The notes under the pieces: generated by a model
Database searches by the model: none
Told to the model about the DNA's origin: nothing
Seen by the model: the letters and a program-made list of their open reading frames with translations, nothing else
In this document: positions 1-64,000 of the stretch, in pieces
Layout of the letters: each line of letters opens with the position of its first letter
How positions within the stretch are numbered: the stretch's first letter is position 1
Origin: Thiomicrorhabdus sediminis
Lineage (GTDB): Bacteria; Pseudomonadota; Gammaproteobacteria; Thiomicrospirales; Thiomicrospiraceae
DNA length: 64,000 nucleotides
Assembly: GCF_005885815.1 (NCBI RefSeq)
Contig: NZ_CP040602.1
Coordinates: 1,441,630 to 1,505,629 of the forward strand
Reading direction: 5' to 3'
Made by a program: the position numbers and the translations under genes

Positions 1-376
1 CTTGAATCGGGCTACGCGAACCTTTCGCCTTATTATTGCGTGTCTTTAATACTTCACCGACATAACACAGGCGAGAGATACCTTCCGCTTTTAAACGGTT
101 GCTGACAATACGCGCAACCTGAGGCGTCATATCAGAACGAACCCCCATCATACGTCCACTTTCCTGGTCGGTAAAACGACAAGTTTCCACGGCCATATGC
201 CCAGCAGTACCGGTCAATAATGAGTCAGTGAATTCAGCGATTGGCGGTAAAACCAAATCAAAACCGGACAATTCAAAACCATCGATTAATTTACGACGAT
301 AAAGTTCCAATTTCTGGGCTTGTGGAGGAAGGAGGTCTTCTAAACCTTCGGGCGTAAACCACGTAGATTGTTGCAT
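1..376 (-). CDS. hisZ: ATP phosphoribosyltransferase regulatory subunit HisZ (N-terminal part, runs off the window)
   Basis: Reverse-strand reading gives a protein starting MQQSTWFTPEGLEDLLPPQA, followed by a class II aminoacyl-tRNA synthetase-like core with the segment SDMTPQVARIV. This is the HisZ N-terminus. HisZ is a catalytically inactive HisRS paralogue that binds the short form of HisG and is needed for the first step of histidine biosynthesis. About 125 residues are visible and the rest lies left of the window. The ATG at 376 is the natural start. The gene sits downstream of hflC and the DUF2065 gene on the same strand, as in many gammaproteobacteria where purA usually follows. HisZ is preferred over HisS because of this context and the divergent motif 2 region. 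Confidence 0.9.
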   Translation of the reverse strand, partial: MQQSTWFTPEGLEDLLPPQAQKLELYRRKLIDGFELSGFDLVLPPIAEFTDSLLTGTAGHMAVETCRFTDQESGRMMGVRSDMTPQVARIVSNRLKAEGISRLCYVGEVLKTRNNKAKGSRSPIQ

Positions 377-438
377 GTTAAAAGCTTCTTTTTGTTTATT
401 GATATCAGTTGGACTCGTTATTATAAATCAACTTGCCG

Positions 439-630
439 CTATTCACTAAAAAATAGCAGCAGAGCCAGACCAATCACAATGGAAATCAATCCCATTTTAC
501 GTAACTCGCGCTCCGACAGTAGAATGGCTTGCGCCATAATCTTGCGCCAAAGATCGGGAAACGCAAAGGGCAGCAACCCTTCGAGGATAAAAACCAGCGC
601 GATGGCTGCGATCAAAGTTGATTCAAACAT
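439..630 (-). CDS. DUF2065 family small membrane protein (YjeT-like)
   Basis: A protein of about 63 residues with two hydrophobic segments, one near the N-terminus (IAAIALVFILEGLLPFAF) and one at the C-terminus (GLISIVIGLALLLFF), separated by a basic stretch containing WRKIMAQ. This matches the DUF2065 family, small inner-membrane proteins of unknown function usually encoded between hflC and hisZ or purA, as here. The ATG at 630 (MFESTLIAA) is chosen over an in-frame TTG nine bases upstream, which would need a rarer start codon. It lies 55 bases after the hflC stop and is probably cotranscribed. A link to the HflKC membrane complex is only suggested by position. Confidence 0.85.
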   Translation of the reverse strand: MFESTLIAAIALVFILEGLLPFAFPDLWRKIMAQAILLSERELRKMGLISIVIGLALLLFFSE

Positions 631-685
631 AGGCCACAAAAAAGGTGGGATGCCCCACCTTGATTAATTTAATTAAGTTAACGAC

Positions 686-1543
686 TTATTTTGTCGAATC
701 GTTGAAGTAGTGGAAGAAGTCAGACTTAGGATCCACCAATAAAACATCCGACTTATCTTTGAAGGCTGTCTGATAAGCGTTGATACTATGATAGAAACCA
801 TAGAACTCGGCATCTTTGTTATAAGCCTTAGCGTAGATATCAGCCGCTTGGGCATCACCTTTACCGCGCAAGATCTCAGCTTCGGAATAAGCCTCTGCCA
901 AAATTACCACACGCTGACGGTCGGCATCGGCGCGAATCTTCTCAGCAGCCTCTGAACCTTTTGAACGCAAGTCCTTGGCAACACGATTACGCTCGGCTTC
1001 CATTCGACGATAAACCGATTCACTAACATCTTTGGCTAGATCGATACGCTTGATACGAACGTCTTCGATTTCAATACCGAAAGAATCCGCCGCTTTAGCG
1101 GTTGTGTTTTTGATTTTCTGTGCAATCTCAACACGCTCACCGGAAATAACTTCCTTAACGGTACGGTTACCGAATTCCGCACGCAGACCATCTTTAACAA
1201 TCTGACCTAAACGCATACCCGCTAAACGATTATCCCCGTTCATAGTGGTATAGAACTTTTCAACATCCTTAATACGCCATTTAACAAACGAATCCACCTC
1301 AAGGTTTTTCTTTTCACTGGTCAAGAAACGCTCTGCCGCGGAATCCAATGTTTGTAGACGTGAATCGAATTTGCGTACATTGTTAATAAACGGTGTTTTA
1401 AAGTGAAGACCCGGTTCAACATCCGCCTTGACGATTTCACCAAGACGTAAAACCACACCGGTTTCCCACTGGTTCACCGTATAAACTGAGCTACTACCGA
1501 TAAATAAAACGGCCGCCACAAAAATGGAAAGTAATGATTTCAT
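686..1543 (-). CDS. hflC: HflC, SPFH-domain subunit of the HflKC complex that modulates FtsH
   Basis: A 285-residue protein with one N-terminal transmembrane anchor (residues about 5-22) followed by a stomatin/prohibitin (SPFH) domain; VNQWETGVVLRLGEI is a typical opening. The middle and C-terminal part is a long charged helix rich in Ala, Glu and Arg (AEAYSEAEILRGKGDAQAA), characteristic of HflC. With HflK it forms a large membrane cage around the FtsH protease and restrains degradation of membrane proteins. The start codon overlaps the hflK stop by one base (TAATG), so the two are translationally coupled. The length is slightly shorter than E. coli HflC, and no key region appears missing. 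Confidence 0.95.
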   Translation of the reverse strand: MKSLLSIFVAAVLFIGSSSVYTVNQWETGVVLRLGEIVKADVEPGLHFKTPFINNVRKFDSRLQTLDSAAERFLTSEKKNLEVDSFVKWRIKDVEKFYTTMNGDNRLAGMRLGQIVKDGLRAEFGNRTVKEVISGERVEIAQKIKNTTAKAADSFGIEIEDVRIKRIDLAKDVSESVYRRMEAERNRVAKDLRSKGSEAAEKIRADADRQRVVILAEAYSEAEILRGKGDAQAADIYAKAYNKDAEFYGFYHSINAYQTAFKDKSDVLLVDPKSDFFHYFNDSTK

Positions 1544-2787
1544 TAACGTAGCTCCCTATTTCTTAAGTATTCACGAATATTCGGACGACTATTGCTTGAG
1601 CTATTGGTTGTCGAACTGTTGCTGGTTCCTGTTGCAGGATTTGACTGAGTATTGGCTTCAACCTTAAAAGGGACACTCACCTGGTTTTGATTAACCATTT
1701 TGTCCAATGGCAAATAAAGCAGGTTATTGCTGCTGTCAGAGCCGACAAATACTTTACTGGTCTTACCTAGCACTTCAGATACCGCATCGATATACAGACG
1801 TTTACGAGTTACTTCCGGTGCCTTTTGGTATTCCACCAAAATACTGCTGAAACGCGCCGCTTCGCCTCGCGCCTGAGCAATCACACGATCGTGATAAGCG
1901 CTGGCTTCTTCCAATTCACGGGCCGCTTTACCACGTGCCTTAGGCAAAATGTCATTCGCATAGGCTTCCGCTTCGTTAATCAAACGCTCGCGATCCTCAC
2001 GCGCCTTAACGACATCAGCAAATGCAGACTGAACCTGTTCTGGTGGCTGAGCATCCTGCAAGTTCACACTGGTGATCATTAAACCGGTGCTGTAGGTATT
2101 TAGACGTTCTTGCGACAGCTCCTGAACACGAGCCACGACTTCGTTACGACCTTCGGTCAAGACAAAGTCCATCGTGCTCTGCCCAACCACTTCACGCAAC
2201 GCACTTTCCACCACGGAACGCAATGTCTGATCTGGATCGGAAACATCGAACAGGTATTGGTTGGCACTCTCGATTTGATATTGCACCGCGATTTTCAAAT
2301 CAACGATATTTTCGTCTTTGGTCAACATCAAAGATTCATTCGGCACATTACCAGCACGGTTACGCGTATCAGAACGGTAACCAATCTCCGCGGTACGGAT
2401 CTGGTCTACGTTAACAACACGTACGGTTTCGATCGGGTAAGGCAAGTGCCAGTGCGGTCCGGCTTTGGTCTCTTCGACAAAAGCACCAAAGCGGGTAACA
2501 ACACCACGCTCGGCAGGGTCGACGATATAGATACCGGAAAGCATCCAGACAACAAAAATGACTGCAAAAATTACCGTACCACCGATACCACCTAATCCGC
2601 CACCACTGTTATTACCGAACTTGCTGCCAGCACCACCTAAGATGCTTTGCGCTTTTTTCAGTAACTCATCAATATCGTCATTATTGGATTTTTTTGGTGG
2701 TTTAGGGTCATTACCATTACCACCGGAACCGCCACCTGAGTTACCCCAAGGATCTTGTCCCGACTTACCTGGTTCATTCCAAGCCAT
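1543..2787 (-). CDS. hflK: HflK, SPFH-domain subunit of the HflKC complex
   Basis: A 414-residue protein. The N-terminus (MAWNEPGKSGQDPWG) is followed by a glycine/asparagine-rich cytoplasmic tail, one transmembrane helix at about residues 72-92, and an SPFH domain beginning IVDPAERGVVTRFGAF. A coiled-coil segment (ARGKAARELEEASAYHDRV) and a low-complexity Ser/Asn/Thr C-terminus (residues about 380-405) complete the usual HflK layout. It partners HflC in control of FtsH. The gene is separated from hflX by 255 bases, longer than other gaps in this operon, so an internal promoter is possible. The Ser/Asn-rich tail is low complexity and probably variable. Confidence 0.95.
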   Translation of the reverse strand: MAWNEPGKSGQDPWGNSGGGSGGNGNDPKPPKKSNNDDIDELLKKAQSILGGAGSKFGNNSGGGLGGIGGTVIFAVIFVVWMLSGIYIVDPAERGVVTRFGAFVEETKAGPHWHLPYPIETVRVVNVDQIRTAEIGYRSDTRNRAGNVPNESLMLTKDENIVDLKIAVQYQIESANQYLFDVSDPDQTLRSVVESALREVVGQSTMDFVLTEGRNEVVARVQELSQERLNTYSTGLMITSVNLQDAQPPEQVQSAFADVVKAREDRERLINEAEAYANDILPKARGKAARELEEASAYHDRVIAQARGEAARFSSILVEYQKAPEVTRKRLYIDAVSEVLGKTSKVFVGSDSSNNLLYLPLDKMVNQNQVSVPFKVEANTQSNPATGTSNSSTTNSSSNSRPNIREYLRNRELR

Positions 2788-2840
2788 TAATCTTTACTCC
2801 ATTGCTTTCACATTGGTTAGGATTAGAACATTTATTGATG

Positions 2841-2856
2841 CAATATTCTAATATTG
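2841..2856. repeat. Short perfect inverted repeat upstream of hflK
   Basis: CAATATT, two bases, AATATTG: a perfect 7-base inverted repeat centred about 60 bases upstream of the hflK start in the hflX-hflK gap. Size and spacing suit a dimeric regulator site, but AT-rich palindromes also arise by chance. No clear promoter pair could be placed beside it. Confidence 0.3.
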
Positions 2857-3042
2857 AAAATCTTTCGCTTATTTTAGAGTTTAAAGAGGCAAAAGTCACC
2901 TATTAAACGGCTTTATAGCTCTGCTAATGCGTATTATGACCAACAAAGCCTTGCCCTATCAGGGATTGATGAGCTTTGCTCGATAAATAACCATTATTTT
3001 TAATTCTTTACAGAGCGCCATTAAGACTTGATAACCTTTATT

Positions 3043-4353
3043 TTAGTGGGCTAAATCAGCTTCAATCAACTGTGTTGAAAGCAGCTGCGGCCAATCGCGG
3101 ATACTCTCCCACTCCTGATCACTCAAAATCATGGTAAAACAACTATTGCCTTGTTCATCAAAACCTTCTTCAACGATTGTGCCCAACTCATAAAGCTGAG
3201 CGCGCTGTTTTCCGGCGGCAACATCAAGCACCAACTTAACCTTAATAAACTGGCCTTTGAAAAAAGACCCGACCGCTTCCATCAACAGATCGACACCCAA
3301 ACCTTGCTGAGCCGAAAGCCAAACCCGCTGAGCAACACCGTTTTCATCATAATCGATCTTTGGATCTACTGCCGGTTCAAGCAGATCGATTTTATTAAAC
3401 ACCACCAACTGCGGAACATCGGTGGCCCCGACCTCATCGATAACCTCATAAACGTCCGCCATTTTTTCATCGCGATGCACATCGGCCGCATCGACCAAAT
3501 GGATCAATAGACTTGCTTCACTGGTTTCTTCCAAGGTAGAACGAAATGCGGTCACCAAATCATGCGGGATATGGCGGATAAAACCGACCGTATCGGCAAA
3601 AATAACAGGCCCTGCACCCGGCAAATGAACACGACGCAAGGTCGAATCAAGCGTCGCAAAAAGACGGTCTTCGGCGTAGACTCCGGCCGAAGTCATAAAA
3701 TTAAACAGAGTTGATTTGCCGGCATTGGTGTAGCCCACAATGGTAATGGTCGGCAGCTCTGAGCGTTTCCGCGAACGCCTACCCAAATCACGCTGTTTTC
3801 TAACGCGCTCGATTTTGGCTTCAAGCTGTTTGATACGGCCTTGTACCAAACGACGGTCGGTTTCCAACTGGGTTTCACCCGGACCGCGCGCACCGATACC
3901 ACCTTGCCTATCCAAATGGCTCCAACCTTTTACCAGTCGTGTCGCCATACGCTTTAACTGTGCCAGCTCAACCTGCAACTTCCCTTCATGGGAACGCGCA
4001 CGCTGGGCGAAGATATCCAGAATCAGACCGACACGGTCTAGAACCTGACACTCCACCAGTTGAGACAAATTGCGTTCCTGCGCGGGAGACAGGGCATGAT
4101 TAACAATAACGACATCGGCTTCATAAAGCGCTACGGCCTGTTTAACTTCTTCGGCCTTACCTTTACCGATAAAATATTTGGAGTCGGCAGTTTGCCGTTT
4201 TGTGGTGAGAAGAGTGCAGATTTCCGCACCGGCAGAATCAACCAGTTCATAAAACTCATCGAGTTCTTCACGGTCAGATTCATTATGAAAATCAACATGA
4301 ACCAGAACAGCACGCTCCAGCTCACGCCGTTCAAGGCGATCAAATAATTCCAT
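3043..4353 (-). CDS. hflX: GTPase HflX
   Basis: A 436-residue ribosome-associated GTPase. The N-terminal HflX domain (residues about 1-180) contains YFIGKGKAEEV and the basic glycine-rich segment GGIGARGPGETQLETDRR. The G domain follows, with the P-loop GYTNAGKST, the G3 motif DTVGFI and the G4 motif NKID. HflX splits stalled 70S ribosomes under heat or antibiotic stress. The gene lies between hfq and hflK, the standard gammaproteobacterial order. All nucleotide-binding motifs are intact and the length is normal for the family. Confidence 0.96.
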   Translation of the reverse strand: MELFDRLERRELERAVLVHVDFHNESDREELDEFYELVDSAGAEICTLLTTKRQTADSKYFIGKGKAEEVKQAVALYEADVVIVNHALSPAQERNLSQLVECQVLDRVGLILDIFAQRARSHEGKLQVELAQLKRMATRLVKGWSHLDRQGGIGARGPGETQLETDRRLVQGRIKQLEAKIERVRKQRDLGRRSRKRSELPTITIVGYTNAGKSTLFNFMTSAGVYAEDRLFATLDSTLRRVHLPGAGPVIFADTVGFIRHIPHDLVTAFRSTLEETSEASLLIHLVDAADVHRDEKMADVYEVIDEVGATDVPQLVVFNKIDLLEPAVDPKIDYDENGVAQRVWLSAQQGLGVDLLMEAVGSFFKGQFIKVKLVLDVAAGKQRAQLYELGTIVEEGFDEQGNSCFTMILSDQEWESIRDWPQLLSTQLIEADLAH

Positions 4354-4534
4354 TTGGGTTTTCTAACACCATCCTATAGTCAAACTGGCGCGCACTTTAA
4401 CAAATTTATAAGCGAAGTGAAATCAACCCAAGGAATTATTATTGCTTTAGTTGTCATCAAACAGAGAATTCAACGACAAAACAAAACTTTTATAATTGTT
4501 TTCGGAATCAATATGATTCGAAAGCCTATTGCAA

Positions 4535-4801
4535 TTATGCTTCGGCTTCAGCGGAATCATCTCCGCCAGTTTCATAAGGTTTTGGATCACGCATCGGAAC
4601 AATAGTTGAAATAGCGTGCTTATAAACCATCTGCGTTACATTGCTGCGCAACAAGACAACGAACTGGTCAAAAGAGTCGACTTTACCCTGTAGCTTCACA
4701 CCATTAACCAAATAAATCGAAACACTGATGCGTTCTTTACGCAACGCGTTCAAATATGGGTCCTGAATCGGCAGTGCTTTAGCCACTTTTTTATTCTCCA
4801 T
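4535..4801 (-). CDS. hfq: RNA chaperone Hfq
   Basis: An 88-residue Sm-like protein. The Sm1 region ([23 protein letters not shown]) and the Sm2 signature [10 protein letters not shown] are both present, followed by a short acidic C-terminal tail ([10 protein letters not shown]). Hfq forms a hexameric ring that pairs small RNAs with mRNAs. Two in-frame ATGs lie six bases apart; the second (4801) is chosen because an AGGA ribosome-binding site lies six bases upstream of it and would abut the first. The gene is between miaA and hflX as usual. The tail is shorter than in E. coli, which is common outside the Enterobacteriaceae. Confidence 0.95.
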
Positions 4802-5122
4802 GATCATTCCTATTTTTTGTCATTTTATTTTATATTTATCAGCCATTGCTCTCCCCTAGCAGACAACAACTGAACTTGACCGATAACCCCTCTTACCGGC
4901 TTTGCCAAATCAATATAGCACCACTGTAACAAGCCGTTAAATCAGGCTTTAACTAATACCATTATGAATTGAGCAACTATTAAGCGAAGAGCATACCACA
5001 GTAAGCATTTTTTGTTTTATCAATTAGTTTTATTTACAAATAAGCAAAACCTTATAAACACTTAGTTACCATTAAACACATCTTGCCGCCCAACCTCTTG
5101 GCTACTTAATCCGTTACCCTGG
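4802..5122. other. miaA-hfq intergenic region (321 bases)
   Basis: No ORF with credible coding features lies here. The stretch is AT-rich and contains the hfq ribosome-binding site at its left end. Because hfq is commonly driven by promoters upstream of or within miaA, this gap is a plausible place for an hfq promoter, but I could not match a good -35/-10 pair. No obvious hairpin with a U-run was found. Confidence 0.5.
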
Positions 5123-6088
5123 TTACTCGCCAATAGACCGCTCTAACAACGCCATGGTTTTCTCGACACGCTGTTCGGGCGTGGTTTGGTACGGATCGAT
5201 TTGCAACATACCGCTTTCTTTACGCAACCAAGTCAACTGGCGTTTGGCCAGCTGCCGTGTTGCCACCACTCCTTTATGAATAAAGGTTTCATAATCGTAC
5301 TCGGCCTCTATAAAAGACCAGGCTTGACGATAACCGACACTGCGAATCGAAGTCATATCCGCATTCAGGTCACCGCGTTCATAAAGCGCTTTGACTTCTT
5401 GCAAAAAACCGTTTTCCAACATCGCCAGAAAACGCTTCTCAATCTGCTTATGCAGATTAGCGCGATCCTCTGGAATCAATGCCACTTTCAACAAGGTAAA
5501 ATCCGGCAAACCTTTTTTCGGCTGCCGGCGAAATTCGGTTAAGGATTTGCCGGTAACCTCATACACTTCTATGGCACGAATCAAACGTTGCGGGTCATTA
5601 GGGTGAATGCGTTCAGCCGATTCGGGATCAACCTGCTGCAGACGTTGGTGCAGACTTTGCGGGTTTTCTTGCCACTGCCGCTGCAACCCTTCGCGCACCG
5701 ATTCATCCGCTGAAGGTAAGTCCGACATACCCTGCTGCAACGCATTGAAATACATCATGGTTCCGCCAACCAATAACGGCAGACGATTACGCTGATAGAT
5801 TTCGTCCACTAAGCGTTTCACATCATCGACAAATTCAGATGCCGAATAGGACTCACTGGCATCATGCGTGTTTATCAAATGATGCGGTACCGCCACCAAC
5901 TCAGCCGCACTCGGCTTAGCGGTTCCTATATCCATCTGACGATAAATCAGTGCCGAATCAACACTAATGATTTCAACCGGCAACTGTTTCGCCAGCAACA
6001 TCGCTAGCTGGGTCTTACCCGAGGCGGTCGGGCCCATAATGGCAAGACATTTTCGTTGAGCAATCAATTGCTCGAGCAACTCATTCAT
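5123..6088 (-). CDS. miaA: tRNA dimethylallyltransferase MiaA
   Basis: A 321-residue enzyme that transfers a dimethylallyl group to A37 of tRNAs reading U-initial codons. The N-terminal P-loop GPTASGKTQLA, the DSALIYRQMDIGTAKP segment, the GGTMMYFNAL motif and the C-terminal RQLAKRQLTWLR segment are all typical. The ATG at 6088 (MNELLEQLIAQ) is preferred over an in-frame TTG 18 bases upstream. The gene follows mutL with a 47-base gap and precedes hfq, the conserved order. Nothing appears truncated. Confidence 0.95.
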   Translation of the reverse strand: MNELLEQLIAQRKCLAIMGPTASGKTQLAMLLAKQLPVEIISVDSALIYRQMDIGTAKPSAAELVAVPHHLINTHDASESYSASEFVDDVKRLVDEIYQRNRLPLLVGGTMMYFNALQQGMSDLPSADESVREGLQRQWQENPQSLHQRLQQVDPESAERIHPNDPQRLIRAIEVYEVTGKSLTEFRRQPKKGLPDFTLLKVALIPEDRANLHKQIEKRFLAMLENGFLQEVKALYERGDLNADMTSIRSVGYRQAWSFIEAEYDYETFIHKGVVATRQLAKRQLTWLRKESGMLQIDPYQTTPEQRVEKTMALLERSIGE

Positions 6089-6135
6089 AATAACTCTATC
6101 TATCAATTAAGATACCGCAAAGAACCGGATTCGCT

Positions 6136-8031
6136 TTACTGACCACGCATAAACAGGCTGTCCAGCTGATCCATGGATAACTGCACCCACGTAGGCCGAC
6201 CGTGGTTACACTGGTCGGAGCGCTCGGTCATTTCCATCTCGCGTAACAAAGCGTTCATTTCCGGCAGTGTCAACTGACGATTGGCACGTACCGAACCGTG
6301 ACAAGCCATGGTCGACAAGATGTGATTGATTTTCTCTTCGATGCGATCGCTTTCGCCGACAACAGCCAGATCGGCCAATACATCTTCTAACAGACCGACA
6401 ATATTGCTTTTTGCCAACAAGGCCGGTACCGCCGTGACCTTGAGGTTTTCCGGCCCCAACGCTTCAAGGGTAAACCCTAAGCGCTCAAACCAATCGGCAA
6501 ACTCCTGCCAGACTGACATTTGCGATGTTTCCAAGGCTACCGACATAGGCACTAAGAGCGGTTGTGAAATCAAACGGTCTTGCTGCCATTGCTTTTTAAA
6601 GCGCTCATAGACAATTCGTTCATGCGCTGCATGCATGTCGACCAACACCATACCGTGGGTACTTTCGGCGAGAATAAAGACCCCATGAAGCTGCGCCTTG
6701 GCAAAACCTAAACGTGGCATTTGTGCAGAGGCACTGTCTGCGTCGCCAGCAAAGCCTTGTGACTCGCTCAGTGTCGCACCTGCCTGCTGATTCTTATAAT
6801 CGGCAATCGCATTAGCCAGATTGGCATTATAGGCTGGCGCAGCGTCCTCAACTCGCGATTGCATATTCGCCGTTGGCGATTGAAACTGCATTGACTCCTG
6901 AATGGAAGGTGAAGCATTTGTATTATTAACAACAGCCTGCCCCCAACTGGCATTACCCGCAACCGTCGATTTAGAACCCGCTGCCATAACCTGATCTAAA
7001 GAAGCGCCACTACCGGCTTGTGCGACCAACGGTTTGGCGACCGCTTCACGCACACTGCGACGCAAAAAATCATAAACCCAACGTCCGTTGGCAAAACGCA
7101 CTTCATATTTGGCCGGGTGGACATTGACATCAACCAGCTCGTGCGGGATTTCAATAAACACCAAATAAGCAGGGTGCCGGCCATGATAAAGCACATCCGC
7201 ATAGGCCTGTTTCAAAGCGAAAGAAAGCAAGCGATCACGAACGATTCGACCATTGACGAAAACATACTGCATATCGGTCTGACTGCGATTAAAGGTCGGT
7301 TGACCGACCCACCCGCTGACCTTGATATCTTGCGCGGCAAAGTCAATGCGCAGCGACTGGTCGACAAAACCGGCTCCCATCAACTGGCTTAAACGTTTTT
7401 TCAAACTGACCTCATCGGTTACCGCAAAGACCTGACGCACCACCTTATTGTTGTGAACCAGCTTAAAACCGACTTCTGGACGACTTAACATGACCCGCTT
7501 GACCAACTGTTCAATATGGGAAAATTCAGTGCGTGCGGAACGTAAGAACTTCTTTCTTGCCGGCGTGTTGAAAAATAGATCGGTAACATGCACCGCGGTA
7601 CCCGGGTTTGCCGCCTTAGGCTGGGGTTCGGTCCAACGTCCGTCACCTTCGGCGGCAAGCCCCCAACCGGCCGACTCGTCTTGGGCACGACTCACGATTT
7701 CAAAACGTGAGACCGAACTGATACTGGCCAAAGCTTCACCGCGAAAACCCAAGGTTGCCACGGCCGCCAAATCGGCGCCGGTTTTGATTTTACTGGTCGC
7801 ATGTCGACTCACTGCCAACAACAATTCGTGCTGCGGAATCCCGCTGCCGTTATCGATGACACTAATCTTTTTTTCACCCCCCTCATCAATCAGAATATCG
7901 ACTTGCGTCGCCCCTGAATCGAGTGCATTCTCCAGTAATTCCTTGACTACTGAAGCGGGCCTTTCCACCACCTCACCGGCAGCGATTTGGTCAGCGAGAT
8001 AACCGGGAAGCTGTTCTATGACTTGTCTCAT
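6136..8031 (-). CDS. mutL: DNA mismatch repair protein MutL
   Basis: A 631-residue protein. The GHKL ATPase domain at the N-terminus carries the signatures ELLENALDSGA, DNGSGI, RHATSKI and GFRGEALASI. A variable Ser/Ala/Gln-rich linker spans about residues 345-430, and the C-terminal dimerisation domain contains VLVDMHAAHERIVYERFK and MACHGSVRANRQL. MutL couples MutS mismatch recognition to downstream nuclease and helicase. The C-terminal DQHAxxE endonuclease motif of many MutL proteins is replaced by DMHAAHE, so loss of endonuclease activity, as in MutH-type systems, is possible but not certain. First visible gene of the mutL-miaA-hfq operon. Confidence 0.96.
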   Translation of the reverse strand: MRQVIEQLPGYLADQIAAGEVVERPASVVKELLENALDSGATQVDILIDEGGEKKISVIDNGSGIPQHELLLAVSRHATSKIKTGADLAAVATLGFRGEALASISSVSRFEIVSRAQDESAGWGLAAEGDGRWTEPQPKAANPGTAVHVTDLFFNTPARKKFLRSARTEFSHIEQLVKRVMLSRPEVGFKLVHNNKVVRQVFAVTDEVSLKKRLSQLMGAGFVDQSLRIDFAAQDIKVSGWVGQPTFNRSQTDMQYVFVNGRIVRDRLLSFALKQAYADVLYHGRHPAYLVFIEIPHELVDVNVHPAKYEVRFANGRWVYDFLRRSVREAVAKPLVAQAGSGASLDQVMAAGSKSTVAGNASWGQAVVNNTNASPSIQESMQFQSPTANMQSRVEDAAPAYNANLANAIADYKNQQAGATLSESQGFAGDADSASAQMPRLGFAKAQLHGVFILAESTHGMVLVDMHAAHERIVYERFKKQWQQDRLISQPLLVPMSVALETSQMSVWQEFADWFERLGFTLEALGPENLKVTAVPALLAKSNIVGLLEDVLADLAVVGESDRIEEKINHILSTMACHGSVRANRQLTLPEMNALLREMEMTERSDQCNHGRPTWVQLSMDQLDSLFMRGQ

Positions 8032-8306
8032 TAAGAGGCAAAACCTTTTTGATTTGAAAACGAATTAAACACTAACTCACTTAGTGTGATTTTGTAGATA
8101 TTGAGATTATAACAAGGCAGTTTTTTTTCGCGATGCATTCTCAATAGAAAATAGCAAATATTACGTCCTGTGCCCTTAAGCTATCCTTGATAACCCCCCT
8201 AATTCTTATAGGAACCAAGAAACCACAATGATCTGACGTTTTTTAGTCGCGCTAAGACCTGTTAAAATAGACCAATCAGATCAATCGAAACGAGACTAAC
8301 AACTTC

Positions 8307-9431
8307 ATGGGCATTTTAAACGCTTTATTTGGCAACGGCATCTCCGAAGTCATGCAACAACAGATTTCCGATAAACTGGCACTGTGCATCGATTCTATCA
8401 GTCAACAATCACTACAAGAGTTGAAAGCGGTTAGCGAACTGCAACTGAAAAAAAGCAAACTAAACTGTCGAATCGACATGCCCTATGCTTGTAAAACGCT
8501 ATGGCCAAGCATTGAACAGAACCTGAGCCATGAACTTTGCCAAATTGACGGTATCGATGCGGTGCAATGCGAATTCAGCACCAAGATTGTTGCCCACGAT
8601 GCGCAAAAAGGGGTTAACCCGCTAGAAAACATCAAAAACATTATTGCCGTTGCTTCCGGCAAAGGTGGCGTTGGTAAATCGACTACTGCGGTCAACCTGG
8701 CTTTGGCATTGCAACAAGAAGGCGCTAATGTCGGTCTGCTTGATGCGGACATCTACGGACCAAGCATCCCGACCATGCTAAACATCAAAGACAAACCGCA
8801 AACCAATGACGGCAAAAGCATGCAGCCGTTGATCGCCTATGGCTTACAAGTCATGTCGATTGGCGCTCTGATTGAAGAGGATTCACCGATGATCTGGCGC
8901 GGCCCGATTGTCACCCAAACCCTTTCACAACTACTCAAAGAGACCAATTGGGACAACTTGGATTACCTGATTATCGACTTACCGCCTGGCACGGGTGATG
9001 TGCAGTTGACTCTGGCTCAACAGATTCCGGTAACCGGTGCGGTAATAGTCACAACGCCACAGCAAATTTCCCTGATTGATGCCAAAAAAGGCTTGAAAAT
9101 GTTTGAGAAAGTGGAGATTCCGGTACTCGGCATTATCGAAAACATGAGCACTCACATCTGCTCGAACTGCGGACACGAGGAAGCCATTTTCGGTTCTCAT
9201 GGCGGCGAAAACATGGCCAAACAGTATCAAGTGGATTTCTTGGGCGCCCTGCCTCTTGAAAGTCGAATCCGTGCCGAGGCCGACAGCGGCAAACCGACCG
9301 TCACCGCAGAACCAAGCAGCGATATCGCGCAAAAATACCGCCATATAGCCCATCAAATCGGAGCTAAAATCGGTATCAAAAAACGCAACTACGCCAATCT
9401 TTTCCCGAATATCGTTATCGAAAACAAATAA
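8307..9431 (+). CDS. apbC: Iron-sulfur cluster carrier ATPase Mrp/ApbC
   Basis: A 374-residue P-loop protein of the Mrp/NBP35 family, which carries and delivers Fe-S clusters. The deviant Walker A motif GKGGVGKSTTAVNLALAL is at about residues 119-136, preceded by an N-terminal domain of about 100 residues in the position of the MIP18/DUF59 domain. The segment DADIYGPSIPTML and the paired-cysteine segment CSNCGHEE (bridging cluster ligands in the dimer) are present. It starts at the ATG at 8307 and is divergent from mutL. In many gammaproteobacteria this gene is next to metG, as here with a STAS gene between. A rho-independent terminator follows at once. Confidence 0.95.
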   Translation: MGILNALFGNGISEVMQQQISDKLALCIDSISQQSLQELKAVSELQLKKSKLNCRIDMPYACKTLWPSIEQNLSHELCQIDGIDAVQCEFSTKIVAHDAQKGVNPLENIKNIIAVASGKGGVGKSTTAVNLALALQQEGANVGLLDADIYGPSIPTMLNIKDKPQTNDGKSMQPLIAYGLQVMSIGALIEEDSPMIWRGPIVTQTLSQLLKETNWDNLDYLIIDLPPGTGDVQLTLAQQIPVTGAVIVTTPQQISLIDAKKGLKMFEKVEIPVLGIIENMSTHICSNCGHEEAIFGSHGGENMAKQYQVDFLGALPLESRIRAEADSGKPTVTAEPSSDIAQKYRHIAHQIGAKIGIKKRNYANLFPNIVIENK

Positions 9432-9439
9432 ACGCCGAC

Positions 9440-9479
9440 AACCTCCAAATAGTCACTTGGAGGTTTGCTTAATTTTTTC
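9440..9479 (+). terminator. Rho-independent terminator after apbC
   Basis: Perfect 9-base stem (AACCTCCAA / TTGGAGGTT) with an 8-base loop, followed after a few bases by a run of six T. It lies nine bases past the apbC stop, in the correct orientation for apbC. Confidence 0.85.
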
Positions 9480-9542
9480 AGAACAGCGATTTGCTTGACA
9501 AAGCTCATGGCAAACCGGACTTGGAATTCCTTTAGAAAGCCT

Positions 9543-9860
9543 TTAAGACTCTTCATTAAGGCGCTGCATGGAAAACAGCTTATTGAATTGGGCAACCTGG
9601 AGAATTCGATAAACGGTGTCATTGATATTAATCAATTTGACCTTACTGCGATCTCCGCCTGTCTGCTCACGCAACAATAACAACATTCCCAAAGCAGAAC
9701 TATCCATATAAAGCGTTTTTTTAAAGTCGATAACAAAGCGGTTTTCCGGCTCGTAATATTCGGCGCACAAACGCTTAAACTCTTCATACTGACTCACCTC
9801 AAAACTGCTTGCCAAATGAATTGTTAAAGTCTGATCTGCATAGTTTGATTTAAGTGCCAT
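9543..9860 (-). CDS. STAS-domain anti-sigma factor antagonist
   Basis: A 105-residue single-domain STAS protein of the SpoIIAA/RsbV type. The segment FVIDFKKTLYMDSSALGMLLLLRE contains the conserved Asp-Ser-Ser-Ala pattern in which one Ser is phosphorylated by a partner anti-sigma kinase. Such proteins switch partners depending on phosphorylation and are dephosphorylated by PP2C phosphatases. A PP2C response regulator is encoded about 10 kb away at 19776-20942 and is a candidate partner (inference). No adjacent RsbW-type kinase is visible. The gene stands alone on the minus strand between apbC and metG. Confidence 0.85.
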   Translation of the reverse strand: MALKSNYADQTLTIHLASSFEVSQYEEFKRLCAEYYEPENRFVIDFKKTLYMDSSALGMLLLLREQTGGDRSKVKLININDTVYRILQVAQFNKLFSMQRLNEES

Positions 9861-9908
9861 AGACCACCGAAGGAAAATTGAATAAATCGTGTTTTTACGT
9901 ATCTCTAC

Positions 9909-9914
9909 AGTATA
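9909..9914 (-). promoter_or_regulatory. Possible -10 element for the STAS gene
   Basis: TATACT on the minus strand about 50 bases upstream of the STAS start. A matching -35 is weak (TGTTAT, 17-base spacing), so this is only a candidate. Confidence 0.3.
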
Positions 9915-10028
9915 GCGTTTTTGCTGGATGGATAACAGCGGAATTTCATCTGGCTTGCGCTAATTCATTCAATATGCGGCACTCATTGTACTATCGGCAT
10001 TTTTTAACCGGTTTTGGCAAAGTTTAGG

Positions 10029-10057
10029 CATACAAAAGCCATAAAAATCACTATAAT
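10029..10057 (+). promoter_or_regulatory. Candidate metG promoter
   Basis: A perfect -10 hexamer TATAAT (10052-10057) with CATACA (3 of 6 matches to TTGACA) 17 bases upstream. It lies about 50 bases before the metG start. Confidence 0.5.
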
Positions 10058-10108
10058 ATGCGGCTAATTTAACAAATTCATAAAACCCACAATTTGCGGA
10101 AGTTAAGA

Positions 10109-12190
10109 ATGTCACAAACGCCACAATCTCCGAGAAAGATTTTAATTACAAGTGCCCTACCTTATGCCAACGGTCCAATTCATCTTGGTCATCTGGTTGA
10201 ATATATTCAAACCGATATCTGGTCACGTTTCCAGAAAATGCGCGGCCACACTTGTACTTACGTTTGTGCAGACGATGCCCACGGTACTCCGATTATGCTA
10301 CGTGCCGAAGCCGAAGGCATTACCCCGGAAGAATTGATTGCCAAATCATCGATTGATCATCAGCAAGATTTTGCCGGTTTCAATATCGCGTTTGACCACT
10401 ATGGCAGCACCAACTCGGAACAGAACAAACAACTTTCGCAATCGATTTACCTAAAACTGAAAGAACAGGGTTATATCTCTCGCAAAACCATCTCGCAGTT
10501 TTATGACCCGGAAAAACAGATGTTCCTGCCGGATCGTTTCGTCAAGGGAACCTGTCCGAAATGTAAAACCGAAGATCAATACGGCGACAACTGTGAAGCC
10601 TGTGGCGCGACCTATAGCCCGACAGACTTGATTGACCCTAAATCAGCCGTTTCCGGCGCGACTCCGGTAGAAAAAGAAACCGACCACCTGTTTTTCGAAT
10701 TGGGACAATTTGAGCAGATGCTTAAAGAGTGGACAAAAGCCGGTCACCTGCAGGCGCAAATTGCCAATAAGCTGGATGAATGGTTGGAAAGCGGACTGCG
10801 CGGTTGGGATATTTCTCGCGACGCGCCTTATTTCGGCTTCCAGATTCCAGGTGAAGAAAACAAGTTTTTCTATGTCTGGCTGGATGCGCCTATCGGTTAT
10901 ATGTCGAGCTTTAAAGAGTATTGTGAAAAATCCGGTTTGGATTTTGATGAATACTGGAAAAAGGATTCCAATGCCGAACTGTATCACTTTATCGGTAAAG
11001 ACATTATCAACTTTCATGCCCTGTTCTGGCCGGCGATGTTATCCGGTTCCGATTACCGCACCCCGGACGGCGTTTTCGCTCACGGTTTCTTGACCGTTGA
11101 CGGGCAGAAAATGTCGAAATCGCGCGGTACTTTCGTCATGGCGAAAACCTATCTGGATTACCTGAACCCGGAATATCTGCGTTATTACTATGCCGCTAAA
11201 CTGACTAGCCGTATTGATGACATCGATCTGAACTTGGAAGACTTCGCCCAGCGCGTCAATTCCGACCTGGTCGGCAAGGTGGTCAATATCGCCAGCCGTT
11301 GTGCCGGATTTGTGGTGAAAAAATTCGACGGCAAACTGGCTGAATCTTTATCGGCAGATGCGCAGACACTTTATCAGAGCTTTGCCGATAAATCGGAAAC
11401 CATCGCTGATCTATATGAAAAGCGGGATTACTCGCACGCCATGCGTGAGATTATGGCATTAGCCGACAAGGCCAATGAATACATTGCTGAAACCGCACCT
11501 TGGGTCTTAGCCAAAGAAGAAGGCAAGGAAGCCGAGTTACATGAATCGGTTTCTGTCGGTATCAACCTGTTCCGCGTTTTAATGAGCTATTTGGCGCCGG
11601 TTATTCCAGCTACCGCTGATAAGGCCTTGGCTTTCTTGCAACTGGACAGCTGGCAGTGGCAAGCGGTGGCGACACCCTTACTGGGTCATGAAATCACTAA
11701 GTTCAAGCCACTTTTAACCCGTTTGGAAATGGCCGATATTGAAAAAATGATTGATGCCTCTGCCGCTTCGCTAGCCAATACAAAAAGCAGCGCACCGGAC
11801 GGTAAAAAAGGCGATAGCAAACCGGCGAAAAAAGCAGCATCTGCGGACTATGACGCGATTGCCGAACAAATCACTATCGATGACTTCGCCAAGATCGATT
11901 TGCGCATTGCCAAAATCGTTAATGCCGAAGCCGTACCCGAAGCCAACAAACTGCTGAAACTGACATTGGATATCGGCCTGGAACAGCGTCAGGTGTTCGC
12001 CGGAATCAAATCGGCCTACGAACCGGAGCAATTAATTGGTAAGCTAACCGTGATGGTGGCCAACCTGGCGCCGAGAAAAATGCGTTTTGGCGTTTCTGAA
12101 GGCATGGTATTAGCCGCCGGACCGGGCGGTAGCGACCTTTATGTGCTGTCTCCTGACTCGGGAGCGACACCGGGCATGCGCGTAAAATAA
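10109..12190 (+). CDS. metG: Methionyl-tRNA synthetase
   Basis: A 693-residue class I synthetase that charges tRNA-Met. HIGH-type motif [11 protein letters not shown] near the N-terminus, zinc-binding [18 protein letters not shown] in the connective domain, and KMSKS-type motif KMSKSRGT are all present. The C-terminal tRNA-binding dimerisation domain ([16 protein letters not shown] ... [11 protein letters not shown]) follows a linker rich in Ala, Lys and Ser. The start is the ATG at 10109 ([20 protein letters not shown]); an in-frame TTG upstream is rejected. Length and domain set are those of full-length bacterial MetRS. Confidence 0.97.
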
Positions 12191-12205
12191 AACACTGAAA
12201 GGGGT

Positions 12206-12249
12206 CAATCGATTATTTATTGACTAATTGATCGATTGGCTCCGATATG
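12206..12249 (+). promoter_or_regulatory. Inverted repeat and possible promoter upstream of rsxA
   Basis: CAATCGAT (12206-12213) is repeated in inverse as ATCGATTG (12231-12238). Between them TTGACT (12220-12225) is followed after 18 bases by GATATG (12244-12249), a weak sigma-70-like pair. The repeat flanks the -35 and may be an operator or the remains of a metG terminator; no T-run follows. Confidence 0.35.
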
Positions 12250-12293
12250 GTGCTCTCAATCACGAGCAAACAACTCAACGAGGTAAGACCTGA

Positions 12294-12869
12294 ATGCAAG
12301 ATTATATTCTGATTCTGATCAGCACCGTTCTGGTGAATAACTTTGTATTGGTCAAATTCCTCGGTCTATGCCCTTTTATGGGGGTTTCTAAAAAAACCGA
12401 TGCCGCGCTGGGTATGGGCTTAGCGACAACTTTTGTATTAACCCTGTCTTCGGTATTGAGCTATCTGATCTACAACTACCTATTGGCGCCTTTTAATCTG
12501 GAGTTTCTTCAGACCATCGCCTTTATCCTGGCTATTGCTGCAGTGGTCGGCTTTACGGAAATGGCAATCCATAAAACCAGCCCGATGCTTTATCAGGTTT
12601 TAGGGATTTATCTGCCCTTAATCACGACCAATTGTGCGGTACTCGGTGTCGCCCTGCTGAATGTCGGGGAAAACAACAGCTTTCTTGAATCGGCATTTTA
12701 CGGTTTTGGCGCAGCGATCGGTTTTACCTTGGTAATGGTGTTGTTTGCCTCCATTCGTGAACGTATTGATGTCGCCGATGTACCCACCCCTTTCAAAGGC
12801 GCACCAATCGCTTTAATTACCGCCGGTTTAATGTCGATGGCCTTTATGGGATTCGGCGGCCTGGTATAG
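12294..12869 (+). CDS. rsxA: Electron transport complex subunit RsxA/RnfA
   Basis: A 191-residue integral membrane protein with about six helices. Signatures include [21 protein letters not shown] near the N-terminus and the segment [17 protein letters not shown], which mirrors [15 protein letters not shown] in RsxE; in this family these half-channel cysteines have been proposed to hold a shared iron-sulfur cluster. Rnf/Rsx complexes couple ferredoxin-NAD electron flow to ion transport, and in E. coli Rsx keeps SoxR reduced. First gene of rsxABCDGE-nth. The length equals the family norm. Confidence 0.95.
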
Positions 12870-12884
12870 ATGGAGTAGTCGAGC

Positions 12885-13517
12885 GTGTTTGAAGCCCTAA
12901 TCATATTTATCAGTCTTGCTTTGCTATTTGGCTTATTGCTTGGCTATGCTTCGGTGCGCTTTAAAATCGAAGGCAATCCACAAGCCGAACAAATCGATAA
13001 GATCCTGCCTCAAACCCAATGTGGACAATGCGGTTATCCGGGTTGTAAACCCTATGCAAACGCCTTGGCTGAAGGCGAGACCGAAGTCAATCTATGCATT
13101 CCCGGCGGCACTGAAGTGATGCTGCAAATTGCCGAAATCACCGGCATGGATCCGAAACCGATGGAAAACACCGAGGGAGACCATAAGGTCAAAGAAACCG
13201 CCTATATCGATGAAGACATCTGTATCGGCTGTGTTCTTTGCATTAAAGCCTGTCCGGTAGATGCCATAGTCGGCGCAACCAAGCTCATGCATACCGTTAT
13301 CCAAAAAGAGTGTACCGGTTGCGAACTTTGTATTCCGGTTTGCCCGGTTGATTGCATCGAGATGTTACCGGCTCAGGTTTCCACACAAAACTGGCAGTGG
13401 CCGCAACCGCAAACCCTGGGAGCCGCGAGTGCGGAAAAAACCCTTAGCGAAATTTATCTACAAGACGCAAACGATAATGCTGACAGCTCGGATAAAAAGC
13501 CAGGAGCCTCTCTATGA
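12885..13517 (+). CDS. rsxB: Electron transport complex subunit RsxB/RnfB (ferredoxin-like)
   Basis: A 210-residue protein with an N-terminal membrane anchor (residues about 4-24). An Fe-S domain follows with the four-cysteine pattern CGQCGYPGC ... C, then two 4Fe-4S ferredoxin motifs, CIGCVLCIKACPVDA and CTGCELCIPVCPVDC. The start is GTG at 12885 (MFEALIIFISLALL), 15 bases after rsxA. RsxB passes electrons within the complex. The stop overlaps the rsxC start (ATGA), indicating translational coupling. Confidence 0.95.
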   Translation: MFEALIIFISLALLFGLLLGYASVRFKIEGNPQAEQIDKILPQTQCGQCGYPGCKPYANALAEGETEVNLCIPGGTEVMLQIAEITGMDPKPMENTEGDHKVKETAYIDEDICIGCVLCIKACPVDAIVGATKLMHTVIQKECTGCELCIPVCPVDCIEMLPAQVSTQNWQWPQPQTLGAASAEKTLSEIYLQDANDNADSSDKKPGASL

Positions 13518-15616
13518 CCCTGAAGCCGCAACCGCTACTTGGCAAATATATCAACGAATTGGTCGCCTTGCTAAAACCGCTTTATCCGATGGCGAAACGT
13601 TGGTTACACCGTTTTAACGGTGGTGTTTATCCGGCCTATATGAAAAACCTGTCGGCGGATAAACCTATCCACGAGATGATTATCCCGCCCAAACTGATTA
13701 TCCCGCTGCAGCAGCAAATCGGCCAAAGTGCGGAGCTGCTGGTAGAGATCGGTGAGCAGGTGAAAAAAAACCAGCTGATTGCCAACTCTTCCAAAGACGC
13801 CGGCAAGGCTCTGGTGGTTCCGATCCATGCTCCGACTTCGGGGGTTATCCGAGAAATCAGCGAACAGACATTGCCACATCCTTCCGGGTTGAAAGACATT
13901 TGCATCGTACTTGAGCCTGACGGCAAAGACGAGTCGATACAAAACGTACTTGGCGTCGATGGTAAGGCGCCGCAATCGCCGCAAGCACTCAAAGATATTA
14001 TTCTACAGGCCGGTATTATCGGTATGGGAGGAGCAGGCTTTCCTACCTATGCCAAGATTCCCAATGAAAAAAACCGTGTGGAAATGGTGCTGATCAACGG
14101 TGCCGAATGCGAACCGTTTATTACCTGTGACGACCTGCTTATGCAAAATGAGGCCACCTCGATTATCGAAGGGGCTGTAATTACCGCTCAAGCTCTAGGC
14201 GCCCCCAAAATCGTCTGCGGTATTGAAGCCAATAAACAAAAAGCCCTTGAAGCAATGCGCCATGCCGCCAAACTGGCTGAACAAAATGATCACTGCGACA
14301 TTCCTATTGAAATCATTGAAGTGGAAACTGTCTATCCGATGGGCGGTCAGGAACAGTTGATCTATGAACTGACCGGTTATGAAGTTCCGCACGATAAACA
14401 TGCCATCCAGGTCGATTTATTGATGATGAATGTCGCCACCTATGCGGCGATTTATCGTGCCGTGCATTACGGTGAACCGCTCACCTGCCGTTTGGTGACC
14501 ATCACCGGACTGGAATTAAATGAATCCTTCAATATCCGAGCCATGATCGGTACACCGTTTGACACCTTGATTGGCGCCGCCAAGCCAAAAAGACAGATCG
14601 ATTTCAGCGCCATTATGGGCGGTCCTATGATGGGCTTTAGGGTTGCCAGCAATCAGGTACCGGTGCTCAAAACCACCAACTGTGTATTGGTCAATCGACC
14701 GGAACCGGAAAAACTGCAAATGCCTTGTATTCGCTGCGGTGAATGCATGGATGCCTGCCCGATCAACCTGCTACCTCAGCAGATGTACTGGCACGCCCAA
14801 GCACAAGAGTTTAATAAGGTTGAAAAACTCAATGTCTTTAACTGTATCGAATGCGGTTGTTGCAGTTATGTCTGTCCAAGCAATATCCCTTTAGTGCAGT
14901 ATTACCGTCACGCCAAATCGGAAATCCGTCAGCTTAATCAGGAAGCTGCCGCCGCTGAAGTCGCAAAACAACGTCATGAATTCCGTTTAGAGCGTTTGGA
15001 ACGTGAAAAACAGGAACGCGAAGCCCGTCTCAAAGCGAAAAAGGCCGCTGTCAAACAACAGCTGCAAAAACAGAATGATGCCGATAAAGCCGAGCAAGAA
15101 AGCGCTGGCAACACACCGGCTTCGGCTGCCGCTAAAGCACGTGCTGCGGCCGCCAAAGCTGCGGCGGCCAAACGCAAGCAAACTTCCACAGAAGCGACTT
15201 CCGATACGGATCAAACACATGACAAAGCGATCCCGGCGGCACGACGTCGTGCGATTGAAGCGGCGAAAAAAGCCAGCGCCAAAGCCGCGGCAAAAAACGC
15301 TAGCGATTCGACAACGACAAAACAATCAAGCGCCACTGACGAGCAAGCCGACAAAAAAAACCAAGCAAAACAGGCCGCTATGGCCGCAGCCAAAAAAGCC
15401 GCGGCCAAACGTGCTGAACAAAAAAAATCCGCCGATGATAATAATTTAGCCCATGACTACGGCACAGCAAACAACAGTGCTTCAACAGAAGCAAAAACCA
15501 AACCGGATGCACGCCAGCAGGCAATTGAAAAAGCGCGCCAGAAGGCACGTGAAATGGCAGCGAAAAAAGCTGCCGAAAAAAACTCAACTCCTAAAGAGGC
15601 CGATGATAATGACTAG
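13514..15616 (+). CDS. rsxC: Electron transport complex subunit RsxC/RnfC with Ala/Lys-rich C-terminal extension
   Basis: A 700-residue protein. The N-terminal RnfC barrel-sandwich domain contains PIHAPTSGVIREI; the NADH/FMN-binding region carries GIIGMGGAGFPTYAKI and INGAECEPFITCDD; two 4Fe-4S motifs follow, CIRCGECMDACPINL and CIECGCCSYVCPSNI, at about residues 405-455. From about residue 475 to the end the sequence is a low-complexity Ala/Lys/Glu/Gln-rich tail, as seen in gammaproteobacterial RsxC proteins. It is the NADH-side subunit of the complex. The start overlaps rsxB by four bases, and its end overlaps rsxD. Confidence 0.95.
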   Translation: MTLKPQPLLGKYINELVALLKPLYPMAKRWLHRFNGGVYPAYMKNLSADKPIHEMIIPPKLIIPLQQQIGQSAELLVEIGEQVKKNQLIANSSKDAGKALVVPIHAPTSGVIREISEQTLPHPSGLKDICIVLEPDGKDESIQNVLGVDGKAPQSPQALKDIILQAGIIGMGGAGFPTYAKIPNEKNRVEMVLINGAECEPFITCDDLLMQNEATSIIEGAVITAQALGAPKIVCGIEANKQKALEAMRHAAKLAEQNDHCDIPIEIIEVETVYPMGGQEQLIYELTGYEVPHDKHAIQVDLLMMNVATYAAIYRAVHYGEPLTCRLVTITGLELNESFNIRAMIGTPFDTLIGAAKPKRQIDFSAIMGGPMMGFRVASNQVPVLKTTNCVLVNRPEPEKLQMPCIRCGECMDACPINLLPQQMYWHAQAQEFNKVEKLNVFNCIECGCCSYVCPSNIPLVQYYRHAKSEIRQLNQEAAAAEVAKQRHEFRLERLEREKQEREARLKAKKAAVKQQLQKQNDADKAEQESAGNTPASAAAKARAAAAKAAAAKRKQTSTEATSDTDQTHDKAIPAARRRAIEAAKKASAKAAAKNASDSTTTKQSSATDEQADKKNQAKQAAMAAAKKAAAKRAEQKKSADDNNLAHDYGTANNSASTEAKTKPDARQQAIEKARQKAREMAAKKAAEKNSTPKEADDND

Positions 15617-16637
15617 TGCTATCAGCTCTTCACCCTTCGCACATAATAACCAATCGGTGCGTAAAGTGATGCTACAGGTTCAGGTAGCGGCATTTCCAGC
15701 ACTGATGGCGCATATCTACCTATTCGGCTTCGGCATAGTGATCCAATGGTTTTTGGCGGTTTTCACCCTGATTCTTGTGGAAGCGGTTATGCTCAAACTG
15801 CGCAATCGCCCGGTCATGCCGTTTCTCACCGATATGAGCGGCTTGATCACGGTGACCGGTTTGGTATTTTGTATCCCTCCGGAATCACCTTGGTGGGTAA
15901 TTGTCAGCGGTTGCAGCTTTGCATTAATTATCGGTAAACACCTCTATGGCGGCCTTGGTTATAACCCTTTCAACCCGGCCATGCTCGGCTACGCCTTTTT
16001 ATTGATCTCCTTTCCGGTACAGATGACACAATGGACACTACCGGTCAATATGCTGGCCGATACACCGAGTCTGCTGGAGTCGGCTCGCTATATTTTCTCG
16101 GGTATGCCGCAAGCAGCGGTTGATGCAATGACCGGAGCCACGCCTTTGGATCAGATTCGTACCGGCCTGTCGCAAGGTATTGCGGTGCAGGATTCGATTG
16201 CAGACCACTACACCACTTTTTTCTGGGAATTGAATAGCTGGAATCTGATCAACCTGGCGTTTTTAATCGGCGGTATCTGGATGCTACTGAGCCGAACCAT
16301 CAGCTGGCAGCTGCCGGTGGGCTTCTTAGCCTCGCTGGCATTGATCAGTTTTATTTTCCACAGTATTGATCCAAACACCTACCCGACGGTTGGCTTCACA
16401 TTGCTGTCCGGTGGAACCATGCTTGCGGCATTTTTCATTATTACCGACCCGGTTTCAGCCAGCACCACACCTCGCGGTAAACTGGTGTATGCATGCGGTA
16501 TCGGTATACTGGTTTATGTGATTCGCAACTGGGGGGCTTTCCCTGATGGCATTGCCTTTGCGATTTTATTGATGAATATCGCCGTCCCCTTGATTGATCA
16601 GTACACACAGCCACGAGTATTTGGTCATCAACGTTAG
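15609..16637 (+). CDS. rsxD: Electron transport complex subunit RsxD/RnfD
   Basis: A 342-residue membrane subunit with several helices. The motif DAMTGATPLDQIR contains the threonine expected to carry covalently bound FMN. LVTGLVFCIPP-like and LYGGLGYNPFNPAMLGYAF segments are typical of the NqrB/RnfD family. Two ATGs six bases apart (15603 and 15609) are possible; the second is chosen because AGAGG lies at a more usual distance from it. The start lies inside the end of rsxC by eight bases, so translation is probably coupled. Confidence 0.93.
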   Translation: MTSAISSSPFAHNNQSVRKVMLQVQVAAFPALMAHIYLFGFGIVIQWFLAVFTLILVEAVMLKLRNRPVMPFLTDMSGLITVTGLVFCIPPESPWWVIVSGCSFALIIGKHLYGGLGYNPFNPAMLGYAFLLISFPVQMTQWTLPVNMLADTPSLLESARYIFSGMPQAAVDAMTGATPLDQIRTGLSQGIAVQDSIADHYTTFFWELNSWNLINLAFLIGGIWMLLSRTISWQLPVGFLASLALISFIFHSIDPNTYPTVGFTLLSGGTMLAAFFIITDPVSASTTPRGKLVYACGIGILVYVIRNWGAFPDGIAFAILLMNIAVPLIDQYTQPRVFGHQR

Positions 16638-16654
16638 ACCGGAAAGAGATTGTT

Positions 16655-17290
16655 ATGAGTAAACCAAACAGCACAACAATTTTTTATGCGATGTCGCAAG
16701 CTTCCGGCAAGCTGGTCGTATTTATTCTGCTCAGCATCAGTTTTTTGTTGTTGGTGCACTACTTCAGCACGCCCATTATTCAACAAGCCAAGCAGGACAA
16801 CCTGATCAGCAGTTTCAATCAGGTACTGCCCAGCAATGAGTATGACAATGATCTATTAGCCGATCAGATTCAGATTACGGATCCGCAAGTGCTAGCCAAG
16901 CTGGGCAGCGATGAACCGATTAATGTCTATCGCGCCTATAAAAACCAACAACCAGTGGCGCTGATTTACACCACTTACGCGAATGACGGCTATAACGGTA
17001 AGATTGAGATCTTGGTCGGACTATATGCCACCGGCAATATCTCCGGGGTTCGTGTACTCGATCACCGTGAAACCCCAGGATTGGGCGATAAAATCGATAT
17101 TAGCAAAAACGATTGGGTAATGGGCTTTGCCAATAAGAACCTGCATGATGGCACTCGCTGGGCGGTGAAAAAAGATGGCGGAGATTTCGACCAGTTCACC
17201 GGTGCAACCATTACCCCTCGCGCCGTGGTTAAAGCCGTCTATAACAGTCTGCAAGCGATGCAGCAACTTGGAGGCGAACTCTATGAGTGA
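16655..17290 (+). CDS. rsxG: Electron transport complex subunit RsxG/RnfG
   Basis: A 211-residue protein with one N-terminal transmembrane helix ([18 protein letters not shown]) and a periplasmic FMN-binding domain. The motif [16 protein letters not shown] contains the threonine for covalent FMN attachment by ApbE-type flavin transferase. [14 protein letters not shown] is also characteristic. No apbE is present beside the operon. The stop overlaps the rsxE start by eight bases. Confidence 0.94.
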
Positions 17291-18038
17291 GACAAGTGTA
17301 AACAACGACACAAGCTTAAGCGGCAACACGATCAAGACAAAACCGAACCTTTGGCAACGCTATCAACCGATAGTGGAAAACGGTCTGTGGAAAAACAACC
17401 AGGCACTGGTAGCCCTACTTGGATTATGTCCACTGCTGGCCGTATCCAATAACGCCATAAACGGTCTCGGTTTAGGCTTGGCAACCTTGGTGGTACTAAT
17501 GATCTCCAACGGCCTGGTATCCACCATCCGTTCTTATGTGTCCAATGAAATTCGTATTCCGGTCTACATCGCGATTATCGCCACGGCAGTGACCGCGATT
17601 GACCTGCTGATGAATGCTTACTTTCATACCCTACATGGCATTTTGGGCATTTTTATTCCATTGATTGTTACCAACTGTGCGATTTTAGGCCGCGCCGAAG
17701 CCTATGCATCAAAAAACCCGGTCGATAAAGCGTTAGTGGACGGTTTCTTTATGGGAGTGGGCTTTTTGCTTGTGTTGGTATTGCTGGGTGCACTCCGCGA
17801 ATTGATTGGTAACGGCACTTTATTTGATCAAGCTCACCTGATGTTTGGTGAGGCCGCTCGCAGCTGGACCATTCACTTTGCAGACGATTTCCAAGGCGTA
17901 CTGCTGGCGGTACTGCCACCGGGCGCTTTTATCGGTTTGGGACTGCTGATTGCGCTTAAAAATGCCATTGATGCTAAACGCCGTAAGATTCAAAACGCCA
18001 TTGAAATCCCGGTCGCCATCAACCCGAATAAACCTTAA
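17283..18038 (+). CDS. rsxE: Electron transport complex subunit RsxE/RnfE
   Basis: A 251-residue integral membrane protein of the NqrD/RnfE family, paired with RsxA. Typical segments are [20 protein letters not shown] and [20 protein letters not shown]. The start is the ATG at 17283 ([13 protein letters not shown]), which gives a short hydrophilic leader of about 30 residues before the conserved region. A longer upstream reading frame exists but overlaps rsxG by over 100 bases and is rejected. Last rsx gene; nth follows 12 bases later. Confidence 0.93.
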
Positions 18039-18050
18039 TGATTTTTCAGT

Positions 18051-18683
18051 ATGAATAAAGCCAAAAGACTCGAAATATTCCAACGCCTGAGCGAAGCCAT
18101 TCCGGAACCGGAGACCGAACTCAACTACAGCACCCCTTTTGAATTGTTGATTGCGGTGATCTTATCGGCGCAAGCAACCGATAAAGGTGTCAACCTGGCT
18201 ACCGACAAACTGTTTCCGGTAGCCAATACACCGGAAGCGATCTTCGCCCTGGGCGTTGACGGGCTCAAAGAATATATTAAAACCATCGGTCTGTTTAACA
18301 CCAAGGCCGCCAATGTGATTAAAACCTGTCAGCAATTAATCGAACGCCATAACTCCGAGGTTCCCGATAACCGTGCCGATTTGGAAGCCTTGCCGGGGGT
18401 CGGTCGTAAGACCGCAAATGTTGTCTTAAATACCGCTTTTGGCCAACCGACCATGGCGGTGGACACGCATATTTTTCGCGTCTCCAACCGTACTAAAATC
18501 GCACCGGGCAAAAATGTCCTCGAAGTGGAAAAAAAGCTGTTAAAAAACGTGCCCAAAGAGTACATAATCCCCGCGCATCATCTGCTGATTCTGCATGGCC
18601 GTTATACCTGCGTTGCCAGAAAACCACGCTGTGGCGCCTGCTGCATCTATGACCTATGTGAATTTAAAGAAAAGACCGCTTAA
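18051..18683 (+). CDS. nth: Endonuclease III
   Basis: A 210-residue DNA glycosylase/AP lyase that removes oxidised pyrimidines. The helix-hairpin-helix segment LPGVGRKTANVVLN contains the catalytic lysine and AVDTHIFRVSNR the catalytic aspartate. The C-terminal cysteines follow the 4Fe-4S spacing C-X6-C-X2-C-X5-C. It is in the rsx operon, the standard gammaproteobacterial location. Length matches E. coli Nth (211). Confidence 0.97.
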   Translation: MNKAKRLEIFQRLSEAIPEPETELNYSTPFELLIAVILSAQATDKGVNLATDKLFPVANTPEAIFALGVDGLKEYIKTIGLFNTKAANVIKTCQQLIERHNSEVPDNRADLEALPGVGRKTANVVLNTAFGQPTMAVDTHIFRVSNRTKIAPGKNVLEVEKKLLKNVPKEYIIPAHHLLILHGRYTCVARKPRCGACCIYDLCEFKEKTA

Positions 18684-18800
18684 AAATAGTCTTGACCTAG
18701 CTAATTGAAATAGAGCGACAATTGATAAGGTCTACTCAATTAAAGCCCCTTGAAGTGAAGCCAATACAGGATAATGCATTGGCGGTGAAATGAGAGAATT

Positions 18801-19232
18801 ATGTTTTACACCCAAGAAAGAGACAAGTTACGCCAATTCTATGTCGATACCTGGCGTAAAGCCCGCATGAATGCCCCACTCGATGCGATGGAAACACTGG
18901 TGGCACGAGTGATAGAAATGCACCCGGAATATCACGCCATGCTGGAAAATGAAAAACACCTCGGCAATGAATATAAACCTGAAGATGGTGAAACCAACCC
19001 GTTCCTGCATATGGGAATGCATCTGGGATTACAAGAGCAGGTCGCGCTGGACCGCCCTGCTGGTATTCAGGCGGTTTATCAGCAATTAGGCGAACGTCTT
19101 GGCGATGTGCACAGCACCGAACATGCGATGATGGATTGCCTTGCCGAATCTTTATGGGTCTCACAACGAGATCAAAGCTCACCGGACGAACAGGCTTATC
19201 TGCGATGTTTGCAAAACCTGTTACTCAAATAG
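18801..19232 (+). CDS. DUF1841 family protein
   Basis: A 143-residue soluble protein starting MFYTQERDKLRQFYVDTWRK, with the segment NPFLHMGMHLGLQEQVALDRP and a histidine-rich stretch DVHSTEHAMMDCLAESL. This matches the DUF1841 family of gamma- and betaproteobacteria, which has no established function. The alternating His/Glu residues could bind metal, but this is speculation. It lies downstream of nth with a 117-base gap and just upstream of the RNase HI-like gene. Confidence 0.85.
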   Translation: MFYTQERDKLRQFYVDTWRKARMNAPLDAMETLVARVIEMHPEYHAMLENEKHLGNEYKPEDGETNPFLHMGMHLGLQEQVALDRPAGIQAVYQQLGERLGDVHSTEHAMMDCLAESLWVSQRDQSSPDEQAYLRCLQNLLLK

Positions 19233-19251
19233 ACAGCTTGATAGCGCAACC

Positions 19252-19764
19252 ATGAACAAACAAGCGATACATATCTACTGCGATGGCGGCTACGAAGCAC
19301 ACAACGACACCGGTGGCTGGGCTTATATTATTTATCAGCGCAAAACCAAGCCACCACAAAGCATCAAACGTTTAAGCTCTTCAGACTACCGAGAACTCAA
19401 ACGTAACAGCGGCTGGCAAAAACACACCTCAAGCCTGGAGATGGAATTGCAAGCCGCCCATCAAGCATTGCTCGCCATACAAACCTCGAAAGAGATACCA
19501 ACAGACATTACCCTGTTTACCGATTCGCGCATTATCATCGAAGGCTTAGAGCAGAAATATTCGATCTGGCAAACCAATAACTGGCAAGTGAAATCAGGCA
19601 AAACCGTCGTCTATAAAGAGCTCTGGCAAGCGTTGGCAAACTTAACCAATGAGCTCAATGTCCACTGGCAATGGGTCAAGGCACACAGCGGCATTCACGG
19701 TAATGTCGTAGTTGACGAATTGGCGACCCAGGCTCGCCTAGACAAGAAGCTCTACATTGCCTAG
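19252..19764 (+). CDS. Ribonuclease HI family protein
   Basis: A 170-residue RNase H fold protein. The four catalytic acidic positions are visible: Asp in IYCDGGY, Glu in SLEMELQA, Asp in LFTDSRI and Asp in VVVDELAT; the mobile histidine is in KAHSGIHGN. It should cut RNA in RNA-DNA hybrids. It is longer than E. coli RNase HI (155) and has an insert near residues 35-55, so it may be a paralogue rather than the main rnhA. The ATG at 19252 is chosen; an upstream in-frame extension would overlap DUF1841. It ends 11 bases before the convergent PP2C regulator. Confidence 0.85.
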   Translation: MNKQAIHIYCDGGYEAHNDTGGWAYIIYQRKTKPPQSIKRLSSSDYRELKRNSGWQKHTSSLEMELQAAHQALLAIQTSKEIPTDITLFTDSRIIIEGLEQKYSIWQTNNWQVKSGKTVVYKELWQALANLTNELNVHWQWVKAHSGIHGNVVVDELATQARLDKKLYIA

Positions 19765-19775
19765 CGCAGGTAGAT

Positions 19776-20942
19776 TCAATTCGAATAGTCAGCAATCAGC
19801 TGGACAATGGTTAGATCATCGACAATCTTTTCGCCATCGGCAAATTGTTCAACCTCAGTGGAAATTGATTCCAAACTGAGTTCATTTGCGGCAACCTGTT
19901 GCAATAAAGCTTTTAAGCGCTGTTCACCAAAACGTTCGCCTTGCGGGTTTAACACATCTTCAATACCATCAGAATATGCAAAGATCATATCACCTGGATT
20001 AAAGTGGATACTGGTCGGTAAAGGGGAGTGTTGTTCACAGCTCAACACCCCTAAGGCGACCGACATAGAAGCGATTTTCTGGTAACTGCCGTCCGCTTTA
20101 ATAAGCACGGTATCGGGCATGGCAAAATTCCATACCGTCACATTTCTGGAGTGTTTATCCCAATCAATAAAAGTCGCCGCCAAAAAATGCTGTGACGGTA
20201 GCTTTCGATAAAGCTCGTTATTGATTTTTTCCAGAACTGCCAGCGCAGAGGCGCCCTGCTCGTTTTGAGTATAGAAGAGCGAAGAGACCAATGGCCCGGC
20301 AACAGCCGCATTCAACCCATGGCCGGTAAAATCACCGACCAGCAGGTGTTGATGATTAAAACGATTCAGTGTCGATAAGATAATATCGCCATTGGACGCC
20401 TCGACCGGAGAAATCAATTGAGATAAATTATCGCTAACAAATCGGTTATCTTCACGCATACAGCGAATAATTTGCTCAAGATGATTGCGCTCCCTCTGCA
20501 ACCGTTGGTTGTTCACTTCAATGATTTTACGGGCCTCATTCAAGGCTAAATGGGTCTGAATACGGGCCAATAGGATCGACTCGGTAAACGGCTTGGTAAT
20601 ATAATCAACCGCGCCAATCTCCAAGCCATAACGTTCATCATCGGTGCCTATCAATGCCGTCAGAAAAATCACCGGCAACTGAGACGCTTTAGCGCTCGCT
20701 TTGAGTTGCTGACAAACCTCGAAACCGGACATCTCCGGCATATTAATATCCAGCAAAACCATATCAGGCAGCTCTTCTATATGACACTGCTCAATAAAAT
20801 CCAAACACTGCCGACCGCTTTCCAAACAAGTCACTCGGTAACGTTCATCAATAATATCTTCCAACAAAGCACGGTTCATCGGCTCGTCATCAATCACCAG
20901 AATGTGGCTGTTCGCCGCATCAGAGATTTGTTCGCTTATCAT
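19776..20942 (-). CDS. Response regulator with PP2C (SpoIIE/RsbU-type) phosphatase output
   Basis: A 388-residue protein. A receiver domain (about residues 12-130) has the acidic pair ILVIDDEP, phospho-acceptor Asp65 in VLLDINMPEMSG and the lysine in DYITKPF. A coiled-coil linker (about 135-165) leads to a PP2C-type serine phosphatase domain with GDFTGHGLNAAVAGP, FAYSDGIEDVLN and the final metal aspartates in VDDLTIVQL. Such proteins dephosphorylate STAS anti-sigma antagonists. The STAS protein at 9543-9860 is a plausible substrate (inference). Encoded 33 bases after the histidine kinase on the same strand, so the kinase is the likely phosphodonor. Confidence 0.92.
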   Translation of the reverse strand: MISEQISDAANSHILVIDDEPMNRALLEDIIDERYRVTCLESGRQCLDFIEQCHIEELPDMVLLDINMPEMSGFEVCQQLKASAKASQLPVIFLTALIGTDDERYGLEIGAVDYITKPFTESILLARIQTHLALNEARKIIEVNNQRLQRERNHLEQIIRCMREDNRFVSDNLSQLISPVEASNGDIILSTLNRFNHQHLLVGDFTGHGLNAAVAGPLVSSLFYTQNEQGASALAVLEKINNELYRKLPSQHFLAATFIDWDKHSRNVTVWNFAMPDTVLIKADGSYQKIASMSVALGVLSCEQHSPLPTSIHFNPGDMIFAYSDGIEDVLNPQGERFGEQRLKALLQQVAANELSLESISTEVEQFADGEKIVDDLTIVQLIADYSN

Positions 20943-20975
20943 GGATAGACCCTTTATGATTTTTTCAATGCCACA

Positions 20976-23543
20976 TCAGGCACCGATGGATAATTTTCTG
21001 CTCATGCTCAGTGGTAAGGTGAATTTGAACACCGCCCCCTGAACCTGATTGTTTAATCGCCAGTTCTCTACCCAGATTTTACCGTTATGCGCTTTAATGA
21101 TTTCTCGACAAATCGCCAAACCTAACCCCGAACCGGATTGATTCAGGGATTGACTTCGATTATGAACAAAGCTATCAAAAATCGTTTCCATCTCTTTTTT
21201 ATCGACGCCACAACCATTGTCTCGGACACTCAGCGTAATATGGTCATTTTCCGCTGACTCCGCCTGGATTACCAAAGACCCACCTTGAGGAGAATAACGA
21301 ATAGCATTACTCAATAGGTTGGAAACGACCTGTTCGACGCGATGCTGATCGAAATAAGCCATATAGTCGAGACGGTTCAGTTCCAACTTTATCTGCTTTT
21401 GTTCAATCGCGTCTTCTTGCTCGGCAACACAGTTCTCAATTACCGGTTGCAGGTTCTGGTATTTAAAGTCATAGCTCATCGAACCATGATCCAGTTTAGC
21501 GGTATCCAGCAGATCATTGAACAGCACCAGCAGCCTTTCAGCACTGACTTTAATATGGTTAAAATAACGCGCCAACTTTTCCGTGCTGACCGAATCAATG
21601 CGCTCTTCCCCCATACGCGAATAATTAAGAATACCGTGTAAGGGTGTGCGGATTTCATGTGACATCTTGGCAACGAATTCGGTTTTCACTTGGTTGGCGT
21701 AGACCGCTTCGGCACGAGCGTTATCCATTTGTGATTCCAAATGTTTGCGAATGGTGATATCTCGCATCGCCAGATGTATCACCGGAGTGCCGAAATATGC
21801 AATTTGCGTGACCACCACATCACACCAGAACTCTTCCCCGGTCGCTTTACGGCATAACCATTCGAAACGATATCTACCATCAAGCAGGCAAATTTCCAAC
21901 ATGCGCAAAGCTTTGCGAATCGAATTTTCGCCATCCGGCTGGTTTTTCGGCATTAGCTTATAGGGATTGGTTGCAAAAAATTTCAGTTTATCGTCATAGC
22001 AGAACATATCCAATGCCGACTGATTACAATCCATCAAAGACTTACCGGAAAAAATAAAAATGCCGTCAGCCGATTTTTCAAATAACGCCTCAAAGGTATT
22101 TTTCTGCTCTCTCAGCTCCTGGGTATGCTGCTGCAAGGCTTCTTGCAACTGCTTGTTATCGAGGCTTAATGCACGGTAAGTCAAACGTTCCGTCAAATCA
22201 CGAACAAAGGCACCGATAACTTCTTTTCCGGACATGGTGATGCGACTCGCACTGATCTCCACCGTAATCCGTGTGCCCCGCTTTTTTTGGAAGGTGGTTT
22301 CAAACAGCAACTTGTCTTTAGGCATTATGCCAAAACACAGCTTTTTGGCTTGGAAAAAATCATTTTCGGTATCGATATCACTTAAATGCTTTTTGATAAG
22401 CTGTTGTTTTTTATAACCGAGCATCTTACAGGTCTCTGCATTGACATCGAGGATATAACCATCACGATTGAGCAATAGGAAGCCCTCCGAACTCTGCTTC
22501 ACCAATGCCTGATACTGTTTTTCATTGTCTCTAATGGTTTTTTCGGTTTGCAGTGACCGATAACGCAACATCAAAACAAAATAACTCAGCAGGCTTAAAA
22601 TCAAACTGATAACCGTACCTATCAGCCAATTGAAAGACCGTGTCTGGAACTGCGGGTTATTGAATTCGGGTAATTGGGTTAAATCACTAGTCAATGTAAG
22701 GGACCAGCTACGACCACTAAAAGGCAGATAGAATTCATAGGTTTTCAACCAATCGTCATCCGCAGTATGATCCTCGATAGCAGAACCATAAAGGATATTT
22801 TTTGAATAGTTATCCCGAATCAGCCATTGAAGACTTTTCTCAAGCAGGTTTTTATTAATCACATAATCAATCAAGCGTTGCATATCCATCACCAAGACCG
22901 CAAAGCCCCTCAACAACCCCTCTTTACCATAAATCGGATGGAAAATAGTGACCTGTTGAGACGTTTCATTCCCCTGTAGACCTGGAGCCATACTAATGGG
23001 TGACTGGGTAATATCAGCAATATAAGCGGCCTCTTTGGCGGCTTCATCCGAATAAATATCAAAACCGAGCTCAGCCTGGTCGCTGGGCAGAGGATATATA
23101 TATTTGATGACTGCGAGCTGCCCTTCCTGTATGGGTTTTTCTTGATTTGTTGAATGAATATGAAAACGATTGAATCCCTGCGCAAGCATATTGTTTTGCA
23201 GGGCTTGCCGCTCACTCGCCGAAATGATTTTTATCCACTGTAACGCTTTGACATGTTCCGTTGAGACCGAAACCACCTTGGCAAAACGGAGGAACTCCTG
23301 ATAGCTCATTGAATCGGTCAATTTAAAGGCCGCCGCTAAACTATCAAGTCGTTCAGATTCTCGTACCAAAGCCTGTTGCAGGGATAGATAAGCTTTGGAG
23401 GCATATTTATTGACCTGACCTTCAAGCTCGTTGCGACTGTTTTGTTCAGCATATTTTTGCCATTGAAAAGTCAACAGTAGTCCACCGAGCAAAACACCCA
23501 GAGAAATACTGTAAATAACCTTTTTAGATAAATTGGCAAACAC
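20976..23543 (-). CDS. CHASE-PAS-PAS hybrid-free sensor histidine kinase
   Basis: An 855-residue membrane kinase. N-terminal helix (residues about 10-27), a periplasmic CHASE-like ligand-binding domain (about 75-230), a second helix (about 305-330), PAS domain 1 (about 340-460), PAS domain 2 (about 485-605), then HisKA and HATPase domains. His629 lies in FVAKMSHEIRTPLHGILN; the N box is SNLLSNAIRYSP, and the G boxes are RDNGCGVD and GSGLGLAICREI. There is no receiver domain. The start is GTG at 23543. The adjacent PP2C response regulator downstream is the likely partner. CHASE domains bind small extracellular ligands; the ligand is unknown. Confidence 0.92.
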   Translation of the reverse strand: MFANLSKKVIYSISLGVLLGGLLLTFQWQKYAEQNSRNELEGQVNKYASKAYLSLQQALVRESERLDSLAAAFKLTDSMSYQEFLRFAKVVSVSTEHVKALQWIKIISASERQALQNNMLAQGFNRFHIHSTNQEKPIQEGQLAVIKYIYPLPSDQAELGFDIYSDEAAKEAAYIADITQSPISMAPGLQGNETSQQVTIFHPIYGKEGLLRGFAVLVMDMQRLIDYVINKNLLEKSLQWLIRDNYSKNILYGSAIEDHTADDDWLKTYEFYLPFSGRSWSLTLTSDLTQLPEFNNPQFQTRSFNWLIGTVISLILSLLSYFVLMLRYRSLQTEKTIRDNEKQYQALVKQSSEGFLLLNRDGYILDVNAETCKMLGYKKQQLIKKHLSDIDTENDFFQAKKLCFGIMPKDKLLFETTFQKKRGTRITVEISASRITMSGKEVIGAFVRDLTERLTYRALSLDNKQLQEALQQHTQELREQKNTFEALFEKSADGIFIFSGKSLMDCNQSALDMFCYDDKLKFFATNPYKLMPKNQPDGENSIRKALRMLEICLLDGRYRFEWLCRKATGEEFWCDVVVTQIAYFGTPVIHLAMRDITIRKHLESQMDNARAEAVYANQVKTEFVAKMSHEIRTPLHGILNYSRMGEERIDSVSTEKLARYFNHIKVSAERLLVLFNDLLDTAKLDHGSMSYDFKYQNLQPVIENCVAEQEDAIEQKQIKLELNRLDYMAYFDQHRVEQVVSNLLSNAIRYSPQGGSLVIQAESAENDHITLSVRDNGCGVDKKEMETIFDSFVHNRSQSLNQSGSGLGLAICREIIKAHNGKIWVENWRLNNQVQGAVFKFTLPLSMSRKLSIGA

Positions 23544-23697
23544 TGGTATTCCAACTAATACGTATATTTAATAGATTGAGTTTATCTTAACGTAACTTAT
23601 CAAAAATACGAATGAAAACTCCATGATTGAATGCAGATATTTATTCGCGAATTGATTAACATAGCTCAGCAAACTTCGAATAAAAGAGGATATTTCT

Positions 23698-24165
23698 ATG
23701 CTTAAAATTGGCGATCAAGCACCAGATTTTAGTAGCCCGAACCAAGATAACCAGATTATCAATCTGGCCGGATATCAAGGTAAACGCAATGTTGTGCTCT
23801 ATTTTTACCCTAAGGATGACACCCCGGGCTGCACTATTGAAGCCAATGAATTCAGCGCCTTGATCGAACAGTTCAGCGCCGCCGATGCAACCATTATCGG
23901 CGTTAGCAAAGATGACTGCGGCAGCCATCAGGCATTTATCAAGAAATACAATTTGAGGTTGGACTTGCTCGCCGACACCTCAGGTGAGCTCTGTGAAGCT
24001 TATGGCGTATGGCAGGACAAACAGAAACATGGTGAAACGGTTAAAGGCATTGTACGCTCTACCTTTGTCATTGATAAACAAGGACAGATCGCCTATGCCG
24101 AGTACAAGGTTAACCCGGAGGGTCATGCACAAAAGGTACTGGAAAAAACCCGAAAATTGAACTAA
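23698..24165 (+). CDS. bcp: Thioredoxin-dependent peroxiredoxin Bcp/PrxQ
   Basis: A 155-residue peroxiredoxin. The peroxidatic Cys45 is in FYPKDDTPGCTIEANEF. The E. coli resolving cysteine five residues later is replaced by Asn50; other cysteines are Cys74 (SKDDCGSH) and Cys99 (GELCEAYG), either of which might act instead, or the enzyme may be of 1-Cys type. It reduces hydrogen peroxide and alkyl hydroperoxides. A good ribosome-binding site (AAAGAGGA) precedes the ATG. It is divergent from the kinase gene and convergent with dbpA. Confidence 0.94.
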   Translation: MLKIGDQAPDFSSPNQDNQIINLAGYQGKRNVVLYFYPKDDTPGCTIEANEFSALIEQFSAADATIIGVSKDDCGSHQAFIKKYNLRLDLLADTSGELCEAYGVWQDKQKHGETVKGIVRSTFVIDKQGQIAYAEYKVNPEGHAQKVLEKTRKLN

Positions 24166-24178
24166 GCCTTTAACCAGC

Positions 24179-24207
24179 TGTCAGTAATTGCTATCAAATT
24201 GCTGACA
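24179..24207. terminator. Hairpin between convergent bcp and dbpA
   Basis: TGTCAG and CTGACA form the outer stem, with further pairing AATT/AATT and one T-G wobble, around a short loop. No T-run follows on either strand, so termination is only suggested by its position between converging genes. Confidence 0.35.
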
Positions 24208-24220
24208 ATCTATTGGTCTG

Positions 24221-25612
24221 CTACTGCACACGACCGACTTTGAACTTTCGCCCTTTTATCTTGTTTTGATTCAACTCGCTAATAACTTGCGCCTCATAGC
24301 CACGCTCAATCGCGACATAGCTCGAATGGTCGACCACATCGATCTTGCCGACATGCTCACCGGAAATCCCGGCTTGTTTGGTAATCGCCCCAAGAATATC
24401 GCCACGACGCACCTTTTCCTTTCTGCCACCGGAAATATACAAAGTGATATAAGGAGGCATCGGACAAGCGGCGCGCTGTTTATCCAAACGCTCAATTGAT
24501 TCATATTCCAAGGCATAGCCTTGGTAATCACTCAAATGATCAAGCTTATAACGCTCTTTTTCGGTAAACAGCGTAATGGCTTTACCGGCCAAACCAGCAC
24601 GGCCTGTGCGCCCGATACGGTGAGTATAGGTTTCCTGATGACGCGGCAATTCATAATTGATAACCGCCGGTAAAGCACTGATATCCAAACCACGTGCCGC
24701 CACATCGGTCGCCACCAAAAAGTTGGTGCTATGGTGCTTAAAACGCATTAAAACCTGTTCACGCTCACGTTGCTGCATATCGCCATGTAAAGGTACCGCA
24801 TCAAAACCACGCTGATTCAAAAATTCCACCACTTCGGCAACCAACGCCTTGGTGTTACAGAAAATCATCGCATGATCGAACTGGTTGACGCTTAGTATTC
24901 GCTGCAACGACGGCAACTTATCTTTGTGGTGACACATATAAAACAGCTGTTCGATGGTCTCTATATCGTGATGCGCCTCGACCGTGACCTGCATCGGATT
25001 TTTCTGAAAACGGCGGCTGATATATTCGATATCATCCGGAAACGTTGCCGAAAACAGCATGGTCTGGCGCTGATGCGGAGCATCTTTAAGCAGCTCTAAC
25101 ATCTGTTCTTTAAAGCCCATCTCCAGCATTCGGTCGGCTTCATCCAGCACCAGAGTATTGATATTGGCCAAAGACAGATTGCCTTTGTCAATATGGTCAT
25201 TTAAACGTCCCGGAGTCCCGACAACAATATGAGCGCCGTTTTCCAAAGAAGCGACCTGCGGACGCATCGGCACCCCGCCACTCACAACCACAATCTTGAT
25301 ATTGGCTTGAAAACGGGCCAAACGGCGCAGCTCCTCGGCCACCTGATTTGACAACTCACGAGTCGGACAAACCACCAGAGCCTGAACCGACAGCTCGGAC
25401 ACTTGCAGACGATTTAATAACGCCAGGCCAAACGCGGCGGTTTTGCCGCTTCCGGTTTTTGCCTGAGCGATCAGGTCATGCCCTCCCAAAGCGATCGGTA
25501 ATGCCTGCTCCTGAATAGGGGTCATATGGTGATAACCCAGCTGCTGCAGGTTTTTTAACTGCGCAGGCGGTAAATCAAGGTGCAAAAAAGAAGATTCAGT
25601 AATATCTGTCAT
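24221..25612 (-). CDS. dbpA: ATP-dependent RNA helicase DbpA
   Basis: A 463-residue DEAD-box helicase. Motifs seen are the Q motif (MTPIQEQALP), motif I AQAKTGSGKT, motif II VLDEADRM, motif III SATFPDD and motif VI HRIGRTGRAG. The C-terminal DbpA RNA-binding domain (PPYITLYISGGRKEKVRRGDILGAI ... YVAIERGYE) marks it as DbpA, which binds 23S rRNA hairpin 92 during 50S assembly. It is near the family length of 457. Confidence 0.94.
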   Translation of the reverse strand: MTDITESSFLHLDLPPAQLKNLQQLGYHHMTPIQEQALPIALGGHDLIAQAKTGSGKTAAFGLALLNRLQVSELSVQALVVCPTRELSNQVAEELRRLARFQANIKIVVVSGGVPMRPQVASLENGAHIVVGTPGRLNDHIDKGNLSLANINTLVLDEADRMLEMGFKEQMLELLKDAPHQRQTMLFSATFPDDIEYISRRFQKNPMQVTVEAHHDIETIEQLFYMCHHKDKLPSLQRILSVNQFDHAMIFCNTKALVAEVVEFLNQRGFDAVPLHGDMQQREREQVLMRFKHHSTNFLVATDVAARGLDISALPAVINYELPRHQETYTHRIGRTGRAGLAGKAITLFTEKERYKLDHLSDYQGYALEYESIERLDKQRAACPMPPYITLYISGGRKEKVRRGDILGAITKQAGISGEHVGKIDVVDHSSYVAIERGYEAQVISELNQNKIKGRKFKVGRVQ

Positions 25613-25694
25613 GGTTTCGGTTACCAGAGAATTAGGCTAAAAAATAAGTATCTATATACAAGGCCACGTCGGCCAGCAATCCGTTAAATGGTGC

Positions 25695-26129
25695 TTACCA
25701 CTCGTGCTTGCCGGCATAGTAAGAAAAAGCTGCCAAAAAAGCCTGTTCCTGAAACTTCTTCAAACCGGTTTCAGCAAAACTGATTGGCAAAGGATAGCGC
25801 TTCAAATTGGTCTTTTGTTCGGTCGCCGACATAAGCACGACCTTTAAATTTTCCGCCAGTTGAATAGCCGCTTCCAATTTAAATCCGTTAGCCCCACCGG
25901 CAAACTTGCCCTTTTTCATGCGTTGCTTAATTACCACCACATCGATCTGATAATCCTGCATTAGCTGGACAAAAGTCTTTTGGAAATACTGCAGATCTTT
26001 GGCACTGTCCGGATCGCTGCAATTGATGCGGCGCACTCGGCAATCCGGCAGATGAAACATCCCCATCTGCTCGCTTAATAGACTGATTACCGCATCATTT
26101 CCGGTTAGTTCAACACCACATATTTTCAT
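25695..26129 (-). CDS. DUF3010 family protein
   Basis: A 144-residue protein starting MKICGVELTGNDAVISLLS and containing VVVIKQRMKKGKFAGGANGFKLEAAIQ. This matches DUF3010, a small family of unknown function found mainly in gammaproteobacteria. The alternating strand pattern at the N-terminus (a strand, a Gly, then an acidic residue) resembles an RNase H-like fold, which is only a guess. It lies between dbpA and glnS on the same strand, 27 bases downstream of glnS, and may be cotranscribed with it. Confidence 0.75.
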   Translation of the reverse strand: MKICGVELTGNDAVISLLSEQMGMFHLPDCRVRRINCSDPDSAKDLQYFQKTFVQLMQDYQIDVVVIKQRMKKGKFAGGANGFKLEAAIQLAENLKVVLMSATEQKTNLKRYPLPISFAETGLKKFQEQAFLAAFSYYAGKHEW

Positions 26130-26156
26130 TTGTCAGCTCGTTTATTATTGATTCAA

Positions 26157-27837
26157 TTACTGCGACCAAGTATCGCGCAACGCAACGGTAAGGTTATAAA
26201 CCTGTTTATCGGCGGCGCGGTTATCACGGCAGAAATAGCCTTCACGCTCAAACTGATAAGCCTTTTCATACTCGGCATCTTTTAGCCCCGGCTCAACAAA
26301 ACCGTTTTTAACCTGTAAGGATTCAGGATTAAGAACGGCTTCAAAATCATCCGCTTTAGCCGGATTGGCAACACTGAATAAACGGTCATAGATTCTGAAT
26401 TCGGCCGGCAAAGCTCGGCTCGCTTCGACAAAGTGAATAACACCTTTTACCTTTCGGCCATCAGCGGGGTTTTTACCGTGGGTGTCCGGATCATAGCTGC
26501 AATATACGGTCGTGACATTGCCGTTTTCATCCTTATCACAACGCAAACCTTTGATGACATAAGCATTACGCAAACGCACCTCTTTGTCCAGGGCCAAACG
26601 CATGAATTTACCGTTTGGCGCCACTTCTTCAAAGTCAGCACGGTCGATATAGACTTCACGGCCAAAAAAGATCTCACGTTTGCCCATCGCTTCATTTTGC
26701 GGATGAACAGGAGCCATCAAGGTTTCCGGTTCACCTTCGTAGTTTTCAATAACCAGTTTGATCGGATCCAACACCGCCATAGAACGTGGCGCAACCTTAT
26801 TCAAATCATCTCGCACGGCGGCTTCAAGAATGCCCATTTCGGTCATGCTGTCGACTTTGGAGATACCGATTCGCTCAGCGAAATCACGGATTGAAGCTGG
26901 CGTATAGCCGCGACGACGCATACCGGAAATGGTTGGCATACGTGGATCATCCCAGCCTTCAACTAGCTTATCATTAACCAGTTGATGCAATTTACGCTTC
27001 GACATTACCGTGTATTCCAGATTTAAGCGTGAAAACTCATACTGGTGCGGACGATCCGGTCTTTTGAAATCATCAAGGTGATCCAATACCCAGTCATAAA
27101 GACGGCGATTGTCTTGGAACTCCAAGGTACATAAAGAGTGGGTAATCCCTTCGATTCCATCCGAGATACAGTGTGCATAATCATACATAGGATAAATACA
27201 CCAAGCATCACCCGTTTGATGATGATGAGCGTAACGCACACGGTATAAGGTCGGGTCACGCATACACATAAACGGGGAAGCCATATCGATTTTGGCACGC
27301 AAGACACACTCACCTTCTTGCATTTCACCGTTTTTCATTTTTTCGAAAAGAGCCAAATTCTCTTCTACTGGAGTATCGCGATAAGGGCTGTCTTTCCCCG
27401 CTTCCGTCAAGCTACCACGGTATTCACGGGTTTGATCGGCATCAAGAAAACAGACATAAGCCAAACCTTTATTGATCAGCTCCACCGCATACTGATAAAA
27501 CTGATCGAAGTAGTTTGATGAATAGCAGATATCACCCGACCAGTGAAAACCTAGCCAAGACACATCACGCTTGATAGATTCGACATATTCTAAATCTTCT
27601 TTTGCGGGGTTAGTATCGTCAAAACGCAGATTACAACCACCTTGATAGTCCTCTGCAACACCAAAGTTTAAACAGATCGACTTTGCATGACCGATATGCA
27701 GATAACCATTTGGTTCAGGCGGAAAAACGCGTTTGCACGGTATCATGTTTATGAGAGGCTAAATCTTCATCAATAATATTGCGAATAAAGTTAACTGGAC
27801 GGTTGACCGTTTTGGCCGAATTATCATGATTACTCAT
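26157..27837 (-). CDS. glnS: Glutaminyl-tRNA synthetase with an apparent +1 frameshift near the N-terminus
   Basis: A class I synthetase for tRNA-Gln with the HIGH-type segment [12 protein letters not shown] and the KMSKS-type segment VMSKRKLH. The expected N-terminus ([20 protein letters not shown], then [18 protein letters not shown]) is read from an ATG at 27837, but it runs out of frame just before the [12 protein letters not shown] motif. The main frame continues from there to 26157. A run of five A (27723-27727 on the plus strand) where four would restore the frame explains it: 1681 bases, one more than 560 codons. The gene is usually essential, so a sequencing or assembly error in the homopolymer is the simplest reading. 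A shorter protein from an internal ATG (27746, [15 protein letters not shown]) would lose about 30 residues. Confidence 0.9.
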
Positions 27838-27900
27838 CGAAAAGTGATTACCTATATGCGAAATATGCAAAACATTCTGGGTCAATAAACGATCGCATTG

Positions 27901-27919
27901 AAACGGTTTATAACCGTTT
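27901..27919 (-). repeat. Hairpin in the glnS leader
   Basis: AAACGGTT, three-base loop TAT, AACCGTTT: a perfect 8-base stem in the presumed glnS leader transcript. No U-run follows on the minus strand, so it is not a simple terminator. Confidence 0.45.
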
Positions 27920-27979
27920 GTCAGATGCCTTAAGCGATGTTTAGACCGGTTAATTTTGTATGAAAAAATATTGCGCACA

Positions 27980-27985
27980 ATTATA
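27980..27985 (-). promoter_or_regulatory. Candidate glnS promoter -10 element
   Basis: TATAAT on the minus strand about 140 bases upstream of the glnS start. The best -35 at 17-base spacing is TTAAGC, three matches to consensus. Confidence 0.45.
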
Positions 27986-28148
27986 GCACTATTTCTGGCT
28001 TCGCTTAACGACAAACATAGCTATCAACTTGCTTTAATTTCCTGACCGGAGGGTTAAAAAAGCCTGGAGAATTACTCATCAGTCGTGACATCAAAACCTT
28101 TGCCGTTTATATTGAACGTGAATTTATCCAAAAACACGAGTACACATT

Positions 28149-28427
28149 ATGAACAAACGCCTATTCTCCATTCTATTCTGCACGATATTCTCATTAAGCA
28201 TCAGCGCACCGGTTTATGCGGAAAAGCCTGCATGGGCAGGTTCAGGAAAGCCTCCGACGGCTGAACAAAAACAGCAACATAAAACCATGATGCAAAACAA
28301 AAACGGCGACAAGGATGACAAGCAGAAAACAGAACTGGACGAGACAACTGAAGCGGAGAAAAGCATCGATAAGAAAATCGAAGACGTCAAAGAACGAACT
28401 CGTCCATGGTGGCAGATTTTTGATTAA
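28149..28427 (+). CDS. Small secreted hypothetical protein, Lys/Glu/Asp-rich
   Basis: A 92-residue protein with a clear signal peptide (MNKRLFSILFCTIFSLSISA, cleavage expected after PVYA at about residue 24). The mature part begins EKPAWAGSGKPPTAEQ and continues as a very charged, probably disordered or helical Lys/Asp/Glu-rich chain, ending in the aromatic cluster RPWWQIFD. I do not recognise a characterised family. It probably acts in the periplasm, perhaps bound to a membrane or protein through the C-terminal tryptophans (inference). It is convergent with the DUF3095 gene, 25 bases away. Confidence 0.65.
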   Translation: MNKRLFSILFCTIFSLSISAPVYAEKPAWAGSGKPPTAEQKQQHKTMMQNKNGDKDDKQKTELDETTEAEKSIDKKIEDVKERTRPWWQIFD

Positions 28428-28452
28428 TTAAGATCAATCCAGACCCGCCCTC

Positions 28453-29610
28453 TTACTGGGCTTGCCTGATCTGTTGCTTAAGATGTTTGGCGGCCATTGC
28501 ATAGCCGCCATCAGCACTGTCGACAAAATGAATATGATTCGTGCCGCTTTGCTCGACCAGACAGGTGATAATCGCGGAATGGGTTTGATGACAACCATAA
28601 AACAGTACTCCGCGCTGATAAGCCTTCTCCAACCACTGCAATAACACATTCAACTGTTCCTTATTGGCAGACAAAACCGCACGATAGGCATCGTCGATTT
28701 TTTCAAAATCGCTGTTATCGATTAAATCCTGTTTGTAATCCCCCCAGTTATAACCGTTGTACTCGATACCAAAACGCATCCAAACAGAGCCTATTACATT
28801 TTCCAAGCGGATAACAATCGGCCTTAACCATTGCTGCCAAAGGCTTTTGCCAAAGCTGTGTCCGGCGGCCTCCATTTTCAGTTTCGGACCATTAAAACTC
28901 AAGTTCAAACCTTCAACCGATAACGGCTTGGCATTTTTTGCATCCAATAGCCGATCCATGGCTGTGGCCAACTTTCGATAAAGTCGCAATGTTTTTTGGG
29001 GGTCTTGATGGCGAGATTTGACAATTAAACTAAATGTCACCTCTTTTTGTGACGGTATCTCATTCCAACGACACTCAAAACCAGAAAAATCGACTTTAAC
29101 CGGAGTGTCTTGCGCCAATTCAAAATCGGCTTTGCTTTTAATCAATGCATCGGCCTCTTCCAAGCCGCCCCCCATAAAAAAGAACTGCAACAGGTTTTCG
29201 GTTCGGTAAAAACGGCTCACCAAGACATCATTGTTTAGCTGACTGCATGGCACAATACCAACACGCAACTGCAAACCACCGGTGTGTTCTGCAAGCTGCT
29301 GACAACCACGTAAAGCGGACTTGACCGTTTCGATCAATTCAGGAGGCACACAAAAGCTGGCGCCATCGCCACCAAATACATAAGGAATTTTTCTTGGCTT
29401 ACAGGCATTGACTACGGCGGCAATGGTACTGCCCCCAACCGCATTGATATCACGATATTTACCGGCATCAATCGCTTTGGTGGAATTGACCACATCGGTT
29501 ATTACCACAAACCAATCTTCGGGAATCGGTTGGTAATTATGGGTATCAAGAGTTTGTTGAAACGCTTGCAGCGCAGGAATTGTTTCCTCGAAGTTGGTGG
29601 CCTTTGACAT
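28453..29610 (-). CDS. DUF3095 protein with class III nucleotide cyclase-like catalytic features
   Basis: A 385-residue soluble protein of the DUF3095 family. The N-terminal half shows a class III nucleotidyl cyclase pattern: Asp39 in VVITDVVNSTKAI and Asp82 in VFGGDGASFCVPP are 43 residues apart, close to the spacing of the two metal-binding aspartates of adenylate/guanylate cyclases. LRVGIVPCSQL also resembles the cyclase core. Whether it makes a cyclic nucleotide, and which one, is not known. It ends 25 bases from the convergent secreted-protein gene and starts 36 bases after the stop of the MBL/GAF/HD-GYP gene on the same strand, so the two are very likely an operon that pairs a possible cyclase with a possible phosphodiesterase. 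Confidence 0.8.
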   Translation of the reverse strand: MSKATNFEETIPALQAFQQTLDTHNYQPIPEDWFVVITDVVNSTKAIDAGKYRDINAVGGSTIAAVVNACKPRKIPYVFGGDGASFCVPPELIETVKSALRGCQQLAEHTGGLQLRVGIVPCSQLNNDVLVSRFYRTENLLQFFFMGGGLEEADALIKSKADFELAQDTPVKVDFSGFECRWNEIPSQKEVTFSLIVKSRHQDPQKTLRLYRKLATAMDRLLDAKNAKPLSVEGLNLSFNGPKLKMEAAGHSFGKSLWQQWLRPIVIRLENVIGSVWMRFGIEYNGYNWGDYKQDLIDNSDFEKIDDAYRAVLSANKEQLNVLLQWLEKAYQRGVLFYGCHQTHSAIITCLVEQSGTNHIHFVDSADGGYAMAAKHLKQQIRQAQ

Positions 29611-29645
29611 AGTGGTCGATATTCCTTACAGCGTTTAATACATCA

Positions 29646-32081
29646 TTAATGAAACTGACTGCCGGTTTGAAGCGAATTGTCGATAGTCAGTTCGAAATCG
29701 GTGATTTGACTTTCACTCAAACGGTGGTTGTAGCGTTTATAGATCCCTTTTTCAAAGAAAAAACGCACCAATTGCCCATCGATTTCACCACGATTGACCA
29801 TATCACTTAAAATATGCGAAACCTGTTTAATGGTCATCGGTTTCTTATAAGGTCGAGCATTTGATGACAGGGCCTCATAAAGATCGGCAAGCACCATAAT
29901 CTCATCTTCTAGCGTCAGTTCCGCAACGGTTAAACCGCGCGGATAACCTTTACCGTTTAATTTTTCATGATGGTTCGCGGCAATATCGATAATACGGCCA
30001 TATTTCTCAGGAAACGGCAACGTCTTGAGCATATCCAACGATAAACGCGCATGATCCATTATTCGCTTGCGCTCCGCCTCATTCAAAGTACCGCGATTAA
30101 TGCATAAATTCATCAATTCATCATCATCGACCAGTGCGAATTTACTGTCGACTTTATCGCTATGAAGAAAATAATAGCGCTCAGCTATCGCTCGAATTCG
30201 CTGCGCATTCTCTTCCAGCAACGATTCTTCTCCGGAATTCATCTGCACTAAAAAGTCAAAATCCTCATCCAGTAAAGCGAGTTTAGCGGTTTGCTGTTTA
30301 CGAACCTCATCAATGCTGAACGGCTGTCCCGAGAGTTTTTCCATGGATTCAATCAGCACACTCTGCTTGGCTAATTGAAAACGTAAACCAATCAACTCGA
30401 TGCGATCAATATTTTTTTGCAACTTGGTCGCCTTATGCAACACAGCCTCCGGCGTGGCAATCTTACCGATATCATGGACTAAAGCGGCGATCTTGATTGT
30501 ATGCAAGATTTCGGCACTGTAACTCACATCACCATAAACGCTCTGGTCTTCATTAATCGCTTGGGAAATCAGTTGAGCCAATTCGGCGACCTGCATAATA
30601 TGCAAGCCGGTAAAGCTGCACTTTTCCTCAAAGGCGACAATGATGGCTGTGGCGAATGCCTCAAAAAGTTCTTCCATCTGCTGGACCAATATCGCATTGG
30701 ACAGGGATAGAGCTGCCTGGGAAGCCAGCGCCATGGCATTGGCCTGCTCTTCAACCGAAAAGGCGACAAAATCGCCATCCGTATCGATTTTATTAATTAA
30801 CTGTAAAACTCCTAATAACTCATTGTCTTGGGCCAATAAAGGCACGACTAACATGGAGTGAGAGCGATACCCGGTGGTTTGATCGAACTCACGCGTGCCG
30901 CTAAAATCGAATTCGGTATTACGGTAGACATCGTTAATCAACAAGGGGGCTTTATTCAGGGCACAAACCACCGCGACCATGCTTGTATTGGCTTTGCCGT
31001 CGCGATAAAGTGACAAATTGGGCCAATTCAACTCGCCAGCGGTATCTCTCAAATAAATACCCAATTCGTTATTGCGCACCACGCTAAACTCAAGCTCTTG
31101 CTTGTCTTTATTGAAATGGTATAGGGTACCGGCATCCGCTCCGGTAAATTTCATCGCTTCATCCAAAATCAAATCCAGCAGTTGATTGGGATTGTATTCG
31201 CCCGATAACGCTTGAGAGATTTTCAGCAATGACGCCAACTGCTGCTGCGAACTGTTATGCAGATGATTGGCGTTTTCGATTAACGCCGTCTGTTCTGTAA
31301 AAACTCTCACCACTTGATCAGAATCCAAAAAGCCGGCGATACGATAAGGCAAGCTACCTTTAAACAGCGCCTGAATTTCTTCTTTAATCTGTTTTTCGTA
31401 ACAAGGTTTCAAATGGAACAGATACACATCAATCGGTTTTTCGATCGCGGACAACTGCTGCTGCAATGTTTTTGGTGTCAGATGCCTACTGACCTCTGCC
31501 AAGCCGGACATATAACTCGGAAACGAAACCTCGATAAACAAACTGGTTAAATTTTCAGTAGTCGTGATTGCCTCGGTTAGGTCTTCCGATAAATAGGTGT
31601 CTGAAGACAAAATACAGGCTTTATTTTCATGGCGGATGATAAAGCCGCAAGCACCTTCGACATGATTGGTTGAAAAAGCCTCAAACTCAATATCCTGTAA
31701 ATAAAACGGCCGCTTCGTTTCAATTTCAATAAACTCAATACAGTTTTTATCATAAACAGGATGCTTGATATTCTGAAATGCCGGCCAAATGACATCATTG
31801 AACATATGCATTTTGACCGCTTGCAAGGTTTGCGATAAGCCATAAATTTTCAGTGGCTTGGAACGCTGCATAAAATAGGTTTCGACCATAAACGGTAAAT
31901 CGCGAATATGATCAAAGTGAGCATGAGTCAATAAAACGTGTTCAATATTGGCGCAATCGTCTCCGAGTGGCACCACAACATGGCCCGCATCAACCAAAAT
32001 ATGCTTGCCTAGCTTAAAACTACAACAATGTTCTGTCGAACTTGCGCTGCCATGAGCACCCAGAACCTCAATACCTAACAT
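29646..32081 (-). CDS. Metallo-beta-lactamase (class II PDE-like) - GAF - HD-GYP signalling protein
   Basis: An 811-residue protein from the ATG at 32081, which has AAGGG eight bases upstream; an upstream in-frame start is rejected. Residues 1-250 are a metallo-beta-lactamase fold with His53, His55, Asp57 and His58 in LLTHAHFDHIRDLPF, Asp161 in ILSSDTYL and His200 in SRHLTP, an order seen in class II cAMP phosphodiesterases. A GAF domain spans about 280-465 and ends near LQLINKIDTDGDFVAFS. An HD-GYP domain follows: LVHDIGKIATPE (His536-Asp537) and NHHEKLNGKGYPRGL (GYP at 712-714). HD and HHE are about 168 residues apart, some 100 more than usual, so an extra helical segment (about 555-665) interrupts the domain. 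Likely cytoplasmic, with two predicted hydrolase sites. Confidence 0.88.
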   Translation of the reverse strand: MLGIEVLGAHGSASSTEHCCSFKLGKHILVDAGHVVVPLGDDCANIEHVLLTHAHFDHIRDLPFMVETYFMQRSKPLKIYGLSQTLQAVKMHMFNDVIWPAFQNIKHPVYDKNCIEFIEIETKRPFYLQDIEFEAFSTNHVEGACGFIIRHENKACILSSDTYLSEDLTEAITTTENLTSLFIEVSFPSYMSGLAEVSRHLTPKTLQQQLSAIEKPIDVYLFHLKPCYEKQIKEEIQALFKGSLPYRIAGFLDSDQVVRVFTEQTALIENANHLHNSSQQQLASLLKISQALSGEYNPNQLLDLILDEAMKFTGADAGTLYHFNKDKQELEFSVVRNNELGIYLRDTAGELNWPNLSLYRDGKANTSMVAVVCALNKAPLLINDVYRNTEFDFSGTREFDQTTGYRSHSMLVVPLLAQDNELLGVLQLINKIDTDGDFVAFSVEEQANAMALASQAALSLSNAILVQQMEELFEAFATAIIVAFEEKCSFTGLHIMQVAELAQLISQAINEDQSVYGDVSYSAEILHTIKIAALVHDIGKIATPEAVLHKATKLQKNIDRIELIGLRFQLAKQSVLIESMEKLSGQPFSIDEVRKQQTAKLALLDEDFDFLVQMNSGEESLLEENAQRIRAIAERYYFLHSDKVDSKFALVDDDELMNLCINRGTLNEAERKRIMDHARLSLDMLKTLPFPEKYGRIIDIAANHHEKLNGKGYPRGLTVAELTLEDEIMVLADLYEALSSNARPYKKPMTIKQVSHILSDMVNRGEIDGQLVRFFFEKGIYKRYNHRLSESQITDFELTIDNSLQTGSQFH

Positions 32082-32315
32082 GAAACACACCCTTAAACAG
32101 AAAAGACACACTATATTGCAACCGCTTATTCAAGCCTGGCATCTATAGCTTTTCTTCATTTAAACACAGCGATGATTGTTTCTCTAATCAAATCGGTTCT
32201 AAGTGGCAGAATCATTTAAATGAATGGCTTTACCCTAAGCTCGAATATGCAGATCTTAGAGGGCAATGAATCAAGACTTATAATAACCAGTTGAAAAAAC
32301 ATATTTTTTCCTGTT

Positions 32316-32344
32316 TTGCCCTGTACAGGGTTATCAACTAGAAT
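32316..32344 (+). promoter_or_regulatory. Promoter of the MHYT-PAS-GGDEF gene
   Basis: TTGCCC (32316-32321), 17-base spacer, TAGAAT (32339-32344). Spacing is ideal and both hexamers match consensus at four or five positions. Transcription would start about 35 bases upstream of the GTG start. Confidence 0.6.
32319..32330. promoter_or_regulatory. Palindrome CCCTGTACAGGG overlapping the promoter
   Basis: A perfect 12-base palindrome that covers the end of the -35 element and the start of the spacer, a classical position for a repressor operator. The regulator is unknown. It lacks the wide spacing of a LexA box. Confidence 0.5.
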
Positions 32345-32387
32345 AGAATGAAAGTGATGCAACCTATTTTGAATTTAGAGGTATTAG

Positions 32388-34106
32388 GTGGAAATAATTA
32401 CCGCGACCTACAGTTTTTCCCTAGTCAGTATCTCCGTTATGATGGCGATATTGGCCTCTTATGTCAGCTTTGACCTGGTCGGCATAACCTGGCAGGAAAA
32501 AAGCAAGCAAAACTACTTTCTCTGGCTGCTATTAAGTGCCAGCGTATTAGGTACCGGTATTTGGACAATGCACTTTATCGGCATGTATGCTTTCAAACTG
32601 CCAATGCTGGTCCATTATGAGGTTTCATTGACAGTATTGTCGTTATTATTGCCGATTGCCGGTTCATTGATCGGCATGTACATCATCCACTATTGCCATA
32701 GACCTAGCTACAATATTACCGCCGCTCTGATTATGGGCAGTTCGATTGCCGCCATGCACTATCTGGGGATGGCAGCATTTCATACCACAGCCATCATGTC
32801 GCACAATTTAAATTTGGTGCTCATCTCCATTATTATCGCCTTGGTCGCTTCTTGGTTGGCGATACAGATATTTGTTACCGCTCACCTGAAAAAAGTCAAA
32901 ATCCATCTACTTACCCGCTTGATCATCGCGATTATTATGGGGGCAGCCATCTCCAGCATGCACTACATCAGTATGGAAGCGATTAGCTTCTACCAACCTA
33001 GTGCCTTGCCCGAAAATAACAGCGATTTCCATAGTGGTGAATGGTTCATCCAGGGAGAAAGTGTTTTCAATCTGGTTATTTTCACGTCAACCCTGCTATT
33101 GGTCAGTGCGCTATTTTTAAGCCAACTGAAACAAGCAATGAAAAAACAACTGCAGGAGCAACTCGGTTTAATTAAAGTGTCCGAACAACAGTTAAGACAG
33201 TTGATTGAAAATGCCCCGGACGGCTTTTTCATCCATGACTTGGAAGGAAACTTTATTGATGTCAACAAATCCGCATATACGTCACTTGGGTACTCTAAAC
33301 AAGAACTGCTTGAAAAAAGCTTATTCGAAGTCGAAGTCAGCCTGACAAGAAATGAATTCAAAGAAGGTATTGCTCCGCTGCTTAGCGAAGGTCAGGCAAT
33401 GGTAGTGGATGGTTTGCATCGTCGAAAAGATGGCAGTGAGTTTCCGGTCACAGTGAACATACAAGCCTTCCAAAAAGCCGGTGAAGTCTTTGTTTTTGCT
33501 CTTGTCCGTGATATGACCGAGAAACAGAAGGTTCAGGATTACATGCAAAAACTGGCGATGACCGATGAGTTGACCGGCCTTGCTAATCGCCGCTCCTTTA
33601 TGGAGAAGCTCAACAAATATTTATATGAAGCCTATAAAACGAATACCCCATTTGCCGTCGCCATTCTCGATATTGATCATTTCAAACAAATTAACGATAC
33701 CTTCGGTCATGATATCGGCGATCTGGCTTTGGAACAATTTGCCCAACATACCAAAGATTTCTTTCGTCAGGAAGACACGGTTGCACGTTTAGGGGGAGAG
33801 GAATTCGCCGTCATCCTGCCAAACTGTTCTATTGAAAAAGCGCTCCAACTTACAGATGACTTTAGACAGCTCGTCGAACAATACGCACTGCACTTTGAAG
33901 AACGCTCTTTGCAGTTCACCATCAGTATTGGTCTGAGTTATATACAAACAGAGGACACCTCGTTAGATGCGACACAAATCCTTAAACAGGCTGATAGAGC
34001 GCTTTATAGCGCAAAAGAGAGCGGTCGCAACAAAGTGGTTTTGTTTGACAACGAACAAGACTCCCTCATAGCCGATAGCCCGGAAACACTTAGTAAAACC
34101 CAATAA
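32388..34106 (+). CDS. MHYT - PAS - GGDEF diguanylate cyclase
   Basis: A 572-residue membrane protein. The N-terminal 245 residues form a seven-helix MHYT sensor with three repeats of the signature: WTMHFIGMYAF, AAMHYLGMAAF and SSMHYISMEAI. MHYT domains are proposed to sense oxygen, CO or NO through bound copper. A PAS domain follows (about 260-385), then a GGDEF domain (about 395-560) with the active-site loop LGGEEFAVILP and an upstream RQED motif five residues before it, the inhibitory c-di-GMP site. The start is GTG at 32388 with AGAGG upstream. Divergent from the MBL/GAF/HD-GYP gene. Confidence 0.92.
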   Translation: MEIITATYSFSLVSISVMMAILASYVSFDLVGITWQEKSKQNYFLWLLLSASVLGTGIWTMHFIGMYAFKLPMLVHYEVSLTVLSLLLPIAGSLIGMYIIHYCHRPSYNITAALIMGSSIAAMHYLGMAAFHTTAIMSHNLNLVLISIIIALVASWLAIQIFVTAHLKKVKIHLLTRLIIAIIMGAAISSMHYISMEAISFYQPSALPENNSDFHSGEWFIQGESVFNLVIFTSTLLLVSALFLSQLKQAMKKQLQEQLGLIKVSEQQLRQLIENAPDGFFIHDLEGNFIDVNKSAYTSLGYSKQELLEKSLFEVEVSLTRNEFKEGIAPLLSEGQAMVVDGLHRRKDGSEFPVTVNIQAFQKAGEVFVFALVRDMTEKQKVQDYMQKLAMTDELTGLANRRSFMEKLNKYLYEAYKTNTPFAVAILDIDHFKQINDTFGHDIGDLALEQFAQHTKDFFRQEDTVARLGGEEFAVILPNCSIEKALQLTDDFRQLVEQYALHFEERSLQFTISIGLSYIQTEDTSLDATQILKQADRALYSAKESGRNKVVLFDNEQDSLIADSPETLSKTQ

Positions 34107-34423
34107 ACATTTTTTTCGCAGGCGCTTTATAGAGTTTTATTCACATGAAAACTCTAGCCTTTTATGCCAATAAATATCCCTTATAAATATGCTCAAGCAA
34201 ACAGGTCTTCATAGACCATGACTTCAGGCTTATCGCCCTTTAAGCAAAATACTATTGAGCAACCATGATGCAAAACCGGTGTTTTTTTACAATAGAATCG
34301 ACTGATAATAGAAAACACTTTTATAAATTTTTTATTATCTATTTCATAGATTTATTGAATTTTACCCGTGTCCTAAAAAACGATATTCTGAGCGTCCTTT
34401 TCTCGAAAAAGGAGTGCCCTCTT
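34107..34423. other. Gap after the MHYT-GGDEF gene (317 bases)
   Basis: It holds the terminator-like hairpin at 34130-34156 and then a very AT-rich stretch, with a strong ribosome-binding site (AAAAAGGAGTG) at 34406-34416 for the next gene. A reading frame opening at 34265 is in frame with that gene but has no coding character and is not used. Confidence 0.5.
34130..34156 (+). terminator. Hairpin after the MHYT-GGDEF gene
   Basis: Perfect 9-base stem TAGAGTTTT / AAAACTCTA with a 9-base loop, 24 bases after the stop codon. The following TTTT run is short and set back by three bases (GCC), so it is an imperfect rho-independent terminator. Confidence 0.5.
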
Positions 34424-34894
34424 ATGACTATCCTGAGTTTTATAAACATCAAGTTTTTTCGTCTTAACTTGGTCGGTTTAACCAGTCTACCCAATGGTAA
34501 ATTCGTGCTTAGCATGATGCTGACTATCCTCTCATCTACAAGCCATGCAGCCGAATATCAAACCATTGAAAAAAACAAGATGTTGAATGCGTTTGATCAA
34601 TTTGTGGTGTCGGAAACGGCGGCTAAAAATTGCCTGCTTCCGTCACAAGAAGAATTTTCCAAATTTGACGCCAACTTTGATGTTGTCAGCAATTTTGCCT
34701 TTTTGGAAATGAGTCAACAGTTCCCCTATATCCAGCAACAAAAAATTTCTGAGACACTCGCGCTCAAAGCCCGTGCCTTAAGCTTACGTACCGAACACAA
34801 AATTAAAGCCCGCGGCTGCCAAGACCCGGCAATCCAAGCTATCTTACAACGTTATCAGATGCAGGCCCGATGGGAACCGGCAATCGGTTTCTAG
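34424..34894 (+). CDS. Secreted hypothetical protein with two cysteines
   Basis: A 156-residue protein starting at the ATG at 34424, which has AAAAAGGAGTG upstream. A long basic leader (about 26 residues) precedes a hydrophobic stretch and a likely signal peptidase site after SHA (residue 43). The mature part is helical and charged, with Cys70 (KNCLLPS) and Cys132 (RGCQDP) and the ending ARWEPAIGF. The layout resembles the protein at 53257-53736 (two cysteines about 60 apart, second one followed by acidic residues, Trp-X-Pro near the end), so they may be distant paralogues. Function unknown; probably periplasmic. A strong terminator follows. Confidence 0.7.
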   Translation: MTILSFINIKFFRLNLVGLTSLPNGKFVLSMMLTILSSTSHAAEYQTIEKNKMLNAFDQFVVSETAAKNCLLPSQEEFSKFDANFDVVSNFAFLEMSQQFPYIQQQKISETLALKARALSLRTEHKIKARGCQDPAIQAILQRYQMQARWEPAIGF

Positions 34895-34923
34895 CTTATC
34901 TCCCGCTCTCCTCCTAGAGCTCT

Positions 34924-34963
34924 CTATCACTTACCAATCAGTTTTGGTGAGTGATAGTTTTTT
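34924..34963 (+). terminator. Rho-independent terminator after the secreted-protein gene
   Basis: 14-base stem CTATCACTTACCAA / TTGGTGAGTGATAG with one wobble pair, six-base loop TCAGTT, then six T. Confidence 0.88.
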
Positions 34964-35059
34964 AAGCCTACTCCCATAAAAAATAAAGGGGTTTACGTTA
35001 GGCTTTATGCTAGAATTTTATGATATTTATAGGTAAATTTAGCAAAAGCAGGGAAGCTG

Positions 35060-36214
35060 ATGATTGAAATAGGTTATAGCACTTACAAAGTAGCGTTATT
35101 TTCGCTCATGATCCTATTTATTTTCTCGATTCTATTAATTACCAAGCAATTACGCACCTCCACTTTTCCTGTGGAAATTCCTTCATTAAACACCTTCCGT
35201 ATCTACCACCTAGTTGGTTTGCTGGCTTGGACCGGTACTTTTTTTAATGAAATGGACATCTATCGTGTCGGTATCGACTGGACTGGAACCGGGTATATCC
35301 TCACGACATTACTATTGCTTCTGGTTGCTATCGACGACGTCCAATCAAAATGGATTCAGCGCCTGATCATTGCTGCACACATTGCCTTTACCGCTTTTAT
35401 TTTTACCAATGATGACTTATTTCTCGCCGTTGAAACACTAAGCTGGTTCGGCCTCATCGTTTACACGGTGATCATGTTTTACTTTATCAAAAAGGCCGTC
35501 AAGTTCCGCAATAAAGGCTATTTGATGTGCGCTTTTGGTCCGTTTTTAATAGCCATGATGACACCTTTTCAATTACACGCGCTCTACATCCAACATGATG
35601 TTTACCTCTCATACCAATTGGGCGTCATTCTTCTGCCGGTTGCTTTCATATTGGTAGGGTTAGGTTTTGTGACCACTATCCTGATTAATGAACACCAACT
35701 TCTGCAGTCCATGGCGTTTAAAGATCCGCTGACCGATATGCTGAACCGAAGAGGCTTGAACCACTCGTTGGTTTACATTTCAGAGATAAATAAACGCAAA
35801 AACACACCTATTAGCATCATTCTTATTGATATCGATGAGTTCAAAAAAATTAACGATAATCATGGCCACTCAGGGGGGGATGCCGCCTTGCAACAGGTCG
35901 CGGCAATGCTCTTGGAAACAGCCCGTAACAGCGATCTTTTCTGCCGTTTAGGCGGAGATGAATTTATCTTGATCATGCCGGAAACCGATAGCGAATCAGC
36001 CAAAATGGTGGCCGAGCGAATGCAAGACAAAGTCGCTCAGACAGCTATTGAAGTTTTCAATAAAGAATTTAATGTCACCCTGAGCATGGGCATTACAACC
36101 AAGTATGGCGAAATCGAACTGGATCAATTGATCCATCAAGCCGATATCGCCCTTTATCAATCCAAGCGCACAGGACGAAACCGTATTTCAGTATCCGAAC
36201 ATGCGAACAACTAG
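35060..36214 (+). CDS. Membrane-bound GGDEF diguanylate cyclase
   Basis: A 384-residue protein. The first 215 residues contain about seven hydrophobic helices with no recognised sensor family. A GGDEF domain occupies about 220-380, with DPLTDMLNRRG, the active-site loop LGGDEFILIMP and the RNSD inhibitory-site motif five residues upstream of GGDEF. It should make c-di-GMP from two GTP. The start ATG at 35060 has GGGAAG nearby. It is on the same strand as the MHYT cyclase and the DUF3581 gene but behind a strong terminator, so it has its own promoter. Confidence 0.9.
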   Translation: MIEIGYSTYKVALFSLMILFIFSILLITKQLRTSTFPVEIPSLNTFRIYHLVGLLAWTGTFFNEMDIYRVGIDWTGTGYILTTLLLLLVAIDDVQSKWIQRLIIAAHIAFTAFIFTNDDLFLAVETLSWFGLIVYTVIMFYFIKKAVKFRNKGYLMCAFGPFLIAMMTPFQLHALYIQHDVYLSYQLGVILLPVAFILVGLGFVTTILINEHQLLQSMAFKDPLTDMLNRRGLNHSLVYISEINKRKNTPISIILIDIDEFKKINDNHGHSGGDAALQQVAAMLLETARNSDLFCRLGGDEFILIMPETDSESAKMVAERMQDKVAQTAIEVFNKEFNVTLSMGITTKYGEIELDQLIHQADIALYQSKRTGRNRISVSEHANN

Positions 36215-36273
36215 GTGCTATACTAATAGCCTTAGCAACGCCTATTAGCAAACTTTAAACAGAACATGCCCTT

Positions 36274-36984
36274 ATGTATTTAAATGATTTTCACCGCATT
36301 GAAAACAACAATGTTTTCATTACACCACAACAAGCCAGCCGTTTTGCCAAAGAAATCTCCGATGACTTCAACCCTTTGCACAACGCGGACAACAAACGTT
36401 TTTGTGTACCTGGCGATTTATTATTCGCCTTGGTTCTGGCTAAAAACGGTTTATCGCAAAAAATGACATTTCAGTACACCGGCATGGTGGGTAAAGAAGC
36501 CGCGCTGCGTTTTCCTGATACCGATGAGTCACAATTCACTATTACTGACACCAACGACAAAAACTACCTCAATGTTGAACGTGGCGGCGAAAACATTAAA
36601 GAGCTGAATATCATCGAAGCTTTTTCAAAGGCTTATGTTGCGTTTTCCGGTCTCAGTTTTCCACATATCCTGGTACCATTAATGCAGCAGCATAATGCCA
36701 TGATCAACCCGGAAAGGCCGATGGTGATCTATGAGAGCATGGCTTTTGATTTACAGCAACTAGACATGACTAAACCTGAACTCAAGCTTAACGACAGCCA
36801 GCTTGAGGTCAACGGTAAACGTGGCCAAGTAACAATGAAGTTTGATATTCTTGATCAAGGCCAGCTTATTGGAACCGGACTAAAAACCATGGTTTTGGGC
36901 GGCCTAAGGGAGTATGACCAAGATGCCATTGATAATCTGATCGCGGTCTATGAAAGCGCCAAGTCAGACTATAAAGCGGCTTAG
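36274..36984 (+). CDS. DUF3581 family protein
   Basis: A 236-residue soluble protein with the conserved opening pattern ITPQQASRFAKEISDDFNPLHN and CVPGDLLFALVLAKNGLSQKM, typical of the DUF3581 family of gammaproteobacteria. The DFNPLH...FCVPGDLLFALVL region looks like the active-site part of MaoC/hot-dog hydratases (D...NP.H), so an acyl-thioester-related fold is possible; this is inference. No signal peptide or membrane segment. It follows the GGDEF gene by 59 bases. Confidence 0.8.
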   Translation: MYLNDFHRIENNNVFITPQQASRFAKEISDDFNPLHNADNKRFCVPGDLLFALVLAKNGLSQKMTFQYTGMVGKEAALRFPDTDESQFTITDTNDKNYLNVERGGENIKELNIIEAFSKAYVAFSGLSFPHILVPLMQQHNAMINPERPMVIYESMAFDLQQLDMTKPELKLNDSQLEVNGKRGQVTMKFDILDQGQLIGTGLKTMVLGGLREYDQDAIDNLIAVYESAKSDYKAA

Positions 36985-37006
36985 CTGGCTAGATAGAAGC
37001 TAAATT

Positions 37007-37037
37007 CGCCTCAGCTAATCACGTACTGGCTGAGGCG
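37007..37037 (+). terminator. Hairpin after the DUF3581 gene
   Basis: Perfect 9-base stem CGCCTCAGC / GCTGAGGCG with a 13-base loop, 22 bases past the stop codon. It has no T-run after it, so intrinsic termination is uncertain. Confidence 0.45.
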
Positions 37038-37121
37038 GAAAAACCCAAACTATTGCAATGCGTTACATCCCCTCCAGCACTTCAATCGGCTCTCATTTCG
37101 TTTCATCATCCATAATTCAGA

Positions 37122-37150
37122 TTGATATTTAAGTGCCATTTACATACAAT
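37122..37150 (+). promoter_or_regulatory. Promoter of the B12 cassette
   Basis: TTGATA (37122-37127), 17-base spacer, TACAAT (37145-37150). Five of six matches in each hexamer with ideal spacing; transcription should begin just before the riboswitch. Confidence 0.75.
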
Positions 37151-37157
37151 TCCCTTT

Positions 37158-37330
37158 TTTCAGGTGCATGGCTAGCCATCTAGCCAAGTTAAACGGGAAG
37201 ACAGGTGCGATTCATTCAATTCCTGCGCTGCCCCCGCAACGGTAATAGAGAAAACCGACAAGAACACCATTGGAGCCTCGCTCTGAGAAGGTTGTTGGAA
37301 ACCGCTCTTAAGCCCGGATACCGGCCTGAA
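37158..37330 (+). promoter_or_regulatory. Cobalamin (B12) riboswitch
   Basis: The conserved core GCTGCCCCCGCAACGGTAA and the B12 box AAGCCCGGATACCGGCC are both present, and the outer strands TTCAGG and CCTGAA can close the P1 helix. Cobalamin riboswitches lower expression of B12 uptake and synthesis genes when adenosylcobalamin or related forms are plentiful. It precedes a TonB-dependent receptor, the expected target. The downstream sequence (37331-37490) would hold the expression platform; because no clear U-run terminator is seen, control of translation initiation is more likely. Confidence 0.93.
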
Positions 37331-37490
37331 AACAGTGCTTGGATTTTTCAAAATTAATTCAGCACTTTACCCGATTGCGGTGGGCAATACGGAGATAAAG
37401 TTGTTTTCAGAAATACCCTTATCTTTGCAGAGTCTGCAGACCCTGCCCGTTTGCCTTCGTTCATTACGTTTTATGAATTGAAGGAATAAC

Positions 37491-39452
37491 ATGAACTTTA
37501 CTTTAAAACTGAGCCATCTCAGTCTTGGCATATCCTTAGCATCCATTGCCTTTACAACACAGGCTGCTATGCAAACAACATCAACCTTATCTGATATTTT
37601 TATTACCTCAAAAGATAAGCGCACCACTCTACATAGCTATGCGACCCGTATTTATACAGCCAACGATATTCGCGAAAGTGGCGCCCAGAACCTGAGTGAA
37701 TTTCTATCGCAAAACACACAGATTCAAGTACAACCGGCTTATGGTAATCCTTTTAGCTCGTCTTTGGATTTAGCGGGCTACGGCATAGAAAGTGGCCATG
37801 AAAACATTCAGATCATTGTCGACGGCCATAGTTTGAACAATATCGATGGTGCCGCGGTGCAATTGAATAACATTGATTTAAACTCAATTCAATCGATTGC
37901 CATACTAAGAGGAGCCGGTTCGGTATTGAGCGGTAATAACAGCAGCGCCGGCGCGATTATCATTAAGACAACAAATCCATTAGAGACAAAGCAAAACATC
38001 AATCTAGAGGCTTATCAATCCGCCTACAATGAATCCAATAAGACCCTGAATATCTATGAAAAAGGTCAGCTAGATAACCTTAAACTGGCCACACATATCC
38101 ATGCCAACCAATACCAGAATGACGGCTCCATTATCGTTAAGGCTGATGGCCGCAAAAACCAATCCGAGAGTCGCACCCTTTCTTTAGGGCTGAATGGCGA
38201 ATATAAAACCAGTCAATTTAACCTAAAGGTTGAAAACAGCGCTTCAGACCTGATTTATGTCGGTTCCACAACTTTGGCGGACTTCCAACAAGATCCCGCC
38301 ACGGCACAAACCAACGGCACCCATCAAGATTTTGAGCGTCAAAGCTATCAGGCAAAATGGCAACAACAACTAAACAAAAACCATACATTCGCTTACAGTT
38401 TGCTACAAACCAGACAAACCTCTCGTTATATCGATTATGGCTCTCGTAACGACTATCTGAGCAATAAACATAAACTCGAACTGAGCAGTCATTGGCAAGA
38501 CCTTGCCGTACAAGCCGGCTTCAATAGCACCCAAGCCTACCGGGACAGCCAAGGCTGGAGTAGCAATAGAACTCACCGTGATGATCAGGGACACTTTGCA
38601 CTTGTCAATTACCAGTTCAATAATCAACTGACGGTGAACGCCGGTGTTCGTCAACAGTCTTTCGACTACCACTACCAAAGCAGTACCGCCGATAACCAAC
38701 GTAGTGACCGCTTAAATGCAAGCAATATTGGTGTTAATTATCAAGTCGATAATCATTCCAACTGGTACGCCAATTACAATGAGGGGTTCTTGGCACCCAA
38801 CATCGACCGATTCTTCTTATTCAACGGCAGTTTCAACGGTTTTATTGAGCCTATGACGAACCAGAATCTGACCATCGGTTACAATCAAACAACGCAAAGT
38901 TTTGATTTTGAAATCGAAGCGTTTAACAACCGGTTGAAAAATGAGATTTACTATAACCCGGCTACTTTTCAAAACACCAACTTGGATAACAGCCATAAAC
39001 ACGGCTTAAACCTGAATGCTAAGCTGTATTTGAATAAGCTCAACCTAGGTGCCGGTTACAGTTATGTCAAAGCGACAATCGAGTCTGGAAGTTATGCCGG
39101 AAAAATCTTACCTGGCGTTGCTGAAAATACGCTAAGCCTATTCGCTCAATATGATATGGACAATAGCCAACTGTTTTCTGCTTTACCAACACAGAGCTTG
39201 CGCCTGGAACATAAACAAACCAGTGCCCTTTATGCGATATCTGACTTTGACAACAGTTTAAGGCGTCATCCAGGCTATCAAAGTACCGATATCAGCTATA
39301 AACTGGCAAATAAAAACCTAAGCATCACCTTAGGTGTGAATAATCTGTTTGCGCACAAAAATGGTCTTTATGTTGCCAGCGCCGGTAATATCAAGGTCTA
39401 CCCGACTTTATATGAGCGCCGTTACTTTGCCCAGCTTAATTTCGCGCTTTAA
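37491..39452 (+). CDS. btuB: TonB-dependent outer-membrane receptor, probable cobalamin receptor BtuB
   Basis: A 653-residue protein with a signal peptide (cleavage near TTQAA, about residue 25), a likely TonB box DIFITS around residue 35, a plug domain (NLSEFLSQNTQIQVQPAYGN ... VLRGAGSVLSGNN-like segment ILRGAGSVLSGNNSSAG) and a 22-strand-type barrel rich in Tyr, Asn and Gln to the end. The cobalamin riboswitch upstream and the adenosyltransferase and BtuF-like genes downstream support vitamin B12 as the ligand. Sequence alone would not exclude a siderophore or other corrinoid. The ribosome-binding site AAGGA is eight bases upstream. The last residues are FAL rather than a terminal aromatic. 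Confidence 0.88.
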   Translation: MNFTLKLSHLSLGISLASIAFTTQAAMQTTSTLSDIFITSKDKRTTLHSYATRIYTANDIRESGAQNLSEFLSQNTQIQVQPAYGNPFSSSLDLAGYGIESGHENIQIIVDGHSLNNIDGAAVQLNNIDLNSIQSIAILRGAGSVLSGNNSSAGAIIIKTTNPLETKQNINLEAYQSAYNESNKTLNIYEKGQLDNLKLATHIHANQYQNDGSIIVKADGRKNQSESRTLSLGLNGEYKTSQFNLKVENSASDLIYVGSTTLADFQQDPATAQTNGTHQDFERQSYQAKWQQQLNKNHTFAYSLLQTRQTSRYIDYGSRNDYLSNKHKLELSSHWQDLAVQAGFNSTQAYRDSQGWSSNRTHRDDQGHFALVNYQFNNQLTVNAGVRQQSFDYHYQSSTADNQRSDRLNASNIGVNYQVDNHSNWYANYNEGFLAPNIDRFFLFNGSFNGFIEPMTNQNLTIGYNQTTQSFDFEIEAFNNRLKNEIYYNPATFQNTNLDNSHKHGLNLNAKLYLNKLNLGAGYSYVKATIESGSYAGKILPGVAENTLSLFAQYDMDNSQLFSALPTQSLRLEHKQTSALYAISDFDNSLRRHPGYQSTDISYKLANKNLSITLGVNNLFAHKNGLYVASAGNIKVYPTLYERRYFAQLNFAL

Positions 39453-39501
39453 TAAGCAAGATAAATAGGTAAAAAAAACAAGTCCATAATAGGTGTTAGA
39501 A

Positions 39502-40116
39502 ATGACAAACAAACCCCCTTCAAAACAGGATCAGTATCACCAAAAACGCATGCAACGTAAAAAGGCGCAAATTGATGCGTCCATAGCCAAGGCGGATATT
39601 GAAAAAGGTGTCATGTTGGTGGTCACCGGTAATGGCAAAGGCAAATCGACCTCCGCTTTTGGTATGGTGGCACGTGCCTTGGGGCATGGTCTTCGCGTCG
39701 GTGTTTGTCAATTTATCAAAAGCCGAACCGACACCGGTGAGGAGGCTTTTTTTCGCCAACAGGAAAATGTTGAATGGCATGTTCTTGGTGACGGTTTTAC
39801 CTGGGACACCCAGGACCGTCAAGGCGATATCGATAGCGCGAAACGTGGCTGGCAAGTAGCAGAAACAATGTTGCAAGACAGCCGTTTTGATCTGGTGGTT
39901 CTCGATGAACTCACCTATCTGTTAAGTCTCGATTATCTTGATAAAGAACCGGTTCTGTCGGCACTAGCCAAGCGTCCTGCACAACAGCATGTTGTGGTCA
40001 CTGGTCGCTCCGCCATTGTCGAACTCAAAGACATGGCCGATACCGTATCCGATATTCGTGATGAAAAACACGCCTATACCAGTGGTATTAAGGCACAACA
40101 AGGTGTCGATTGGTGA
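39502..40116 (+). CDS. cobO: Cob(I)yrinic acid a,c-diamide adenosyltransferase (CobO/BtuR type)
   Basis: A 204-residue ATP:corrinoid adenosyltransferase. The P-loop GNGKGKSTSAFGMVARALGHG is at about residues 37-57, and the segments QFIKSRTDTGE, LDELTYLLSL and VVTGRSA are typical of the CobA/CobO/BtuR family. It attaches the 5'-deoxyadenosyl group to cobalt, giving the coenzyme form. The ATG at 39502 is chosen; a GTG nine bases earlier is possible. Its stop overlaps the next start (GTGA), so both are cotranslated under the riboswitch. Confidence 0.93.
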   Translation: MTNKPPSKQDQYHQKRMQRKKAQIDASIAKADIEKGVMLVVTGNGKGKSTSAFGMVARALGHGLRVGVCQFIKSRTDTGEEAFFRQQENVEWHVLGDGFTWDTQDRQGDIDSAKRGWQVAETMLQDSRFDLVVLDELTYLLSLDYLDKEPVLSALAKRPAQQHVVVTGRSAIVELKDMADTVSDIRDEKHAYTSGIKAQQGVDW

Positions 40117-40997
40117 TTCAGATCGCACCGTTTTTAAATCGTTATGCTAAAGCCGTTTTGCTGCTGTGTGGGCTAACCGGCTTTAGTGCTAATGGGCTGG
40201 CAAATAGCGATAGCAACCGTGATATTCAACGTATTGTCAGTCTCTCCCCACATTTAACCGAACTGGTTTATTCTGCCGGTGGCGGTGCAAAACTGGTTGG
40301 CGCTATCGAATATTCCGACTACCCAGCGCAAGCCAAAAGCTTACCGAGAGTAGGCAATTATCAATCCATCAATATCGAGCGCATTATCGCCTTAAAACCG
40401 GATCTTATTCTAAGCTGGAAAAACGGCAATCGAGCGCGAGATATAGAAAAACTGCAATCTTTAGGTTTTAACGTTTGGCAAACCCAGACCAATAATCTAG
40501 AAGATATCGGTCATTTGATTGCCGCTATCGGTAAACGCTTAGGCACAAAAAAAATCGCTGAAAATAAAAACCGGCAACTGCAAAAGACTCTACAGGACCT
40601 AAGCCAACAATATGCTCAGCGAGAGAAAATTTCGACCTTCTATCAACTATGGCAACGCCCGCTGATGACCGTTAACGGTTCGCACTTTATTAGCTTGGCG
40701 TTAAATATTTGCGGTGCCGAAAATATTTTTGCCGAACTGCCTTTAATTGCACCGGAAGTCAGCATTGAAAGTGTTATTAACGCCAATCCAAAACTGATTT
40801 TATTAGGCGGACAAAAACAGTTTCAGCAAAGCTGGATGCAAGACTGGCAAACCTATGATTTGATTAGCGCGGTGAAGAATCAACAAATTTACCGACTCGA
40901 TAATAACCTACTGCAAAGACCGACCGAACGTTTTATTAAAGCCCTTCCAGAACTATGTCGAACAATTGATCAAGCACGCCTAAAGATGGATGAATGA
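40113..40997 (+). CDS. btuF: BtuF-like cobalamin-binding periplasmic protein
   Basis: A 294-residue protein of the periplasmic-binding family for B12 and Fe-siderophores. A signal peptide (AVLLLCGLTGFSANGLA) precedes the core. RIVSLSPHLTELVYSAGGG and ALKPDLILSW are characteristic of BtuF. It starts with GTG at 40113, overlapping the cobO stop by four bases. The permease and ATPase partners BtuC and BtuD are not in this cassette and must lie elsewhere or be replaced by another importer. Riboswitch-controlled location supports B12 as the ligand. Confidence 0.88.
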   Translation: MIQIAPFLNRYAKAVLLLCGLTGFSANGLANSDSNRDIQRIVSLSPHLTELVYSAGGGAKLVGAIEYSDYPAQAKSLPRVGNYQSINIERIIALKPDLILSWKNGNRARDIEKLQSLGFNVWQTQTNNLEDIGHLIAAIGKRLGTKKIAENKNRQLQKTLQDLSQQYAQREKISTFYQLWQRPLMTVNGSHFISLALNICGAENIFAELPLIAPEVSIESVINANPKLILLGGQKQFQQSWMQDWQTYDLISAVKNQQIYRLDNNLLQRPTERFIKALPELCRTIDQARLKMDE

Positions 40998-41004
40998 CAA
41001 TGGA

Positions 41005-41205
41005 TTATGGATTTGAACTAAACAGATAGTAGATCAGATAACCGCCATACATGACAATCATTACCAGACTCAATAAGGTAATCGGCCTTAAGCCTTTCTG
41101 CTCGACTTGAATACCTTGTTTGGCTAATTGGCGTTGACGCCATTTATGTTTGATTAACCAGTAGAAAAAAACCACTACCGCCAATAATGTCAGGTATTTA
41201 AGCAT
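41005..41205 (-). CDS. Small hypothetical membrane protein
   Basis: A 66-residue protein with two hydrophobic helices (LTLLAVVVFFYWLI near the N-terminus and ITLLSLVMIVMYGGYLIYYLF near the C-terminus) separated by a basic loop KHKWRQRQLAKQ. I do not recognise a family. It lies 15 bases from kdsB on the same strand, downstream of it, and may be its last cotranscribed gene. Function unknown. Confidence 0.65.
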   Translation of the reverse strand: MLKYLTLLAVVVFFYWLIKHKWRQRQLAKQGIQVEQKGLRPITLLSLVMIVMYGGYLIYYLFSSNP

Positions 41206-41220
41206 AATAAAAAGTTGGGA

Positions 41221-42006
41221 TCATTTAAAATTTTCAGCGCTCAATTTCTGGCGCACCTTAATCAAGTCCGATTCGGTATCGACACCGATTCCGGCATCCA
41301 TTAACGCATCCAAAACAAGAATTTTCTCGCCATGCCATAAAACTCTTAGCTGCTCGAGTTTCTCCACCTGCTCCAGATCGCAAGCCGGCCAAGCAACATA
41401 CTGCTTAACAAACCCTGCTGTGTAGGCATAAAGCCCGATATGGCGCTTATAATGCCAATTGCTCGGCATCTGCCTGTCTGTTAAGGCAAACTCGTCGCGC
41501 GCCCACGGCAACGCCGCTCGGCTGAAATTAATCGCATAGTTGTGCGCATCACGCGTGACTTTTACCGCATGCGCATCAAACACCGTATCGATATCCTCAA
41601 TCGGCTCGCAAAGTGTTGCCATGTGCGCCACCACACCTCGATCATTGAGCTGATTGGCCAAACCTTGTGCAACCTGATGAATCAATTCCGGAGGCAACAT
41701 CGGTTCATCGCCCTGGACATTGACGATCACTTCATTGTCATCAAGCTGCAAGAGATCAATGACTTCCGCGATACGCTCCGTACCGGATTGATGATGATCA
41801 GAAGTTAGACAGACCTCAGCACCAAACGCCAAACAAGCTTGCTCAACCTGCTTAGATTCCGTGGTAATGATAATGCGCTCAGCACCGGACTTTTTGGCTT
41901 GCAGCCAAGTCCATTGAATCATTGGATAACCATGGATATCCATCAGCGGCTTGCCCGGTAAACGGCTCGATTGGAAACGCGCAGGAATAATAACGGTGAA
42001 GGACAC
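41221..42006 (-). CDS. kdsB: CMP-KDO synthetase (3-deoxy-manno-octulosonate cytidylyltransferase)
   Basis: A 261-residue nucleotidyltransferase that activates KDO for lipopolysaccharide inner-core synthesis. The N-terminal TVIIPARFQSSRLPGKPL pattern, VNVQGDEPMLPP and HIGLYAYTAGFV are characteristic. Start codon GTG at 42006. It follows ycaR by 49 bases in a comEC-lpxK-ycaR-kdsB cluster. Confidence 0.96.
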   Translation of the reverse strand: MSFTVIIPARFQSSRLPGKPLMDIHGYPMIQWTWLQAKKSGAERIIITTESKQVEQACLAFGAEVCLTSDHHQSGTERIAEVIDLLQLDDNEVIVNVQGDEPMLPPELIHQVAQGLANQLNDRGVVAHMATLCEPIEDIDTVFDAHAVKVTRDAHNYAINFSRAALPWARDEFALTDRQMPSNWHYKRHIGLYAYTAGFVKQYVAWPACDLEQVEKLEQLRVLWHGEKILVLDALMDAGIGVDTESDLIKVRQKLSAENFK

Positions 42007-42055
42007 GCTTAACTCACTTTAAAAATCAACAACAAGAACAGATAAAACAGTACGC

Positions 42056-42256
42056 CTAGGCTTTTTGCTTGCGGTATTTTTCCACTTCGTCGCTACTTAA
42101 TTGACGCGCTTCATCTTCCAATAAAATAGGAATACCATCTCGCACGGGAAATGCCAGATTCGCGGCTGTAGAAATCAGTTCCTGATTCGCTTTATCGAAA
42201 ATCAATTTGGTTTTACTTACCGGACAAACCAGAATATCTAATAGCTTTGGATCCAT
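42056..42256 (-). CDS. ycaR: Trm112 family protein YcaR
   Basis: A 66-residue protein starting [20 protein letters not shown] and containing [19 protein letters not shown], the Trm112/UPF0434 pattern. Only one cysteine remains of the zinc-ribbon pairs, as in E. coli YcaR. Its molecular role in bacteria is unclear. It lies between lpxK and kdsB, the usual place. Confidence 0.92.
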
Positions 42257-42315
42257 TTCAGCCTCTTTTAACGTCTACAAAATTAAGACGTATTTCAATA
42301 TCGTGCTTAATTAAA

Positions 42316-43377
42316 TCAAGCATTCACTTGATTAAGAATTTGATTAAACAGCTCATCGGAACAGTGCGGTGCAATTTGCAAATACCACCAATGGCTCTCG
42401 TCTTGAGCAAACGTTTGACATTTTACCGCATCTTTTTCCGTCATAAGCAAAGGTTTTACAGTTAACGCCGACAGATCTTGTTTCAAGGACTTGCTGCCTG
42501 AACCTAACAGTTGATCAAAATCTTGCTTCTGATAGGCATAATGATCGGCAAAGGCCTTGGCTTCAACCGTCAATCCTAAACGCTCTAAGCTATTGAAAAA
42601 CCTTTGTGGATTGCCTATACCGGCAATAGCGATAACCTCGGGATATTGCGCGACAAACTCTTTGATGGAAAGCCTTTTTTGCGGATTGCCGACCTGACGA
42701 AAACCGATCGGCTGTAATTGCATGGCATAGGCGTTTTTCTGCTCAACGTCTAATTCAGGAATAGCCTGGTTTTCATCAAGACCGTTCCAAACGGTAAAAT
42801 CGACTTTGGCGATACGCTGCATCGGTTCGCGTAAAGGGCCTGCCGGTAAACACCACCCATTACCAAAACCACGCTCGGCATCAATCAAGACAATCTCAAT
42901 ATCACGCGCTAGGCCATAGTGCTGTAAACCATCGTCACTGATAACCACATCACAATCATATCGCTCATTCAGTAATGCCAATGCTTCAGCACGCCGTGGA
43001 GATACCGCAACCGGACAACCGGTCTGCTTCGCCAACATATAAGGCTCATCGCCGACCTCCATCACAGAGGTCTGAGCACAAACCAATTTAGGCCAGTGAG
43101 CATTATTAGCGCCATAACCGCGACTGAGAATGCCGACAGAGATTCCCTGCCGTTTGAAACGCTCAACCAACCAGAGAATAAACGGCGTTTTTCCACTGCC
43201 GCCAACGACCACATTACCGACCACAATAACGGTCTGCTTTGCTTTTTTGCTTTGAGGGCTCTTCGCCACCTCAAATTGTTTCAGTCGACGGCTTGCTTCC
43301 CAACAGACAAGCTGACTCAAAGGCCATAACAACCGGCTTTGCCAATTACGTTTTTTCCAAAAGGCGGGCCAACTCAC
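42316..43377 (-). CDS. lpxK: Tetraacyldisaccharide 4'-kinase LpxK
   Basis: A 353-residue inner-membrane-associated kinase that phosphorylates the lipid A precursor. P-loop VVGNVVVGGSGKTPFILWL, SRGYGA, VGDEPYMLA, ISDDGLQHY and LPAGPLREP are the family signatures. Starts with GTG at 43377, overlapping the comEC stop by four bases (GTGA). The flippase gene msbA, often between comEC and lpxK, is absent here. Confidence 0.95.
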   Translation of the reverse strand: MSWPAFWKKRNWQSRLLWPLSQLVCWEASRRLKQFEVAKSPQSKKAKQTVIVVGNVVVGGSGKTPFILWLVERFKRQGISVGILSRGYGANNAHWPKLVCAQTSVMEVGDEPYMLAKQTGCPVAVSPRRAEALALLNERYDCDVVISDDGLQHYGLARDIEIVLIDAERGFGNGWCLPAGPLREPMQRIAKVDFTVWNGLDENQAIPELDVEQKNAYAMQLQPIGFRQVGNPQKRLSIKEFVAQYPEVIAIAGIGNPQRFFNSLERLGLTVEAKAFADHYAYQKQDFDQLLGSGSKSLKQDLSALTVKPLLMTEKDAVKCQTFAQDESHWWYLQIAPHCSDELFNQILNQVNA

Positions 43378-46214
43378 TGATAAAAGATTCCTTGCTGTGT
43401 TGCATTACAGCGATGATGATACCATTTCATAAGCTTTTTGCGGGCTTGGTAACCTAATTTAATTTGTTCGTCAAAGACAAAACTCAAGGCGCCGGAACAA
43501 GCGGTATTCCACCACTTGACCTGCCTCTCATGCGGAGGTTCTTTATCACCGAGCTTAGCCGAACTGTTCGAGCCAGTTTGATTGTGAGCAATATCATATT
43601 GATCTGTCTGAGTTTGTCGTCTTTTCTCGCTATAGTCTTGAATACGTTTTAAAGTCTCCTTAGCCGGAAACTGGTAACGGTTTTTGTAACCCGATGAAAA
43701 TACGATATGCTCAGGTTTGACCGCATCCAACCAATCCGCTGAAGTCGAGTATTTGCTGCCGTGATGACCCGCTACCAATAGATCTGCATTCAATTTTTCA
43801 ACGTCAGTATCAAAGTGCTGCATAATCCGCCGCTCCACTTTGACACTCGCATCTCCCATCAGTAGTGCTGAGCTTTGTGAATTCGAGACCTTGAGCACAC
43901 AAGAGCTGTCATTATCTGACAGACTGGTTTTCAACATCGCTCTAGTCGGTGAAATGAATTCGAACCTTACGCCATCAAGTAGCCAGCTTTGACCGGCAAC
44001 ACAAGCTTGCCAAACAGGCGTGTGCCCGTTATTCATTATGGATACGGGCATTTTTTCGACCTGCCCGCTGACCAATTGCTTGACCGGAATGGCGTTAACA
44101 AGAGAGGGTATCCCACCGGCGTGATCGTTATCGCTATGGCTGATAATCAATTTATCTATTTGCGGCCACTGCTTAAATTTCAGATAAGGCAAAATCGCAA
44201 TATTTGCGGCATCTGTTGTCCCCCACCTGGCACCACTATCATAAACAACAAGATGACGTTGGGTTGCCACTACCACCGACAACCCTTGACCGACATCGAT
44301 TATGGTCATCTCGAAATGCGCCGCTTCAGCTTCACCGCTAAAAGCATCCATTGGCTTTGCAAAAGGCGCCTCCATTCCAGCCTTGATCGTTTGATTTTGG
44401 CTGACCAGAGGCCAAATTAAAATCAGCAACATCACAACCGGTAACAGCAATAAACTGTTTCTTTGTAAGGGTCTGGCCAATATTTTCAGTCTGGATTGCG
44501 CTGCGTTAACAAAAGTATTCTGCTCTTCGGTTGTTGCTGAGATGTCTTCCCGCCCACTATCCAAAACAACCACGTCGGTTTGAGCTTGAGTTTCTGCCAT
44601 TATCAACAAACCGAAAAACAACGCCATTGCCATCAATAACCACCCGATTGACACCTGAGGGTACTGCAAAACCAGATGATGTGTTAATGACCACTGTTGC
44701 AGTTGTTGCAGATACAGCCATATCCCCTGCCAAATAAAATCGCTTATTTGCCATAAATAGGATGACATAAATTCATTGACCGCTGACATCAATGTCGTGC
44801 CAAGCAATAAAGGTAGTCCCAGTAAACTGACGACAGGCACCACAAGCAAATTTGCCAACCAACTTAATAAGGGTAATTGGCCAAAATAAAACACCACAAG
44901 CGGAGCCAATCCCCAGGTTAAAAACCACTGCACCGCAATAAGCTTTTTAAAATATCCCGCCTGTTTAAATACTTGTAAACTGATAAAAATAATCGCCACT
45001 GCGACAAACGATAGCCAAAAGCCAACCGTTAATAGCGACATCGGGTGCCAGATGACGATCATTAACGCCGCTAAGGCCAAAGCACGCCAAGGGTTAAAAT
45101 GACGTCTAAAGAAAACGAATATCAATAAAGCCATTACCATTAACCAGGCTCGCTGGGTCGGTATTGACGCGCCGGAAACCAACAGATATAAAGAAGCTAA
45201 CAGTAAAGCGCCGCTTGCAGCCAAAACAGGGCGGTTCAGGCTTTCAAAACGATACAGATATACCCACCATAGGCCTCTGAATAGTAGATAACCTAGCATT
45301 GCCATAATGCCCATATGCAGGCCGGATATGGCCATTAAATGGGTGGTGCCGGTTTGCCTGAATACTTGCCACTGTTCATCGCTGATCAGACTTTTATTGC
45401 CCACCAACAATGCTTGATAAATTGCCGCCAAAGAAGGATTTTCGGCAGACTTAGAAATTAGCTCGGAGATACGGTATCGCCAACTATCCGCTGCAAAAAT
45501 CGATTGGGAACCGAGTTTTTTGGCGCTCGCCAGTGCCAGCCCATTTTTATTGTATTGCACGCCACTGATATAACCTTTGGCGCTAATGCCCTGCTGCAGG
45601 AGCCAAGCCTCATAATCAAGCGCACCTAAATTCATGGCGCCATGATTCTGTTTTAATTTAGCGACAAACTGCCAGGATTCGCCTAATTTGGGTAATGATT
45701 GTAATACGGATAACTGCTTGTCACTTAAATACCAATTCAGTTGCAGCTTGGGCTGGATAAACTGGTAATTCAGCCGCGCGTTCTGATTGACCGGTTTATC
45801 GCTGATGGCTTTTATAGCATCGGTTTTCACGGTGAATTGAAGTTTATGGCGTGATCCGCTCTTCTGATGCTTGACAGGTTCGACCAACTTACCCGAAACC
45901 AGCACTGCGCGGTCATAATAGTTATCTGGAATCAAGTTAATGAAAAAAGCCTGCGAAAAAACCATTATCAAGCCTATAATAAAGGCTGATACCGAATTTA
46001 GCCCCCAACAGAGCCACTGGCGGTTTTGCTCTAAAATTCGGGCTGACAAGGGCTTGGAATTTGACATACGCCAAGCAAACACTAAAATTCCAAGCAGCAC
46101 ACAGAAAACGGCCAGTTGAAACTGTTCAGCGGGTAATTCCGACCATTGGAATCCCCAGATAACAGTGAACAGCAAAATAATGACGAACTGAATAAACATG
46201 CCGAAAAAACTCAT
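43374..46214 (-). CDS. comEC: ComEC/Rec2 DNA-uptake channel
   Basis: A 946-residue membrane protein. N-terminal helices and an OB-fold-like DUF4131 region (about 100-230) are followed by the Competence domain with GTTHLMAISGLHMGIMAMLG and further helices, then a C-terminal metallo-beta-lactamase domain with HSDNDHAGGIPS and VAGHHGSKYSTS. It moves single-stranded DNA across the inner membrane in transformation. The start at 46214 is preferred because GGAAG lies upstream; its first 17 bases overlap the divergent DUF2062 gene. It is translationally coupled to lpxK. Confidence 0.94.
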   Translation of the reverse strand: MSFFGMFIQFVIILLFTVIWGFQWSELPAEQFQLAVFCVLLGILVFAWRMSNSKPLSARILEQNRQWLCWGLNSVSAFIIGLIMVFSQAFFINLIPDNYYDRAVLVSGKLVEPVKHQKSGSRHKLQFTVKTDAIKAISDKPVNQNARLNYQFIQPKLQLNWYLSDKQLSVLQSLPKLGESWQFVAKLKQNHGAMNLGALDYEAWLLQQGISAKGYISGVQYNKNGLALASAKKLGSQSIFAADSWRYRISELISKSAENPSLAAIYQALLVGNKSLISDEQWQVFRQTGTTHLMAISGLHMGIMAMLGYLLFRGLWWVYLYRFESLNRPVLAASGALLLASLYLLVSGASIPTQRAWLMVMALLIFVFFRRHFNPWRALALAALMIVIWHPMSLLTVGFWLSFVAVAIIFISLQVFKQAGYFKKLIAVQWFLTWGLAPLVVFYFGQLPLLSWLANLLVVPVVSLLGLPLLLGTTLMSAVNEFMSSYLWQISDFIWQGIWLYLQQLQQWSLTHHLVLQYPQVSIGWLLMAMALFFGLLIMAETQAQTDVVVLDSGREDISATTEEQNTFVNAAQSRLKILARPLQRNSLLLLPVVMLLILIWPLVSQNQTIKAGMEAPFAKPMDAFSGEAEAAHFEMTIIDVGQGLSVVVATQRHLVVYDSGARWGTTDAANIAILPYLKFKQWPQIDKLIISHSDNDHAGGIPSLVNAIPVKQLVSGQVEKMPVSIMNNGHTPVWQACVAGQSWLLDGVRFEFISPTRAMLKTSLSDNDSSCVLKVSNSQSSALLMGDASVKVERRIMQHFDTDVEKLNADLLVAGHHGSKYSTSADWLDAVKPEHIVFSSGYKNRYQFPAKETLKRIQDYSEKRRQTQTDQYDIAHNQTGSNSSAKLGDKEPPHERQVKWWNTACSGALSFVFDEQIKLGYQARKKLMKWYHHRCNATQQGIFYQ

Positions 46215-46716
46215 TAAACGTTATCTTCCCCACCCGGATAAAATCAAAAAAGCCAAAGGCTTAGGTGTTCTGGGTGAATGGCTGCATAACCCCAATATCT
46301 GGCATTTAAATCGTCACAGCGTATCCAAGGCTTTTATTATTGGTCTGTTCTGGATGTCTATTCCGATTCCTTCGCAAATGATCACCGCCGCAATCAGTGC
46401 AGTACTGTTTCGTGCCAACTTGCCGTTAAGTGTCGCTCTGGTCTGGATCAGTAACCCGATTACCATGGGGCCTATTTTCTATTTCAATTATTTGGTCGGC
46501 ACCTGGATTCTGGGTACAGAGGCCGAAGAAGAGTTAGGGTTTGAACTCAGTTGGAACTGGATTATCCACACCCTCGGTGATTTATGGCTACCGCTCTATT
46601 TAGGCAGCGCGGTAGTAGGAATTGCGCTAGGGATTTTGGCCTATTTATTGATTCAATTGGCCTGGCGTATGCATGTTATACAGAACTGGAATAACCGCAA
46701 ACAAAACAAGTCATAA
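46198..46716 (+). CDS. DUF2062 family membrane protein
   Basis: A 172-residue protein beginning MPKKLIKRYLPHPDKIKKAK, with hydrophobic segments and the conserved FIGLFWMSIPIPSQMITAA and WISNPITMGPIFYFNYLVG regions of DUF2062. Function unknown, though these genes often sit beside comEC. It has little ribosome-binding sequence upstream. Its start overlaps the divergent comEC start by 17 bases. Confidence 0.88.
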   Translation: MPKKLIKRYLPHPDKIKKAKGLGVLGEWLHNPNIWHLNRHSVSKAFIIGLFWMSIPIPSQMITAAISAVLFRANLPLSVALVWISNPITMGPIFYFNYLVGTWILGTEAEEELGFELSWNWIIHTLGDLWLPLYLGSAVVGIALGILAYLLIQLAWRMHVIQNWNNRKQNKS

Positions 46717-46777
46717 CAAAACTCGCAGCGATTGCTAGATTGACGTGAAACGGCGCTGCAATCGGTGTTAATCGTCA

Positions 46778-49165
46778 TTACGATTTTTCGTTCATAGCCT
46801 CCAAAGCCTGCAATACCTTGGCGTTGACGCTGCCTTTGGTAAACTTACCCTTTTTCGTCAAACTCCCCGCTTTCAAACCGGTAAACAACGCCACCGCATC
46901 ATCGATATGTTTCACCGTATAGATATGGAAACGGCCGCTTTCCACCGCCTCGCGCACTTCGGCATTCAACATTAAGTGGCCGGCATTAGCCTGCGGAATC
47001 ACCACGCCCTGAGTTCCTGTTAACCCCCGGGCATAACAGATTTTATAGAACCCTTCGATTTTCTCGTTAACACCGCCAATCGGCTGAACCTCACCAAACT
47101 GGTTTATCGAACCGGTGATCGCCAGATCCTGCCGCATCGGCAACTGTGCAATCGATGACAACAACGCCAATAGCTCGGCGGAAGACGCAGAATCACCCTC
47201 GACTCCATTGTAGGACTGCTCCATCACAATCGAGCCACTGAAACCCAAAGCACGCTTTTTCATATAACGACCACGTATATAACCCGATAAGATCAGCATT
47301 CCTTTGGAATGGATCGGCCCGGCCATCTCCACTTCACGCTCGATATCGACCACCCCTTCATCACCGGCTGAAGCCTGTGCGGTAATGCGCACCGGTTGGC
47401 CGAAAGTCTGACGGCCAACCGTCAATACCGTCAAGCCGTTAACCATACCGACATGCTCGCCTTGAGTCAGAATCAGTACCTGCTGTTCAGTAATTGCGCG
47501 GTGATAATATTCCTCCACCAAACCGGTATGAAAATCACGTTGCTGGATAGTCGCTTCAATGGTGTTACGGTTGACTGTCTGTTCACCGCGAGCTCGTGCA
47601 TAGGCATTGGCCTCAGCCAAAACATCTCGCAAAATCGCTTTATTGCTATAGATACGACTTTCATCCTCAGCCATTCGTGAGGCATACTCAATCAAACGCT
47701 CATAGGCCGAAATATCCACCGGTAAGTCATCCCATTCTTCGATTTCGGATGCCAACTGTTTGGCCAAGGTCAACTCATGTTCCGGAGTACGGGTCAGCTC
47801 AACTTCAAATTCAACCTGAACCTTAAATAATCGGCTGAATTGCGCATCAATATCCTGCAGCGCATAAAAATGTGCGGCTTGACCAATCAATACCAAGGTC
47901 AGATTCAACGGGAAATCCGGCAAGTGATAAGGCGCAACATTGCTGCTTGAAGGCACTTCAAAAGTCAGCTGCTTGCTCATTAAGGCCGCCTTCAGGTTAG
48001 ACCAGATTTCAGGATCTTTAAGAACCGATTGCACACTCAACATCAAATAACCGCCATTGGCTTTTTGCAACAGCCCGGCCTGATGGCTCATCGCCAAACT
48101 GACCGTATCAGTAGCATTGGCGGCAGCCGAATTAATGGTGTAACCGAACAATTTCGGCATAGATGCGTTTTGCTCATAAATAATCGGGGCATGTTTGACA
48201 TCACGATTATCAACCAGCAGATTCACCTCATAGATAGACAGACCTTGCTGTTCTGACAGTAGCTCATCCAAACTGGAAATATTGTTGGCGGTCACCTCAT
48301 CGCTGCTTTGATCCCAGAACAAATGCAGTTTGGAGACAATGCTTTTTTGCAATGCATCCAGGTAAGCAATCACTTCCGGCGTTTTACCAAATTCCATTTT
48401 CAAGGTCTTGATATGCGGATCGAGATGCTCATTGGCGACCTCTGTATTGAGACGCTTACCGGCATCCAAATATTCGTGCTGTAAAAACGGGAAGTGTGTC
48501 AGCCCTTTATTCAAAGCCTCTTCAATCTGATCAAACGCCTTAATAAAATGCTTTTGGGTATTTTCATCAAAGGTTTTCAATTCGGCGGCACGATAGGTCT
48601 TATCATCAATAATCGCACTCAGGACAAAGTTGTTTTCGGTCTGCGAAATCGACACACTAAGCTGTTCGGAAAGCTCAAATGCCGGCATCAACACCGCCTC
48701 TTGCTTGGCAGCGAGTTCGTTTTCCAGCTGCTGACTGCGCAACTGATAAGCGTGTCCATCAAACAGAACCGGCAACTGGCTTTTCAACGAGGTGATAAAC
48801 GCCTCTACCGCATTCTTGAAGGCAATCCCCAAACCTGCCTCGAAATAGAGATACTGTGTCTTATTGGCTTCACTGAAATCCGAAACCAAGACCACGTCTT
48901 TCGGCACAGGTTTCAATTTAGCCGATTCACGCAACATTGCCTTGGTCATACCGATACGACCAATCCCCGGTTCGCCCATAATAAAAATATGGTTGTGATT
49001 GCGCTTCATATGCAAACCGAAACTCAGCGACTGATAAGCACGCTGATGGAAATGCTGCATGAAATCAAGCACTTCGGCATCCTTACCTTTGCTTTTATCG
49101 ACTTTAAACGCTTTTTTACTTAATTTGCTGTATCGGTATAACTGCGAGACTTCAAGTTTTTGCAT
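46778..49165 (-). CDS. Lon-family (LonB/LonH-like) AAA protease
   Basis: A 795-residue protein of the Lon-related S16 family with no long N-terminal Lon domain. The nucleotide loop reads FIMGEPGIGRIGMTKAML, with Arg where the Walker lysine is expected; this substitution is, to my recollection, common in this subfamily. The C-terminal proteolytic domain has Ser659 in EGDSASSAELLALL and Lys in GGVNEKIEGFYKIC. GILVLSGYIRGRYM-like LILSGYIRGRYMKKRALGFSGS is also typical. The ATG at 49165 is used; an in-frame TTG nine bases upstream, close to an AAGG, cannot be excluded. Single gene convergent to DUF2062. Confidence 0.88.
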   Translation of the reverse strand: MQKLEVSQLYRYSKLSKKAFKVDKSKGKDAEVLDFMQHFHQRAYQSLSFGLHMKRNHNHIFIMGEPGIGRIGMTKAMLRESAKLKPVPKDVVLVSDFSEANKTQYLYFEAGLGIAFKNAVEAFITSLKSQLPVLFDGHAYQLRSQQLENELAAKQEAVLMPAFELSEQLSVSISQTENNFVLSAIIDDKTYRAAELKTFDENTQKHFIKAFDQIEEALNKGLTHFPFLQHEYLDAGKRLNTEVANEHLDPHIKTLKMEFGKTPEVIAYLDALQKSIVSKLHLFWDQSSDEVTANNISSLDELLSEQQGLSIYEVNLLVDNRDVKHAPIIYEQNASMPKLFGYTINSAAANATDTVSLAMSHQAGLLQKANGGYLMLSVQSVLKDPEIWSNLKAALMSKQLTFEVPSSSNVAPYHLPDFPLNLTLVLIGQAAHFYALQDIDAQFSRLFKVQVEFEVELTRTPEHELTLAKQLASEIEEWDDLPVDISAYERLIEYASRMAEDESRIYSNKAILRDVLAEANAYARARGEQTVNRNTIEATIQQRDFHTGLVEEYYHRAITEQQVLILTQGEHVGMVNGLTVLTVGRQTFGQPVRITAQASAGDEGVVDIEREVEMAGPIHSKGMLILSGYIRGRYMKKRALGFSGSIVMEQSYNGVEGDSASSAELLALLSSIAQLPMRQDLAITGSINQFGEVQPIGGVNEKIEGFYKICYARGLTGTQGVVIPQANAGHLMLNAEVREAVESGRFHIYTVKHIDDAVALFTGLKAGSLTKKGKFTKGSVNAKVLQALEAMNEKS

Positions 49166-49255
49166 AAAACTCAATCAACCTTTCTGACAGGGGCTCTTCG
49201 AAATGCGAGGCAATTTTTTGAGCATTTTGACTTGTTATTTTTCATTCACTATAAC

Positions 49256-49286
49256 AAAAAAGCCCGCATCAGTAGCGGGCTTTTTT
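49256..49286 (-). terminator. Bidirectional rho-independent terminator after amtB
   Basis: Six-base GC stem GCCCGC / GCGGGC with a seven-base loop, flanked by six A on one side and six T on the other, extending the stem. It lies 53 bases past the amtB stop. Confidence 0.92.
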
Positions 49287-49338
49287 CGTTATAACGGCAC
49301 AGAAAAACCGCACCGCATATTTTTTATAACTAAATCAA

Positions 49339-50550
49339 TTAGTCACGCGGTGGGTTGGCATGGATACGGTGAATAGCGAGGTCGGCACCTTGATACTGTT
49401 CGTCCTCGTCCATACGTAAAGTCGCAACCTTGTGAACGAATAGGTAAACAATGTAACCACCAACAAATGCCACCAGAATACCTAAACCGGTACCGATCAA
49501 CTGAGACATCATCGAAACGCCACCTAGACCGCCTAATGCCGTCGAACCGAAGATACCTACCGCAATCGCACCCCACATGCCGCAAAGCCCGTGCAGTGGC
49601 CATACACCTAACACATCATCGATTTTCAGTGTTTTCTGTGTCCAAGTGAATGTCTTAACAAACAAGGCACCGGCAACCAGACCGATAACCAAAGCCCCTA
49701 GCGGACTGACCACATCGGAACCGGCGCAAATCGCTACCAAACCGGCCAAAGGACCGTTATGAACGAAACCTGGATCCTTGTCGCCGACAAATGTCGCCGC
49801 CAAAATACCACCGACCATCGCCATCAGCGAGTTCATCGCTACCAGACCTTGAATACCTTCAATCGCCTGTGCCGACATCACATTGAAACCGAACCAGCCA
49901 ACAGAAAGAATCCACGCTCCCAGCGCCAAAAATGGAATGCTTGATGGCGGATGCTGTTCTTTAATACGACCTTCTTTATCATAGCGGTTGTGACGTGCGC
50001 CTAAAACGATAATCGCCGCCAGCGCAATCCAACCACCGACAGAATGGACCACAATAGAACCGGCAAAATCATGGAAACCGGCACCAAACTGTTCTTCAAG
50101 CCATGCCTGAATGCCGAAGTTGCCATTCCATGTAATCCCTTCAAAGAACGGATAAACAAAAGCCACAATCAAGAAAGTCGACAACAGCACCGGATAAAAA
50201 CGCGCACGCTCGGCAATACCACCGGAAACGATAGCCGGAATCGCTGCTGCAAATGTCATTAAGAAAAAGAATTTAACCAGCTCATAACCGGATTTTTCGG
50301 TCATCGCTTGAGTTAATTGACCATCGATATTGAAACCAAGGAATACGCCATAAGCCATTCCGTAACCGATAAAGAAGTAAGCTACGGTAGAAACCCCCAG
50401 ATCACTCATAATCTTAACCAAGGCGTTAACCTGGTTTTTGTGTTGCACCGTACCGACTTCCAAAAAAGCAAAACCGGCATGCATAAATAAAACGAGTATT
50501 GCACCCAATAAAATAAACAATACATCCAAACTGGTCGTTAGCTGTTCCAT
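49339..50550 (-). CDS. amtB: Ammonium transporter AmtB
   Basis: A 403-residue membrane protein of the Amt/Rh family. FHDFAGSIVVHSVGGWIAL holds the conserved Asp and the first pore His, and WPLHGLCGMWGAIAVGIFG the second pore His. Typical N-terminus without a cleaved signal (MEQLTTSLDVLFILLGAILVLFMHAGFAFLE). Ribosome-binding site GAGGAG. The PII gene glnK, normally cotranscribed with amtB, is absent here. A sigma-70 promoter rather than a sigma-54 site was found upstream. Confidence 0.95.
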   Translation of the reverse strand: MEQLTTSLDVLFILLGAILVLFMHAGFAFLEVGTVQHKNQVNALVKIMSDLGVSTVAYFFIGYGMAYGVFLGFNIDGQLTQAMTEKSGYELVKFFFLMTFAAAIPAIVSGGIAERARFYPVLLSTFLIVAFVYPFFEGITWNGNFGIQAWLEEQFGAGFHDFAGSIVVHSVGGWIALAAIIVLGARHNRYDKEGRIKEQHPPSSIPFLALGAWILSVGWFGFNVMSAQAIEGIQGLVAMNSLMAMVGGILAATFVGDKDPGFVHNGPLAGLVAICAGSDVVSPLGALVIGLVAGALFVKTFTWTQKTLKIDDVLGVWPLHGLCGMWGAIAVGIFGSTALGGLGGVSMMSQLIGTGLGILVAFVGGYIVYLFVHKVATLRMDEDEQYQGADLAIHRIHANPPRD

Positions 50551-50576
50551 GTTTCTCCTCGCAGCATCGAATAAGG

Positions 50577-50606
50577 ATTATTTAAGAGCTCAAAATCAAC
50601 TGACAA
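50577..50606 (-). promoter_or_regulatory. Candidate amtB promoter
   Basis: On the minus strand TTGTCA (50601-50606), 18-base spacer, AATAAT (50577-50582). Five matches each. No GG-N10-GC sigma-54 element was seen. An inverted repeat CCATTCT / AGAATGG (50613-50641, 15-base loop) lies just upstream. Confidence 0.55.
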
Positions 50607-50748
50607 AGACATCCATTCTTTTTGTTTTTTGTTTAGAATGGCGTTAATCATTTAGACTTGAATTTAAATTCCGTAAGTATCTTTACTAGGTTTTTAAAAT
50701 AAAAACCATTTCCCGACAAAAATTTCGGTGAATTGTATCAAAATTCCA

Positions 50749-51738
50749 ATGAATTTAGCGAAAACAACAATAAAAACGCCATTAGTCCCTATAGAATTTT
50801 TATTGCCTGAAAACCCGGCAGAAAGCATAGCTTGTCAAATATTTATCAAACGCGAAGACCTCAATCACAGCGAAATTTCCGGTAATAAATGGCACAAGCT
50901 AAAACATAACCTAATCCGCGCCAAACAATTAAATTGCAACCAACTTCTGACCTTTGGCGGCGCCTTTTCCAATCACATCGCCGCGACCGCTGCGGCAGGC
51001 AAAGAAATGGCGATGCCAAGCATTGGCATTATTCGCGGTGACGAACTTGCCAATGCTCCCCAAAAGTGGAGTCCAACCCTGCTCGCCGCACATAAAAACG
51101 GCATGCGATTTGAGTTCGTCAGCCGTCAAACCTATCGTAGGCGTGAGCAACCAGATTACCAACAGAGCTTATTGGCAAAATACCCGAACAGCTACCTGAT
51201 TCCCGAGGGTGGCAGTAATGAATTGGCGCTATTGGGGTTTAAAGAGCTAATGACAGACATTAATCAACAGTGCCCGGATTGGACTCACCTCTACTGCGCG
51301 GTCGGCACAGGGGCAACGCTGGCTGGGATAATCCGTTATGCCAATGCCGGTTTAGATAAACCGAGAGCGCGCCAAATTTTTGGTATCGCCGTACTAAAAC
51401 AGGCAACTTACCTGCTTGCACCAATCCATCATTGGCTGAGCTGTTCTCTACCGAATATGGATAAGACTAGCGAACAAAACGATGAGCTTGTTCACTGGCA
51501 ACTGTTAACCCAATATCACGGTGGCGGCTATGGCAAACAGAGTGACGTCGACGCCCAGCAACAGCTCGCCTTTGAAAAACAACACAACATCCCGCTTGAT
51601 CCAGTCTATACCGCAAAAGTGATCAAGGCCGTACAGCAAGAATTCGCACAAAACCGCATCCCGCCAAAATCAAAAGTCATTATCCTGCATAGCGGCGGTT
51701 TACAAGGCCGCAACCCTGACATTAACCTTAAGCTCTAG
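50749..51738 (+). CDS. PLP-dependent D-cysteine desulfhydrase / ACC deaminase family enzyme
   Basis: A 329-residue fold type II PLP enzyme. ISGNKWHKLKHNL holds the lysine for the Schiff base; GGAFSNHIAATAAAGKE is the phosphate/substrate-binding loop; PEGGSNELALLGF and VGTGATLAGIIR are further family motifs. The sequence fits the 1-aminocyclopropane-1-carboxylate deaminase/D-cysteine desulfhydrase group but cannot tell them apart. The ATG at 50749 is used; an in-frame GTG 21 bases upstream is possible. Divergent from amtB. Confidence 0.85.
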   Translation: MNLAKTTIKTPLVPIEFLLPENPAESIACQIFIKREDLNHSEISGNKWHKLKHNLIRAKQLNCNQLLTFGGAFSNHIAATAAAGKEMAMPSIGIIRGDELANAPQKWSPTLLAAHKNGMRFEFVSRQTYRRREQPDYQQSLLAKYPNSYLIPEGGSNELALLGFKELMTDINQQCPDWTHLYCAVGTGATLAGIIRYANAGLDKPRARQIFGIAVLKQATYLLAPIHHWLSCSLPNMDKTSEQNDELVHWQLLTQYHGGGYGKQSDVDAQQQLAFEKQHNIPLDPVYTAKVIKAVQQEFAQNRIPPKSKVIILHSGGLQGRNPDINLKL

Positions 51739-51965
51739 CAAGACTATGAAAATTTTACCGTTTTCTAATTTAACCTCTTTTATCTAACCGGGCTTTTACG
51801 TATGATGACAGGGTTAAAAATTTTATCTGTCGCTAAAAACTGGACTGAAATGAAACAGCTTTCATCCCATCTATTGGCGAACAATTACAAACGACCTGGT
51901 CACTCCACAAATAAAAAAATCAATGGCCGGGCGAATAATCAGTAGAGTAATCAGAGAACCGCCCT

Positions 51966-53093
51966 ATGTTAAACATTACGATTCTAGGCAGTGGCTTTGC
52001 TGCCTTGACCGCAATCAAGCGCATCCGAAAATTGACGCCGTCCGCAAATATCACCGTTATCGCCCCTAAAGAAGAATTCCTTTATTACCCTAGCTTGATC
52101 TGGATTCCTTCAGGCCTGAGAAAAGGTGATGACCTGCGTATCAATTTGCACAATTTCTATAATCGTCAGCGAGTGCAATATGTGGAAGCCAGTGTCGAAA
52201 ACGTGGTCGAGAATGGTCGTAAGGTAATCACTTCAGCCGGCGATTTCAAAAACGATGGTTTGATTATCGCTACTGGCGGTCGCTTTATCAAAAAACTGCC
52301 GGGCATCGAGCATGCCATTACCCCATGTGAAGGTATAGATGCAGCCAATCAGATAAAACAGCGCCTCGAACAGATGGATGGCGGGACCATTGCAATCGGC
52401 TTTGGCGGCAACCCCAAAGAGCCAGCGGCGATGCGCGGCGGGCCTATGTTTGAATTCCTTTTCGGCATCGACAATATGCTCAGACAACAAGGACGCCGTG
52501 AAAAGTTCAAACTGGTGTTCTTTAACCCGGCTCCCGAACCGGGCAAACGTCTCGGGCCGAATGTTCCGGCTAAAATCACCGAGATGATGCATAAACAAGG
52601 CATCGAAACCAAGCTCGGTCATAAAATGGTCGGCTTTGAAGAAAACCTGGTGAAAACCGAAGGCGAAGAGTTTCATGCCGATTTGATTCTGTTTATGCCG
52701 GGCATGACCGGCCCCGCGTGGTTGGCCAATAGTGACTTGCCGCAATCCGAAGGCGGTATGATCAAAGCCAATATGTATACTCAGGTAGAAGGTCATCAGA
52801 ATACCTTTGTTGTCGGTGATGCCGGCAGCTTCCCGGGCCCTGACTGGCAAGCCAAACAAGCTCACGCAGCCGATCTGCAAGCCAAGGTGGCGGCACACAA
52901 TCTTGTACAGACATTAAACGGTCAAGATAATCTGCAAAGTTTCAAACATGAACTGGTTTGTATTGTCGATACCCTAAGCCACGGCATCCTCATCAAACGC
53001 AGTGAAAAAGGCTGCATGATGTTACCGCCCTGCCGTTTAATGCATTGGGCAAAACGCGCCTTTGAATGGTTCTACCTGCGCCAATACCGCTAA
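51966..53093 (+). CDS. Sulfide:quinone oxidoreductase-like FAD flavoprotein
   Basis: A 375-residue flavoprotein of the SQR/FCSD/NDH-2 superfamily. The N-terminal dinucleotide motif ILGSGFAALTAIKRI binds FAD, and VVGDAGSFPGPDWQAKQAH is the second FAD motif. Cysteines are Cys121 (TPCEGI), Cys332 (LVCIVDTLSHG), Cys350 and Cys356. Cys121 and Cys332 occupy the outer positions of the classical SQR triad, while the middle one (around residue 150) is absent (GGNPKEPAAM). The C-terminal region with WAKRAFEWFYLRQ could be the membrane-surface helix. Sulfide oxidation to polysulfide with quinone reduction is likely, but a divergent SQR type is possible. Confidence 0.85.
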   Translation: MLNITILGSGFAALTAIKRIRKLTPSANITVIAPKEEFLYYPSLIWIPSGLRKGDDLRINLHNFYNRQRVQYVEASVENVVENGRKVITSAGDFKNDGLIIATGGRFIKKLPGIEHAITPCEGIDAANQIKQRLEQMDGGTIAIGFGGNPKEPAAMRGGPMFEFLFGIDNMLRQQGRREKFKLVFFNPAPEPGKRLGPNVPAKITEMMHKQGIETKLGHKMVGFEENLVKTEGEEFHADLILFMPGMTGPAWLANSDLPQSEGGMIKANMYTQVEGHQNTFVVGDAGSFPGPDWQAKQAHAADLQAKVAAHNLVQTLNGQDNLQSFKHELVCIVDTLSHGILIKRSEKGCMMLPPCRLMHWAKRAFEWFYLRQYR

Positions 53094-53097
53094 TCAT

Positions 53098-53129
53098 AAA
53101 TAGCCCGCTGGAGAAACAGCGGGCTATTT
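53098..53129 (+). terminator. Terminator after the SQR-like gene
   Basis: 13-base perfect stem AAATAGCCCGCTG / CAGCGGGCTATTT with a six-base loop, five bases past the stop. Only a short T-run (ATTTA) follows. Confidence 0.8.
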
Positions 53130-53256
53130 AGCACAGCTTCACAATTTCAGCGCATTTATCTTTCTTGCTTATTCTTTATTGTTACACTGGACTCTGATTT
53201 TTCAGAGGGTAATAATATCCCTAAGTCTCCGTTAAAACGTTAAAGGTTAGTCAGCA

Positions 53257-53736
53257 ATGCTTGTTAAAAGATCTATCAACCACTCAACCTTAAACAGCAA
53301 CCGCTATTTTTTTGCGGCTCTACTTAGCCTGCTGCTGACATTTGCACCGAGTTCAGTCTATGCCGAAAAAGCCAATCCATCAGCTCAAATCTCGGCCGAC
53401 CAACGTTTACATAGCGATTTAGTGCTGAGCGCACTACAACTGGATTTTTATAATGCTCGCTGTCGAGGACTGAGCATTGCCCGTAACTTCAACCGCGTTA
53501 ATCGTCTGTTTGTCACCAAATACAGTCTGACCGCAAACAACTACATTAAAGATTTTATCGCCGAAGATGTGCGTGAAGAAAAAATGCGCCAGGAGATTCT
53601 CTTTAAACGAAATCTCAGTAAAATGGGCGGCTGCGATAAAGCCAAGGATGCCGGTTGGATAAAAGAGATTCATGACCACTTTAAAGCGCTTTACCGTAAA
53701 GCCGAAACCTCCAGCTGGTTTCCCGAGACTTTATAA
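53257..53736 (+). CDS. Secreted hypothetical protein with two cysteines
   Basis: A 159-residue protein with a long basic leader, hydrophobic core FFAALLSLLLTFAPSSVYA and cleavage expected after YAE (about residue 36). The mature part is helical with Cys69 (NARCRGLS) and Cys126 (MGGCDKA) and the ending SSWFPETL. It shares this layout with the protein at 34424-34894, hence a possible paralogue. Probably periplasmic. It sits between the SQR-like terminator and greB with no recognised function. Confidence 0.7.
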   Translation: MLVKRSINHSTLNSNRYFFAALLSLLLTFAPSSVYAEKANPSAQISADQRLHSDLVLSALQLDFYNARCRGLSIARNFNRVNRLFVTKYSLTANNYIKDFIAEDVREEKMRQEILFKRNLSKMGGCDKAKDAGWIKEIHDHFKALYRKAETSSWFPETL

Positions 53737-53777
53737 ACAAACCGACAATATCCGCACAAACCATAAAACACAAACCC

Positions 53778-54269
53778 ATGAACGATAGAGCCAATCTAAT
53801 TACCCGAGAAGGACGTGTTGCCCTAGAAAAGGAGCTTGACTACCTTTGGCGCATAGAGCGTAGAGAAACCACTCAAGCGGTAACCGAGGCGGCCGCTCAT
53901 GGTGACCGTTCCGAAAACGCCGAATACAAAGAAGGCAAACGTAAATTGCGCGAGATAGACAGACGCTTACGTTTCCTGCGTAAACGCTTGGAAGTGGTCA
54001 AGGTGGTTGAATATTCGCCCCAACAGGACGGCAAGGTCTTTTTTGGCGCTTGGGTGGAACTGGAAAACGATGCTGGCGATATCCGACAATACCGAATTGT
54101 CGGGGCCGATGAATTCAATCCTGACAACAACTATATCAGCATCAACTCGCCTATGGCTCGGGCTTTAATCGGTAAACAGGTCGATGATGAGGTGATCGTT
54201 AATACACCCAGTGGCCGATCAACCTGGTATATCAATCAGATCCGGTATCAGACCGGGTTCGACCAATAG
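53778..54269 (+). CDS. greB: Transcription elongation factor GreB
   Basis: A 163-residue GreA/GreB family protein. An N-terminal coiled coil carries AAAHGDRSENAEYKEGKRKL with the acidic tip (Asp, Glu) that stimulates RNA cleavage by RNA polymerase; a C-terminal FKBP-like domain follows. The basic patch RRLRFLRKRLEVV favours GreB over GreA. It rescues backtracked polymerase. The length is close to E. coli GreB (158). Confidence 0.93.
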   Translation: MNDRANLITREGRVALEKELDYLWRIERRETTQAVTEAAAHGDRSENAEYKEGKRKLREIDRRLRFLRKRLEVVKVVEYSPQQDGKVFFGAWVELENDAGDIRQYRIVGADEFNPDNNYISINSPMARALIGKQVDDEVIVNTPSGRSTWYINQIRYQTGFDQ

Positions 54270-54367
54270 CGTCATATAATGCCCAGACGGCAATGGCTAT
54301 AACCCGGTCACTTCTCGGGTATTTATCACTGATATACTGACATACTCTTAGCTTCTGGCCTGTTTCC

Positions 54368-57300
54368 TCACTCGAGCACACTGATGGTATCAAGCAACTC
54401 AATCAAATTCGCTTTGATTTCCTTCAGCTCGACTAATTGCTGCTTCATGAGCTTTTCATCGGTTTTATTTTCAATCACCTCATCTGCCAATTCGTGCAAC
54501 TGATGATGGAGGATTTCAACACGGTCATAGGCCTCGTGTTCGAATATTTTCTGCGATTCTTTTGCTCTAAGCCATTTACCGAATTTACAGTTTTCCGGAG
54601 ACAACTCCATGCGGTTCAATGGCGTATCATGCAGCAAATGTTTTTCTATATTCAGAACCCATGAGCTGATTGAAAGTTTGGCTTTCAGAACCTGTTTTTG
54701 CCATGAGTCCAGTTCTTTCAAGGAAGCCCAACGTGGATGCACTTGCCATGATTGCAACCATTCCAGCGTCGTACTTTCATCCATCGGCCGACTGATGGCA
54801 TAGCCTTGAATCACCTCAACACCAAGCATCAATAACAACTCGATATGCTCGCTGGTCTCTGCACCCTCGGCAATGACTTCCATATCGAACGCTTCGGCCA
54901 TGGATGTAATGGCTTCAATGATGCTTACGCTACTGGGGTCGACAAAAACGCCTTTGATAAACTCCTGATCGATTTTAACTTGATCAACTGGAAGATTTTT
55001 CAGGTAATTGAGAGAGGCATGACCCGTTCCAAAGTCATCGATAGCGAACTTGATTCCCATGCGCCGTACATCAAAAATCGCATTGATCGCTTGTTTCATA
55101 TCCCCGAGCGACGAACTTTCCAAAAGTTCCAAGGTCAACTCGGAATAATGCAATCGCGGAAACTTGCTGAATTTAGCCTGTAGCTTGTCAACCAACCCTT
55201 CTTGCAGAAGATAGTCGCTATCAATATTGATGCTGATGGCACATTGCCCATACTGTCGTTTGATTTTGTCCAGAAAAGCCAACGCCTGATCGAGCACGAA
55301 CTCGGTCAATTCAATGGTTTGTCCTTGCCTTTCTATCTCATCCAGAAAACGAATTGGGGTCAAGAATCCTTTACTCGGATGGTTCCAACGTATCAGCGCC
55401 TCAAAGGCATGGGCAAACTGGGTTTTAAAATTCACTTTAGGCTGGAAATAGACTTCCAGTTCTGCACGCTCAATCGCCTCCAGTACATCAAACTCACTGT
55501 TTAAGCTATCCCAAGTGTGATGATAAATTCTGTTTTTTCCGAGCTCTTTTGCCTGATACATGGCCAAATCGGCCAAGCGGATCAATTGTTCGGAACCGAC
55601 ATCACGAAATTGGTCTTCGGGCTGAAGTTCGGCAACACCGATACTGCTGGAAACCTGTAATTTATGACCCTCAAAATAAACCGGTTCCAGGCTTGAGCTA
55701 AGTAAACGCCGCTCGATCTTATCCAGACCAGAGGATGGATTACGGTTAACCACCACCAACACGAACTCATCCCCACCTATTCGTGCGACCGTATCGCCTT
55801 CACGGACAATTTTTTGAAACCTGTCACCAATCACCTTGAGCAAGTAATCTCCGGCAGGATGACCGTATTCATCATTGATTGCCTTGAAGCCATCCAAATC
55901 AACAAAATAGACCGATACGGAAACGTTTTCACGATGTGAATTGGCAATCGCTTGGGAAATACGGTCTGACAATAAAAAGCGATTCGGCAGACCGGTCAAG
56001 GCATCATAGTGGGCCATTTTTTCCAGCTTTCGTTGCGATTCCTTCTCAAAGGTAATATCCGCCATTAATGCTATAAAATATTCGATCTCGTTATTTTCAT
56101 TGCGGATGATGGTTATTTTCAGCCTTTCAGGGTAGACCTCTCCGTTTTTGCGTCGATTCCACAACTCCCCTTCCCAAGAATCCCTTAACAGCAGGTGGTT
56201 CCAAAGTTTTTTATAAAACTGACCATCTTGATGGCCTGAACTCAAAATACTCGGATTCTTGCCAATGACTTCTTCTTGCGCATAACCGGTGATCTTTTCA
56301 AAACGCCGATTGACCTGAATGATTTCGTTTTGATTATTGCAAATGATAATCCCCTCGTTAGCGGCATTAAATACCGAAGCCGCTTGTCGTATCTTCTGCT
56401 CGGAGAGAACTCTTTTAGTGATATCGACAACCAACCCCTCGACAAAAATCAGCCGGTTGCCTTCATAAACGCCACTTTGATGGATGAAGATGGTCTTTTT
56501 CTTTCCGCTTGGCGTAAAAAACGACAACATAATATGGTCTTGGGTCACATCTTGATCCATTAATCTCTTGACCGATTCTTGACCCTTTATTATCGATTCC
56601 GGTTCCCAATTGACTGCTTCACACCAATATTGCCCCTGTACCGCAAATACCGGCTGTTCGAAGAGGGATGTAAAACCGGCCGAAACATAATTTAAAACCC
56701 CTGCCTCACCATTGTGGGAAAACACCATGTAGCCTTCACCCAAATGGTCAAGTAAGCGTTCGAACTTCTGTCTTTCAGATTGGATGGCACAACGGTCCCT
56801 ATGCTCTTTGATCAAACGCCAGGTTTCATTACAAATCAACTGAATGACATCAACGTCCTTTTCCGTGTAATCCGTCGGTTTATTGCCGACTCCGGCCAGC
56901 ATCACCACCTTACCTTGTTCGAGCACAGGCAATGAAACCATTCTTTGTAAAAAGGCGTGCCCCTCAGGCATGCCTTTTTTAGGTGGATAAGAAGCATAAT
57001 CATTAATCACCAGGGATTTTTTCAGCCTCGCCGCTTCCGCCCATACACCGGCTTTGTCGACCGGATAATGTGTTTGATAATCGGACACATTACAATAATT
57101 CTGTGTGGTGTTGCTCGACCAAGCGACCAGTTCGATGATCTGTGCTTCCTCATCCAGGAAATGAATGAAACTGATTTCGGAATTGGTCAGCTTTTCAATT
57201 TCTTCCATAACATATTGCATGAAATCACGCTCATTCATGGACTCGAATTGGTTGGGCATCTTCAGTAGCAGCTCATCGATCAGATGCTGTTTATCAAGCA

Positions 57301-58345
57301 CCTGTTTTTGCTCGAAAATCTGTCGACGCTGCTGCTCTGTTAAAACCAATGAGATAAGAATCGATAAAAATACCGTTATCAACACGGCGATGGAGAAACC
57401 GTAAGCCTCCCACATGGTCTGCAAATTAACCGGATTCTGATCATAAGGCGCCAACCGCAATTCCCGCAGAAGGTTTTCAAAACCGAGATAGTCCTGAGGC
57501 GCGATAAAACCGGAGATTCCGGCTTGGATCGCCGCAGGGTGATCATGCCTTAGATTAAATAGAGCGACAGCGATATCCCGAACCAAATCGTCGGGCAGCC
57601 CGGGTAAGACAATAATTGGCCACTCAGGATACAAGTTAGTAGACAGTAGATGCGGAAAGCGCTCTTCTTTACGCTGGTTAAGCACTCGAATTTGTCCAAG
57701 TTGCAGCTGATTGTTGTCCAGCCAAGACTCCAAAATTCCCGTTCGCACAAACCCCGCATCAACTTCGCCCTGTAAAACGGCTTCTACTACGGCATCTTGT
57801 TGATGCCGAACATCGAATACAATGTCATCAACATCAACCTCCTGCTGTTTTAGTTCATACAGCGGAATGCGGTAGCCACCGGCATGATTGTATGAAGCGA
57901 TAGCCACCTTTTTTCCTTGCAAATCATAGAGATTCGCTATCTTGGCATCGTTTCGGGTAAAAATGACGCCGCCGAGAGATGACATGGTCTGATTCTTGTA
58001 TGAGCGCTGTACAGTCGCCGTAATCCCGTTCAATTGGGTTTCATTGCGAATCAATTCATAAAGATTAGGATTAACAAAGATAATATCAATCTGTTTGTTT
58101 TTTACGCCATCAAGCATGGACTTTGCATCCAAAACTCTCAAAGAGACATCAACGCCATCGAGTTTTTCTGACAGATAGTCTGCAAGTTTTTCATATTGCT
58201 CAACCACCTTATCCTCATCTCGATATTGGAACACGGCAAACACGATACTGTCTTTAGCATAGGTTATCGATGTCAGAAATAGCAGATACAGGAAGAATAC
58301 TGTCTTATAGAATATTTGAAAAAATTTCATAAAATGAGATGACAT
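54368..58345 (-). CDS. PhnD-like sensor - GAF - PAS - PAS - GGDEF - EAL - CZB multidomain protein
   Basis: A 1325-residue inner-membrane protein. A signal/anchor helix (about 8-28) leads to a periplasmic PhnD-type (phosphate/phosphonate-binding) domain (about 34-290), then a transmembrane helix (about 318-340), a GAF domain (about 365-520), two PAS domains (about 535-790), GGDEF (active-site loop near residue 857, IGGDEFVLVV, with REGD inhibitory site) and EAL (FEALIRW near residue 982, DDFGTGHASL, AEGAET). A C-terminal segment (about 1225-1325) holds CKFGKW with surrounding histidines, a chemoreceptor zinc-binding (CZB) pattern. Both enzyme motifs look intact. The start is uncertain: ATGs at 58345 and 58330, neither with a clear ribosome-binding site. 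Confidence 0.9.
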   Translation of the reverse strand: MSSHFMKFFQIFYKTVFFLYLLFLTSITYAKDSIVFAVFQYRDEDKVVEQYEKLADYLSEKLDGVDVSLRVLDAKSMLDGVKNKQIDIIFVNPNLYELIRNETQLNGITATVQRSYKNQTMSSLGGVIFTRNDAKIANLYDLQGKKVAIASYNHAGGYRIPLYELKQQEVDVDDIVFDVRHQQDAVVEAVLQGEVDAGFVRTGILESWLDNNQLQLGQIRVLNQRKEERFPHLLSTNLYPEWPIIVLPGLPDDLVRDIAVALFNLRHDHPAAIQAGISGFIAPQDYLGFENLLRELRLAPYDQNPVNLQTMWEAYGFSIAVLITVFLSILISLVLTEQQRRQIFEQKQVLDKQHLIDELLLKMPNQFESMNERDFMQYVMEEIEKLTNSEISFIHFLDEEAQIIELVAWSSNTTQNYCNVSDYQTHYPVDKAGVWAEAARLKKSLVINDYASYPPKKGMPEGHAFLQRMVSLPVLEQGKVVMLAGVGNKPTDYTEKDVDVIQLICNETWRLIKEHRDRCAIQSERQKFERLLDHLGEGYMVFSHNGEAGVLNYVSAGFTSLFEQPVFAVQGQYWCEAVNWEPESIIKGQESVKRLMDQDVTQDHIMLSFFTPSGKKKTIFIHQSGVYEGNRLIFVEGLVVDITKRVLSEQKIRQAASVFNAANEGIIICNNQNEIIQVNRRFEKITGYAQEEVIGKNPSILSSGHQDGQFYKKLWNHLLLRDSWEGELWNRRKNGEVYPERLKITIIRNENNEIEYFIALMADITFEKESQRKLEKMAHYDALTGLPNRFLLSDRISQAIANSHRENVSVSVYFVDLDGFKAINDEYGHPAGDYLLKVIGDRFQKIVREGDTVARIGGDEFVLVVVNRNPSSGLDKIERRLLSSSLEPVYFEGHKLQVSSSIGVAELQPEDQFRDVGSEQLIRLADLAMYQAKELGKNRIYHHTWDSLNSEFDVLEAIERAELEVYFQPKVNFKTQFAHAFEALIRWNHPSKGFLTPIRFLDEIERQGQTIELTEFVLDQALAFLDKIKRQYGQCAISINIDSDYLLQEGLVDKLQAKFSKFPRLHYSELTLELLESSSLGDMKQAINAIFDVRRMGIKFAIDDFGTGHASLNYLKNLPVDQVKIDQEFIKGVFVDPSSVSIIEAITSMAEAFDMEVIAEGAETSEHIELLLMLGVEVIQGYAISRPMDESTTLEWLQSWQVHPRWASLKELDSWQKQVLKAKLSISSWVLNIEKHLLHDTPLNRMELSPENCKFGKWLRAKESQKIFEHEAYDRVEILHHQLHELADEVIENKTDEKLMKQQLVELKEIKANLIELLDTISVLE

Positions 58346-58450
58346 AAGCGGTTAAGCCAACGCTTTCCACCGCTTGCCAATTACTACCTTTTTTATTTGA
58401 TTATCAATGTATGAACATTCGTTGCCAGATTGATGTTTCATAGACTGAAA

Positions 58451-59080
58451 CTATTCAAGCGCACCGTATTCTTGTAACGCAAAATAAATTTCCTCTGCCA
58501 AAACGGCATACCCCTTTTCATTGAAATGCACATAATCGGACTTCATTGAAGCGCGCATTAATAAAGAACCGATCACATCATCCAGCAACGGAACCCGATA
58601 TTGTTCAGCCAGTTCCTCATATAAAGGCAAGGTGCCGCCAAACAGTTTTTTCTCGGGCATCCCCACCAATAACACACTGGCCCCACTGTCTTGGATCAAC
58701 CCTATCATGGCGGCCAAATTCGCTTTGGTTTTTTCCAATGGGATTTTGCGCAACACATCATTGCCACCTTCTAGCAAAATCACCAAATCAGGTTGATGCA
58801 ACTCAAGCACCTTGGGCATTCTTTCCAGTCCTTGTGCGCTGGTTTCACCGCTAACGCCTTCATTAATCACTTGCAGTCCGGTCAATTCACCCAATACACT
58901 CGGGTAATCCTCGCCTTTCTTGACTCCGTAACCTTCTGTCAGGCTATCACCAAAGGCGACAACCTTAGCCTTCTGATGCAAGGCTGGTAATTGCGTTTGA
59001 GAACAAGCTCCCAGCAATAAGGCAAAAAACAGGACAAAACCTAAAACAGTTTTTGAGAAGAGCTGAAAAAGAATCTGCAC
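58451..59080 (-). CDS. TesA-like SGNH esterase/thioesterase, lipoprotein
   Basis: A 209-residue SGNH hydrolase. Signal peptide with lipobox LLGACSQ (Cys at about residue 26) indicates lipid anchoring in the membrane. The catalytic motifs are AFGDSLTEGYGV (Ser), EGGNDVLR (Asn) and DYVHFNEKGY (Asp-His), as in TesA/TAP. It could hydrolyse acyl-CoA, lysophospholipids or aryl esters. Encoded in the same direction as, and 105 bases upstream of, the large PhnD-GGDEF-EAL gene. Confidence 0.9.
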   Translation of the reverse strand: MQILFQLFSKTVLGFVLFFALLLGACSQTQLPALHQKAKVVAFGDSLTEGYGVKKGEDYPSVLGELTGLQVINEGVSGETSAQGLERMPKVLELHQPDLVILLEGGNDVLRKIPLEKTKANLAAMIGLIQDSGASVLLVGMPEKKLFGGTLPLYEELAEQYRVPLLDDVIGSLLMRASMKSDYVHFNEKGYAVLAEEIYFALQEYGALE

Positions 59081-59214
59081 AATACCCCCTAATCTTATAG
59101 TGAATTATATAGATACCACACTAAAACTCAGTATTTAATGACCATTACTCCCCCAAATTTATTCTATAAACCAGGCTTAATTTTTTCTATTATCGGCTGC
59201 CTGGAAAGCAGCGC

Positions 59215-59220
59215 TATAAT
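59215..59220 (+). promoter_or_regulatory. Candidate -10 for the charged secreted-protein gene
   Basis: Perfect TATAAT 40 bases upstream of the ATG at 59260. No good -35 was seen. GCTGC ... GCAGC just upstream could form a small hairpin. Confidence 0.4.
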
Positions 59221-59259
59221 CAATAACTATAGGAGCCTATTCAGGCAAAGGAGGTTATT

Positions 59260-59781
59260 ATGAACCTATTAAAAACTTCTCTACTGGCCGCTACTATGGT
59301 CTTGAGTCAACCGGTACTATCTGCGCCTCCTGGCGATATGCCCCGTCATGGCCCGCAAGATAAATATGAACAATACCAAGACAATGATGATTTCCGCCAC
59401 TACAAACAAGAAAGAATGCAGCATTATCGCAATGACCGCATGGTTCATGAATGTATTGAACGTGCGCGAAACAAACGCGATATCGGTTTATGTGTCAAAG
59501 ATCATCAAGACGAACGCAAAGCCTACCGCGAGCGATATAAAGACCAATATAAAAATAGAGAGTCTTACCGCGATGATCATGATGAATATCGCAAGCAACG
59601 TCACGAGGAAATGCAAAACCTGAGCCCTGAAGAACGTGAAGCCAAACGCCAGGAATATAGAGAAAAATACCGCGAAGAATATAAAGACAAGTATCGCGAT
59701 AAATACCGTCATGACGACGATGACCGTCCCTACCGCAGAGACGGCAATGGCCCGCATCGTATGATGCGCGATGACGATTAA
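59260..59781 (+). CDS. Secreted, highly charged Tyr/Arg/Asp-rich protein
   Basis: A 173-residue protein with a signal peptide (cleavage near VLSAPPG, residue 22) and a strong AAAGGAGG ribosome-binding site. The mature part is very rich in Arg, Lys, Tyr, Asp, Glu and His, with short repeats of RxxYREKYREEYKDKYR type (residues about 130-155). There are two cysteines (HECIERA and LCVKDHQ) 14 residues apart. It has no recognised domain. Probably a periplasmic coiled or disordered protein that could bind metal or polyanions (inference). A rho-independent terminator follows. Confidence 0.75.
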   Translation: MNLLKTSLLAATMVLSQPVLSAPPGDMPRHGPQDKYEQYQDNDDFRHYKQERMQHYRNDRMVHECIERARNKRDIGLCVKDHQDERKAYRERYKDQYKNRESYRDDHDEYRKQRHEEMQNLSPEEREAKRQEYREKYREEYKDKYRDKYRHDDDDRPYRRDGNGPHRMMRDDD

Positions 59782-59791
59782 ACGAAACAAT

Positions 59792-59820
59792 AAAAAAGCC
59801 CGACTCAATCGGGCTTTTTT
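59792..59820 (+). terminator. Rho-independent terminator after the charged secreted-protein gene
   Basis: Stem GCCCGA / TCGGGC with a five-base loop CTCAA, six A before and six T after. Ten bases past the stop. Confidence 0.92.
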
Positions 59821-59896
59821 ATTGCCTTTATCACTACAAATGTATTACATGGCTAAATTGAATAACTCACTTACCTTGCTAACTTGCCTTACTCAC

Positions 59897-60838
59897 TTAC
59901 ATAGCCAAATAATCGCCATCTCTACCATGTGGGGCATAAAAGTCTAACTCAGGACCGGCCGGAACAATGCCTGTCGGATTGATAAAGCGGTGACTGGCAT
60001 AATAATGTGTCTTGATATGTGCCATATTGACCGTCTCGGCAATTCCTGCGACTTGATACAGCTCTTTGGTATAACCCCACAGATTAGGATAATCGAGCAA
60101 CCGCTTCTTGTTGGTTTTGAAATGGCCGTAATAGACCGCATCGAAACGCACTAAAGTGGTAAACAAGCGCCAATCGGCTTCGGTGATCACATCGCCGACT
60201 AAATAACGCTGCGATGCCAAGAGCTGCTCCAGTTCATCCATGGCCGCGAACAGTTCATTATAGGCTTGTAGATATATCTCTTGGCTGGAGGCAAAGCCCG
60301 TTTTATAAACACCATTATTGATCTTGTCATAAACCATCTCGTTGATTTCATCGATCTGCGCCGCCAAATGTGGCGGGTATAAATCGATATCATGCTTGGC
60401 AAAAGCGTCAAAAGCGTTATTTAACATACGAATGATTTCAGAGGATTCATTATTGACGATGGTTTGTTGTTTTTTGTCCCATAAAACCGGCACGGTCACC
60501 AAACCGGAGAATTCAGGATCCGCTTTTAGATAGGTATCCCTAAGTTTTTCCAAACCATAGAGGGTATCACCGGTAGCACCGGCAAAATCTTCAGCAAACG
60601 TCCAACTTTCTTCCGGCATAACCGGGTGTACCACCGATACGGAAATAATATCTTCCAGCCCTTTGAGTTTTAGGTAAATCAGCGCACGATGCGCCCAAGG
60701 ACAGGCATAGGAGACATACAAATGGTAGCGGTTCGCCTCAGCCGGAAAATCGCTTTCGCCCGAAGCGGTTATCCAGTTTCGAAAAGTTGATTCGGTGCGT
60801 TTGAACTCACCCTGCTCAATTTTTAATCCTAAAGCCAT
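59897..60838 (-). CDS. yqjG: Glutathionyl-hydroquinone reductase (YqjG/ECM4-type glutathione transferase)
   Basis: A 313-residue protein of the Xi-class glutathione transferase family. LYVSYACPWAHRALIYLKLKG holds the catalytic cysteine with the CPWA motif, followed by VVHPVMPEESWTF and VPVLWDKKQQTIVNNESSEIIRML. The C-terminal helical domain has TEADWRLFTTLVRFDAVY. It reduces glutathionyl-hydroquinones. Single gene, with PAS-GGDEF upstream on the same strand. Confidence 0.93.
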   Translation of the reverse strand: MALGLKIEQGEFKRTESTFRNWITASGESDFPAEANRYHLYVSYACPWAHRALIYLKLKGLEDIISVSVVHPVMPEESWTFAEDFAGATGDTLYGLEKLRDTYLKADPEFSGLVTVPVLWDKKQQTIVNNESSEIIRMLNNAFDAFAKHDIDLYPPHLAAQIDEINEMVYDKINNGVYKTGFASSQEIYLQAYNELFAAMDELEQLLASQRYLVGDVITEADWRLFTTLVRFDAVYYGHFKTNKKRLLDYPNLWGYTKELYQVAGIAETVNMAHIKTHYYASHRFINPTGIVPAGPELDFYAPHGRDGDYLAM

Positions 60839-61042
60839 AATTAAACTCGATTAGTTATCTTTGTGTGACAAATTCAGATTGCTATCTGATTACTTAAGAT
60901 ACAGCTTAGAACTAGTTGCGCTTGGAATAAACCTAAGATCTTATAATTGAGTGTTCTGCTTTATTGAACAAAGCCTAGAGAAACGCAAAAACGTCATTGA
61001 CAGATAATTCGCCAGATTCAGACAACACTGAATCCTGTGAAG

Positions 61043-62044
61043 TTATGCGGCAACAACGCAGTTTCGACCGCGCTCTTTTGCTTGGTAGACAAACCGGTCA
61101 ATGCGGGAAAAGAAATCATCGGTTTCTTCATCTTTCTCAAATTCACTGACACCAAAGCTACAAGTGATGGTGAGCCCTTTACTGAAATGTAAACCCGATA
61201 TCATTTCACGAAAACGCTCAGACAAGATATGAGCCTGATATAGCGTGGTTTCGGGTAGAATCATAACAAACTCTTCCCCTCCCCAACGGGCGATACAATC
61301 GTTCTCCCTTAGTTGCTCTTTAAGCATTCCAGCCAAACCGATCAACACCTCATCCCCCGTTTGGTGGCCGTGTTCATCATTGATTTTCTTGAAGAAATCG
61401 ATATCGAGCATAATCATCGATAACGGATGGTGGTAACGTTTCGCACGAGCGACTTCGTTATTTAAGGTGATTTCAAAATTGCGCCGATTACCAACCTTGG
61501 TCAAGGCATCGGTGGTAGACAGGGTTTCAATCTGTTTGATTTTGTATTCAAGCTGCTTATTGCTGAATTCCAGTTCAGCGTTCTTATCTTCAAGCAGATA
61601 CTCTAAAGACAGATTGCCTTGCTTCAGTAACTGGTTTTTTTTCTTTAGATCATTTTCAGCGCGGATGCGGTCATCGATATTAAGGTGCGCACCAATCATT
61701 CGGCTGACTTGCCCGTCAGCAAAACGATCGACGATTTTGGCCGCATCTTCTATCCAGAGATAATCGCCGTCGGCTTTTTTACAGCGGTACTCTATTTTAT
61801 AAAGATCGGATTTGCCGGTGGTATAGGCTTCAAAGTGTTCCATGACCCTTGCATAGTCATCCGGATGAATAACATTCTCCCAAGTAAAGACATCTTCAGC
61901 GAAGCTGCCGACATCATAACCGAGCATACGGTACCAACCCGGACTGCGTGACACATGTCCGGTTTTGGCATCCCAATCCCAAACGCCTTCACGGATAATA
62001 TCCAGAATGGCATTAAGGGTATGGTTAACCATTTTGCTGCTCAT
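61043..62044 (-). CDS. PAS-GGDEF diguanylate cyclase
   Basis: A 333-residue soluble protein. The PAS/PAC domain (about 10-125) has REGVWDWDAKTGHVSRSPGWYRMLGY; a coiled coil (about 130-165) leads to GGDEF (about 170-333) with TTDALTKVGNRRNFE, the loop WGGEEFVMILPE and the REND inhibitory-site motif five residues upstream. The start is uncertain; ATG at 62044 (MSSKMVNHTLN) is chosen as the first in front of the conserved PAS region, although a GTG-initiated form about 24 residues longer is open. No ribosome-binding site is evident. It should synthesise c-di-GMP in the cytoplasm. Confidence 0.88.
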   Translation of the reverse strand: MSSKMVNHTLNAILDIIREGVWDWDAKTGHVSRSPGWYRMLGYDVGSFAEDVFTWENVIHPDDYARVMEHFEAYTTGKSDLYKIEYRCKKADGDYLWIEDAAKIVDRFADGQVSRMIGAHLNIDDRIRAENDLKKKNQLLKQGNLSLEYLLEDKNAELEFSNKQLEYKIKQIETLSTTDALTKVGNRRNFEITLNNEVARAKRYHHPLSMIMLDIDFFKKINDEHGHQTGDEVLIGLAGMLKEQLRENDCIARWGGEEFVMILPETTLYQAHILSERFREMISGLHFSKGLTITCSFGVSEFEKDEETDDFFSRIDRFVYQAKERGRNCVVAA

Positions 62045-62185
62045 TTGAGAGTATGTTCTTTTCACAACATAACCTACATAACCACACAATGTACCTGTCT
62101 TTATATACCTTAGCACCTGTGATGTAAAGAGGTTTAATTGTTATAAGACTATGATTTAAGACCGATAATCATGCCATAAGCCTTT

Positions 62186-64000
62186 TCATAGGGCTTTGAA
62201 CATTTTCTCGAGACGGGGAATGGAAACCGGCTTGACGGTTTTCATCGGTTGTGAAAATAATGAAACCCGTAACTCTTCTAGCATCCAACGGATTTCGGTT
62301 ACCTCTGCTTGAGATTGATACACCGGATCCTTGGCAAGCTTCTCATATTGCTCTAATAAGGGCTGGATTTCACGTATCGATCTTTGATCCTTAAGCGGAT
62401 CCAAATCGAGCTTTTCCAGACGTTTTTGCAGGGCTTTCAAATAACGCTCTATCTGCATAAACCAATTATCCGGCGTATTGCGCACAAAATCTTTACTGAT
62501 CAAACCATCGAGCTGCTTTTGGATATCGGCCACCGACGCCAACCAACGAGGATTGACCTTGCCGCGCACTTTTTTGGCAATCTGCTGGTGTTCAATAAAA
62601 ATAGCATTCACCTGTTTGGCAATGGCTTGCGCCTGTAAAATCCATTCGCTTTTCACCTTTTCCAAAACAACTGCAAACTCCGTTTGCAAACGGATATTCT
62701 GCGGTTCAGGCAGCAACTGTTGCAAAGCCCTATCAATCACCTGCTGGGTCAAATCCTGACAAGTACCGTAAGGTGCATAACACAGACAGGCTTTTTTCAA
62801 ATCGAGTTTTTTCTGCAAATACTTGAGTTTATCCGCCAGTAAACGTTCGAGCAGACAATAAACCGCTTCGGCGTGCGCCTGCATGGCGGTATCTTTATCG
62901 GCCATCAATTGCAGCGTGATTTGCCCTGACGATAACTGCAACGCCGGATAAACCAAAATCTGTTTGCCGTGGCTATTGATGGTTTTCGATTCCGGCAAAT
63001 CACCGAAATCCCAATTTTCAATCACCTTCTCCGGCTTTTGACTGGCTTTTTGGTGTTGCTGGATCTTGGCATCCACCAGATGCTGGTAATCCTGCTTTAG
63101 GGTTTCCAAATCACCGCTTTCGGCAAGTTTTCGGCCCTTATCATCGCGCAGGATAAAAAACGGTTTAAGATGATCCGGCAACTCGGTGGCTTGGAAATCA
63201 TCCAGCGATACCATCTGCTGGGCACGGCGATTCAACGCCCACACCAATTGATGCAGATACGGCATGACTTTTTTACCGTCGGCCTTTTTCTCAGGATTCA
63301 TTTCCGCCAAGGCCAGATCGGCATATTGCGGTGCCGGAATAAACTGCTTACGCAAGCCTTTCGGTAAGGACTTGATTAGATAAACGGTTTTCTCTTTCAA
63401 AAGCCCCGGTGTCAACCAATCGAACTGTTCGGCATTGAACTGGTTCAAATTAGCCAACGGCAGGTTGAAAATCACGCCGTCACTCTGTTTACCCGGCTCG
63501 AAATGGTAATCCACCTTCAGCTTCAACGGTTTATCCAACTGTTGACCGAGCGCATTGCCCATCGCCACCTGATCGGGATAATCCTGCAATAAACTGGCAT
63601 CGGCCTGCTGTTTCATCAACAGCTCTTCGGTCACAAACAGTGCTTTGATTTTTTCCGGTGCCGTTTTGCCGGTTTTTTTCAGCCATTTCTCAAAAGCCGG
63701 TTTGGAATAGATATGTTCGGGAATGCGTGCCGCGTAAAACTCATACAAGACTTCATCGTCAACCAAAAAATCCGGGCGACGTAATTTGTGTTCCAGCTTT
63801 TCAATATCGGCAATCAACTGTTGGTTGTGTTGATAGAACTCGGCATTCGTCTGCAACTGCCCTTCCACCAAACCGTGGCGCAGGAATATCTTATGCGACT
63901 CTTTCGGATTGATCGGCCCGTAATTACAGTGCCTGCGACTGATGATAGGTAAGCCGAAAAGCGTCACCGATTCATAGGCACCGACCTGACCGGCTTTTTT
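62186..64000 (-). CDS. hrpA: ATP-dependent RNA helicase HrpA (C-terminal part, runs off the window)
   Basis: Some 605 residues of the C-terminal half, in frame to the right edge. The segment ESVTLFGLPIISRRHCNYGP opens the post-helicase region, and a DUF3418-type C-terminal domain follows with VDYHFEPGKQSDGVIFNLPLANLN and EIRWMLEELRVSLFSQP. HrpA is a DEAH-box helicase that splits stalled collided ribosomes. The helicase core is outside the window. Gene ends 69 bases before the upstream neighbour (PAS-GGDEF) in the transcription direction. Confidence 0.93.
   Translation of the reverse strand, partial: KKAGQVGAYESVTLFGLPIISRRHCNYGPINPKESHKIFLRHGLVEGQLQTNAEFYQHNQQLIADIEKLEHKLRRPDFLVDDEVLYEFYAARIPEHIYSKPAFEKWLKKTGKTAPEKIKALFVTEELLMKQQADASLLQDYPDQVAMGNALGQQLDKPLKLKVDYHFEPGKQSDGVIFNLPLANLNQFNAEQFDWLTPGLLKEKTVYLIKSLPKGLRKQFIPAPQYADLALAEMNPEKKADGKKVMPYLHQLVWALNRRAQQMVSLDDFQATELPDHLKPFFILRDDKGRKLAESGDLETLKQDYQHLVDAKIQQHQKASQKPEKVIENWDFGDLPESKTINSHGKQILVYPALQLSSGQITLQLMADKDTAMQAHAEAVYCLLERLLADKLKYLQKKLDLKKACLCYAPYGTCQDLTQQVIDRALQQLLPEPQNIRLQTEFAVVLEKVKSEWILQAQAIAKQVNAIFIEHQQIAKKVRGKVNPRWLASVADIQKQLDGLISKDFVRNTPDNWFMQIERYLKALQKRLEKLDLDPLKDQRSIREIQPLLEQYEKLAKDPVYQSQAEVTEIRWMLEELRVSLFSQPMKTVKPVSIPRLEKMFKAL

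Follow-up and report, generated by a model that had tools for sequence, protein, structure and literature searches.

A DUF3095 protein with a predicted tandem class III adenylyl-cyclase fold encoded beside an MBL-GAF-HD-GYP protein in Thiomicrorhabdus sediminis

The gene pair and the domains of P2

The window, that is, the whole stretch of 64,000 nt of Thiomicrorhabdus sediminis DNA that was analysed (contig NZ_CP040602.1), contains two genes in an apparent operon on the minus strand, on which all the features given below lie. The first gene (29646..32081) encodes an 811 aa protein with MBL, GAF and HD-GYP domains, here called P2, and the second (28453..29610) encodes a DUF3095 protein of 385 aa, for which a tandem class III adenylyl-cyclase fold is predicted. 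A preliminary description of this DNA had placed both genes correctly and on one strand; it gave a spacing of 36 bases, and the gap measured by us is 35 bases (29611-29645). A gene for a GGDEF protein is divergently oriented to P2 in the window.

P2 was matched above cut-off by the Pfam families Lactamase_B_2/PDEase_II, GAF and HD (HD_5, 98.5 bits), with PDEase_II covering a partial stretch (residues 45-119; 39.1 bits, cut-off 23.7). The MBL domain (31257..32081) carries the metal set H53-x-H55-x-D57-H58, H140, D161 and H223, together with the motif HxFNDxIWP, and its closest solved relative is yeast PDE1 (E 3e-7). By the PDEase_II match and this metal set, residues 1-275 would belong to the class II cyclic-nucleotide phosphodiesterases, as the preliminary description had read from the HxHxDH, Asp and His residues. 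A model of this domain, based on two sequences, was poor (pLDDT 61.8) and was left unused.

The GAF domain occupies residues 297-462 (30696..31193). The HD-GYP domain extends over approximately residues 474-790 (29712..30662) and contains an insert behind HDxGK; these two earlier assignments are also borne out by the GAF and HD_5 matches. The C-terminus has the HD, the distal His residues and the GYP of HD-GYP phosphodiesterases (H494, H536-D537, K540, H677, H704-H705 and G712-Y713-P714), and its solved relatives include 4mcw, 5z7c and 4r8z. Among 22 P2 sequences, neither the metal set nor the HD-GYP set varied, up to two gaps being tolerated. The GAF domain may plausibly bind cyclic nucleotides, and P2 may plausibly hydrolyse c-di-GMP.

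Predicted fold and conserved residues of DUF3095

The Pfam DUF3095 match spans 370 residues (389 bits, cut-off 22.2), and no other recognised domain was found by Pfam in the window's protein at E up to 1. Full-text literature searches for DUF3095 and for PF11294 (with IPR021445, which we take to be the InterPro number of this family) found no paper. The predicted model of the protein had pLDDT 96.0 and pTM 0.93. Its top Foldseek matches were the two-domain AC9 (E 6e-5) and soluble AC (E 4e-4), and weak matches to Csm1 and GTP cyclohydrolase III were also returned. With VIA-align, the first 37 listed entries were all either PaAClp or two-domain adenylyl cyclases (Z 13.4-9.9), aligned with the model from about residue 5 to residue 380, and the next listed entry had Z 6.8; the best matches were PaAClp, AC9 and AC8. 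Matches of this strength over most of the chain suggest the class III dimer or pseudo-dimer fold, and we take the predicted fold of DUF3095 to be that of a tandem two-domain (C1-C2-like) adenylyl cyclase, not that of one class III domain alone. The cyclase-like nature proposed earlier thus holds at the level of the fold.

At the sequence level, hhalign gave no significant relationship with class III cyclases (probabilities of 1.1% or less), and PF00211 was absent among the 25 listed of the 36 families matched by 71 DUF3095 members at E up to 1. The N-half and the C-half of DUF3095 gave an hhalign probability of 0.3% against each other, hence it is the modelled structure, and not the sequence, that points to a domain duplication inside the protein.

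The putative class III positions are distributed over both halves. The N-terminal C1-like half (29044..29535) would carry the metal-site residues D38 and D81, as well as the invariant R115, and the C-terminal C2-like half (28453..29043), which has a helical insert, contains K303, D305, T348-C349, H360, D363, G367-G368 and K377. The two aspartates are numbered here as in the model and the alignments, where the initiator Met is absent (D39 and D82 in the full protein). They are 43 residues apart, as already noticed in the preliminary description, and they are invariant both in alignment A2 (71/71) and in the wider alignment A1 (25/25). R115 and D363 are likewise invariant in A2 and K303 is kept in 70 of the 71 sequences; W181, D305, G367 and G368 are not invariant in the 25 rows of A1. 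In total, 27 positions, among them the two aspartates, do not vary across the 71 sequences, which come from many phyla. Placed by secondary structure, D38 follows beta1 and D81 lies in the beta2-beta3 hairpin of the model, which is where class III cyclases have their two metal aspartates; the hhalign alignment, not significant, has the same register at the start and aligns GGD with the GD region. By secondary-structure alignment and the class III numbering, K303 and D363 would fall at the elements expected for the base-specifying Lys and Asp. The motif FGGDGA of DUF3095 resembles GGDEF.

In class III cyclases the transition-state Asn and Arg stand at the start of helix alpha4. The position aligned with the transition-state Asn is A370 (Ala in 60, Thr in 7, Ser in 2 and other residues in two of 71 sequences) and the one aligned with the transition-state Arg is K374 (Lys in 38, Arg in 15, other residues in the rest), a mapping that we infer and that leaves room for a shifted substitute such as K377. 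Of the residues asked for across DUF3095 in the preliminary description, the second putative metal aspartate is present throughout. The transition-state Asn and Arg of class III seem to be absent. Since these two residues are seemingly unconserved, we leave cyclase activity of DUF3095 as a possibility.

This loss would be expected of a pseudo-cyclase, whose composite pocket would bind ATP or a cyclic nucleotide but produce no messenger; DUF3095 would then sense nucleotides or regulate P2 and other partners. The nearest solved fold, PaAClp (PDB 6yii), has an entry titled 'Class III adenylyl cyclase-like ATP-binding protein', which is in line with such a role. However, 27 invariant positions, the two aspartates included, are more than a plain binding protein requires, and we regard this explanation as rather unlikely.

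The family also has unusual invariant residues (Thr348-Cys349, His360 and Cys179). DUF3095 could therefore carry out some other metal-dependent nucleotide chemistry, for example pyrophosphohydrolysis or dinucleotide synthesis, by means of Cys179, Cys349, His360 and Asp363, and its link with P2 would pass through c-di-GMP and not cAMP. The weak matches to Csm1 and GTP cyclohydrolase III, the GGDEF-like motif and the divergent GGDEF gene of the window all fit this explanation; nevertheless, the structural matches are mainly to two-domain adenylyl cyclases and the alternative partner of P2 is a class III cyclase (see below), so that we consider it improbable.

Distribution of DUF3095, P2 and class III cyclases

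As a family sample we considered 62 genomes. P2-type genes were present in all the 22 genomes with DUF3095 and in 9 of the 40 without it (Fisher 1e-9), where P2-type stands for fused and split P2 pooled, a pooling chosen after the data had been seen, and the counts include interrupted copies (G018 and G030) and a decayed fragment (G020). In the split form, found in relatives, a divergent MBL gene lies beside a GAF-HD-GYP gene. With fused P2 only, the counts were 17/22 and 5/40 (Fisher 5e-7), with a median p of 0.06 in tree tests. For pooled P2, independent pairs on an rpoB tree of the sample without eight of its genomes (seven that gave no match, and G032, for which the match was a short fragment) gave 6.5 in the same direction and 0 in the opposite one out of 8 (median p 0.016). 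The association of DUF3095 and P2 in the family is thus modestly supported by tree-aware tests. A tree of DUF3095 (16 rows) was poorly resolved and did not show co-divergence with P2; the pairs window-G027 and G019-G026 recur in it and a grouping with G003 does not. Proteins that bind cNMP occur in 62/62 genomes and do not discriminate.

In 5 of the 62 genomes, all of one genus, DUF3095 is the next gene downstream of P2; 11 genomes of this genus have DUF3095. The close spacing of the pair is kept across several different flanking contexts, and both genes are interrupted in G018.

The search for class III cyclases covered 60 genomes (G007 and G029 being left out), in 8 of which the other partner of P2 is a canonical CHASE2-class III cyclase, encoded on the same strand 9 to 44 bases upstream of P2. 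We argue for a functional link between DUF3095 and P2 from this neighbour together with the 22/22 co-occurrence. Within the genus, nine of the ten tested genomes with DUF3095 had no class III cyclase, so that a pseudo-cyclase would leave their P2 with no known source of substrate; the tenth had two P2 genes, one beside DUF3095 and the other beside the class III cyclase. In other genera of the family a class III cyclase was also present in 9 of the 11 genomes with DUF3095; DUF3095 is therefore not always a replacement, a point in favour of a pseudo-cyclase. Over the family the two genes are unrelated (Fisher p 1.0), and one or the other was found in 29/30 genomes with P2 against 10/30 without it; their mutual exclusion among genomes with P2 gave 5 independent pairs, too few for a conclusion (median p 0.25). 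No class I cyclase was found in the 62 genomes and no match to PF00211 in the window's genome. In related genomes, DUF3095 may stand in for the ordinary adenylate cyclase.

Beyond the family, DUF3095 ranges from Pseudomonadota to Cyanobacteria, Chloroflexota and Myxococcota, and it was found on 249 plasmid records (142 of Rhizobium and 84 of Sinorhizobium). A cyclase lies two genes from DUF3095 on one Rhizobium plasmid, and none is annotated within 5 kb of it on one Phyllobacterium plasmid. We also considered 80 DUF3095 loci, an uneven sample of best matches to the window's sequence in which many loci end at contig ends. P2 was beside DUF3095 in one of them (L046, which may be G027, one of the five genomes with adjacency); the P2 profile gave this full-length match and a weak one (L103), and the class III cyclase profile a single match (L072). 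When the genes within five positions of DUF3095 were clustered all against all, the commonest neighbour besides DUF3095 was an ABC-transporter ATPase (9 loci, scattered positions), one glutamate-cysteine ligase-like family was directly downstream in 7 loci (for example L064), and the remaining families reached at most 6. Close same-strand neighbours, 67 in number, occurred at 51 of 79 loci, and no Pfam family was found in more than 2 of the 62 scanned; the five unscanned were the P2 of L046, one downstream gene of L063, a DUF3095 fragment of L088 and two genes of L124. A general DUF3095 operon was rejected on this sample, as no neighbour is constant across loci; the absence of a fixed partner across phyla would again suit a pseudo-cyclase.

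In a phylum sample, with the window's genome left out, P2-like matches were found in 21 of 52 genomes with DUF3095 and in 134 of 345 others, hence no association. In a second family (f58) the class II-like MBL profile matched 64/74 genomes at E 1e-10 and was too near to universal to be informative. The co-occurrence anticipated in the preliminary description is therefore observed within the family and not in the phylum sample, and a general two-gene system is not supported, adjacency being confined to five genomes of one genus. A role in defence was also discarded: DUF3095 had no PADLOC match, P2 gave only weak Cas3-HD matches, and there was no match in phage records.

Adjacency and co-occurrence could also be incidental, the two genes being accessory genes of species with a similar lifestyle and no common pathway. 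The restricted adjacency, the lack of association in the phylum sample and of an informative signal in f58, and the few independent events (8 to 10 pairs) are consistent with this. The 22/22 against 9/40 and the zero opposite pairs on the tree (with the pooled P2 definition), the close spacing in several contexts and the double interruption in G018 argue against it, and we hold it to be unlikely.

Proposed circuit and comparison with known systems

On balance we lean, by a small measure, towards DUF3095 being a cyclase-fold protein of P2's cyclic-nucleotide circuit that replaces the adenylate cyclase beside P2. DUF3095 would be a single chain made of a C1-like half with the putative metal aspartates, followed by a C2-like half, and with no sensor domain. 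The usual role of P2 would be to switch off the signal of a CHASE2-class III adenylate cyclase. The cyclic nucleotide would be cleaved by the MBL domain of P2 and sensed by its GAF domain, and its HD-GYP domain would couple the signal to c-di-GMP, so that these last two domains would carry the cross-talk. In the window's genome and its sisters, DUF3095 would occupy the position beside P2 that otherwise belongs to the adenylate cyclase, and the nucleotide on which P2 acts would probably be made, or at least bound, by DUF3095. The ligand would be ATP/cAMP, and the chances that DUF3095 is catalytic, and not a nucleotide-binding pseudo-cyclase, seem to us about even. More tentatively, the DUF3095 proteins of the different phyla might form a subclass of nucleotidyl cyclases that has gone unrecognised, built as one C1-C2 chain and having a non-canonical transition-state arrangement; in Thiomicrorhabdus relatives DUF3095 would then have displaced the CHASE2-class III adenylate cyclase as the partner of a class II phosphodiesterase-GAF-HD-GYP hub joining cyclic-mononucleotide and c-di-GMP signalling.

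These results give a concrete hypothesis for the unstudied DUF3095, namely that it has a tandem adenylyl-cyclase fold and works together with a cyclic-nucleotide phosphodiesterase, and name the genomes in which it may replace a true adenylate cyclase. If active, DUF3095 proteins would be widespread producers of cyclic nucleotides that have been missed where genomes were scored as having no adenylate cyclase; if they only bind, they would be a widespread nucleotide sensor built from a cyclase.

Among known systems, PaAClp of Pseudomonas aeruginosa has the same kind of tandem class III-like fold (Z 13.4 over 270 residues, within 1 of AC9 and AC8), with no sequence-level match to DUF3095. PaAClp reportedly lacks cyclase activity and has its halves in the swapped order C2-C1, whereas the putative metal-site aspartates of DUF3095 are in the first half (C1-C2 order). 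The mammalian AC5, AC8, AC9 and soluble AC have in common with DUF3095 the C1-C2 pseudo-heterodimer fold over nearly the whole chain (Z 9.9-13.2), at 8-12% identity. Unlike them, DUF3095 has the helical insert and the conserved Cys and His residues, which are not known from the class III motif set, and the transition-state Asn and Arg seem to be missing. In the CHASE2-class III cyclase pair of Thiomicrorhabdus-group relatives, P2 has the same architecture and the cyclase adjoins it on the same strand; the cyclase of that pair, which includes CHASE2, is found upstream of P2, whereas DUF3095 has no second recognised domain and is found downstream. Finally, the class II phosphodiesterases (yeast PDE1; PDEase_II) have the metal motif and HxFNDxIWP in common with the MBL domain of P2, which in P2 is fused to GAF and HD-GYP domains.

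Position of the DUF3095 gene relative to P2

The gene for the MBL-GAF-HD-GYP protein (P2; 29646-32081, minus strand, 811 aa) is the first of the pair, and the gene for the DUF3095 protein (28453-29610, minus strand, 385 aa) lies 35 bases 3′ of it in this 2.37 Mb genome, with AAGGA, read from the sequence as a possible ribosome-binding site, 5′ of its start. The DUF3095 protein matched PF11294 with 389 bits over nearly the entire family model. No match was obtained in NCBIfam at E 0.001, and a literature search for the name DUF3095 found no paper. In P2, the Pfam matches above cut-off were Lactamase_B_2, PDEase_II, GAF and HD (HD_5). Nearby are an MHYT-PAS-GGDEF diguanylate cyclase-type protein divergent to P2 (32388-34106, plus strand), a second GGDEF protein (35060-36214, plus strand) and two conserved proteins of unknown function, DUF3010 (25695-26129, minus strand) and DUF3581 (36274-36984, plus strand).

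DUF3095 was present in 11 of the 32 genus genomes and directly 3′ of P2 in five of them (the window genome, G003, G019, G026 and G027), with a 4-base overlap in G003 and G027, given the first possible start, and a gap of 12 bases in G019 and G026. According to the ORF lists, the genes flanking the pair differ between genomes, except between G019 and G026. The preliminary description had suggested a self-contained signalling switch from the two genes in one operon; the pairing held as adjacency in these five genomes and within one genus only, whereas P2 stood beside DUF3095 in one of 80 named loci (L046, on a contig equal in length to that of G027), and no recurrent neighbour of DUF3095 was found across lineages in those 80. 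In G018 both DUF3095 (C1:2102336-2103447) and P2 (C1:2378535-2381008) are interrupted though far apart, which is suggestive of joint decay; G030, with P2 in two frames and DUF3095 whole, does not fit it.

Co-occurrence of P2 with DUF3095 and with class III cyclases

We considered as P2 both the fused gene and a split form, made up of a GAF-HD-GYP gene and an MBL gene divergent to it, except that only the GAF-HD-GYP part was seen in G463 and the parts were on separate contigs in G034; the two forms were pooled after the data had been seen. The split genes are adjacent and divergently transcribed in L223, L224 and the relatives G033, G455, G457, G458, G460, G461, G462 and G007, and the separate MBL gene is class II phosphodiesterase-like.

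Pooled P2 was found in 22/22 family genomes with DUF3095 versus 9/40 without it (Fisher 1e-9), and in 21/21 versus 7/29 of those with completeness ≥90% and contamination ≤5%. Phylogeny was considered on a tree of rpoB only (54 genomes, quick method, 33 of 51 inner branches starred), on which no fewer than 15 changes were needed for DUF3095 and 10 for P2. When independent pairs were chosen to differ in P2 (n=8), DUF3095 differed in the same direction in a mean of 6.5 and in the opposite direction in 0 (median p 0.016); among 10 pairs differing in DUF3095, P2 followed in a mean of 5.8 and opposed in 0 (median p 0.031). The co-occurrence is thus to be read on 8 to 10 independent pairs of a single-gene tree, and fused P2 alone gave medians of 0.06. 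DUF3095 was present in 53 of 398 genomes sampled from the phylum (window genome counted); in this sample, with P2-like proteins defined loosely (E 1e-25) and the window genome left out, no association was seen (21/52 with DUF3095 versus 134/345 others).

Class III cyclases were searched in 60 of the 62 family genomes, all but G007 and G029. In 8 genomes (G008, G021, G036, G456, G472, G473, G474 and, at a second P2 copy, G027) the gene directly 5′ of P2, in the same orientation, encodes a CHASE2-class III adenylate cyclase, whose CHASE2 domain was shown by Pfam for G008; G027 therefore carries two P2 genes, one adjoining the cyclase and the other DUF3095. At L218 (10651-13264) FecR-domain and TPR/SlipAM proteins, one of each, precede the cyclase-P2 pair on the same strand, so a larger operon is possible there. 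No class III match was found in the window genome and no class I match in the family genomes.

Among the 13 tested genus genomes with P2, 9 had DUF3095 without a class III cyclase, 3 a cyclase without DUF3095 (one of them, G020, with P2 as a decayed fragment) and 1, G027, both (Fisher 0.014). In the P2 tree the pairings G014-G008 (support 88) and G030-G021 (support 99) each join genomes that carry a different one of the two partners. In other genera 9/11 genomes with DUF3095 also had the cyclase; family-wide the two were unrelated (10/21 versus 18/39, Fisher p 1.0), and 5 independent pairs among genomes with P2 gave a mean of 3.3 opposite and 0 same (median p 0.25). One or the other was present in 29/30 genomes with P2 versus 10/30 without (tree-aware median p 0.03). 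Most simply, P2 serves a class III adenylate cyclase as its degrading and integrating partner. DUF3095, with its predicted cyclase fold and putative metal site, is a neighbour of P2 and accompanies it where that cyclase is missing. That it acts there as the cyclic-nucleotide partner of P2 in place of the cyclase is a reading we favour slightly.

Conservation, predicted fold and putative active site of DUF3095

Scanning a single genome of each species confirmed at least 579 relatives. The best 80 of them were retrieved, and their record titles place them in Pseudomonadota, Cyanobacteria, Chloroflexota, Planctomycetota, Bacteroidota-type groups, Myxococcota and Bdellovibrionota. The closest in named genomes, among the matches listed, were from Thiomicrorhabdus, Hydrogenovibrio and Thiomicrospira. 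DUF3095 is also frequent on large rhizobial plasmids, e.g. L294 (249 plasmid records; Rhizobium 142, Sinorhizobium 84), where the sole gene name among 20 rows listed was "DUF3095 domain-containing protein".

The main alignment (n=71) comprised the window protein and 70 of these 80 relatives, ten being excluded as ORFs outside 360-430 aa, unclustered, or L124. Numbered without the initiator Met, its 27 invariant columns include D38, S42, N55, N67, F78-G-G-D81-G-A83, R115, G146 and K157, then C179, W181, D300, D305, G338, T348-C349, H360, D363, G367-G368 and A372. A second alignment (n=25), richer in alphaproteobacterial-type members, retained D38, D81, R115 and D363, with W181, D305, G367 and G368 varying.

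The AlphaFold2 model from the n=71 alignment had mean pLDDT 96.0 and pTM 0.93, and its predicted secondary structure reads as two consecutive class III-type units, residues 33-158 (beta1-alpha-alpha-beta2-beta3-alpha3-beta4-beta5-beta6-alpha4) and 190-383 (similar order plus a helical insert). Foldseek ranked AC9 (E 6e-5) first and human soluble AC (E 4e-4) second, in each case the two-domain core, the next matches including single-domain class III cyclases such as Anabaena uridylate cyclase, and weaker ones Csm1 and GTP cyclohydrolase III. In VIA-align the best was PaAClp (6yii), with Z 13.4 over 270 residues at 4.2 A, and AC9 and AC8 tied with it to within 1 Z; entries 1-37 (Z ≥9.9) were PaAClp, AC5, AC8, AC9 and soluble AC, and the 38th had Z 6.8. 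Because of these scores and matches, the case for a tandem class III fold is strong for a prediction. By sequence, PF00211 was absent among the 25 listed of 36 Pfam families matched by members at E up to 1; hhalign gave no significant match to a class III profile built from relatives, and no resemblance between the N- and C-halves.

Class III cyclases have two metal Asps, a base-specifying Lys and Asp in the C2 half, and a transition-state Asn/Arg. When residues were mapped through the predicted secondary structure, D38 after beta1 and D81 in the beta2-beta3 hairpin would occupy the metal positions, and K303 (beta2) and D363 (end of beta6) the base-specifying ones; R115 falls on predicted beta4. 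D38, D81, R115 and D363 are present in 71/71 and K303 in 70/71, but A370 and the variable K374 align to the transition-state pair (K377, one turn beyond, is Lys in 70/71), so the metal and nucleotide pocket looks kept and the classical pair absent. The main rival to the favoured reading is that DUF3095 is a pure sensor. Within the favoured reading, in which it acts as the partner of P2, we put catalytic and non-catalytic roles at about equal odds.

Comparison with known systems

PaAClp, titled a class III adenylyl cyclase-like ATP-binding protein, is reportedly inactive as a cyclase, which is the chief warning against reading DUF3095 as an active one. Mammalian AC9, AC8, AC5 and soluble AC share, by predicted structure, a two-domain fold with DUF3095 that is invisible to sequence methods.

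For P2, the 22 sequences compared show no variation in the metal ligands of either hydrolase domain. Its solved relatives include 4mcw, a metal-dependent phosphohydrolase. Those of the GAF part include PDE5 and an adenylate cyclase, 1ykd (the GAF tandem of CyaB2), and those of the HD part two phosphodiesterases, one for 3′3′-cGAMP and one for c-di-GMP. For the MBL domain, Integrator subunit 11, ribonucleases and tRNase Z matched at E 0.005 to 0.05, and the closest solved relative by sequence was yeast PDE1 (E 3e-7), a cyclic-nucleotide phosphodiesterase whose aligned stretch takes in the HxFNDxIWP segment.
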